A stretch of 36,110 nt of DNA, taken from assembly GCA_025056965.1 (NCBI GenBank), contig JANWVF010000162.1, forward strand, positions 1 to 36,110, read 5' to 3'. The notes under the pieces are model-generated. The model saw nothing but the letters and a program-made list of their open reading frames with translations, had not been told where the DNA came from and ran no database searches. This document shows, one piece after another, positions 1 through 36,110 of this stretch (the stretch's first letter is position 1; each line of letters begins with the position of its first letter). This stretch comes from Thermoflexales bacterium. Lineage in GTDB: Bacteria; Chloroflexota; Anaerolineae; J036; Brachytrichaceae. The translations under genes were made by a program, and so were the position numbers.

Positions 1-20
1 CAGGAGTAGCCTGGCCGTGC

Positions 21-26
21 TACACT
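21..26 (+). promoter_or_regulatory. -10 box of a putative leaderless promoter
   Basis: TACACT ends 6 nt before the ATG at 33, and no Shine-Dalgarno motif lies between them. Transcription would start at or next to the start codon. The -35 region falls largely outside the window, so this rests on the -10 match and on the same spacing being seen before other genes here. Confidence 0.45.
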
Positions 27-32
27 TATCGC

Positions 33-971
33 ATGTCCGCTTCAGCTCATGACGTCCCTCCGCTGTGGGCGCACAACCTGGATGCGTATGAGTTTCGCAC
101 CTTTATTGACCTCGTCGAGCGCTACTTCGTCGAGCGTCAGATCCCTGCGCGGGTAAAGGCCGAAGAAGGAGTGGTGCAGACCGAACCCGGTGCCTTCCAT
201 CATTTGAGCGTGCTCGGTCTGCAGAACGTCGCGCAGGCGTGCGCCCAGGTCACCATCGAGCGTTGGCCCAGTCTGATCGCCGAGCACTTTGACTGCATCT
301 TCGCAGTGAGTGGCGACCAGAGCGCCCTGACGGTGGACTTGGGCGACTTTGCCAAAGTGCGCGAGCAGTTGCGTGCCCGGCTATACCCGGTGGATCTGCT
401 CAGTCAGTCTGTCGAGCTCATCCATCGCCCCGGTCCCGAGGGCACGGTCGAGGTGATCGTGTTGGATCTGCCGACCACGATTCGAACGATCTCGCAGCCT
501 GAGGCGGAGCAATGGGCGGTAAGCGCGGAAGAATTGTTCGAGATCGGAAGGCACAACTTGCGGCGCGACGGTCTGTTAGAACCCATGGCAGTCGCCGTCC
601 CGCTGGGTGTACAGATCCTGCTGTACTCCGGTGATCCATACTACACCGCCAGTCACGCCCTCTTCCTCGACGCTTATCTACCCGAAGACCTGCCCTATGG
701 TGCGCTGGTCGGGCTACCCCGGCGCGACGTCATGATGCTGCACCTCATCCGCAACATCGGCGTGACCGAGGCGATTGGCTCGATGCTGCAGGCTATCGTC
801 GGCATGTATAGCGACGGCCCCGGCTCGCTCAGCCCCCATCTCTACTGGTTTCGGCGCGGCGAATTCGTCGTGCTGCCATACGAGTTGAACAACAACGTGC
901 TGGACTTCTCACCTCCCATAGATTTCAGCAGGCTGCTCGAGCGCCTCGGCAAACGTGCCGAACTGTCCTGA
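33..971 (+). CDS. Hypothetical protein, possibly DUF1444/YtpQ-like
   Basis: A 312-residue soluble protein with no signal peptide or membrane segment. The overall pattern resembles the DUF1444 (YtpQ) family of uncharacterised cytoplasmic proteins: a middle stretch with a long acidic helix around residues 165-185 (SAEELFEIGRHNLRR), then a segment describing small/aromatic strands (residues 195-215). This is a resemblance judged by eye, not an established assignment. No catalytic motif could be identified. The start is supported by the -10 box ending 6 nt upstream (leaderless type). The gene is followed by an SDR gene on the same strand after about 106 bp, so co-transcription is possible but not shown. 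Confidence 0.7.
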   Translation: MSASAHDVPPLWAHNLDAYEFRTFIDLVERYFVERQIPARVKAEEGVVQTEPGAFHHLSVLGLQNVAQACAQVTIERWPSLIAEHFDCIFAVSGDQSALTVDLGDFAKVREQLRARLYPVDLLSQSVELIHRPGPEGTVEVIVLDLPTTIRTISQPEAEQWAVSAEELFEIGRHNLRRDGLLEPMAVAVPLGVQILLYSGDPYYTASHALFLDAYLPEDLPYGALVGLPRRDVMMLHLIRNIGVTEAIGSMLQAIVGMYSDGPGSLSPHLYWFRRGEFVVLPYELNNNVLDFSPPIDFSRLLERLGKRAELS

Positions 972-1077
972 GCCGTCCTCAGCCCCGACGCGCGCATCAC
1001 ACAATCGCGGATGCGCTGGCGTCTCTTCGTCGCGCGTCCTGCATCCACAACGCAGATCTGATCTTTGGCGTCGTCGT

Positions 1078-1866
1078 ATGGACTTGCAACTGAAGGACAA
1101 GGTCGCCGTTGTTATGGCAGCCAGCAAAGGGCTTGGCGCGGCTACGGCGCGGGTGTTCGCCGAAGAGGGTGCGCATGTCGTCATCTCGGCGCGCGACGCC
1201 CAGGCACTACACGCAACGGCCGACGACATCGCCCGACGCACCGGCGTTCGTGTGTTGCCGGTGGTCGCCGATTCGGCTAAAGCGGCCGACGTCGAGCGCC
1301 TGATAGATGCGGCCACCCGCGCCTTCGGGCGAATTGATGCGCTGGTGGTGAACGCAGGCGGACCGCCGGCCGGCCGCTTCGTGGATTTTGACGATGCGGC
1401 GTGGCAACATGCCATCGAGCTTACGCTGATGAGCGCCGTCCGCGCGGCGCGCGCGGTAATCCCGGTGATGCGACGGCAGCGCAGCGGCAGTATCACCTTC
1501 GTCTCTTCGGTCAGCGTCAAACACGCGCTCGACAACCTCGTGTTCAGCAACAGCCTGCGCTTGGCTGTAGCAGGCATGGTCAAAACGCTGGCGCGTGAGC
1601 TGGGGCCGGATAACATCCGCGTCAATCTGATCTGCCCCGGCTACACGGCCACCGACCGCATTCTGGCCTTGGCGGCGCTGCACGCCCAGCGGAACGGCAC
1701 GACCGTCGAGGCCGAGCTGGCCAAGTCCGCCGCCAACACGGCGCTGGGGCGGATCGCCTCGGTGGAAGAATTCGCACGGCCGTGTGTGTTCCTCGCCTCG
1801 CCGGCCGCCAGCTACATCACCGGCGCAGCGCTCATCGTGGACGGCGGACAAAGTCGGGCGCTGTGA
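1078..1866 (+). CDS. SDR-family oxidoreductase lacking the canonical Tyr-Lys pair
   Basis: A 262-residue short-chain dehydrogenase/reductase. The Rossmann nucleotide loop is at residues 14-22 (AASKGLGAA), NAGG at 92-95, the catalytic-Ser strand at 143-147 (SSVSV), PGYTATDR at 187-194 and the C-terminal GGQ segment at 256-258. Family members are normally annotated as FabG-like 3-oxoacyl-ACP reductases. Here the usual YxxxK catalytic pair is absent: aligning on the conserved AVAGMVKTLARELG helix puts Ser157 and Arg161 at the Tyr and Lys positions. A subgroup of FabG-like SDRs with this kind of SNxLR segment is known, so this is probably a real divergent subfamily and not decay. The substrate is unknown. 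The start at 1078 (MDLQLKDKVAVV) fits the SDR N-terminus; an in-frame extension to 955 would overlap the upstream gene and has no family match. Confidence 0.88.
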   Translation: MDLQLKDKVAVVMAASKGLGAATARVFAEEGAHVVISARDAQALHATADDIARRTGVRVLPVVADSAKAADVERLIDAATRAFGRIDALVVNAGGPPAGRFVDFDDAAWQHAIELTLMSAVRAARAVIPVMRRQRSGSITFVSSVSVKHALDNLVFSNSLRLAVAGMVKTLARELGPDNIRVNLICPGYTATDRILALAALHAQRNGTTVEAELAKSAANTALGRIASVEEFARPCVFLASPAASYITGAALIVDGGQSRAL

Positions 1867-1897
1867 GACTACGGACAGGTTGACTCAGCGTGGCGTG

Positions 1898-2569
1898 ATG
1901 ACAACATACAAGCTCATCCTCTTTGATCTCGATGAGACGCTATATCCTCGCTCGGCGCAATTGATGGCGACGATCACCGAGCGCATCAATCAATACATCG
2001 CCGGCAAGTTCAACATGACCCTCGAACAAGCGTCTGAGTTGCGCCAGCGCCTCCGCGGACGCTACGGCACGGCCCTCCGCGGCATGATGGAAGAGGGCTA
2101 TCCGGTTGATATAGACGAGTACTTCGACTACGTGCACGACATCGAGCTAAACGGCGTGTTGGCCGCCGATCCTCGGTTGCGCGAGATGCTGCTGAGCATC
2201 CCGCTCCGGCGCGCGGTGCTCACCAACGCCAACATCGAGCATGCCATGCGCATCCTGCGGCACATGGAAATCGAGGATTGCTTTGAACGAGTGATAGACA
2301 TCCGCGCGCTCAGCTTTCGCAATAAGCCCGATCCGTTGTCCTATCAGATCGCGCTGGAGATGTTGCGCGTCGAGGCGAGCGAGGTGATCTTCGTTGAGGA
2401 TACGCCGGTCAACGCGCGCGCCGCACGTGCAATCGGCATGACGACCATCCTGATCGAGTGCCCGCCGAGCGACGCCGCTGATTACTTCCTGGAGAGCATC
2501 CTAGATGTTGGACCGCTGGTGGCCGATTTGCTCCACCGGCAGGATAATCGCCCGAAGGTGACACGATGA
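1898..2569 (+). CDS. HAD-superfamily hydrolase, pyrimidine 5'-nucleotidase-like
   Basis: A 223-residue HAD phosphatase. Motif I is FDLDETLYPRS at about residues 8-18, with the nucleophile Asp and the Asp two residues later. Motif II is LTNAN in the middle, motif III is the Lys in RNKPDP, and motif IV is VEDTPVNARAA near residue 170. The DETLYP signature and a helical cap after motif I match the SDT1/pyrimidine 5'-nucleotidase branch of HAD subfamily IA, which removes phosphate from UMP/CMP-type nucleotides; the exact substrate cannot be told from sequence. The ATG at 1898 is chosen because motif I normally lies within 10 residues of the start. Its stop overlaps the next ATG (ATGA at 2566), which indicates translational coupling to the aminotransferase. 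Confidence 0.88.
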   Translation: MTTYKLILFDLDETLYPRSAQLMATITERINQYIAGKFNMTLEQASELRQRLRGRYGTALRGMMEEGYPVDIDEYFDYVHDIELNGVLAADPRLREMLLSIPLRRAVLTNANIEHAMRILRHMEIEDCFERVIDIRALSFRNKPDPLSYQIALEMLRVEASEVIFVEDTPVNARAARAIGMTTILIECPPSDAADYFLESILDVGPLVADLLHRQDNRPKVTR

Positions 2570-3798
2570 CGACGAACGGAACACAAACACAGACGAAGCC
2601 GCTGCAACGGGTTAGCGCGCGCACGGCTGCCGTGCAACCCTCGGCAACGATGGCCGTGGAAGGTCGCGTCAAGCAGATGCGCGCCGCCGGTGAGCCGGTG
2701 ATCGGGTTCGGCGCCGGCGAGCCGGATTTCCCCACGCCTGAGTTGATTAAGCAGGCGGCCATCAAAGCCATCCATGACAATTTCACCCGCTACACGGAGA
2801 CCGGCGGCATGGCCGCGTTGAAAGAGGCCATTGCAGCGCGCGAGCGCGCGAACACCGGCCTTGACTACAAAGCGAGCCAAGTGGCCACCCACACCGGCGG
2901 GAAAGAGTCGCTTTACCTCGCCTTTCAGGCTTTGTGCGAAGCCGGCGATGAGGTGCTGATCCCCGCGCCGTACTGGGTGAGTTACGTCGAACAAGTGCGC
3001 TTGGCCGAAGCAACGCCGGTGATCGTGCCGACTACCGTGCGCGATCGGTTCAAGGTGACCGGCGAACTGCTGGCGCGTTACACGACGCCGCGCACGCGCA
3101 TCCTTGTGCTCAACTCGCCGTCGAATCCCACCGGCATGGTCTACAGCGAGTCTGAGCTAGAGGACATCGCAGCATGGGCGCGCACGAATGACGTCATCAT
3201 CCTGAGCGATGAGCTATACGACCGCATCGTGTTCAACCCGCCCTACGCTCGCTGGCTGCGCGTCGCGCCCGACCTATACGACCGCACGGTCGTGATCAAC
3301 GGGTTGTCCAAGGCATATGCCATGACCGGCTGGCGCCTGGGCTACGCCGTAGGGCCGGAATGGATCATCAAGGCCATGCTGAAGATTCAGAGCCATAGCA
3401 ACTCGCACCCGACTTCAATCACTCAGGCAGCCGCGCTGGCGGCATACACGAATGATCTCGAGGCTGAGATCGCAGCGATGGTCGCAGCTTTCAAGGAGCG
3501 GCGCGATTGGATCGTGGCTGCGCTGAACGAGATTCCCGGCGTAAACTGCATCATGCCGGAAGGGGCGTTCTACGTCTTCCCGGATTTCACGGGCGTCTTG
3601 GGGCGGCCGTTGAAGTACGGTCGTGTGTGCGACTCAAGCGAGGCGCTGGCAATCTACCTGCTCGACAGCGTCAAGGTCGGCATCGTGCATGGCGAGGCCT
3701 TCGGCGCGCCCGGCTGCGCTCGCTTGAGTTACGCAATGGAGCTCGACAAGATCAAGGCGGGGATCGAACGGATGAAGGACGCCTTGACCTTCGCCTAA
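2566..3798 (+). CDS. aspB: Class I PLP-dependent aminotransferase, aspartate aminotransferase type
   Basis: A 410-residue fold-type I aminotransferase that would exchange amino groups between aspartate (or a related amino acid) and 2-oxoglutarate in the cytoplasm. GAGEPDFPTP at residues 49-58 is the substrate-binding N-terminal motif, NSPSNPTG at 183-190 and Asp215 (LSDELYD) contact the cofactor, and Lys249 in GLSKAYAMTGWRLGY forms the Schiff base. The C-terminal GxARLSYA segment carries the carboxylate-binding Arg. The first 20 residues are a non-conserved extension, so an internal start is possible. It overlaps the HAD gene by 4 bp and is followed by a strong hairpin terminator. Substrate preference within the AspB group (Asp, aromatic, prephenate) is not resolved. 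Confidence 0.92.
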   Translation: MTTNGTQTQTKPLQRVSARTAAVQPSATMAVEGRVKQMRAAGEPVIGFGAGEPDFPTPELIKQAAIKAIHDNFTRYTETGGMAALKEAIAARERANTGLDYKASQVATHTGGKESLYLAFQALCEAGDEVLIPAPYWVSYVEQVRLAEATPVIVPTTVRDRFKVTGELLARYTTPRTRILVLNSPSNPTGMVYSESELEDIAAWARTNDVIILSDELYDRIVFNPPYARWLRVAPDLYDRTVVINGLSKAYAMTGWRLGYAVGPEWIIKAMLKIQSHSNSHPTSITQAAALAAYTNDLEAEIAAMVAAFKERRDWIVAALNEIPGVNCIMPEGAFYVFPDFTGVLGRPLKYGRVCDSSEALAIYLLDSVKVGIVHGEAFGAPGCARLSYAMELDKIKAGIERMKDALTFA

Positions 3799-3808
3799 GA
3801 ACATACGC

Positions 3809-3838
3809 ACCGGGCTTCTGACGATTCAGAAGCCCGGT
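3809..3838. terminator. Bidirectional hairpin terminator between aspB and rpoD
   Basis: A perfect 13-bp inverted repeat, ACCGGGCTTCTGA and its complement, with the 4-nt loop CGAT. It lies between two convergent genes (stops at 3798 and 3850). T-runs are short on both sides, so its efficiency as an intrinsic terminator is uncertain, but its placement is ideal for both strands. Confidence 0.8.
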
Positions 3839-3849
3839 TCACGTTGGGC

Positions 3850-5061
3850 CTACAGATAATCCTTCAGGTGTCGTGAACGGCGCGGGTGGCGCAGCCGGCG
3901 TAACGCTCGCGCCTCGATCTGTCGGATGCGCTCGCGAGTCAAGCCGAATTTCTGGCCGACCTCCTCCAGCGTATAGCACTTGCCGTTCACCAGCCCGAAG
4001 CGCAGGCGCAAGATGCGTTGTTCGCGCGGGGTGAGCGTGCTGAGGACCTCCTCGATCTTCGTCTTCAGCAGCTCTTCGTAGACCGTCTGAGCCGGCGAGG
4101 GGGTGTTTTCGTCCTCGACGAACGCTCCGAACTCGTTGTCTTCTTCCTCGCCGATCGGCTGCTCCAGCGACAATGGGCGCCACGACACCTTCAACATCCA
4201 TTCGACCTGCTCACTGTCCACGCCCAGCTCTTTGGCGACCTCAGCCGGAGTCGGCTGACGACCGAGCGCTTGCTCCAGCTCGCGCGTGGCCTTATACAGC
4301 CGGCGGATGCGGTCATTCATGTGCACCGGCACGCGGATCGTGCGGCTCTGGTCGGCGATCGCCCGCGTGATCGTCTGACGAATCCACCACGTCGCGTAGG
4401 TCGAGAAGCGAAAGCCCAGCTTGTAGTTGAACTTCTCAACCGACTTCATTAAGCCGAGGTTGCCCTCCTGAATCAGGTCGAGGAATGGCACGCCGCGGCC
4501 CATGTACTTCTTGGCGATGCTGACCACCAGCCGGGTGTTAGCCTTGATCAGATGTTCGCGCGCCTGACGACCTTCCTCGATGATCTTCTCGTAGCGGCGG
4601 CGCTCGCGGGGCGAGAGACGGTCGCCGCGCAGCTTAACGCGGGCCTCGGCCGCTCGGCTGCGCTCGATCGCGCGCGCCAGCCGGATTTCTTCCTCGTTAG
4701 TGAGCAGCGGCACCCGCGTCATCTCGCGGAGATATAAGCCGATGCTGTCGTCTACGCTGATACCGGCCAGGTCGTCGTCCGCAGCAGACGAGGCGTCTTC
4801 TTCGCCTTCGTCTTCGTCCTCCTCGGCGTCGTCACCGTCGTCCAAGCTCATGATCTCGGCTTCGTCATCCTCCTCTTGCGCCACCAAGTCCTGCACCAAT
4901 ACCCCGGCCTCTTCCAGCAGGTTGATGACTTGTTCGACCTGCTCATAACTGTCTTCGCCTTCCGGGAGCAGCTCAAGGATATCCTCGGTAACGATATAGC
5001 CTTGAGTCTCCGCCTTGATTAGCAGCGAGGCAACGATCTGATCTTCATCAAACTGGGTCAT
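3850..5061 (-). CDS. rpoD: Primary RNA polymerase sigma factor (sigma-70, RpoD/SigA)
   Basis: A 403-residue sigma-70 factor that directs RNA polymerase to housekeeping promoters. A short region 1.1-like domain lies at residues 5-55, then a very acidic linker at 62-97. Region 1.2 is at 104-135 ([11 protein letters not shown]). Region 2 is at 168-250, including [16 protein letters not shown] and the -10 recognition segment [16 protein letters not shown] at 220-235. Region 3 is at 251-310. Region 4 is at 330-403, with helix-turn-helix [20 protein letters not shown] at 364-383 for -35 recognition. The complete region set supports a primary sigma factor over an ECF type. Its ATG directly abuts the stop of the DUF177 gene (TGA then ATG), so the two are one operon driven from upstream of 5553. 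Paralogues elsewhere in the genome cannot be excluded. Confidence 0.95.
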
Positions 5062-5553
5062 TCAGGATTCTCCGGACGAGTCTTGAGAATTGTTGAGATG
5101 CACGGTCAGCCAGTCCCGATCGTCTTCGTCGAGCGCGCTGAGCAGGTCAGCAGGGCTCGCCGTGACATACTTGGGATGGACAGGATTGATGGGGATCGCC
5201 ATGATGATTTCTTCGCGCAGGGTTTCGGTGAGATCCACCCAGCCATCATCGCCGATCTGACGGTCCGGGTCGGCATCCGAATGGGGGTACTGAGGCAGGC
5301 CGAAGAGGATATCCTCCAGCGGCACCTTGAGACATAAATTAAAATCTTCAAGTGAGCGGACGCACCGAACGGGGACTTCGGTCTCGACTGATCCGCGCAA
5401 TAACACGACGTGGCTAAGGCGAACGAACTCGAACGCGCCACGCAAGTATGGAACTTGTAAATCATCATCAAACTTGGTCGGTCCTCGTTCTAGGCGCTCA
5501 ACCTGCGTACTCCCAACCGGCCCGTAGAGCAACTTATGAAGCCGGTAACGCAT
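5062..5553 (-). CDS. DUF177 (YceD-like) protein
   Basis: A 163-residue protein with the DUF177/YceD pattern: a beta-rich N-terminal half, then LRGSVETEVPVRCVRSLEDFNLCLKV (as two parts, residues 52-77), and a C-terminal segment LREEIIMAIPINPVH at about 112-126. In E. coli and plants the family is linked to 23S rRNA accumulation. Most members have a CxxC-type pair (CSRCL) here; this one has Cys64 but Ser67 in place of the second Cys, with Cys74 further on, so metal binding would have to differ. DUF177 genes usually precede rpmF (ribosomal protein L32). Here rpoD follows immediately and no rpmF is present. The start is supported by a consensus promoter ending 6 nt upstream. Confidence 0.8.
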   Translation of the reverse strand: MRYRLHKLLYGPVGSTQVERLERGPTKFDDDLQVPYLRGAFEFVRLSHVVLLRGSVETEVPVRCVRSLEDFNLCLKVPLEDILFGLPQYPHSDADPDRQIGDDGWVDLTETLREEIIMAIPINPVHPKYVTASPADLLSALDEDDRDWLTVHLNNSQDSSGES

Positions 5554-5559
5554 AAAATG

Positions 5560-5588
5560 ATACTAACAGGTGGCCGAGGCGCAGTCAA
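5560..5588 (-). promoter_or_regulatory. Consensus sigma-70 promoter of the DUF177-rpoD operon (leaderless type)
   Basis: On the minus strand, TTGACT (5583-5588) is followed by exactly 17 nt and TAGTAT (5560-5565). The -10 box ends 6 nt before the ATG at 5553, with no ribosome binding site between. Both hexamers and the spacer are near consensus, making this the best-supported leaderless promoter in the window. Confidence 0.7.
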
Positions 5589-5592
5589 CAGG

Positions 5593-5623
5593 TTTTGCAC
5601 ACTTTGGATGGACTTTTTACACA
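5593..5623 (+). promoter_or_regulatory. Two DnaA-box-like 9-mers upstream of dnaA
   Basis: TTTTGCACA (5593-5601) and TTTTACACA (5615-5623) each differ from the DnaA-box consensus TTATNCACA at one position. They have the same orientation and their starts are 22 bp apart, about two helical turns. They could serve dnaA autoregulation or be part of an origin; the surrounding 5625-5660 is locally AT-rich. Two sites are too few to call oriC. Confidence 0.35.
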
Positions 5624-5679
5624 TCGTCATAAGTATCTTAAAACTCCGCTGCATTTTAAGGTCTGAGGCCGGTAGCATC

Positions 5680-5708
5680 TTGTGTTTAGCCGATCAGGTG
5701 AATAGAAT
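5680..5708 (+). promoter_or_regulatory. Candidate dnaA promoter
   Basis: TTGTGT (5680-5685), a 17-nt spacer and TAGAAT (5703-5708) on the plus strand. This predicts a leader of roughly 100 nt before the dnaA ATG. The -35 box is imperfect. Confidence 0.45.
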
Positions 5709-5816
5709 CACGATCCCGCGTTACAGGCGACTCGTGACAGCCGCCGTCCACAGAAGTTTCTGACCTCCTGTGGTTTGTGACACGGTGGACGATATCTGGC
5801 GCATCGAGGGTGGACG

Positions 5817-7196
5817 ATGAAAGCGGAAGAAGCATGGCGATCGGTGTTAGGCGAAATTGAGATCGGCATGGGCCGCAGCAGCTACGTCACGTGGCTGAAG
5901 TCGGCTCGCCTGCTTACATACGAGGACGGCCAGTTCGTCATCGGCGTGGCGAACGGCTATGCCAAAGAGTGGATCGAGCAGCGCAAGCTCAGCGACATTC
6001 GGCGCATGTTAAGCGAGCGCATGGGGCGCAGCGTGGACGTCTCACTTGTCGTTATGACACACAACGCCGGTCAGCCGACGACGGACGCACTGCGTCGGTT
6101 AGAGACGCCGCCATCCGCCGCGACCTCGGCCCAGCCGGCGCGCCCATCCTTGGGCTACGCCAACGATACGACCTCCGATGGACTGCAGAAGCGCTACACG
6201 TTCGCGGCATTCGTAGTCGGTTCGGGTAATCGCATGGCCCACGCGGCAGCCATGGCCGTGGCCGAAGCGCCCGCCGAGCGATACAACCCGCTCTTCCTGT
6301 ATGGCGGCTCCGGCCTGGGCAAGACGCATCTGCTGCATGCCATCGGCAACCACGCCAAGCAGCGCGGCCTAGTTTGTCGTTACGTCACCTCAGAGACCTT
6401 CACCAACGAGCTGATCAGCGCGATTCGCTCACAATCCCAAGAGGCGTTCCGCAACCGCTATCGCTACGTGGACATGCTGCTCATGGACGACGTGCAGTTC
6501 ATCGCCGGCAAAGAATCCACCCAGGAGGAGTTCTTCCACACGTTCAACGCCCTGCACGGGGCGAACAAGCAGATCGTGCTCACCAGCGACCGCGCGCCTA
6601 AGATGATGGTCACGCTGGAGGATCGCCTGCGCAGCCGGTTCGAGTGGGGGCTGATGGTGGACATCGCCCCGCCGGACCTAGAGACGCGCATGGCCATCTT
6701 GCAACACAAAGTGGCACAGATGGGATGCACGATCCCCGCCGACGTGATCGAGTTCGTCGCCAAGCAAATTCAAAGCAATGTGCGCGAGCTAGAAGGCGCG
6801 CTCACCCGCCTGCTCGCCACATCCGAGATGACCGGCCGACCGATCACCATCCAGTTCGCCCGCGATACGTTGGCCGACCTGGTCGGCCGGCGCGCGCATA
6901 TCACGCCGTCCCAAGTGATCGAGACCGTCGCCAAGTACTACAACATCTCGGTAGCCGACATGGTATCGCCCTCACGGAACAAAGAGCTGGTGCAGCCGCG
7001 CCAGATCGCCATGTACCTCATCCGCCAAGAGACCGACGCCTCGTTGCCGGAGATCGGCAGCTTGCTCGGCGGACGCGATCACACCACAATCCTGCACGGC
7101 GTAGAGCGCATCAAGGATCGCCTGGAGACCGAGGAGCAGTTGCGCCGCGACGTGATGAGCGTGCGCGAACAGCTCTATCTGAACGTGACAACCTAG
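5817..7196 (+). CDS. dnaA: Chromosomal replication initiator DnaA
   Basis: A 459-residue AAA+ initiator that binds DnaA boxes, melts the origin and loads the replicative helicase. Domain I is at residues 1-80 and a short variable domain II at about 85-120. Domain III has Walker A GGSGLGKT at 163-170, Walker B LLMDD at 221-225, sensor TSDR at 256-259 and the arginine-containing RSRFEWG at 272-278. Domain IV (about 350-459) carries the DNA-binding signature [15 protein letters not shown] at 418-432. The length is normal for the family. It is divergent from the rpoD operon across 263 bp that hold candidate promoters for both and two DnaA-box-like sites. dnaN and recF do not follow, unlike many bacteria, so this locus may not mark the origin. 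Confidence 0.97.
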
Positions 7197-7230
7197 CGAC
7201 CGCGCGGGGCTCTCCCGGATACGCAGCGCG

Positions 7231-8730
7231 TTACTCGCAGGGTTGACCTGGCTCGCAGATGCGATAGCTCTGACCGAATAAGGTGAAGATCACGGCCTGG
7301 GACGTCTGGGGCCGGGCGAAGGAGAGTTGGAACACCAAAGACTCGCCCGGAGTGATGCTCCACGGGAAGGCCGGTAGGCTGGAGTTGAGCGGATACTGCT
7401 GCCCCTCCGGACCGCTCAGCGAGACGTCGCGCAGCGACCCACTGAGGAACTGAGAGGTCAGATTGCGCACAGAACCGACCACGCGCAGCTCGGTGCCTTC
7501 CGGCGAAATCTGCACGTTGAGAATAGTCACCTCGGCAGAAGGCTGGCTGGTCGGCGTGGGCGTCGGCGCAAGGATGATCGGGCGGTATGGGATCGCGACT
7601 TTGGCGACGTATGGGCTCGCGTCGTCGAGCGCGAAGCGCCATTCTAGGTTCGGACCGGCCAGCGTGATCGGCAGCTCGAACCCAGCCGTAGCCGTGATCG
7701 TTTCGCCGGGTTGCAGCGCGCCCTGCGTGAAGCCTCGCCCGCCGGCGATCGTCGAGATCTGTCGTGAGACCGGGAAGATCGCCCCAGTCGGATCGGCCAA
7801 CTCGCTGAAGAACTGGCTGGCATCGAGGATGCGCGTGACGACGTTCGTCACCTCGAAGTCCACCAGCAAGTAGCTCTTCTCTGCATCAAGGCCGACGCTT
7901 GTGCCGGTCAGCAAGCGGTGGTTGATCGCCCGCACCTGCGCATCGCCCAGGTTGATCAGCGTGCCGACCGCGGTGAGCTGATTCGGTGTGCTTTCGTCGG
8001 TGAAAGCCGCGATCACGACCTGACGCTGATCGCCACCTTCACCGAGCAACACCAATGTCAATCGTGGGCTGTTTTGCTCAAGCAGCGCGGCTACCTCATC
8101 GTTGCGCAGCGTGGCCTGCTCGGCCACGCGATAGCGCTGCACCCCCAAGTTCGTGTCCAGGGTGATCAGGTCACCCCGGCTGAGGGCACTCAGAATCTCA
8201 CGGTTCTCGGGCGAGGCATGTAAGCCGATGACGTAGTTCACCAGCGTGCCCGGCACCCAGAACGCCATCTGTTGCGCCTGCGGATCGTACTCCCAGCGCG
8301 CGTTCTGCACGCGCATCGGCGAAATGCGGTAGCTCTTGCTTCCGATGTTCAGCCGCTCAGGGATAGGCGGCGGTTGAACCGTTTCGTTGACGCGGATGAC
8401 TATCGTGTCGGTGATCGGGACGGCCGTCTCCTCGGCCACTTCAGGTGTGGGAGCAGGCACGACAGAAGGCGTGCGCTCTGAGATGAGGATGAGGGCGAGG
8501 ATGAAGCACGACAGCGCGCAGATGCCCATCAGCGCCAAGCCGCTGACCAGCAGCAGCGGACGACCTCGCGGATCATTCCACACCGGCCCCAGCAGCGCGT
8601 TGAGCATACTGCCAAGTCGTCTGCGGGAACGCCGAACGTCCCCTGCTTCATCACCTTCCCACCGGCCGGCGGCACTATCCGGTGGCCCCCATTCATCCGG
8701 GTCATCCGGCGGCGTCTTGCTCGCTGCCAT
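7231..8730 (-). CDS. Membrane-anchored hypothetical protein with large extracytoplasmic region
   Basis: A 499-residue protein. A Pro/Asp-rich, then Arg-rich cytoplasmic N-terminus (1-58) precedes one membrane helix at about 59-83 (ends LALILIS), then a Pro/Thr-rich linker (88-120). The rest is a beta-rich extracytoplasmic part, including a Thr/Pro spacer (TPTPTSQPS) before a final domain that reads like a FxLxF immunoglobulin-like fold. The positive-inside pattern (RRSRRR before the helix) predicts an outward C-terminus. I recognise no catalytic motif; a surface or sensor role is only a guess. The ATG is preceded by TAAAAT ending 6 nt upstream. The gene is convergent with dnaA, leaving 34 bp with no visible terminator. 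Confidence 0.8.
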   Translation of the reverse strand: MAASKTPPDDPDEWGPPDSAAGRWEGDEAGDVRRSRRRLGSMLNALLGPVWNDPRGRPLLLVSGLALMGICALSCFILALILISERTPSVVPAPTPEVAEETAVPITDTIVIRVNETVQPPPIPERLNIGSKSYRISPMRVQNARWEYDPQAQQMAFWVPGTLVNYVIGLHASPENREILSALSRGDLITLDTNLGVQRYRVAEQATLRNDEVAALLEQNSPRLTLVLLGEGGDQRQVVIAAFTDESTPNQLTAVGTLINLGDAQVRAINHRLLTGTSVGLDAEKSYLLVDFEVTNVVTRILDASQFFSELADPTGAIFPVSRQISTIAGGRGFTQGALQPGETITATAGFELPITLAGPNLEWRFALDDASPYVAKVAIPYRPIILAPTPTPTSQPSAEVTILNVQISPEGTELRVVGSVRNLTSQFLSGSLRDVSLSGPEGQQYPLNSSLPAFPWSITPGESLVFQLSFARPQTSQAVIFTLFGQSYRICEPGQPCE

Positions 8731-8736
8731 GGCTTG

Positions 8737-8742
8737 ATTTTA
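8737..8742 (-). promoter_or_regulatory. -10 box of a putative leaderless promoter
   Basis: On the minus strand TAAAAT ends 6 nt before the ATG at 8730 and no Shine-Dalgarno sequence is present. No convincing -35 box was found. Confidence 0.45.
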
Positions 8743-8841
8743 TCGAAGTGCGCGCAAGGGGCGAGAGTCCGGGAGAGGCGCACGGCTGAATGTGCATGGG
8801 GTTCACCGCTTGTGAGCCTGCCGTATGCCTCAATCGGCCTT

Positions 8842-8847
8842 TACAAT
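8842..8847 (+). promoter_or_regulatory. -10 box of a putative leaderless promoter
   Basis: TACAAT ends 7 nt before the ATG at 8855. This favours that ATG over the in-frame ATG at 8825, which lies upstream of the -10 box and would not be on the transcript. No clear -35 box. Confidence 0.45.
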
Positions 8848-8854
8848 ATCGAAC

Positions 8855-9325
8855 ATGAACTTCGGCCGACTGGTCGAGCACAAATTGCAAGAAGCGCGCG
8901 AGCAGGGTAAGTTCGACCACCTGCCACGCAAGGGACGACTCGATCTGAGCGAAGAGGACGCAGTGCCGGAAGACGAGCGCTTGGCGGTGCACCTGCTCAA
9001 GTCGAATGACGTGCTACCGGCTTGGATTGAGGACGACAAGATGCTGCGCGAGAAGCTGACAAACGCGCGCGGCGCGCTCTATCATGCCTACGTCCGGCGA
9101 AGCCGCCGGCTGGCGCAGGCTGCGCATGCCGGTGAACGCGACCGCATCGAGCGCGAGTGGCAACAGGCGCGCATGAAGTTCGAGCGCGACGTCGAAGAGA
9201 TCAACCGCGACATCTTCCACTTCAACCTACGCGCTCCATCGCCTTCCGTGTATCGTCTGCCCTTGCGATTGCACGAGGAGTATGCGCGTTTGGAGCGGAT
9301 GATGCGAGATACCACCGACGGGTAG
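8855..9325 (+). CDS. DUF1992 (DnaJ-homologue C28-like) domain protein
   Basis: A 156-residue, strongly charged helical protein. The N-terminal block matches DUF1992: a helix followed by GKFDHLPRKGRLDL (about residues 16-29), an acidic ED-rich turn and LKSNDVLPAWIEDDK (about 47-61). The family occurs alone in bacteria and next to a J-domain in some DnaJ-like proteins; its biochemical role is not established. The remainder (70-156) is Arg/Glu-rich and probably coiled coil. The start at 8855 is preferred because it matches the family N-terminus and a -10 box lies 7 nt upstream. It is divergent from the membrane-anchored hypothetical and convergent with the CrtA-like gene. Confidence 0.82.
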   Translation: MNFGRLVEHKLQEAREQGKFDHLPRKGRLDLSEEDAVPEDERLAVHLLKSNDVLPAWIEDDKMLREKLTNARGALYHAYVRRSRRLAQAAHAGERDRIEREWQQARMKFERDVEEINRDIFHFNLRAPSPSVYRLPLRLHEEYARLERMMRDTTDG

Positions 9326-9359
9326 CGCTGGGCGCAGCACTCACCGGCAGCGCCGTCGT

Positions 9360-9395
9360 TATCCCACACAATATCCCACATCCGATGTGGGATAT
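9360..9395. repeat. Dyad with repeated TATCCCACA motif between convergent genes
   Basis: TATCCCACA occurs at 9360-9368 and 9372-9380, and its complement TGTGGGATA at 9386-9394. The last two form a perfect 10-bp inverted repeat (9371-9380 and 9386-9395) with a 5-nt spacer. It lies in the 197-bp gap between two converging genes, so it could be a terminator stem, but it has no T-tract and the third copy is not explained by a hairpin. Protein binding is an alternative. The rest of the gap (9326-9522) holds nothing else I can name. Confidence 0.5.
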
Positions 9396-9522
9396 CGGCC
9401 ATGTCCGGCCAGCACGTCCGGCCGCAGAGGGCACGCACATCCGACGGTCGTCCATCCTGTGCGCGATCGCCAGCAGCACCGCAGGGCTCATGCATCGGCG
9501 ATCTCAAGGTTCTGTGAGGGGG

Positions 9523-10230
9523 TTAGGCGACGGCAGTGGCCCGTGCCCGCGCCAGCGGATCCTCGCCATACCATGTTCCTTCGGTCATGAGAGGTTTGAA
9601 GCGGGCGAAGAGGTCTTCCGCATACCAGCGTTCATCGCGCGTGCGGCGGATCACCTGGGCATGCGCCGACGTGCGATAGGCGAACGCGCGCATGTCGGCT
9701 TCCGAGCGCCATAGGCTAAAGGTTGCCTGGCGAACCACCGGCGCCTCGCCGATGCCAACGGACAGCACTAACCCCGGCGCGCCGATGAGCGCATGATTCG
9801 TGCCGGGCACGCTCGACCAGAACGCGGCCAGACATCGCCAGCGAATGGTAGCGCGCGTCAATATGGCCAGCGGGCCGTCGTCAGGCGCAGCGTCCGGCTC
9901 GAAAGGGTTCATTCCAGACCATGCGCCGCGCGACTGAATCGCGACCATGCGAATCGTCCAGCATTCGTCGGCGCGGCTGCGGAAGTGACGCATGATCGGC
10001 GCGGCACTGAAGAATGCGTCGGCGTATTCCGGCAACGCCCAGACGGCCAGCAATCCATAGCCGCTCAAGTTCGGGCGCAAGCTAAAGCCGTCGCCCATGC
10101 CGAGCAGTTTCCAAAAGCGCAGGCCAGGCGTATGGCGCAACGCCGGGCGGGCAAAGGCCATCTGCGCCAGCATCCAGACGCGCGCCGAGCCGCTGAATCG
10201 CATCAGCGTGAGCGAGGTGAGCGAACGCAT
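9523..10230 (-). CDS. Spheroidene monooxygenase (CrtA)-like protein
   Basis: A 235-residue protein with the hallmarks of the CrtA family: RPALRHTPGLRFWKLLGMG near residues 28-46, GLLAVW at 59-64, the central GPLAILTRATIR at 119-130, the APGLVLSVGIGE segment at 151-162 and QATFSLWRSEADMRAFAY at 168-185, ending in HAQVIRRTR...WYAEDLFARF. In purple bacteria CrtA is a haem-dependent oxygenase that adds a keto group to acyclic carotenoids. Related proteins also occur alone in non-phototrophs, where the substrate is unknown. No other carotenoid or photosynthesis gene is in the window, so a carotenoid role is unproven. The minus-strand GATAAT ends 8-9 nt before the ATG, and its promoter overlaps the divergent tRNA-Ser start region. 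Confidence 0.78.
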   Translation of the reverse strand: MRSLTSLTLMRFSGSARVWMLAQMAFARPALRHTPGLRFWKLLGMGDGFSLRPNLSGYGLLAVWALPEYADAFFSAAPIMRHFRSRADECWTIRMVAIQSRGAWSGMNPFEPDAAPDDGPLAILTRATIRWRCLAAFWSSVPGTNHALIGAPGLVLSVGIGEAPVVRQATFSLWRSEADMRAFAYRTSAHAQVIRRTRDERWYAEDLFARFKPLMTEGTWYGEDPLARARATAVA

Positions 10231-10251
10231 TGTGTAAAATTATCTAGCCAC

Positions 10252-10338
10252 GGAGAGGTAGCATAGCCCGGTCTAATGCGCGCGCCTGGAGAGCGCGTGG
10301 GCCGAAAGGCCTCGCAGGTTCAAATCCTGTCCTCTCCG
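10252..10338 (+). tRNA. tRNA-Ser (anticodon GGA)
   Basis: An 87-nt class II tRNA. The acceptor stem is GGAGAGG/CCTCTCC with discriminator G at 10338. The anticodon stem CGCGC/GCGCG encloses loop CTGGAGA, giving anticodon GGA (codons UCC/UCU). A long variable arm has GGCC-GAAA-GGCC, typical of tRNA-Ser, and the T-arm is CAGG-TTCAAAT-CCTG. CCA is not encoded. TAAAAT at 10235-10240 lies 11 nt upstream and may be its -10 box. Confidence 0.95.
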
Positions 10339-10349
10339 CTCAGGCAAGT

Positions 10350-10380
10350 GCGCCGGGGTTGGCGAACCCCCGGCGCGTTT
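10350..10380 (+). terminator. Intrinsic terminator after tRNA-Ser
   Basis: A GC-rich stem GCGCCGGGG (10350-10358) pairs with CCCCGGCGC (10368-10376), followed by a T-rich stretch (TTTGCTTTTA). It is 11 nt past the tRNA 3' end. Confidence 0.8.
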
Positions 10381-10497
10381 GCTTTTACTTGTTGCTAGCC
10401 CCCCACCTTCCTCGCAGGCGCAAACGCGACAAGGTCGCGCTGATGCCCAAGCCCAACACCGCCTGCAATCTCGACTCGGCCATTTACAGGGAAAGAA

Positions 10498-10530
10498 AGA
10501 AACCGGATTTCTCGGCGAAATCCGGTTTCT
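10498..10530 (-). terminator. Intrinsic terminator of the groESL operon
   Basis: A perfect 14-bp inverted repeat (10498-10511 with 10517-10530, 5-nt loop). It lies 25 bp past the groEL stop at 10556. In the minus-strand sense it is followed by the pyrimidine run CTTTCTTTCC. Confidence 0.85.
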
Positions 10531-10555
10531 ACGCTCGGTGCGAACTCGGTGTGGA

Positions 10556-12202
<1,647 letters not shown>

Positions 12203-12282
12203 CTAACGGTCAGTTGATCTCGGTAAATCGGTCACAGGTAACCGGAAGCATCGAGAGACGATGCCCAGTTACAGCTCACGAA

Positions 12283-12606
12283 TTACTCCACAACTGCGAG
12301 GATGTCACTTTCCTTGAGGATGAGGTACTTCTTGCCCTCGATCTTGATCTCGGTGCCGGCATACTTCGCGAAGAGCACCTGATCGCCCTCCTTGACGTCC
12401 ATCGGGATCACCTTGCCGTCATCGTCCTTGCGGCCGGGGCCGGCAGCCAGGACGGTGCCCTTCTGGGGCTTCTCCTTGGCCGTCTCCGGCAGCACCAACT
12501 TGCCGCCGGCAAACGTCACTTCCTCCTCCTCCATCGGCTCGACCACGACGCGATCGGCCAGGGGGCGAATGTTGAGTTTCGTCATAGCTGCATCTTTCTT
12601 CGCCAT
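12283..12606 (-). CDS. groES: Co-chaperonin GroES (Hsp10)
   Basis: A 107-residue lid of the GroEL ring. The start of the domain ([14 protein letters not shown]), the mobile loop region ([15 protein letters not shown]) and the C-terminal [15 protein letters not shown] are all recognisable. The ATG at 12606 is chosen because GGAGG lies 8 nt before it (CCGGAGGATAAGCT); this adds seven residues (MAKKDAA) to the common start MTKLN at an internal ATG. First gene of the groESL operon. Confidence 0.97.
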
Positions 12607-12671
12607 AGCTTATCCTCCGGAATTTGACTGGTTAGCAGTCTGCTGCAAGAGTGTTAGAAGAGTGTTAGCTT

Positions 12672-12698
12672 TTAGCACTCAACCCCTTGTAGTGCTAA
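12672..12698. promoter_or_regulatory. CIRCE operator (HrcA binding site)
   Basis: TTAGCACTC, a 9-nt spacer and TAGTGCTAA, which is the CIRCE inverted repeat with one mismatch in the second arm. It lies just downstream of the groESL -10 box and 66 bp before the groES ATG. CIRCE is bound by the heat-shock repressor HrcA; hrcA itself is not in the window. Confidence 0.93.
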
Positions 12699-12709
12699 AT
12701 CCGGCCGCG

Positions 12710-12739
12710 ATGTTAGCACACTATGGCGGAGAGTGTCAA
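12710..12739 (-). promoter_or_regulatory. groESL promoter
   Basis: On the minus strand, TTGACA (12734-12739, perfect consensus) is followed by 18 nt and TAACAT (12710-12715). Transcription would begin at the edge of the CIRCE dyad, so HrcA would block initiation directly. Confidence 0.75.
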
Positions 12740-13112
12740 GGCCGGAGGATTCGTACCTTTCGCCAAGGCTTTCTCAGACCATAAGGCATGAACTTCCTAG
12801 TGGGATGGCATCAGGCAAGCGCCCAAGCTATAGGCGGCCAACATTAGTTCGACAGCCGCCTTAAGGAGAAGCTGCCTTTCAGACGATCCATCGTGGCCGC
12901 ACAGCACCTGCGACAGCGTGATAGCCCAGCCTTTTCACTTAAAGCGGCCGTCCAATCGGCGTAGGCATAGCGGAGCAGCATTCAGCATTTCGCGCAACAG
13001 ATGCGTAGGTCGAAGCAAGTGGCGGTCATGCAAATCTAACGATAAGTGATAAACTAGTTAACAGCCATGCACTCGCTATGCTGGCCGAAAACAAGCTTTC
13101 TGCGAGGACTGA
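12740..13112. other. Gene-free spacer between groESL promoter and lacI-type gene
   Basis: About 370 bp without a credible coding region, tRNA or hairpin. The 3' part (13035-13065) is AT-richer and contains the overlapping palindromes AACTAGTT and GTTAAC, which might form an operator for the following regulator, but no clear -35/-10 pair was found. Confidence 0.4.
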
Positions 13113-14234
13113 GTGACCAAACCAAACATCGCTGCCGTGGATTCGTCCGATCACGTTGACGAATCCGTTCGGCACAAGCGCCGGCGGCCCATCCATGGCC
13201 GAAAAGTCACCATCAGCGACATTGCCCAACATGCCGGCGTGTCCAAGACCGCCGTCTCGTTTGCTTTCAACAAGCCCGGGCGGCTATCCGCCGAGACCGT
13301 GCGCCATATCCTCGAGGTCGCCCGTGAGCTAGGGTATACCCCCAACCCGGTTGCTCGCAGTTTGAACACGCGCCGCACGCACGCCCTGGGCGTGATCGTG
13401 CCGCAGGACATCCCGAACGTGCTGGGCAATCCTTTCTTCGCTGAGCTGTTGCGCGGCATCGGCGAGGTGTGCAAGGCCGAGGCAATGTCCTTGGTCATCG
13501 TGCCGCCGATGCGCGGCTCGTTAGTCGAAGCGACCTACGCGGCGCTGGTGGACGGCTGCATCGTCACCGGCCTGAACGCGGATGATCAAGTGGTGCAGGC
13601 GCTGCGCATGCGCCGCATCCCCTTTGTCATGCTGGACGCCGACGCGCCGGACGACGTCGCGTCGGTGCAGATAGAGGACTACCGCGGCGCTTACTTGGCC
13701 ATGAAGCACGTGCTCGACCTTGGCCATCGGAACATCGCCATCGTGTCCTTCCAGTCGTTCACCGGGCGCATCGAGGACTACACCGGCACGCTCCAGCATC
13801 GCTTCGCCGGTTACCGCGCAGCATTAGAGGAAGTCGGCGTTTCGCTGCGCTCGCCTCACATTCATGTCTTCGAGTGTTCGTGCGACATCACGGGCGGCAA
13901 GCGCATCTTTCAGCTTCTGATGAAGCTGCACCCTTCGCCCACTGCCGTCGTTGCGTTGAGCGATGTGATCGCATTCGGGGTGATCGAAGCGGCGCGCGAC
14001 GCGGGCGTGCGCGTGCCGAACGAGCTCACCGTCGTGGGGTTCGACGACATCGAGGCGAGCCACCTGCTGCGTCCGGCGCTGACCACGGTGCGCCAGCCGA
14101 CCTGTGAGAAAGGTCGCCGAGCTGCCGAGTTACTCATTCAGATGCTGCGCGGCGAAGAACGGGCCACACCTCATCACATCATGCTGCCGGTGGCATTAAT
14201 CGTGCGCGAGAGCAGCGCCCGCGCGGCGAGGTGA
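13113..14234 (+). CDS. LacI-family transcriptional regulator
   Basis: A 373-residue repressor-type protein. The LacI helix-turn-helix lies at residues 32-57 ([24 protein letters not shown]) with the hinge helix at 79-87 (PVARSLNTR). A periplasmic-binding-protein-like sensor domain follows, including [11 protein letters not shown] at 92-102, the GHRNIAIVS-type segment and [23 protein letters not shown] near the C-terminus. The N-terminal 30 residues are an Arg/Lys-rich extension. The start is GTG, supported by GCGAGG about 6 nt upstream. LacI members usually control a sugar-utilisation operon, but none is adjacent; the only downstream partner is the overlapping SH3-domain gene. The effector is unknown. 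Confidence 0.93.
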
Positions 14235-14590
14235 GGGCGATGCGCTACCGCGTCCTTGCAGATCACGCCGGCGCGCACGGCGAGCCGATCCGCTTCGAGC
14301 GAGGTGAGTCCATCACGGTCGAGCGGCCGGACACGCAGCGCCCCGGTTGGTGGTGGTGCAGCGACAAGCGCGGGCGCAGCGGCTGGGTGCACGAGAGTTT
14401 CTTCGAGGAAGAAGACTACCGCTTCGTAGCGCGCGAGGACTACGACGGGCGCGAGCTAAACCTGCGCGCCGGCGAATCGGTCGAGGTGCTCGACGTGCGC
14501 GGAGGCTGGGCACTGTGCTCCAATGACGCCGGCGAAATCGGTTGGGCGCCGCTGACGAAGCTCGCGTGGGCTGCCGATCACGAGCCGTGA
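14231..14590 (+). CDS. Protein with two tandem SH3-type domains
   Basis: A 119-residue protein made of two variant SH3 repeats. The first (residues 5-60) has YRVLADH, GESITVERPD and the WWWCSDKRGRSGWVHESFF strand. The second (62-115) has YRFVAREDYDGRELNLRAGE, EVLDVRGGWALCSNDAGEIGWAPLTKL. These folds usually bind proline-rich peptides or serve as adaptors. It starts with GTG overlapping the lacI-type stop (GTGA at 14231-14234), so it is translationally coupled to the regulator; the ATG at 14240 is an alternative start. There is no signal peptide, so it should be cytoplasmic. Its pairing with a LacI-type regulator is unusual. Confidence 0.8.
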   Translation: MRAMRYRVLADHAGAHGEPIRFERGESITVERPDTQRPGWWWCSDKRGRSGWVHESFFEEEDYRFVAREDYDGRELNLRAGESVEVLDVRGGWALCSNDAGEIGWAPLTKLAWAADHEP

Positions 14591-14601
14591 TTCATCCCCG
14601 G

Positions 14602-15612
14602 CTACACGCAGAGCGCCGCAACCAGCACATCGAGCGCAGCCAGCTCGTCCATCCGGCCGGTCTTGATGGCCAAGTCGGCTTCCAACAGCGCCGCGTGCGC
14701 TTGCTCGAGTTCGCTCAGCGAGAAGCGGTTAGCCTGCTGGAGCGCCTTCTTCGCCACGAACGGATGCACGCCGATCATGCGCGCCAATTGCTCCGAGTTG
14801 AGATCGGCATTCTCCTTGGCTTGGATGAGCAAGCGCGTCTGCCGCGCGATGTGCGCCAGCACGACCAGCGGCGATTCACCACGCGCCAGCAGGCCGCGCA
14901 CGGCGCGGTAGGCGGCCTCCGCATCGCGCGCGCCCATGGCGTCAACAAACTTAAAGATATCGGCGACATCCTCGTCCTGCACCAGTAGCTCGACATCCGC
15001 GCTCTCGATGCGCCGACCTAGGGCATAGCTCACCAACTTGTCGAGCTCACGATCCAACTTGAGCAGATATAGCCGACCTTCGGTTTCGGCTTGGTCACCT
15101 GTGCCGCCGCGGTTGATCTTAGCCGCAAGCAGCTGCGCCGCCTGATTCGAGATGTCCCCGCCCTTTAATTTGGCCCGCTCAACGATCCACTTCACCGGGT
15201 CGGAGGGCAGCGCGTAGCGTTTGACGATGCCGCCGCTCGCCTTATCGGCCGCCAGCTTGACGAGCGGATGATCCTCGCCCAGGATGACATCTTCAGCGAA
15301 CACTAGGCGCGTGGTTTCCGGCATGGTGGGCAGGTAGGCGAGCAACGCTTGGAGCGTATCGGCGGATTGTCCGGACTTGGCCCTAGTCTTCTGCACGTCA
15401 AGGCCGCTCAGCCAGCCCGTCGCGATGACCAAACGCCTATCGGCCAAGAAAGGCATCGCGTCGCACGCCGCGATCAAGTCGCGCAAAGGGGTGCCGCGCT
15501 CGATCAGCGTTACGTTCAGAGAGGCAACCTCAGGCTCGGCCAGTTTAGCCTTCATGCGAGCGATCTCTTCGTCGCGAGCCAGAGTGTTTGGGCCGTGAAA
15601 CAGGTACCACAT
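14602..15612 (-). CDS. holA: DNA polymerase III subunit delta (HolA)
   Basis: A 336-residue clamp-loader subunit that opens the beta clamp for loading onto primed DNA. It has the HolA layout: an N-terminal strand (YLFHGPNTLARDEEIARMK), the interaction segment LIAACDAMPFLADRRLVIATGWLSG (in two halves, about residues 46-70), a degenerate AAA+ body without Walker A, and a C-terminal collar domain (LLVQDEDVADIFKFVDAMGARD, PLVVLAHIARQTRLLIQAKE). The length is normal. It stands alone, convergent with the SH3-domain gene with an 11-bp gap and no terminator. Confidence 0.92.
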   Translation of the reverse strand: MWYLFHGPNTLARDEEIARMKAKLAEPEVASLNVTLIERGTPLRDLIAACDAMPFLADRRLVIATGWLSGLDVQKTRAKSGQSADTLQALLAYLPTMPETTRLVFAEDVILGEDHPLVKLAADKASGGIVKRYALPSDPVKWIVERAKLKGGDISNQAAQLLAAKINRGGTGDQAETEGRLYLLKLDRELDKLVSYALGRRIESADVELLVQDEDVADIFKFVDAMGARDAEAAYRAVRGLLARGESPLVVLAHIARQTRLLIQAKENADLNSEQLARMIGVHPFVAKKALQQANRFSLSELEQAHAALLEADLAIKTGRMDELAALDVLVAALCV

Positions 15613-15952
15613 CGAGCATTGAGGTTGAGGGTTTAAGTTACGTCTATTGCAGCTACATCATGACGCTTGTCGGCGCTTTACGTGCGACGAATCGGGAAGT
15701 GAGCAGCAAAGAGCGAACGACCGATCTCCATTCGGACGATAGCACGCTGACCTACGGCGCGCAAGCTAACGGATATCCGGTGGCGCCGGCAGGCCATCAT
15801 TCAGACCCTACCTATCGCTATAATTCGCTCAGCCAGCTCGCCTTCGCGCCGTCTGGAATTCGTCCTTGGATGGGGATTTGCGGCCTCAGGAGAGGGCAGT
15901 TCGGATGAGCTAGGGGAGCAGCGTCGGTTTGAACGTTCCGGAGGAAACACGC
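15613..15952 (+). promoter_or_regulatory. Intergenic region with candidate pspA promoter
   Basis: A 340-bp divergent spacer. TATAAT at 15819-15824 is a perfect -10 hexamer on the plus strand, but the -35 at 17 nt spacing (ATCATT) is poor, suggesting help from an activator or an alternative factor. It would give a leader of about 120 nt before pspA. An open frame at 15588-15908 shows no family features and is not called. Confidence 0.45.
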
Positions 15953-16633
15953 ATGGCTTCTCTTCTCGAAAAAGTAAGCACCCTGATTCAGGCGAACCTG
16001 CATGCCCTGGTGGACAACGCGCTGAGGTCCAACTCGATGGCGGTCATTGACCAATACATCCGCGACGTGGACAACAACCTCGACGCGCTCGAAGACGCCG
16101 CGGCAACGGTGGGCGGACAGGTGAAGACGCTCGAGCGCAAAGCTGCGGAGTACAAGAAGCAGATGGACGAGCTCGACCGCAACATTGACCTGTTCCTCAC
16201 GCAGGGCAAAGAGGACTTGGCGCGCGCCGCGCAGGCGAAGTTGAACTCGGTGCGCGGCCTATACGAGACCTACAACAGTCAGCTCGAGCGCCAACAGCGC
16301 GAATATAAGGCCTTACTGGACGCGCGTTTGAAGCTGCAAGCCAAGCTCACGACCATCCGCCAGCAGCGCGAGGAGATGGTTGCGCTGCTCGACCTGGCCA
16401 AAGCCAAAGAGATCACCAACCGGGCCATCAAGTCGCTCGATGATCTGGCCGGCGTGGGCGATGCCGATGTAGCCCGCATGGCCGAAGCCATCCGCACCCG
16501 CCTCGATCAGGCCTCGGCACGCGCCGAGATGGCCGCCCAGAATCTCGACGCGCAGATGGACGAGGTGCTTGGCCGAGGGGAACTGGACGCCCAGCTCGAA
16601 GAGCGCAAACGGCGGCTGGGGATCAGCCAGTGA
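15953..16633 (+). CDS. pspA: Phage-shock protein A / IM30-family membrane-stress protein
   Basis: A 226-residue, almost wholly helical protein of the PspA/IM30 (ESCRT-III-like) family, which assembles on the inner membrane and preserves its integrity. MASLLEKVSTLIQANLHALVDNA at the N-terminus (read in two parts) is the amphipathic membrane-binding helix, and the rest forms long coiled coils (about 25-160) followed by a C-terminal helix ending LEERKRRLGISQ. The start is set by GGAGG 10 nt before the ATG at 15953. It leads a four-gene set with a two-TM coiled-coil protein, NfeD and a slipin; the pspF/pspBC regulators of enterobacteria are not present. Confidence 0.92.
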   Translation: MASLLEKVSTLIQANLHALVDNALRSNSMAVIDQYIRDVDNNLDALEDAAATVGGQVKTLERKAAEYKKQMDELDRNIDLFLTQGKEDLARAAQAKLNSVRGLYETYNSQLERQQREYKALLDARLKLQAKLTTIRQQREEMVALLDLAKAKEITNRAIKSLDDLAGVGDADVARMAEAIRTRLDQASARAEMAAQNLDAQMDEVLGRGELDAQLEERKRRLGISQ

Positions 16634-16652
16634 GTGATGGGCTGCCGAGCCG

Positions 16653-17516
16653 ATGGACGATCTACGACAGCGCACACGCAGCAAGCTAATCCAAAACGCG
16701 ATTTTTAGCCCGCTGAGCGCGCTGATCATCGCCGCCGCGATCATCCTAGTTGGGATCGGCATCCCGATCCCGGTCCTCGGCCAGCCGCCGTTTAATCTGT
16801 CGCCCGTCTGGTGGCTGGCCGGGCTACTGCCGCTCTGGCTGGCAGTGATCGGCGCGAGGGTCGCCAGCCGGCAAGCAGGCGAGCAAGCCGTGTCGCAGGC
16901 GCTGCGTGAGGAATTCGACCTCAACCGCATTCGCAACCCCAGCCTGCGCATGAACGTCAAGCAAGCCATCGCCTACCGCGAGCGGATTGACAAGGCAGTG
17001 GAGCGCTTCACGGACTCGGCCATGCAGCATCGCATGCAGGATGTGGCCAACCAGGTAGAGGAGTGGGTGCGCAACATCTACGCGCTGGCCAGTCGGTTAG
17101 ACGCCTTTCAGAACGACGAGATCATCCACAGAGATTTGAGCGAAGTGCCGAAGTCCATCGAGCGCCTCAAACAGCGCGCGCTGCAAGAGCGGGACGAGGC
17201 CATCCGGCGCGAGCTGGACGAGACCATCAGCCGCCGACAAGCGCAATACAACAACTTGTTGAAGCTGGAAACGGCGATGGATCGCGCCGACCTGCAGCTA
17301 GAGAACACGCTCACGGCGCTCGGCACCGTGTACTCGCAAATGTTGTTGTTGGATGCGCGAGACGTGGACAGCAGCAAAGCTCAACGCCTGCGCGAGAGCA
17401 TCGCTGCGCAGGTGAACTCGCTGCACGACGTGCTCGTCTCAATGGACGAGATGTACGATAGCAGCCACGAGCATATCAGCCGCAGCCGCACCAATATGAG
17501 CAGCGAGGCGCGTTAA
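16653..17516 (+). CDS. Two-TM coiled-coil protein in the PspA cassette
   Basis: A 287-residue protein of unknown function. A short charged N-terminus (1-17) precedes two membrane helices, at about 19-43 (PLSALIIAAAIILVGIG) and 50-70 (SPVWWLAGLLPLWLAVIGA), joined by a short Pro-rich loop. The remaining 215 residues are polar helix with repeated Arg/Glu heptads, probably a cytoplasmic coiled coil. This topology (membrane hairpin plus long coiled coil) would suit a membrane anchor for PspA oligomers, but that is inference from gene order only. It begins 19 bp after pspA and is followed by nfeD after 113 bp. Confidence 0.82.
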   Translation: MDDLRQRTRSKLIQNAIFSPLSALIIAAAIILVGIGIPIPVLGQPPFNLSPVWWLAGLLPLWLAVIGARVASRQAGEQAVSQALREEFDLNRIRNPSLRMNVKQAIAYRERIDKAVERFTDSAMQHRMQDVANQVEEWVRNIYALASRLDAFQNDEIIHRDLSEVPKSIERLKQRALQERDEAIRRELDETISRRQAQYNNLLKLETAMDRADLQLENTLTALGTVYSQMLLLDARDVDSSKAQRLRESIAAQVNSLHDVLVSMDEMYDSSHEHISRSRTNMSSEAR

Positions 17517-17629
17517 TACATGCCTCATGCCTGCTTTAACCGTCTGCGATAGATTCGGAGTTCAGCGGGTGTGGCAGCCGACCCGAGAAAAGCCGCATCC
17601 GCTGACATACGCGGCGAGGTGGAGTAACT

Positions 17630-18289
17630 ATGGACATCGGTCAAGCTGTTTTTGACGTCATCTCCAACCCCAACGTCGCATACGCCTTGCTCGTGCTGGG
17701 CCTGCTCACCCTGGTCATGGCTTTCACCATACCCGGCACCGGGCTGTTGGAGATAGGCGCCGGCCTGTGCCTGCTGCTGGCGTTGATCGGCCTGTCCCGC
17801 TTGCCGGTGAACGTCGCCGGTCTGCTGCTCATCCTCGTTGGGATCGGCCTCTTCATCGCCGATATTCAAATCCAAAGCGGCTTGGTAGCGCTCGGCGGGG
17901 CCGTGATCCTCGGTATCGGGTCGCTCTTCTTGTTCCGCCCGGACGAACAAGCCTTCGCCGTCTCGTGGTGGCTGATCCTCTTGACCTCAGGCGGGTCGGC
18001 GATCTTCTTCGGCTTTGGGCTGAACCGTGCCCTGCGCGCCATGCAGCGGCGACCGGTCATCTCGCAGGACAACATCTTGGGCGCGCATGGGGTGATCAAG
18101 TCCCCCATCACGCCGGAGTCGAACTTCATCGGCACGGCTCAGGTGGCCGGCGAGCTGTGGACGGTCAAATCGGATGAGCCGATGAGCGAGGGCACGCCCA
18201 TCGTCGTCGTTCAGGTCGAAGGGCTGACGCTCTTCGTGCGTGCGCTGGCGCATCCGCCGGCGAAAACTCAAGAGATACGAACATCATAA
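17630..18289 (+). CDS. NfeD-family membrane protein
   Basis: A 219-residue protein with four or five membrane helices (about 17-35, 38-55, 60-80, 84-102, 118-138) and a C-terminal soluble domain of the NfeD OB-fold type: GAHGVIKSPITPESNFIGTAQVAGELWTVKS (residues about 152-182, in parts) and GTPIVVVQVEGLTLFV. NfeD proteins pair with SPFH proteins and are thought to organise membrane microdomains. The N-terminal ClpP-like protease of long NfeD forms is missing, so this is the short form. GGTGGAG about 6 nt upstream supports the ATG. The slipin gene follows after 14 bp. Confidence 0.9.
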   Translation: MDIGQAVFDVISNPNVAYALLVLGLLTLVMAFTIPGTGLLEIGAGLCLLLALIGLSRLPVNVAGLLLILVGIGLFIADIQIQSGLVALGGAVILGIGSLFLFRPDEQAFAVSWWLILLTSGGSAIFFGFGLNRALRAMQRRPVISQDNILGAHGVIKSPITPESNFIGTAQVAGELWTVKSDEPMSEGTPIVVVQVEGLTLFVRALAHPPAKTQEIRTS

Positions 18290-18303
18290 GGAGGAGATGA
18301 CAC

Positions 18304-19248
18304 ATGGGAGGTTTGACTACGCTGATCGTGGTCAGCTTAATCGTGCTGGTCGCGCTGTTCATCTTGGGAGGCTTCTTGCGCTCATTCATCCTGATCGCCA
18401 GGGAATATGAGCGATTCGTCGTCTTCCGACTGGGCCGATCCATCGGCGCCAAGGGGCCGGGCTTGGTTATCCTCATCCCCTTGCTTGACACGGCGACCAA
18501 GGTAGACCTGCGCGAGCAGTTCATGGAAGTGCCGCAGCAGACGGCGATCACCAAAGACAACGCGCCGATCTCGGTGGACTTCCTTACCTACTGGAAGGTG
18601 TCCGATCCCGAGCGCAGCGTGTTGCAGGTGGGCAACTTCGCGGCAGCCTCGCAGGGTATCGCCACCACCACGCTGCGCGCCGTCATCGGCGACATCACCC
18701 TGGACGACGTGTTGGCGCAGCGCGAGCGCATTAACCAGACCTTGCGCAGCAAGCTCGATGAGGTGACCGAACGCTGGGGAGTGAAGATCACCGCCGTGGA
18801 GATCCGCGAGATCATCCCGCCGCGCGACGTGCAAGAGGCGATGAACCGCCAGATGAGCGCCGAGCGCACCCGCCGCGCGCTAGTGACCGAGGCAGAAGGC
18901 AAGCGCCAAGCGGCCATCACTTTGGCCGAGGGCGAGAAGACTTCGGCCATCTTGCGCGCAGAAGGCTCTAAGCAGGCAGCCATCCTGGAAGCTGAAGGCC
19001 AAAAGATGGCTCAAGCGTTGCGCGCCGAGGGTTTCGCAACGGCGCTGAACGCGATCTTCGAGGCAGCCCGGAAGGTGGATACCAACACGATGCTCATTCA
19101 GTATCTGGAGGCGCTCAAGGAGATCGGCGCCAGCCCATCCACGAAGTACATCTTCCCGATGGAGTTCACCGGTCTGGTCAAGCCGTTAGGGGAGATGATG
19201 GCGAACGGCAGAGGCGCGCGAGATGACGCACGGCCGCCTGCCGCGTAA
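18304..19248 (+). CDS. Slipin / stomatin-like SPFH protein
   Basis: A 314-residue member of the stomatin (slipin) branch of SPFH proteins, which form ring-like scaffolds on membranes. The N-terminal membrane segment is at about 6-30. The SPFH domain (about 33-190) includes YERFVVFRLGRSIGAKGPGL, VDLREQ, TKDNAPISVD and IREIIPPRDVQEAMNRQMSAER. A long Ala/Glu-rich coiled coil (195-250) has EAEGKRQAA/LAEGEKTSA/RAEGSKQAA/EAEGQKMAQ repeats. A strong AAGGAGGAG ribosome binding site precedes the ATG. The last gene of the PspA-NfeD-slipin cassette; NfeD 14 bp upstream is its usual partner. Confidence 0.94.
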   Translation: MGGLTTLIVVSLIVLVALFILGGFLRSFILIAREYERFVVFRLGRSIGAKGPGLVILIPLLDTATKVDLREQFMEVPQQTAITKDNAPISVDFLTYWKVSDPERSVLQVGNFAAASQGIATTTLRAVIGDITLDDVLAQRERINQTLRSKLDEVTERWGVKITAVEIREIIPPRDVQEAMNRQMSAERTRRALVTEAEGKRQAAITLAEGEKTSAILRAEGSKQAAILEAEGQKMAQALRAEGFATALNAIFEAARKVDTNTMLIQYLEALKEIGASPSTKYIFPMEFTGLVKPLGEMMANGRGARDDARPPAA

Positions 19249-19267
19249 GCATCACATAGCACCTCAG

Positions 19268-19293
19268 CCGGCGCGGGGTCAGCCCTGCGCCGG
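19268..19293. terminator. Hairpin terminator between slipin gene and purK
   Basis: CCGGCGC (19268-19274) pairs with GCGCCGG (19287-19293), and an inner GGG/CCC extends the stem around the loop TCAG. It sits in the 50-bp gap of two convergent genes. The T-runs are weak (TCTTGCT on the plus side). Confidence 0.6.
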
Positions 19294-19298
19294 TCTTG

Positions 19299-20438
19299 CT
19301 ATAGGAACCACGCCGACGCGCTCATCAAGTCACCGGCCGCCATGCGCGCGATGCGTTCGGCTTCCGACGGCGAGTCATGCACGGCAGTGACGTGCCCCAT
19401 CTCATAGCCCTTGCGACACTCGCGCTTGCCGTACCAGTGCAGGTGCGCACCGCGATACGATAGCGCCCGCGCGAAGTCGCGCGGCTTGGGCATCTCGTCG
19501 CGCACGCCTAGACAGTTCACCATCACCGCGGCTTGCTTGACCATGTCCGGCCAGCCCAAAGGCAGCCCCAACACGGCGCGGACGTGGTTCTCGAATTGCG
19601 ACGTCAGGCAAGCCTCGATGGTGTAATGGCCGCTGTTGTGGACTCGCGGCGCCACCTCGTTGACCAGCAGCCGACCATCGGGCAACTCGAACATCTCGAT
19701 CCCAAACGCCCCGACGCCGTCCACCGCCTCCACCACGGCTCGGCCGATCTCTTTAGCCGGATGGTCGAAGCCGCTGCGATGGGCGCGCACCACGTGGCAT
19801 ATGTGGTCAAGCCGCAGCATCTCGGTCGCCGGATAGGTGACGATGCGCCCGTCCTGCCCGCGCACGACGATGATCGCCAGCTCGCGCTTGAAGTGGACGA
19901 ATCGCTCAACCATCAGCGCGCGGCCAGTAGCGGACAACTTATCCCATGCCGCCTGCGCTTCGGACTCACGGTTGATCTGGGCGTTGCTGTAGCCGTCGTA
20001 GCCAGGCGTGCGGGTCTTGAGCACGAGCGGATAGCCATGCTGCGCAGCGAAGGCCTGCACCTCTGAGAGCGAGTCAACGGCCGCATATTCCGTCGTGGGC
20101 AAGCCGGCCGCATTCAGCGTCTGTTTCTGGGTGAATTTGTCTTGCACCAACGCCAGGGTGCGCGAGCCGGGCAGTACGCGTCGGCCACGCTGCTCGATGA
20201 ACGCGATCAGCTCGGCCGGCACGAATTCGCTCTCCATGGTGATCGCGTCCACGGCGTCGGCGAAATCGGCAAGCGTCTCGCGGTCGCGCCACGAGCCGGT
20301 TACGCCGAACGAAGTCACCTGCATCGCCGGGCTAAGCTCATCTTCGTCGAGGATGGCGACGTTCACACCGATGCGCTGCCCCGCTTGCGCGAGCATGCGC
20401 GCTAGTTGCCCGCCGCCGAGGATACCTAGCGTTGTCAT
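19299..20438 (-). CDS. purK: N5-carboxyaminoimidazole ribonucleotide synthase (PurK)
   Basis: A 379-residue ATP-grasp enzyme that carboxylates AIR to N5-CAIR in purine synthesis. LGILGGGQLARML at residues 3-15 is the N-terminal signature, LKTRTPGYDGYSN carries the ATP-loop Lys, and NEVAPRVHNSGHYTIEA is the metal-binding ATP-grasp signature. The length is normal. PurE, which normally lies next to purK and uses its product, is not adjacent here. GGTGAAGGA lies just before the ATG. Divergent from the cinA-type gene. Confidence 0.95.
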   Translation of the reverse strand: MTTLGILGGGQLARMLAQAGQRIGVNVAILDEDELSPAMQVTSFGVTGSWRDRETLADFADAVDAITMESEFVPAELIAFIEQRGRRVLPGSRTLALVQDKFTQKQTLNAAGLPTTEYAAVDSLSEVQAFAAQHGYPLVLKTRTPGYDGYSNAQINRESEAQAAWDKLSATGRALMVERFVHFKRELAIIVVRGQDGRIVTYPATEMLRLDHICHVVRAHRSGFDHPAKEIGRAVVEAVDGVGAFGIEMFELPDGRLLVNEVAPRVHNSGHYTIEACLTSQFENHVRAVLGLPLGWPDMVKQAAVMVNCLGVRDEMPKPRDFARALSYRGAHLHWYGKRECRKGYEMGHVTAVHDSPSEAERIARMAAGDLMSASAWFL

Positions 20439-20517
20439 CGTCCTTCACCGAAGCGAAGCGGCGCAAATGATACCTCTGGTCACCCTTCACCTTGCCATCT
20501 TTCATCGTCACCCGTCA

Positions 20518-20523
20518 TACAAT
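20518..20523 (+). promoter_or_regulatory. -10 box before the cinA-type gene
   Basis: TACAAT ends 9 nt before the ATG at 20533, predicting a leader of only a few nucleotides. No Shine-Dalgarno sequence and no clear -35 box at normal spacing. Confidence 0.4.
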
Positions 20524-20532
20524 CGGTAGCCG

Positions 20533-21384
20533 ATGATCTTCAGCAACCTGCGCACCGTCGAAATCTTCGCCATCGGCAACGAACTTCTTGTCGGGCAGGT
20601 GCTCGACACGAACACTCACTGGCTCATCCGCATGGTCACCGGCGTCGGCGCGCGCGTCACGCGGGCGGCCATGATCCGCGACGATTACGACCACATCGGC
20701 GACGAGATTCACGCCGCGCTGCGGCGCGGCCCGCGCCTGATCCTGACCACCGGCGGCCTTGGTCCGACCGAGGACGATCTCACCCTGCGCGCCATCGCTC
20801 GCGCCCTGAATCTGCCGATGCACCTGCACCCCGAGGCGCTGGAGATGGTGCGCCGGCGCTACGCCTACTTGGCTACGGTGCGCCCGAACTTCAGCGCCGA
20901 GCTGAACGACGCACGGCGCAAGATGGCTTTCTTCCCCGAAGGCGCGACGCCGGTCGCCAATCCCAACGGCGCGGCGCCGGCCATGGTGCTCGATACACGA
21001 TCGGAACACCCTGATGGTGTGACGACCATCGTCTCGCTGCCCGGCGTGCCCGACGAGATGAAGACGATCTTCACCACCACGCTGCAACCGGTGCTCGCGC
21101 GCACCATCGGCGCCGGCGGCTATATCGAGCGCACCATCGTGTTGGACAAAGGGGATGAATCGCGCATCGCCGCGCTGCTCAGGGACGTGCAGGCGCATCA
21201 TCCGACCGTGTATGTGAAGTCGCGCGGCCAGATGCTGGAAGACGGCCTGCATCTCACTGTAGTGCTCTCCGTCAGCGGCAGCGATCTGCTTGCGATTCGC
21301 GAGGAGGTGCGACGCACCGAGGAGGAAGCCATCCTCGGCTTGAGGCAACTGGGATACACCGTTGTGCGCGTGCTGGAATCATAG
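20533..21384 (+). CDS. CinA-type molybdopterin-binding domain protein
   Basis: A 283-residue protein with the N-terminal (MoaB/MogA-like) domain of CinA: EIFAIGNELLVGQVLDTNTHWL at about 10-31 (read in two parts), the nucleotide-binding TTGGLGPTEDDLT at 73-85, AMVLDT and the LPGVPDEMKTIF segment at 173-184. In complete CinA proteins an NMN amidohydrolase (PncC) domain follows at about 400 residues; it is absent here, so this protein would act as an ADP-ribose/NADH-pyrophosphatase-like or molybdopterin-binding module only. The segment after about 200 is the linker domain typical of CinA. Start as given by the -10 box 9 nt upstream. Confidence 0.87.
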   Translation: MIFSNLRTVEIFAIGNELLVGQVLDTNTHWLIRMVTGVGARVTRAAMIRDDYDHIGDEIHAALRRGPRLILTTGGLGPTEDDLTLRAIARALNLPMHLHPEALEMVRRRYAYLATVRPNFSAELNDARRKMAFFPEGATPVANPNGAAPAMVLDTRSEHPDGVTTIVSLPGVPDEMKTIFTTTLQPVLARTIGAGGYIERTIVLDKGDESRIAALLRDVQAHHPTVYVKSRGQMLEDGLHLTVVLSVSGSDLLAIREEVRRTEEEAILGLRQLGYTVVRVLES

Positions 21385-21419
21385 GCACGGGCACAGGCCG
21401 CGCGGGAGCGTTCCGCTGC

Positions 21420-21425
21420 TACAAT
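21420..21425 (+). promoter_or_regulatory. Candidate -10 box of the sucC-his block
   Basis: TACAAT lies 34 nt upstream of the sucC ATG. No convincing -35 box is seen. It is the only candidate promoter before a long run of closely packed genes (sucC, hisG, hisC, hisB and on). Confidence 0.35.
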
Positions 21426-21459
21426 CCTTTTCCGCTAATCTCGACGAGACGGACGCATC

Positions 21460-22611
21460 ATGAAACTCCACGAATACCAATCCAAGCAGATCTTCAGCCG
21501 GTTTGGCATTCCGGTGCCGCAGGGCATCGTCGCCGAGAATGCGACCGAGGCGCGCAACGCGGCGCGCGAGATCGGCCTGCCGGTTGTCATTAAGGCGCAG
21601 GTGCTGGTGGGCGGGCGCGGCAAGGCCGGCGGCGTCAAGGTCGCCCGCACGCTTGAAGAAGTTGAGGAGAAGGCGGAGCAAATCCTCGCCCTGAACATCA
21701 AAGGGTTGCCGGTACGCAAGGTGCTGGTGGATCCGGCTGCCGACATCGAGAGCGAAATTTACCTGGGGGTGGTGATAGACCGCGCGCGCCGCCGCGCCGT
21801 GTTGATGGCCAGCGCCGCCGGCGGCGTAGACATCGAGGAAGTCGCCGCCACTGCGCCAAACAAAATCGTCCGCGTAGCGATTGATCCGTTCATCGGTCTG
21901 CCCGACTACCTGGCGCGCGACGTGGCAGTCGCCATCAGCTTGCCCCGCGAGCATTGGGGCGACTTCGTCAAGATTGCCAAGGGGCTGGCCGCGGCCTTCG
22001 TCGCCAACGATGCCTCGCTGGCCGAGATCAACCCTCTGGCCATCGTCGGCACGGACGGGGGGAAGAAGCTGCTGGCGCTGGACGGCAAGATGGTGATTGA
22101 CGACAACGCTCTCTTTCGCCATCCCGAGTTAGCGGCCATGCGCGACCCCGACGAAGAGAGCGAAGCCGAGCGCAAAGCGCGCAACGCCGACCTCAGCTTC
22201 GTCTCGCTCGACGGCGACATCGGCTGCCTGGTCAACGGCGCGGGCTTGGCCATGGCGACGCTCGACATCATCCAACATTTCGGCGGCAGGCCGGCCAACT
22301 TCCTGGACGTGGCCGGCGGAGCGCGCGCCGACAAAGTTGCCGCCGCCTTGCGCATCGTGCTTTCCGACCCTAAGGTCAAAGTAGTGATGTTCAACATCTT
22401 CGGCGGCATCACCCGCTGCGACGAAGTCGCGCGCGGTATCGTCCAGGCTATGGAAGAGGTGAAACCTAAAGTGCCGATGGTGGCGCGCATCACCGGCACG
22501 AACAAAGAGGAAGGCGATCGAATCTTGGCCAGCGCCAACCTGATCACGGCCAACAGCGCCGCTGAAGCCGCACAGAAGGCCGTCGAGTTGGCGCGCATGC
22601 ATGGAATTTGA
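21460..22611 (+). CDS. sucC: Succinyl-CoA ligase [ADP-forming] subunit beta
   Basis: A 383-residue ATP-grasp subunit of the TCA-cycle enzyme that makes succinate and ATP from succinyl-CoA. [22 protein letters not shown] at the N-terminus (read in two parts), [14 protein letters not shown] at about 48-61, [10 protein letters not shown] near 188-197 and the C-terminal [18 protein letters not shown] are family signatures. The length is normal. The alpha subunit gene sucD, its usual neighbour, does not follow; instead the stop overlaps the hisG start (TGATG at 22609), so it is translationally coupled to histidine synthesis. The ligand partner must be encoded elsewhere. Confidence 0.96.
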
Positions 22612-23627
22612 TGCGTGACGATATTCGCCTGGCCCTGCCCTCCAAGGGCCGGTTGCAACAACCCACCCTGGATTTTCTGGCCCGTTGCGGCTTCGACGTG
22701 AAGCAAGCCGTGACGCGCAGTTATATCGGCCACATCCCGGCCCTGCCGCGGGTGACCGTGCTCTTCCAGCGCCCGCGCGACATCGTGGTGAGCGTGGCGG
22801 GCGGCGGCGTGGACTTCGGCATCACCGGATACGACGTGATCGCGGACGCGAACGCCGGCGACGCGCTGCACGTCCTACACGATGCGCTCGGCTTCGGCAA
22901 GTGCCGCGTCGTCATCGCCGTGCCGGAATCCTGGGAGCATGTGCGCACGATGGCCGACCTGGCCGCGCATGCGCGCACCATGGCGCACCCGCTGCGCGTG
23001 GTAACCAAGTATCATCACCTCACGCGCGAGTTCTTGGACAGGCATAACGTCGCGCCTTACGCGCTGATTGACGCCGAGGGATCGCTCGAAGTCGTGCCGG
23101 AGATCGGCTATGCCGACATCATCGTGGACGTCGCTGAGACCGGCGCGACGCTCCAGCAGAATCGCCTTCGCGTCATTGAGGACGGCATCATCCTGCATTC
23201 GCAGGCCAGCCTGGTGGCCAACCGTAATGCCCTTAAGCGATCGGAGGTGATGGCCGTGGCGATCGAGCTGCTGGAATACTTCGAGGCGCACCGACGTGCC
23301 GAGGGCTACTTTATGATCTGGGCCAACGTGCGCGGGCAGTCCCTGGAGGACGTCGGGCGCACCGTCACCTTATACACGACCCTGGGGGGTCTGCAAGGGC
23401 CGACCATCGCGCCGATCTATCCCAATCCGCACAGCGCCGCCGCTAACCCGGGCGCCCACTGGTTCGCCGTGAACATCGTCGTCGGACGCAGTGAGTTAAC
23501 CGACGCGATCGAACAATTGCGCGCGATCGGCGGTAGCGGCGTCGTCGTCACGCCCACCACCTACATCTTTGAGGAACAGCCCGGTCGCGTCGCGGCCTTG
23601 CGCGCATTTTGCCGATCGCTCAAGTGA
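22611..23627 (+). CDS. hisG: ATP phosphoribosyltransferase (HisG, long form)
   Basis: A 338-residue enzyme for the first step of histidine synthesis (PRPP + ATP to phosphoribosyl-ATP). LALPSKGRL at residues 6-14 opens the catalytic part, and the PRPP-binding segment ADIIVDVAETGATL is at about 166-179. The last third is the C-terminal regulatory domain of the long (histidine-inhibited) form, so no HisZ subunit is needed. Start ATG 22611 overlaps the sucC stop; a TTG at 22608 is in frame but less likely. hisC follows within 11 bp. Confidence 0.96.
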   Translation: MRDDIRLALPSKGRLQQPTLDFLARCGFDVKQAVTRSYIGHIPALPRVTVLFQRPRDIVVSVAGGGVDFGITGYDVIADANAGDALHVLHDALGFGKCRVVIAVPESWEHVRTMADLAAHARTMAHPLRVVTKYHHLTREFLDRHNVAPYALIDAEGSLEVVPEIGYADIIVDVAETGATLQQNRLRVIEDGIILHSQASLVANRNALKRSEVMAVAIELLEYFEAHRRAEGYFMIWANVRGQSLEDVGRTVTLYTTLGGLQGPTIAPIYPNPHSAAANPGAHWFAVNIVVGRSELTDAIEQLRAIGGSGVVVTPTTYIFEEQPGRVAALRAFCRSLK

Positions 23628-23637
23628 GTCATTCAAG

Positions 23638-24819
23638 ATGGGCAAGGCAGCCAATCTGGTTACACCGACGACCGGGACGATGAAGATGGATATCGAATCT
23701 CTGATCAATCCCCACCTTCGGGCGATGCAGCCCTATATGCCCATCGTCCCGTTCGAGGTGCTCTCGCGGCGGTTGGGCCGACGTCCCGAAGACATCGTTA
23801 AGCTGGACGCCAACGAGAACCCATACGGGCCGTCGCCGCGCGCGCTGGAGGCGCTTGCGCGCGCCGATTGCCTGCACATCTACCCCGATCCCGATCAGAC
23901 CGCCCTGCGCGAGGCCATCGGCGACTACATCGGCGTCTCGCCCGACCACATCTTATGTGGAGCCGGCGCGGACGAGGTGATAGACCTCATCGCCCGTGCC
24001 CTTGTACGGCCGGGCGATGCGATCGTTGACCTGCCGCCTACCTTTGGCATGTACCGCTGGGTGGCCGACGTAGTCAATGCGGCCTACATCGGCGTGCCTC
24101 GCCGCACGGACTTCTCAGTGGACGCACAGGCCGTAGCGGACGCGGTTAGCGCGATGCGCGATCGCACACCCAAGCTCCTTTTCATCGCCGACCCCAACAA
24201 TCCCGACGGCTCGACCATCTGCGACGAGCAACTGCGCGCGCTGCTCGCGCTGCCGGTCGTCGTCGTGCTGGACGAAGCCTACGTGGACTTCAGCGCGCGG
24301 CCCAGCCGGGTGAGCTGGGTGCCGCTCCACGACAACCTCATCGTGCTGCGCACGTTCAGCAAGCTGGCCGGCATGGCCGGTCTGCGCGTAGGCTACGGCG
24401 TCTTCCCGCGCGCGATCATCCGCCACCTGTGGAAGATCAAACAACCCTATACGCCCAACGTTGCCGGGACGATTGCCGCGATCGCCTCGCTGAACGACCG
24501 CGACTATCTGAGCGCGAATGTGCGCCGGCTGACCGAGGAGCGCCAACGCCTGCGCCTGGCGCTGGCGCGCTTCGGCTGGCTGCATATCTTCCCCAGCGAG
24601 GCCAACTTCGTGTTGTGCCGCGTGGCCGAGGATGCGCCACTGTGCGGCGGAGAGCCGGGCCGACCGGCGGCGCAGCGCCTGAAGCAGACCCTGGAGCAGC
24701 ACGGCGTGCTCGTGCGCTATTTTGACCGCGACGGCCTGCGCGACTGCATCCGCATCAGCGTCGGCCGCCCCGACCAGACCGACCGGCTCATCGCGGCGCT
24801 CGAAGCGGTGAGCAAATGA
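23638..24819 (+). CDS. hisC: Histidinol-phosphate aminotransferase (HisC)
   Basis: A 393-residue PLP enzyme that makes histidinol phosphate from imidazole acetol phosphate. KLDANENPYGPSP at 55-67 binds substrate, LFIADPNNPDGS at 181-192 and LDEAYVDF at 211-218 contact PLP, and Lys242 in RTFSKLAGMAGLRVGY is the Schiff-base Lys. Start choice is uncertain: 23638 gives a 15-residue lead before MKMDIES; the ATGs at 23680 and 23686 would give a normal HisC N-terminus. None has a clear ribosome binding site. hisB follows 3 bp after the stop. Confidence 0.93.
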   Translation: MGKAANLVTPTTGTMKMDIESLINPHLRAMQPYMPIVPFEVLSRRLGRRPEDIVKLDANENPYGPSPRALEALARADCLHIYPDPDQTALREAIGDYIGVSPDHILCGAGADEVIDLIARALVRPGDAIVDLPPTFGMYRWVADVVNAAYIGVPRRTDFSVDAQAVADAVSAMRDRTPKLLFIADPNNPDGSTICDEQLRALLALPVVVVLDEAYVDFSARPSRVSWVPLHDNLIVLRTFSKLAGMAGLRVGYGVFPRAIIRHLWKIKQPYTPNVAGTIAAIASLNDRDYLSANVRRLTEERQRLRLALARFGWLHIFPSEANFVLCRVAEDAPLCGGEPGRPAAQRLKQTLEQHGVLVRYFDRDGLRDCIRISVGRPDQTDRLIAALEAVSK

Positions 24820-24822
24820 CCT

Positions 24823-25410
24823 ATGGCAAGAATTGGCAGAATCCAACGCACGACGAACGAGACCGACGTTTCGGTCTACCTGGACCTCGACGGCAGCGGG
24901 CGCGCCGACATCCAGACCGGCATCGGCTTCTATGACCACATGCTTCACCACGTCGCGCACCATGGCCTGTTCGACCTCGCCGTGCGCGCCGTCGGCGACT
25001 TACACGTGGATGAGCACCACACCGTCGAAGACGTCGCCATCGCCCTCGGACAGGCGCTGAACGAGGCGCTGGGCGATCGCGCCGGCATCGTGCGCATGGC
25101 CGACGCCTGGGTGACGATGGACGAGGCGCTGGCCCAGGTGATCGTGGACTTGAGCGGTCGGCCGTATAGCGTCTTCCACGGCGCGTTCGCCGCGCCGAAG
25201 ATCGGCGGCTTGAGCACTACGCTCATCCCACATGCCTTCGACTCGATCGCTGTACACGGCCGTTTGAACGTGCATGCCCGCCTGCTCTATGGACGGGATG
25301 ATCATCACAAGGCCGAGGCGCTCTTCAAAGCGCTGGGCCGGGCGCTAGACGCCGCGACGCGCATTGACCCACGCCGAAGTGGCATCCCTTCGACGAAGGG
25401 CATGCTATAG
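24823..25410 (+). CDS. hisB: Imidazoleglycerol-phosphate dehydratase (HisB)
   Basis: A 195-residue monofunctional dehydratase (sixth step of the pathway), metal-dependent. The two His-rich Mn-binding motifs are DHMLHH at 38-43 and DEHHTVED at 63-70; the second set is at DDHHKAEA (159-166). The phosphatase domain of the bifunctional enterobacterial HisB is absent, so a separate histidinol-phosphatase is needed. It starts 3 bp after hisC. Confidence 0.97.
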
Positions 25411-25450
25411 GAGGGTGGCGACGACGCTGCACGCAAGCCCCTGTCTCGCT

Positions 25451-26185
25451 GTGCTCTACTTAGTTGCAACTCCCATCGGCAACCTCGGCGATATTAGCCA
25501 GCGTGCCCTTGAGACGTTGCGCAGCGCCGACCTGATCGCCAGCGAGGACACGCGCTACACCGGCCGGCTGCTCAAGCATTTCGGGATAGATCGCCCGCAG
25601 ATGTCATTCCACGAGCACAACGAACGGCAGGCAGCTGAAAAGATCATCACGCTGCTGCGCGAAGGGCGCCGCGTGGCTCTGGTGAGCGACGCCGGCACGC
25701 CGGGCATCAGCGATCCGGGGTTCGTGTTGGTGCGGCGCTGCATCGAAGAGAATTTGCCATTCACCATGGTGCCCGGGCCGGCCGCGTTCGTCATGGCACT
25801 CGTGCTCAGCGGCCTTCCGACGCATGCATTCACCTTCCGTGGCTTCCCACCCCGCAAGCCGACCGCGCGCCGGCGCTTCTTGGAAATAGACGCGCGCTCA
25901 CCGCACACGTTGATCTTCTACGAGAGCCCACATCGCATCGCCGCGTTGATCGCCGACGCGATCGCCGTATACGGCGATCGGCGCGCTGCGCTGGCCAACG
26001 ACCTCACCAAACTGTTCGAGCGCGTAGATCGTGGCCGGCTATCCGAGCTGTTGGCGCTGGCAGAAGGCAAGGCACCCAAGGGGGAATACGTGCTGGTCAT
26101 TGAGGGCGCCCTTTGCGCCGAATCGCCGTCGCCCTGCGAAGACCGAGCGAGGCGCGTCGAAGGCGAACAGGACGCCGCCGATTGA
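25451..26185 (+). CDS. rsmI: 16S rRNA 2'-O-ribose C1402 methyltransferase (RsmI)
   Basis: A 244-residue SAM-dependent (tetrapyrrole methylase fold) enzyme that methylates the 2'-OH of C1402 in 16S r[17 protein letters not shown] at 2-15, SEDTR at 31-35, [13 protein letters not shown] at 78-90 and FYESPHRI are all present. The C-terminus is shorter than in E. coli (about 286 residues), lacking most of the small C-terminal helical domain. The GTG at 25451 matches the family N-terminus but has no ribosome binding site. A GTG at 25415 is preceded by AGGAGG with no spacing and would add 12 residues. The stop overlaps the next gene (TGATG). Confidence 0.9.
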
Positions 26186-27354
26186 TGCGCGACGAACGCC
26201 GCATGTCACCCGAGACCCCCCTCTATCTTCCGCACGGCGCGCTGGCGCTGCCGACCTTCTTGCCCGATGCCACGCGCGGCGTCGTGCGGGCCGTGGACGG
26301 TGCGGACCTGGAGGCCGTCGGCGCCGAGGGGCTGGTGATGAGCGTCTTCCACTTGATGCAGCGCCCCGGCGCAACGACGGTGAAGGCTTTGGGCGGTTTG
26401 CACACTATGACCGGCTGGCGGCGACCGATCGTGACCGACAGCGGCGGCTTTCAAGCCTACTCACTCATCCGGCAGAACTCGAAGTTCGGCTCGCTCACCG
26501 ACCGCGGGCTGATCTTTCGTCCCGACGGCAAGGACAAAGTGCTGCTGACGCCGGAGAAGAGCATCCAGCTCCAGCTCAGCTTCGGCGCAGATATCGTGAT
26601 TTGCCTGGACGACTGCACCCACCCGGACGACGGCGAGTCCGAGCAACGCGAGAGCGTTCGGCGGACCATTGCTTGGGCGAAGCGCTGCAAAGCCGCGTTT
26701 GAGCAATGGCTGGCCTCCCCACATTTAACCCCAAGCGCAGAAGATGTCGAAGAAGCTTCGTCCGCTTCGCGCGCTCGCCGACCGGTGGCCCGTCCATTAC
26801 TGTTCGGCGTCATTCAAGGTGGCGCGTCGCGGGAGCTGCGCAGGGCCTGCGCCGAAGCCCTGCTGGAAATCGGATTCGACGGCTTTGGCTATGGCGGCTG
26901 GCCGCTGGACGGCAAAGGCGAACTGCTGCGCGACATCATCGCCTATACGCGCGAGCTGATTCCGCGCGCGCTGCCAATGCACGCCCTAGGGATCGGCCAC
27001 CCCGACAGCATCGTCGCCTGCGCGCATCTGGGCTACGGCATGTTCGACTGCGCTCTGCCCACGCGCGATGCCCGACGCGGTCGCTTGATGATCTTCGATG
27101 AGCCACCCGATCAGACGCGCTTCCGGGGGAGATGGTGGTCATATCTTTACATCGGCGACGACAAACACATCAAGTCACGCGCGCCAATCTCCGAATACTG
27201 TGACTGCCCGACCTGCCAACGCTATTCGCGCGGTTATCTGCACCACCTCTTCAAGGTCAAAGATGCGGCATACCTGCGCCTGGCCACCTTACACAACGTG
27301 CGTTTCATGATGCAATTGATGGCGCGCTTGCGTCAGGTCGGCGACGAGCACTGA
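26185..27354 (+). CDS. tgt: tRNA-guanine transglycosylase (Tgt), divergent
   Basis: A 389-residue TIM-barrel enzyme that swaps G34 for a queuosine precursor in GUN-anticodon tRNAs. DSGGFQ at 85-90, LDDC at 141-144, GVIQGG at 208-213, LGIGHP at 268-273 and MFDCALPTRDAR at 286-297, with Asp288 as nucleophile, are conserved. Zinc ligands C339, C341, C344 and His370 are intact. The substrate-contacting loop reads GFDGFGYGGWPLDGKGE (230-246) where bacterial preQ1-type enzymes usually have an IGGLxVGE pattern. A 20-residue insertion (181-201) also departs from the norm. It overlaps rsmI by 1 bp. queA/queG are not nearby; a YhhQ-type transporter lies at the window's end. Confidence 0.9.
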   Translation: MRDERRMSPETPLYLPHGALALPTFLPDATRGVVRAVDGADLEAVGAEGLVMSVFHLMQRPGATTVKALGGLHTMTGWRRPIVTDSGGFQAYSLIRQNSKFGSLTDRGLIFRPDGKDKVLLTPEKSIQLQLSFGADIVICLDDCTHPDDGESEQRESVRRTIAWAKRCKAAFEQWLASPHLTPSAEDVEEASSASRARRPVARPLLFGVIQGGASRELRRACAEALLEIGFDGFGYGGWPLDGKGELLRDIIAYTRELIPRALPMHALGIGHPDSIVACAHLGYGMFDCALPTRDARRGRLMIFDEPPDQTRFRGRWWSYLYIGDDKHIKSRAPISEYCDCPTCQRYSRGYLHHLFKVKDAAYLRLATLHNVRFMMQLMARLRQVGDEH

Positions 27355-27358
27355 CGCC

Positions 27359-28162
27359 ATGCACGATGACCCCCGACTGAGTGAGCTGGTCGCCCAAGTG
27401 CGCAGCAGCCGCAAATACGGCGCCATCAGCGAGCAACTGGTGCGACGCATCGGCGCTGCGGAACTGAACAAGCGCGCGACGCTCAAAGACGCCGTCAAAG
27501 CGACGAAGAACGCCCTTCATCAAGTGGCCGGCTTGTACTTCGCAAGCGAGCGCCCGGCCTACGAGGTCTGGCTGCGACAGATCGTCCGGGCCGGCGACGA
27601 TGCCACGCGGCGCGCCGTATTGCGATCCATCATGACCCATCACGCCTCCACTCGCGAACGGCTTCCCATCCTAGATGCCTTCTACGCGCGCGTGCTTGCT
27701 GGCCTCGGCCCACTGCGTTCGGTGCTCGATCTGGCCTGCGGCTTGAATCCGCTCAGCCTGCCCTGGATGCCGCTGGCTCCCGGTGCGACATATCATGCCG
27801 TGGACATCTACGAGGACCTAGCGCGCTTCCTCCAGGCAGCCCTCGCCGCGCTCGGCGTGACGGGCAGCGCCGAGGCGCGCGACATCATTGCCGACTGCCC
27901 AACCGACGAGGCCGACGTCGCGCTGCTGCTCAAGGCGCTGCCCTGTCTAGAACAGCTCGACCGAGCCTCCGGCTTGGCCATCCTGGATACAATCAATGCG
28001 CGCTACGTCATTGTCTCCTTCCCTACGCGAACCGTGGGCGGCCGAAACATTGGCATGCGCGAGCACTACGCGGCGCGCTTCGAGGCGATGATCGCACATC
28101 GCCCTTGGCGCGTCGAGCGCATCGAGTTCACCGGCGAGTTGGTCTACCGCATAGCGAAGTAG
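27359..28162 (+). CDS. FmrO/ArmA-type 16S rRNA (guanine-1405-N7) methyltransferase
   Basis: A 267-residue protein with the features of the aminoglycoside-resistance methyltransferase family (ArmA, Rmt, Sgm, GrmA, FmrO), which methylate N7 of G1405 in the ribosomal A site using SAM. It has the N-terminal helical extension with KATKNALHQVAGLY at 47-60, STRERL at 97-102, motif I DLACGLNPLSLPWM at 124-137, acidic DI at 149-150, LLLKALPCLE at 189-198, VSFPTRTVGGRN at 219-230 and the C-terminal ELVYRIAK at 260-267. The fit runs over the full length. It begins 4 bp after tgt, with no transposon nearby, which suggests a long-resident chromosomal gene; whether it confers resistance cannot be told. Confidence 0.85.
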   Translation: MHDDPRLSELVAQVRSSRKYGAISEQLVRRIGAAELNKRATLKDAVKATKNALHQVAGLYFASERPAYEVWLRQIVRAGDDATRRAVLRSIMTHHASTRERLPILDAFYARVLAGLGPLRSVLDLACGLNPLSLPWMPLAPGATYHAVDIYEDLARFLQAALAALGVTGSAEARDIIADCPTDEADVALLLKALPCLEQLDRASGLAILDTINARYVIVSFPTRTVGGRNIGMREHYAARFEAMIAHRPWRVERIEFTGELVYRIAK

Positions 28163-28195
28163 GCGATGTGATGACGCAGCGCACCCGAGACAACG

Positions 28196-28891
28196 ATGAT
28201 CGCAGTGATTGACTACGGCGCAGGTAACCTGCGCAACGTGTGTAAGGCGCTAGAACACGTCGGCGCGCGCCTGACGCTCACCGATGATCCGCGCGTGTTG
28301 GAGCGGGCGGACAAGCTGGTGCTACCCGGCGTCGGCGCGTTTGCCGACTGCCAGCAGGGGCTGAAAGCGCGCGGCCTGTTCGAGCCGCTCCGCGCGCTGG
28401 CAATGAGCGGTAAGCCGCTGCTGGGCATTTGCGTCGGCCTGCAACTGCTCTTCGAGGTCGGCGAAGAGATGGGTGAATGGGAAGGGCTGGGCCTGATTCC
28501 CGGCCGCGTCGTCCGCTTTCGCTTCTCTCAGGCTTCGCATGAGCACGCGCAGCTCAAAATCCCGCACATCGGCTGGAACCAGTTGTGGCTGAAACAGCCC
28601 AATCATCCGTTGCTCGCCGGCGTGCGCGATGGGGATTACGCCTACTTCGTCCACTCATATCATCCGCAAATAGCCGATCCGGCGCACGTGTTGGCGGTGA
28701 CGGACTACGGCTATGAGTTCCCGTCGGTCGTCGCGCGTGGCAACGTGTGGGGCATCCAGTTCCACCCGGAGAAGAGCCAAGACGTCGGCCTGCGCATGTT
28801 GAGGAATTTCGTGACCTGGCCGGCTGAGGGCGCAACATTCGAGGACTCCAAGGCAAGGGTTGAGCATGTTCACAATCTATCCGGCGATTGA
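28196..28891 (+). CDS. hisH: Imidazole glycerol phosphate synthase, glutaminase subunit (HisH)
   Basis: A 231-residue class I glutamine amidotransferase that supplies ammonia to HisF. YGAGNLRNV at 7-15, the nucleophile Cys79 in GICVGLQLLFE, and the His190-Glu192 pair (FHPEKS) form the triad. The C-terminal 20 residues are an extension that overlaps the hisA start by 26 bp. The start is an ATG with no strong ribosome binding site, 33 bp after the methyltransferase gene. Confidence 0.96.
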   Translation: MIAVIDYGAGNLRNVCKALEHVGARLTLTDDPRVLERADKLVLPGVGAFADCQQGLKARGLFEPLRALAMSGKPLLGICVGLQLLFEVGEEMGEWEGLGLIPGRVVRFRFSQASHEHAQLKIPHIGWNQLWLKQPNHPLLAGVRDGDYAYFVHSYHPQIADPAHVLAVTDYGYEFPSVVARGNVWGIQFHPEKSQDVGLRMLRNFVTWPAEGATFEDSKARVEHVHNLSGD

Positions 28892-29618
28892 CCTGCGCAA
28901 CGGGCGCGTCGTCCGCCTGCTGCAAGGTGATCCCTCTCAGCAGATCACCTACTCGGATAACCCCGCAGCCGTCGCCAAGCGCTGGGTGAGCGAAGGCGCG
29001 ACTTGGCTGCACGTGGTCAACCTGGACGGCGCGTTTGGCGATCACACCGCGTCGCGCGCGAATCGGCGCGCGCTGCAGGATCTCTGCTGCTGCGTGAGGG
29101 CCAAAATCCAGTTCGGCGGCGGGCTGCGCGACATCAACGACGTCAAGGCAGCCTTCGACGCCGGCGCCGACCGCGTGGTGCTGGGCACCGCTGCCGTGGA
29201 AAACCCCAGGCTGGTGGCCGACGCGCTGGCTCAGTTTGGCGCGGAGCGCGTCGCCGTCGGTCTGGACTCGCGCGATGGCATCGTCGTCACGCGGGGCTGG
29301 CAACAGACCACGCAGATGACGGCCATCGAGCTGGGCTCACTCATGAAAGAGATGGGCGTCGTTCATGCGCTCTACACGGAAGTCGGGCGCGATGGCATGT
29401 TGGCCGGCGTCGCCGCCGAATTGACGGCCGCGCTGGCGCAGCTGACCGGCCTCAAGGTCATCGCCTCGGGCGGCGTGCGCAACCTCGACGACATCCGTGA
29501 GTTGTTGCAATATGCTCCCCGGGGCGTGGAAGGCGTGATCGTCGGGCGCGCGCTCTACGAAGGCGCGCTGTCGCTCCGAGAGGCCCTGCAGGCAGTTGTG
29601 GCTACCGAACAACCGTAG
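28866..29618 (+). CDS. hisA: Phosphoribosylformimino-5-aminoimidazole carboxamide ribotide isomerase (HisA)
   Basis: A 250-residue beta/alpha-barrel isomerase (fourth step). IYPAIDLRNGRVVRL at 4-18 with Asp9, GGGLRD at 84-89, Asp134 (VGLDSRDG) and TEVGRDGM at 171-178 are the active-site and phosphate-binding elements. ATG 28866 is preferred to the in-frame TTG at 28860 because it gives the normal HisA N-terminus. It overlaps hisH by 26 bp. hisF starts 12 bp after its stop. Confidence 0.95.
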   Translation: MFTIYPAIDLRNGRVVRLLQGDPSQQITYSDNPAAVAKRWVSEGATWLHVVNLDGAFGDHTASRANRRALQDLCCCVRAKIQFGGGLRDINDVKAAFDAGADRVVLGTAAVENPRLVADALAQFGAERVAVGLDSRDGIVVTRGWQQTTQMTAIELGSLMKEMGVVHALYTEVGRDGMLAGVAAELTAALAQLTGLKVIASGGVRNLDDIRELLQYAPRGVEGVIVGRALYEGALSLREALQAVVATEQP

Positions 29619-29630
29619 CGGGACGGCAAC

Positions 29631-30383
29631 ATGTTGGCAAAGCGCATCATCCCCTGCTTCGACGTAGCGAATGGCCGGGTGGTCAAAGGCGTGAACTTCG
29701 TCAACCTGCGCGACGCAGGTGACCCGGTAGAACAAGCCGGCATCTACAACGACGAGCGCGCCGATGAGCTGGTCTTCCTCGACATCATGGCCTCGCACGA
29801 AGGCCGCGGCACGACCGTCGAGATGGCGCGGCGGGTGGCGGACGAGGTGTTCATCCCTTTTACCATCGGCGGCGGCATTCGCTCGACCGAAGACTTCCGC
29901 ACCTTGCTGCTGGCCGGCGCCGACAAGTGCTCGATCAACAGCGCCGCCGTGCGCAACCCCAACCTGATTAATGAGGCCGCCTGGCGCTTCGGATCGCAGT
30001 GCGTCGTCGTGGCCATAGACGCCCGCCGCGACGGCGACGGCTGGAAGGTGTATTTGAACGGCGGGCGCGTTCCGACCGACCTAGACGCCGTCGCCTGGGC
30101 GCAGGAGGCCGAACGACGCGGCGCCGGCGAAATCCTACTTACCAGCATGGATACCGACGGCACACAAGACGGCTACGATTTGCCCCTGCTGCGCGCGATC
30201 TGCAGCGCCGTCAATATCCCGGTCATCGCCTCGGGCGGCGCCGGCAAGCTCGAGCACTTCTACGAAGCCATTCAGGCCGGCGCCAGCGCCGTGCTGGCCG
30301 CCTCAGTCTTCCACTACAAGACCTTCAGCGTCGGCCAAGTCAAGCGCTATCTGGCCGGCCGCGGCGTCCCCGTGCGCTTGTGA
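29631..30383 (+). CDS. hisF: Imidazole glycerol phosphate synthase, cyclase subunit (HisF)
   Basis: A 250-residue barrel that closes the imidazole ring using ammonia from His[19 protein letters not shown] at 3-20 contains Asp11, and Asp129 ([11 protein letters not shown]) is the other catalytic acid; [13 protein letters not shown] carries the conserved C-terminal phosphate loop. It ends the second his block. Next follows an unlinked regulator gene with its own promoter. Confidence 0.97.
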
Positions 30384-30385
30384 GT

Positions 30386-30413
30386 TTGACTTTAGGGCGG
30401 GTTCATTTAATCT
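30386..30413 (+). promoter_or_regulatory. Candidate promoter of the DUF7662-XRE gene
   Basis: TTGACT (30386-30391), a 16-nt spacer and TAATCT (30408-30413), immediately after the hisF stop. It would give a leader of about 65 nt. Confidence 0.5.
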
Positions 30414-30482
30414 TTACGTGTTAGGCACGGATCGCGTTCGACAACGCAGCAGCGCAGCAGAACGGATGACGATCAGTGGAGC

Positions 30483-30980
30483 ATGAGCAAGCCCGGCAGT
30501 AAGTACTATCCTCTCTTCAATTATCTGCGCGAGCGAGAGCAGGACGAGGTCACCCTGACCTTCGCGCAAATCGAGAAGATCCTCGGCCGGCCCTTGCCCG
30601 AAGGCGCGCGCATCGAGCGTGGGTGGTGGAGCAACCGGCGGCGCGCCTCGCCGCAGGCCAAAGCTTGGCTGGACGCTGGTTACAAGGTGGCCGCCGTGGA
30701 TTTACAGCGCAAACAAGTCGTGTTCGCCGTCCCGGCTAAGCTGGCCAGTCGCTATGTCGTCGAACGCGATGGCGACACGATCCTCTGGAACGCCGGCCTG
30801 ATCAAAGCGCTTCGCGAGCACATGAACATGAGCCAGGCCGAGTTCGCCCGCGAGTTGGGCGTGCGCCAGCAAACGGTTAGCGAGTGGGAAACCGGCGCCT
30901 ACACTCCGACCCGCGCCACATCCAAACACCTGACGCTGGTGGCCGAACGCGCCGGCTTCCGCTACGCCCCCGACCTGTAA
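30483..30980 (+). CDS. DUF7662-XRE fusion regulator
   Basis: A 165-residue protein of two parts. Residues 5-82 match the DUF7662 pattern: KYYPLFNYLRERE, VTLTFAQIEKILGRPLPEGA, WWSNRRRASPQAKAWLDAGYKVAAVD (in parts) and the QVVFAV strand. Residues 104-160 are a Cro/C1 (XRE) helix-turn-helix, MSQAEFARELGVRQQTVSEWE at 116-136 (read in two parts). DUF7662 is a domain of unknown function commonly found alone in small proteins. The fusion suggests a DNA-binding switch whose N-terminal domain senses something unknown. GGAGC 5 nt before the ATG supports the start. The next gene has a dyad at its promoter that could be its target; this link is inferred from position only. Confidence 0.82.
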   Translation: MSKPGSKYYPLFNYLREREQDEVTLTFAQIEKILGRPLPEGARIERGWWSNRRRASPQAKAWLDAGYKVAAVDLQRKQVVFAVPAKLASRYVVERDGDTILWNAGLIKALREHMNMSQAEFARELGVRQQTVSEWETGAYTPTRATSKHLTLVAERAGFRYAPDL

Positions 30981-31060
30981 GCCCCTAGTCCGGCCTCCGT
31001 AATCCGCGCTAGACGGCGCGTGCTGACCGGGCTGAAGCAGGCCCAGATGCCGATTTGCGC

Positions 31061-31105
31061 TTGACGACTGTCCCTCTACCGTGTATAATGTTGAAAACAC
31101 GGTAG
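31061..31105 (+). promoter_or_regulatory. Near-consensus promoter overlapped by a perfect operator-like dyad
   Basis: TTGACG (31061-31066), 17-nt spacer and TATAAT (31084-31089) form one of the best promoters in the window. A 9-bp perfect inverted repeat, CTACCGTGT (31076-31084) and ACACGGTAG (31097-31105), with 12 nt between, brackets the -10 box and the expected start site. The half-site centres are 21 bp apart, two helical turns, as expected for a dimeric repressor. Confidence 0.75.
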
Positions 31106-31119
31106 CGAGAGAAAAGGCC

Positions 31120-31506
31120 ATGACTAACTCCGACTTCAGCCCGCGCGCACTTTTCATCTCATCCGACGGCATGCTGTATTCCGACTCGCTTATCTGCTCT
31201 GGCCTGCTGCCGGCCAAACTCGGCAACAAACCCTGCCCTTTCGCCGAGGGTAGGCACATGCCGAAGCTGCGCCGGCTCGACCCGACCGATCCACAATACG
31301 ATCCGGCTCAGGGAAAGCCGGGCGAGCTATGTCCGCCGTGCGCCGTGCTGCACGCCGGCGCCCTGGACGACTGGGAGGAACACGAGAAGCTACACCTGCC
31401 GGAGGAAGTCCTACCACTGCGGCTCTTCCAGTGTCGGCAGGCCTTCTGGTTGGTCGTGCCCGGCCTCTACAACGACGACCCGACCCGGCTGATCCTTCCC
31501 CAGTAG
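31120..31506 (+). CDS. Small Cys-containing protein of unknown function
   Basis: A 128-residue cytoplasmic protein I do not recognise. Its N-terminal part contains FISSDGMLYSDSLICSG, followed by KPCPFAEGRHMPK and ELCPPCAVLHAGALDDWEEHEKLHLP. Cysteines in ICSG, KPC, LCPPC and FQCRQ, plus nearby His residues, could bind a metal, but no known zinc-ribbon spacing is complete. The ATG at 31120 lies after GAAAAGG and 31 nt past the -10 box; an upstream in-frame GTG at 31081 precedes the transcription start and is ruled out. Expression should be governed by the dyad operator. The DUF7662-XRE gene directly upstream is the obvious candidate regulator. Confidence 0.75.
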   Translation: MTNSDFSPRALFISSDGMLYSDSLICSGLLPAKLGNKPCPFAEGRHMPKLRRLDPTDPQYDPAQGKPGELCPPCAVLHAGALDDWEEHEKLHLPEEVLPLRLFQCRQAFWLVVPGLYNDDPTRLILPQ

Positions 31507-31602
31507 ATGACGTTCGGCAGCCTCAAGTGACATGGCGAAGCCGAATTCACAGCGACGCTCGTTCGGCGCATTCCCCACATCTCAAGCGCGAGTTTGCGCC
31601 GC

Positions 31603-31608
31603 TATAAT
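31603..31608 (+). promoter_or_regulatory. Candidate -10 box of hisIE
   Basis: TATAAT, perfect consensus, but the -35 region at 17 nt is poor (TCTCAA). Transcription from here would start after the upstream in-frame ATG at 31532, so it argues for the GTG start at 31658. Confidence 0.45.
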
Positions 31609-31657
31609 CGCCTTCAAGGCTGCGATATTGCCGCCGCAGCCTGTAGCTCAACGAGAC

Positions 31658-32287
31658 GTGCTTCAGCTCAAGTTCGACGACCTCGGATTGATCCCCGCAA
31701 TCATTCAGGATGCCCTCAGCGGCCGCGTGCTTATGCTCGGCTGGATGAACGAGGAGGCATTGCGGCGCACGTTGCAGAGCGGCGAAGTGTGGTTTTGGTC
31801 GCGCAGCCGCCAAGCGTTATGGCACAAAGGCGAAACCAGCGGCAATGTGCTGCGCGTGCGCGAGGTGCGCGCCGACTGTGATGCCGACTGCCTGCTCGTC
31901 CGCGCCGAGCCGGCCGGTCCGACCTGCCATACCGGCCGCGAGAGCTGCTTCTGGCAAGACGTAGACGGCAATGTGCTCCGGCCCCCCGCGGCCGGCTTCC
32001 TCGACGAGCTCGCCGACATCGTGCGCGCCCGTCGCGTTGCCTCGCCTGACGAAAGCTACACTGCACGCCTGTTCGCCCAAGGCCGCTTCAAGATCGCCCA
32101 AAAAGTCGGCGAAGAAGGCTTGGAAGCAGCGTTAGCCGGCGTTGCACAGGACGACGACCGGTTAGTCGAAGAGAGCGCCGACCTACTCTTCCACCTGCTC
32201 GTGCTTTTGGAGGAGCGCGGCGTGACGCTGCGCGACGTGTTAGCTCGATTGGCCGAGCGCCATGCGCGGGCGATGCAATCACGCTAA
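31658..32287 (+). CDS. hisIE: Bifunctional phosphoribosyl-AMP cyclohydrolase / phosphoribosyl-ATP pyrophosphatase (HisIE)
   Basis: A 209-residue fusion that performs steps two and three of histidine synthesis. The HisI half (8-105) has [11 protein letters not shown] at 25-35, [10 protein letters not shown] at 54-63, the metal-binding DCDADC at 73-78 and [10 protein letters not shown] at 90-99. The HisE half (112-205) has [10 protein letters not shown] at 149-158 and [15 protein letters not shown] at 171-185. The GTG at 31658 gives the typical N-terminus ([13 protein letters not shown]); the longer frame from ATG 31532 adds 42 residues with no family match and overlaps the presumed promoter. 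It is separated from the other his blocks by two unrelated genes. Confidence 0.93.
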
Positions 32288-32336
32288 GACCCTTTCGGCT
32301 CTCAGAAAGTAGCGGTATGATTCGCCTTCGAGCGAA

Positions 32337-32410
32337 GGGCCGTTAGCTCAGCCTGGCAGAGCAGGGGACTTTTAATCCTCGTGTCGCAGGTTCGAATCCT
32401 GCACGGCTCA
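32337..32410 (+). tRNA. tRNA-Lys (anticodon TTT)
   Basis: A 74-nt tRNA. Acceptor stem GGGCCGT/ACGGCTC (one G-U pair), D-arm AGCTCAGCCTGGCAGAGC, anticodon stem GGGGA/TCCTC around loop CTTTTAA with anticodon TTT, T-arm GCAGG-TTCGAAT-CCTGC and discriminator A. CCA is not encoded. 49 nt after the hisIE stop. Confidence 0.96.
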
Positions 32411-32426
32411 TCTTGCGCATCGCGCC

Positions 32427-32516
32427 ATGGAATGGGCGCTGCGCCACGATCCGCTAGAGGTGTTTGTGCGATTTGCCGAGGCAGTAGCGGACGTGATCGG
32501 CATGACAAGGCGGTAG
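32427..32516 (+). CDS. Possible 29-residue small ORF
   Basis: An open frame beginning MEWALRHDPLEVFVRFAEAVA, with amphipathic helical character. It lies between tRNA-Lys and the next small gene and has no ribosome binding site. It may be a gene remnant or chance; listed because it fills an otherwise blank 147-bp stretch. Confidence 0.2.
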   Translation: MEWALRHDPLEVFVRFAEAVADVIGMTRR

Positions 32517-32557
32517 ACAGGAGACATTGAGCACGCTTGCGCGTTAGGAGCGGTGAC

Positions 32558-32791
32558 ATGCTTGCGCAATTAGAAGAAAGCTTTCGTCGCCTGGACGAGC
32601 TGTGGCAGCCCTACCCTGAGGTCAGGGAGCAGCTCAGGCAGCTGCTTGGTCAAATGTTTAGGGCGACCAGCAAGGAAGAGGCGATGCGCCTTGCTGAGGA
32701 GCGATATAGAATCGCGGTTGAGGCTGGGCTGCCGCAAGATCTGGTTGTGCTGGTAGCGCGGGAAAACGAGATAGCCTACATGAGACCGTGA
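32558..32791 (+). CDS. Small hypothetical protein, predominantly helical
   Basis: A 77-residue acidic, alpha-helical protein: LEESFRRLDELWQPYPEVREQLRQLL, then a helix with SKEEAMRLAEERYRIAVEAGL and LVVLVARENEIAYMRP. The ATG is preceded by AGGAG at 8 nt. No family is recognised. The first two helices could form a coiled coil. Followed by a strong terminator about 43 nt after the stop. Confidence 0.55.
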   Translation: MLAQLEESFRRLDELWQPYPEVREQLRQLLGQMFRATSKEEAMRLAEERYRIAVEAGLPQDLVVLVARENEIAYMRP

Positions 32792-32834
32792 ACAGTAAGT
32801 CAATGTAGAGCGCCGACACGCTAAGACGTTGGAG

Positions 32835-32872
32835 CGCCGGTTGGGGACTTTCCCCGACCGGCGTTTTTGTTT
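32835..32872 (+). terminator. Strong intrinsic terminator, just before a small ORF
   Basis: CGCCGGTTGGGG pairs with CCCCGACCGGCG (one G-U) around a short loop, then TTTTTGTTT (32864-32872). This is the most typical rho-independent terminator in the window. It ends 5 nt before the next ATG, so it could also act as an attenuator for that gene. Confidence 0.88.
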
Positions 32873-32877
32873 GAGGT

Positions 32878-33021
32878 ATGGACGGGAACGAGCAGAACAA
32901 CACCACGCCAGCCAGCTTTGAGGATTGGCTGGCGCAACAGGACGAGCAGGTTCGCGCGCTGTACGACGAGCACGTGAAGGGCTTGCGCAGCGCGCTGGAG
33001 AGCGAGCGCCAACGCGCATAG
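32878..33021 (+). CDS. Small hypothetical protein, 47 residues
   Basis: A short ORF with N-terminus MDGNEQNNTTPASFEDWLAQ, then a charged helix (EQVRALYDEHVKGLRSALE) ending RQRA. The Asn/Thr-rich start followed by FEDWL and a helical tail looks like a genuine small protein. GAGG lies 3 nt before the ATG, directly after the terminator T-tract, so any transcript must read through or start beyond the hairpin. Function unknown. Confidence 0.5.
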   Translation: MDGNEQNNTTPASFEDWLAQQDEQVRALYDEHVKGLRSALESERQRA

Positions 33022-33091
33022 TGCGCCTTGGATCGAGCGGATTACCTCAAACCCACTTTCCCCCAGACGTTACACCCCATCGCTGTCCGGC

Positions 33092-33097
33092 TAAAAT
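33092..33097 (+). promoter_or_regulatory. -10 box of a putative leaderless promoter
   Basis: TAAAAT ends 7 nt before the GTG at 33105, the start that also gives the best signal peptide. GTTACA lies 17 nt upstream as a weak -35. Confidence 0.45.
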
Positions 33098-33104
33098 TCG
33101 CATT

Positions 33105-34964
33105 GTGGTACGCCTGTGGCTGGCCTCGGCCCTATGCTTAATCGTGCTGACAGGCTGGCGTCTGCCTGCACCGCCCGAGCCGCCGCCCAAGATCGCCGGT
33201 CGCGCTTGGGCCGCTACGGCCAAGCCGGGAAGCGTTGCCGACGTCATCGTCACCCTGCCCGGCTATCCTGACCTCTCGCCGGCGCGGACGCTGCGCACGA
33301 AAGAGGCCAAGACTCGCTTCGTCTTCGAGACCCTGCATGCCCATGCCGAACGCACCCAGGCACGCCTGCGCGCCGATCTCTCCGCGCGCGGACTAAAGTT
33401 CTCTGCCCTATGGATCACCAACCAGATCGTCGTGTGGGGTGCGGATCGCCCAACGCTGCGCTGGCTGGCCACACACACAGATGTCATCCGAGTTGACTTA
33501 GACGAGAAGACGCGCGGTATCGAAAGGACGACTGGTTATCCGCGAGCGCGCGCGCAACGACTTTCCCCCCATGTGCCCTCCACGATCGAGTGGGGCGTGC
33601 AGCGCGTGAATGCGCCGCAAGTGTGGGCGCTGGGCTTCACCGGCCAGGGCATCGTCGTCGCCAATCTGGATACCGGCGTGCGCTGGGATCACGACGCGCT
33701 GAAGCCTCAATACCGTGGCTGGAACGGTGTCACTGTGACGCACGATTACAACTGGTTCGATGCCGCGCCCGATCCCGGCCTGCCCTCACCGGTGCCGGTG
33801 GACTTGAACGGGCACGGCACGCACACCACTGGCACGGCCGTCGGCGACGACGGGATGGGCAACCGCATCGGCGTTGCTCCCGGTGCGAAGTGGATTGCCT
33901 GCCGCAACATGGCCGGGCCGTGGGGCATCGGCAGCGTCGCGCGCTATATCGCTTGCTTCCAATTCGCCCTCGCGCCGACCGACGTCAACGGCAACGCGCC
34001 GAACCCGGCCCTGAGCGCCGATATCACCAGCAACTCTTGGGCGTGCGACCCCAACTACGGCGAGATCGGCTGCGATGTGCCCACGGCGCTGGTTACGGCT
34101 ACCCAGGCCCTCCGCGATGCCGGCATCATGGTCATCGCATCAGCGGGCAACAGCGGACCCACGTGTGGCAGTGTTAGCCTCGCGCCGGCCACGCTCGACC
34201 AAGCCTTCACCATCGGCGCGACGAACAGCAGCGATTTCATCGCCGGTTTCAGCAGCCGCGGCCCGTCCGCACTTACCGGCCGCGTCAAGCCCGACGTCGT
34301 CGCGCCCGGCGTAGGCGTGCGCTCGGCCCTGGCCGGCGCCCCCAACAGCTACGGCTTCCTAAGTGGCACGAGCATGGCTGCGCCGCACGTCGCAGGCGTC
34401 GTCGCCCTGCTGTGGTCGGCAATCCCCAGCCTGCGCGGCGAGGTCGAGGCGACCGAGATGCTCCTGCGCCAGACGGCCCGCCCCCTGACGAGCAGCCAGA
34501 CCTGCGCCGGCGTGCCGGGCTCGGCATGGCCCAACAACACCTATGGGTATGGGATGGTGGATGCCCTGGCTGCTGTGCGTGCCGCAATGGGTGTACTCAC
34601 CAAGACGGCACCGGCGCTAGTGGAAGTCAATCAGACTTTCACAGTCGTCATCAGCACGTCTAACCCCACGCCGGTGACGCTCACCAACGTCGTCATCTCA
34701 ACTACCCTGCCGGCCACGCTCACCTTGATCGCTCATGACCCGCCCGGCGCATTGAGCGGCGACACGCTTTCCTGGAGCGTTCCCAGCCTGGCCCCGTCGG
34801 CCACGTTGACGTTCTCGATTGTGGTCAGCGCGTCGCAGGCAGGCGCAATTCCGCATCAGACCCACATCTGGTTCACCGGCCTGACGTCGCCGTTGCTCGC
34901 TGACGCCACCACGATTGTCGTCGAGCGCCGGCTGATCTTCCCCCTTGCCTACCGCTCGAGCTGA
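33105..34964 (+). CDS. Secreted subtilisin-like serine protease (S8 family)
   Basis: A 619-residue secreted peptidase. A signal peptide or anchor at about 3-18 (LWLASALCLIVLTGW) is followed by a Pro-rich linker, then an inhibitor I9-like propeptide at about 45-135. The catalytic domain (about 165-535) has Asp189 (DTG), His237 (HGTH), oxyanion Asn310 (TSNSW) and Ser423 (GTSMAAPHVAG). After it comes a beta-sandwich resembling DUF11/CARDB-like repeats (about 545-605). The C-terminus (RRLIFPLAYRSS) is the short hydrophobic tail often seen in secreted proteins of this phylum. The GTG start at 33105 is chosen over an upstream frame (32925) because it gives a proper signal peptide and follows a -10 box by 7 nt. 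Confidence 0.92.
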   Translation: MVRLWLASALCLIVLTGWRLPAPPEPPPKIAGRAWAATAKPGSVADVIVTLPGYPDLSPARTLRTKEAKTRFVFETLHAHAERTQARLRADLSARGLKFSALWITNQIVVWGADRPTLRWLATHTDVIRVDLDEKTRGIERTTGYPRARAQRLSPHVPSTIEWGVQRVNAPQVWALGFTGQGIVVANLDTGVRWDHDALKPQYRGWNGVTVTHDYNWFDAAPDPGLPSPVPVDLNGHGTHTTGTAVGDDGMGNRIGVAPGAKWIACRNMAGPWGIGSVARYIACFQFALAPTDVNGNAPNPALSADITSNSWACDPNYGEIGCDVPTALVTATQALRDAGIMVIASAGNSGPTCGSVSLAPATLDQAFTIGATNSSDFIAGFSSRGPSALTGRVKPDVVAPGVGVRSALAGAPNSYGFLSGTSMAAPHVAGVVALLWSAIPSLRGEVEATEMLLRQTARPLTSSQTCAGVPGSAWPNNTYGYGMVDALAAVRAAMGVLTKTAPALVEVNQTFTVVISTSNPTPVTLTNVVISTTLPATLTLIAHDPPGALSGDTLSWSVPSLAPSATLTFSIVVSASQAGAIPHQTHIWFTGLTSPLLADATTIVVERRLIFPLAYRSS

Positions 34965-34970
34965 GCCAGA

Positions 34971-35687
34971 CTACGCGCGGTCAACCGCAGCGCGAAACGG
35001 GTTGAAATTGGTCTGCGCGTCATAGGCATCCACGCCCTCAGAACGCTTGAGCCATCCGACGAGGGCATAGGTGACCGGGGTGAACAGCACCTCGACGCCG
35101 ACCTTGAAGATGTAGTTGGACGCGGTGATATCCCACAGCGCGCCGGCGCTGAGCGTGCCGACGAAAGCGATCACGATAAACAAGCAGGTGTCCACGGCCT
35201 GACCGACGACCGTCGAGCCGATGGTGCGCGTCCACAGCCAGCGCCCTTGTGTCACCACCTTCAAGCGGGCTAACACAAAGGCATTAGAGAACGCGCCGGC
35301 CCAATAGGCGATGAGCGATGCCAGCACGATGCGCGGCGCGCTGCCGAGCACGGCGTTGTAGGCATCCATGCCGACGCGGCTCGACCATTCGGCCTCGCCG
35401 GGCAGCAGGCCGACGAACCAGACGGTCAGGCTAAAGAGTGCCGCGGCAGCAAAGCCGATCCAGATCACGCGACGCGAGACCGAATAGCCATACACCTCGG
35501 TCAGGATGTCGCCAAAGATATAGCTGAGCGGGAAGAGCAGCGTGCCGCCGTCGAAGGTGAACGGTCCAAGCGTGACGATCTTGGCCGACGAGGACAGGTT
35601 GCTGACGATTAGCACGGCGACGAACAGGCCAATCACCACATCGAGGTACTTGTACGGTCGCCCCACGACACGGTCCGGCAAAGTCAA
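34971..35687 (-). CDS. yhhQ: Queuosine-precursor transporter (YhhQ/VUT family)
   Basis: A 238-residue membrane protein with six predicted helices, matching the VUT/YhhQ family that imports preQ0/preQ1 (and queuine in some bacteria). YLDVVIGLFVAVLIVSNLSSSAK at about 14-36 (read in parts), FDGGTLLFPLSYIFGDILTEVYGY at 45-68 (read in parts), and FSNAFVLARLK with TIGSTVVGQAVDT further on are typical. The start is uncertain: TTG at 35687 is the longest, and a GTG at 35666 is also possible. No ribosome binding site is seen. The 5S rRNA 3' end is only 16 bp upstream, so the gene lies directly behind the rRNA operon on the same strand. It ends 6 bp from the convergent protease gene. Confidence 0.9.
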   Translation of the reverse strand: MTLPDRVVGRPYKYLDVVIGLFVAVLIVSNLSSSAKIVTLGPFTFDGGTLLFPLSYIFGDILTEVYGYSVSRRVIWIGFAAAALFSLTVWFVGLLPGEAEWSSRVGMDAYNAVLGSAPRIVLASLIAYWAGAFSNAFVLARLKVVTQGRWLWTRTIGSTVVGQAVDTCLFIVIAFVGTLSAGALWDITASNYIFKVGVEVLFTPVTYALVGWLKRSEGVDAYDAQTNFNPFRAAVDRA

Positions 35688-35695
35688 GAAAAGAA

Positions 35696-35831
35696 CGAAG
35701 AGTCTCCTGGCAATGACCTACTCTCGCACGCGGTCGCCCACGCACTACCATCGGCGCTGACGAGCTTAACTTCCGGGTTCGGGATGGGACCGGGTGTGAC
35801 CTCGTCGCTCAAATCACCAGAAGACTCTTCG
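35696..35831 (-). repeat. 10-bp inverted repeat flanking 5S rRNA (processing stalk)
   Basis: CGAAGAGTCT at 35696-35705 is complementary to AGACTCTTCG at 35822-35831, on either side of the 5S gene. Together with the 5S terminal helix they form a near-continuous stem of about 19 bp in the precursor, the usual substrate for RNase maturation of 5S rRNA. Confidence 0.7.
35704..35823 (-). rRNA. rrf: 5S ribosomal RNA
   Basis: About 120 nt. The terminal helix pairs CTTCTGGTGAT with ATTGCCAGGAG, and the interior carries the conserved CCCATCCCGAACCCGGAAGT loop (as read on the minus strand) and GATGGTAGTG. The ends are assigned from the helix and may be off by a few nt. It follows 23S in normal order on the minus strand. 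Confidence 0.92.
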
Positions 35832-35884
35832 CCGAAAGCGAGACTCTAAAAACTGAATAGGACGCGCATTAAGAGCATGATGCA

Positions 35885-35924
35885 GCTCACATGCGAGAAA
35901 TTCGATTTCTCTGCCTCATGTGAG
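35885..35924 (-). repeat. Stem-loop in the 23S-5S spacer
   Basis: An outer 8-bp stem (CTCACATG with CATGTGAG, 35885-35892 and 35917-35924) and an inner 7-bp stem (GAGAAAT/ATTTCTC, loop TCG) separated by an asymmetric internal loop. It starts at the 23S 3' end and is probably a processing signal. Confidence 0.6.
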
Positions 35925-35925
35925 G

Positions 35926-36110
35926 GACAAGCCAGACGGTCATTAGTATGAGTCGGCTAAACGTCTTGCAACGCTTACACCTCTCACCTATTGAGCGAGT
36001 AGTCTTCTCGCGACCTTCAGGGGGATCTCATCTTGAGGTGGGTTTCCCACTTAGATGCTTTCAGCGGTTATCCCTTCCGCACATGGCTACCCAGCGATGC
36101 TCCTGGCGGA
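35926..36110 (-). rRNA. rrl: 23S ribosomal RNA, 3' end (partial)
   Basis: The terminal about 185 nt of 23S rRNA on the minus strand, entering from the right edge. Recognisable pieces are AACCGCTGAAAGCATCTAAG, GGGAAACCCACCTCAAGATGAG and the closing CTAATGACCGTCTGGCTTGTC (each read on the minus strand, in part). The precise 3' end (about 35925-35930) is inferred from homology to the usual terminal helix. Confidence 0.93.

Follow-up and report, generated by a model that had tools for sequence, protein, structure and literature searches.

Local repressors of the helix-turn-helix (HTH) type that act through palindromes on a sigma-70 promoter are well known. In Vibrio cholerae, the operator of HigA2 (higBA2) is one inverted repeat, which begins after the −35 box and extends over the −10 box (PMC11006873). 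Aca HTH repressors have one inverted repeat (IR1) within the core promoter, frequently accompanied by a similar one (IR2) next to it (PMC9410906, PMC8434428). The HigA2 operator occupies the position of O1 (PMC11006873), one of the two operator sites that we predict at the locus described here, and HigA2 has the closest solved HTH to that modelled for the regulator of this locus (Z 10.1, 2.2 Å over 62 residues, 31% identity). HigA2 neutralises its toxin by a disordered N-terminus and represses its own operon, whereas our regulator carries a DUF7662 domain before the HTH, has a separate promoter and is accompanied by no recognised toxin. The likeness to Aca lies in an HTH repressor, an inverted repeat inside the core promoter and control of a small adjacent gene. 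Aca genes are autoregulated and occupy a downstream place in the acr operon, while here the regulator gene is upstream, has its own promoter and no anti-CRISPR is recognised. To our knowledge, Aca proteins do not contain DUF7662. The best NCBIfam match of the HTH is the MqsA-type CxxCG_CxxCG_HTH family (TIGR03830; 3.6e-10 over residues 103–155), but at 39.7 bits against a cut-off of 61.8, and over the HTH part only, the regulator does not belong to it. MqsA has a zinc-binding CxxC N-terminal domain, in place of which the regulator has DUF7662. In the literature searched we found neither a description of this repressor–operator–target module nor a mention of DUF7662. What distinguishes the module is its poorly known regulator domain and its exchangeable targets.

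The window analysed is 36,110 nucleotides of a contig from a Thermoflexales bacterium, and the regulator, the small gene and their promoters lie on its forward strand. The regulator (165 aa, 30483–30980) has Pfam matches to DUF7662 (1.9e-14) and to the Cro/C1-type (XRE) family HTH_3 (3.4e-12). Both are well above their cut-offs: PF24698 covers residues 8–81 with 53.6 bits (gathering cut-off 26) and PF01381 scores 46.6 bits (cut-off 23). In the AF2 model (pLDDT 86), only the HTH is covered by Foldseek and VIA-align matches, and C.Kpn2I is among the structural matches; the best matches of the HTH are antitoxin HTHs (HigA2, MqsA and HipB). The recognition helix reads RQQTVSEWE. The probable promoter of the regulator gene itself, TTGACT-16-TAATCT at 30386–30413, is conserved in the genus as TTTGACTTTAAGG...TAATCT and has no operator in it, so autoregulation is unlikely. 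In one scan of viral contigs no relatives of the regulator were found. The function of DUF7662 is uncharacterised in Pfam, and that it acts as a sensor is a guess. The domain also stands alone elsewhere: in another genome (L103 of G197, 83–3171) a DUF7662 ORF is clustered with PglZ and McrBC genes, a combination typical of restriction or BREX-like islands.

Downstream of the regulator lies a small gene of 128 aa (31120–31506), called class A below. Its promoter consists of a −35 box TTGACG (31061–31066) and a −10 box TATAAT (31084–31089) with a 17-bp spacer between them. It is overlapped by a perfectly matching dyad, CTACCGTGT-N12-ACACGGTAG (31076–31105), with 9-bp arms at 31076–31084 and 31097–31105, 12 bp between the arms and 21 bp between their centres, exactly as the preliminary description had reported. 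Taken alone, a dyad with 9-bp arms is unremarkable in the window, which contains 24 overlapping matches at about 13 places (4.8 per dinucleotide shuffle), and the evidence is comparative. What is notable is that the dyad coincides with a promoter at most one mismatch away from consensus, the only such promoter in the window; none was found in 12 shuffles. The exact dyad motif occurs once in the 3.13-Mb genome, and the genome holds no second place at up to two mismatches, which leads us to reject a genome-wide regulon. The palindrome ACACGN4CGTGT with one mismatch is found at 51 places in the genome as compared to 156 for a backward control, so these places are background. We also rejected a reading of the dyad as an RNA hairpin: the leader folds worse than most shuffles. 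The expected start site falls inside the dyad, and therefore only the right arm is transcribed.

Within the genus, nine genomes of Candidatus Roseilinea-type Anaerolineae were compared, one of them Candidatus Roseilinea itself (L046). In five of the nine, the order hisF, DUF7662-XRE regulator, dyad and promoter, small gene, hisIE is intact, so the earlier proposal of a module placed in the his region is borne out: two genes lie between hisF and hisIE. Across these five species, 26 of the 28 columns of the core (31077–31104) are invariant, compared with 8 of 72 in the upstream spacer and 3 of 14 in the leader, while the regulator gene differs at 27–47% of its fourfold sites between species. TTGAC of the −35 box is invariant. 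A single genome, G004, has one arm base changed and a −10 box of TATCAT. The other four genomes show decay or absence. In G002 the regulator is frameshifted and both the small gene and the dyad are gone, in G005 only a remnant is kept, in fused form, G008 no longer has the regulator, the dyad or the beginning of the small gene, and G007 has neither regulator nor small gene. Comparison between species thus indicates that regulator, site and small gene are kept or lost together in the genus. As a separate point on annotation, the listed start of the hisIE ORF (31532) is probably too early, with 31532–31590 in question; most alignments with relatives start at residues 18–23, and that with G007 at residue 44.

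The class A protein is under purifying selection and has nothing above cut-off in Pfam, NCBIfam, PHROGs, PADLOC or PDB sequences. A structure predicted from five close sequences was unusable (pLDDT 41). All 12 aligned homologues retain cysteines C26, C39, C74 and C105, and C71 is replaced in two; the invariant residues suggest possible metal binding. An HExLH motif was considered as that of a metalloprotease (ImmA/IrrE-like) and rejected, as it is not conserved outside the genus. Our first impression that class A is restricted to the genus was overturned by homologues from wider searches. The gene is present in 13 of 396 genomes of the class. Further homologues, with 38–53% identity and with neither regulator nor site, occur in two phage-like IMG/VR contigs of 172 and 121 kb (L124, 5001–5405; L125, 4992–5369) and in a plasmid of Nostoc sp. 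C052 (L127, 4001–4408).

A class-wide search gave 28 further full-length DUF7662-XRE regulators. A small ORF follows directly downstream in 24 of them, nearly always behind a TTGAC promoter with half-sites. Three of these ORFs (L051, L060 and L067) are class A homologues with 43–48% identity, and the other 21 encode an unrelated protein of 50–65 aa (about 55 aa), class B, with the consensus YxLxxxIxxWxRxxLTxEQAIGQILL. Class B has nothing above cut-off in Pfam or NCBIfam and nothing in PADLOC; it is found in 44 of 392 genomes of the class and in none of the window's genus. The remaining four regulators (L059, L061, L063 and L071) have neither partner gene nor site beside them. In another class of the phylum (G450), a regulator is again followed by class A, and HTH-only relatives without DUF7662 adjoin class B genes, before or after them, with the same sites. 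Judging from these sequences, the unit of repressor and putative site recurs across many Chloroflexota, where it would control a class A or a class B gene.

The relatives also clarify how the dyad is built. At class B loci, a full 14-bp palindrome ACACG-N4-CGTGT fills the promoter spacer up to the −10 box and a second copy lies downstream; the complete palindrome is seen in many relatives, usually twice. Exact copies number 30 within about 300 bp of regulators in 31 kb, and the remaining 8 copies in 205 kb all stand before class B genes of the same loci. In the window, two predicted operators can be recognised by comparison. O1 (TCCCT-CTAC-CGTGT, 31071–31084) has a strong inner half CGTGT and a degenerate outer half and covers the first base of the −10 box; its counterpart in L089, AACACGTTACCGTGTATAATG, is at the O1 position with both halves intact (compare TTGACAAACAACACGTTACCGTGTATAATG in L089 with TTGACGACTGTCCCTCTACCGTGTATAATG in the window). 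O2 (ACACG-GTAG-CGAGA, 31097–31110) lies at the transcription start and has a strong inner half ACACG and a partial outer half CG; L075–L077 have the complete counterpart ACACGGTAACGTGT. The step from O1 to O2 (31071 to 31097) is 26 bp, the same geometry as in L080, L083 and L087, where two palindromes stand 26–27 bp apart over the −10 box. Because complete palindrome pairs with the window's geometry occur in relatives, the most plausible reading of the dyad is that it consists of the two inner halves, one from O1 and one from O2. The pair looks like one 9-12-9 dyad since the inner halves (TACCGTGT and ACACGGTA) are strong and the outer ones weakened.

It is also conceivable that one dimer or tetramer of the same regulator spans both inner arms, across their distance of 21 bp, and that the outer halves play no part. 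The window and its genus do conserve the inner halves only, the outer halves (TCCCT of O1 and CGAGA of O2) being weak and invariant at 1 of 5 and 2 of 5 positions, and strong inner arms are also present in L050, L057 and L060. The spacing between the arms in relatives, however, is 12, 13 or 19 bp, or about 55 bp where a hairpin separates the sites. A fixed bridge would not tolerate this variation, which favours two independent sites over one fixed dyad, and in many relatives both places hold a full palindrome. We therefore regard a bridging dimer as rather unlikely, and the dyad more likely represents the inner halves of two tandem 14-bp sites than one dimer site. The preliminary description had seen in it the classic layout of a repressor dimer: a repressor-type operator on the small-gene promoter agrees with our comparison, but the single dimer site gives way to the tandem palindromes of relatives. 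Some findings go against our explanation by tandem sites bound by the neighbouring regulator: the outer halves in the window are weak, four full-length regulators have neither partner gene nor site beside them, and the 12-bp centre is conserved at 11 of 12 positions in the genus, which is beyond the needs of a promoter and two sites. This centre (ATAATGTTGAAA, 31085–31096) is not conserved in other class A loci. TGTT-GAA-AACA spans its border, and the conservation exceeds what the −10 box needs.

That the dyad belongs to the adjacent regulator had been proposed from adjacency. Comparison now gives strong support to this predicted link. In other families, the TTGAC promoter just downstream of an orthologous regulator carries these half-sites at the equivalent position, whether before class A (L051, L060) or class B, so the site appears to follow the regulator across families while the target changes. 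Recognition helices with QQT go with CGTGT in 23 cases and with CGTAT in none, those with QPT with CGTAT in 5 cases and with CGTGT in none. There are five QQT exceptions: L072 and L073 have one-base variants, and in L080, L083 and L087 the target is upstream. In L067, where the helix is divergent (QETISLLE), CGTGT is lost and the dyad is TTGCGAA-N12-TTCGCAA. This covariation is support and not proof, because shared ancestry explains part of it. A dyad kept with the small gene in the absence of the regulator would have spoken against the link; class A genes without the regulator (L100, L124, L125 and L127) have no such site. Conversely, in G276 a regulator (L071) has neither partner nor site, and the palindrome is retained at a class B gene on a separate contig. 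Separations of this kind link the site with the regulator and the promoter of its target rather than with the class A gene. Could the dyad belong to a regulator encoded elsewhere, the XRE neighbour being a coincidence? The class A genes of the phage-like contigs and the Nostoc plasmid exist without the regulator, and 4 of 28 regulators lack an adjacent site, but the site accompanies the regulator family in at least two classes and before two unrelated target genes, changes with the recognition helix and is absent where there is no regulator. A coincidental neighbour is thus extremely improbable.

We consider it highly probable that the dyad serves as operator for the neighbouring DUF7662-XRE protein and that this protein is a dedicated local repressor, whose dimers on the tandem O1 and O2 sites keep the class A promoter off until a signal arrives. 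HTH dimers of the regulator would bind two tandem 14-bp sites of the ACACG-N4-CGTGT type, with O1 covering the spacer and the edge of the −10 box and O2 the start site. Bound sites would exclude RNA polymerase from the near-consensus promoter, so that the class A gene would be off until repression is relieved by a signal, which plausibly acts via DUF7662 or a partner. The comparisons show that regulator and predicted operator are associated, how the sites are built, that they are conserved and that the module is lost as a whole; that the regulator binds, that it represses and does not activate, and that an inducing signal exists is what we infer from this arrangement. Where a near-consensus promoter has sites over its −10 box and start, as here, the implied mechanism is that RNA polymerase is kept out and the gene repressed, by analogy with HigA2 and Aca proteins. 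A few XRE-type proteins are activators, for example the C proteins of restriction-modification systems. With C.Kpn2I among the structural matches, one could imagine a regulator that activates, or switches both ways, and uses the sites to recruit polymerase. Since the promoter is near consensus already and the sites overlap the −10 box and the start, positions typical of repression (PMC11006873, PMC9410906), we hold activation to be very unlikely. A toxin–antitoxin pair with the DUF7662-XRE protein as the antitoxin is likewise very unlikely. The antitoxin HTHs among the best matches and the joint loss of a two-gene unit would fit such a pair. In our locus, however, the regulator has its own operator-less promoter and shares no operon with the small gene. 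Neither class A nor class B matches a toxin family, and the phage-like contigs and the Nostoc plasmid carry class A with no regulator.

For an uncharacterised regulator family of many Anaerolineae, a dedicated local repressor of this kind would supply an operator prediction and an approximate recognition code, in which QQT pairs with CGTGT and QPT with CGTAT. It would tie DUF7662 to a concrete regulatory circuit, with two conserved, unannotated small protein families named as its targets, and the circuit is compact enough for reporter assays in E. coli. As a tentative and rather doubtful extension, DUF7662-XRE proteins and ACACG/CGTGT operators might act together as a plug-in switch across the Chloroflexota, gained and lost as a unit, in which the small cargo gene (class A or B) can be exchanged. 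As class A cargo is common to phage-like contigs and a cyanobacterial plasmid, a role of class A in phage–host or plasmid–host conflict might then be suggested.

Several features of the relatives are worth recording. In L079, L080, L083 and L087 the class B gene is upstream of an HTH-only regulator, and palindromes of the ACACGCGCGCGTGT type are also found shortly before the regulator gene, so these regulators may be autoregulated. In G450, PemK/MazF-like and HicB-like ORFs, identified by eye, flank the class A module (L108, reverse-complement coordinates 1679–2065 and 3061–3360). Class B loci L066, L068–L070, L072–L078, L081, L085 and L089 have a GC-rich hairpin between O1 and O2 (−14.1 kcal/mol in L066 and −16.9 kcal/mol in L078). 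It is located between the start site and O2 and is often followed by a T-rich stretch; its sequence varies while its position is constant. An attenuator or a short terminated RNA is a possible explanation for this hairpin.
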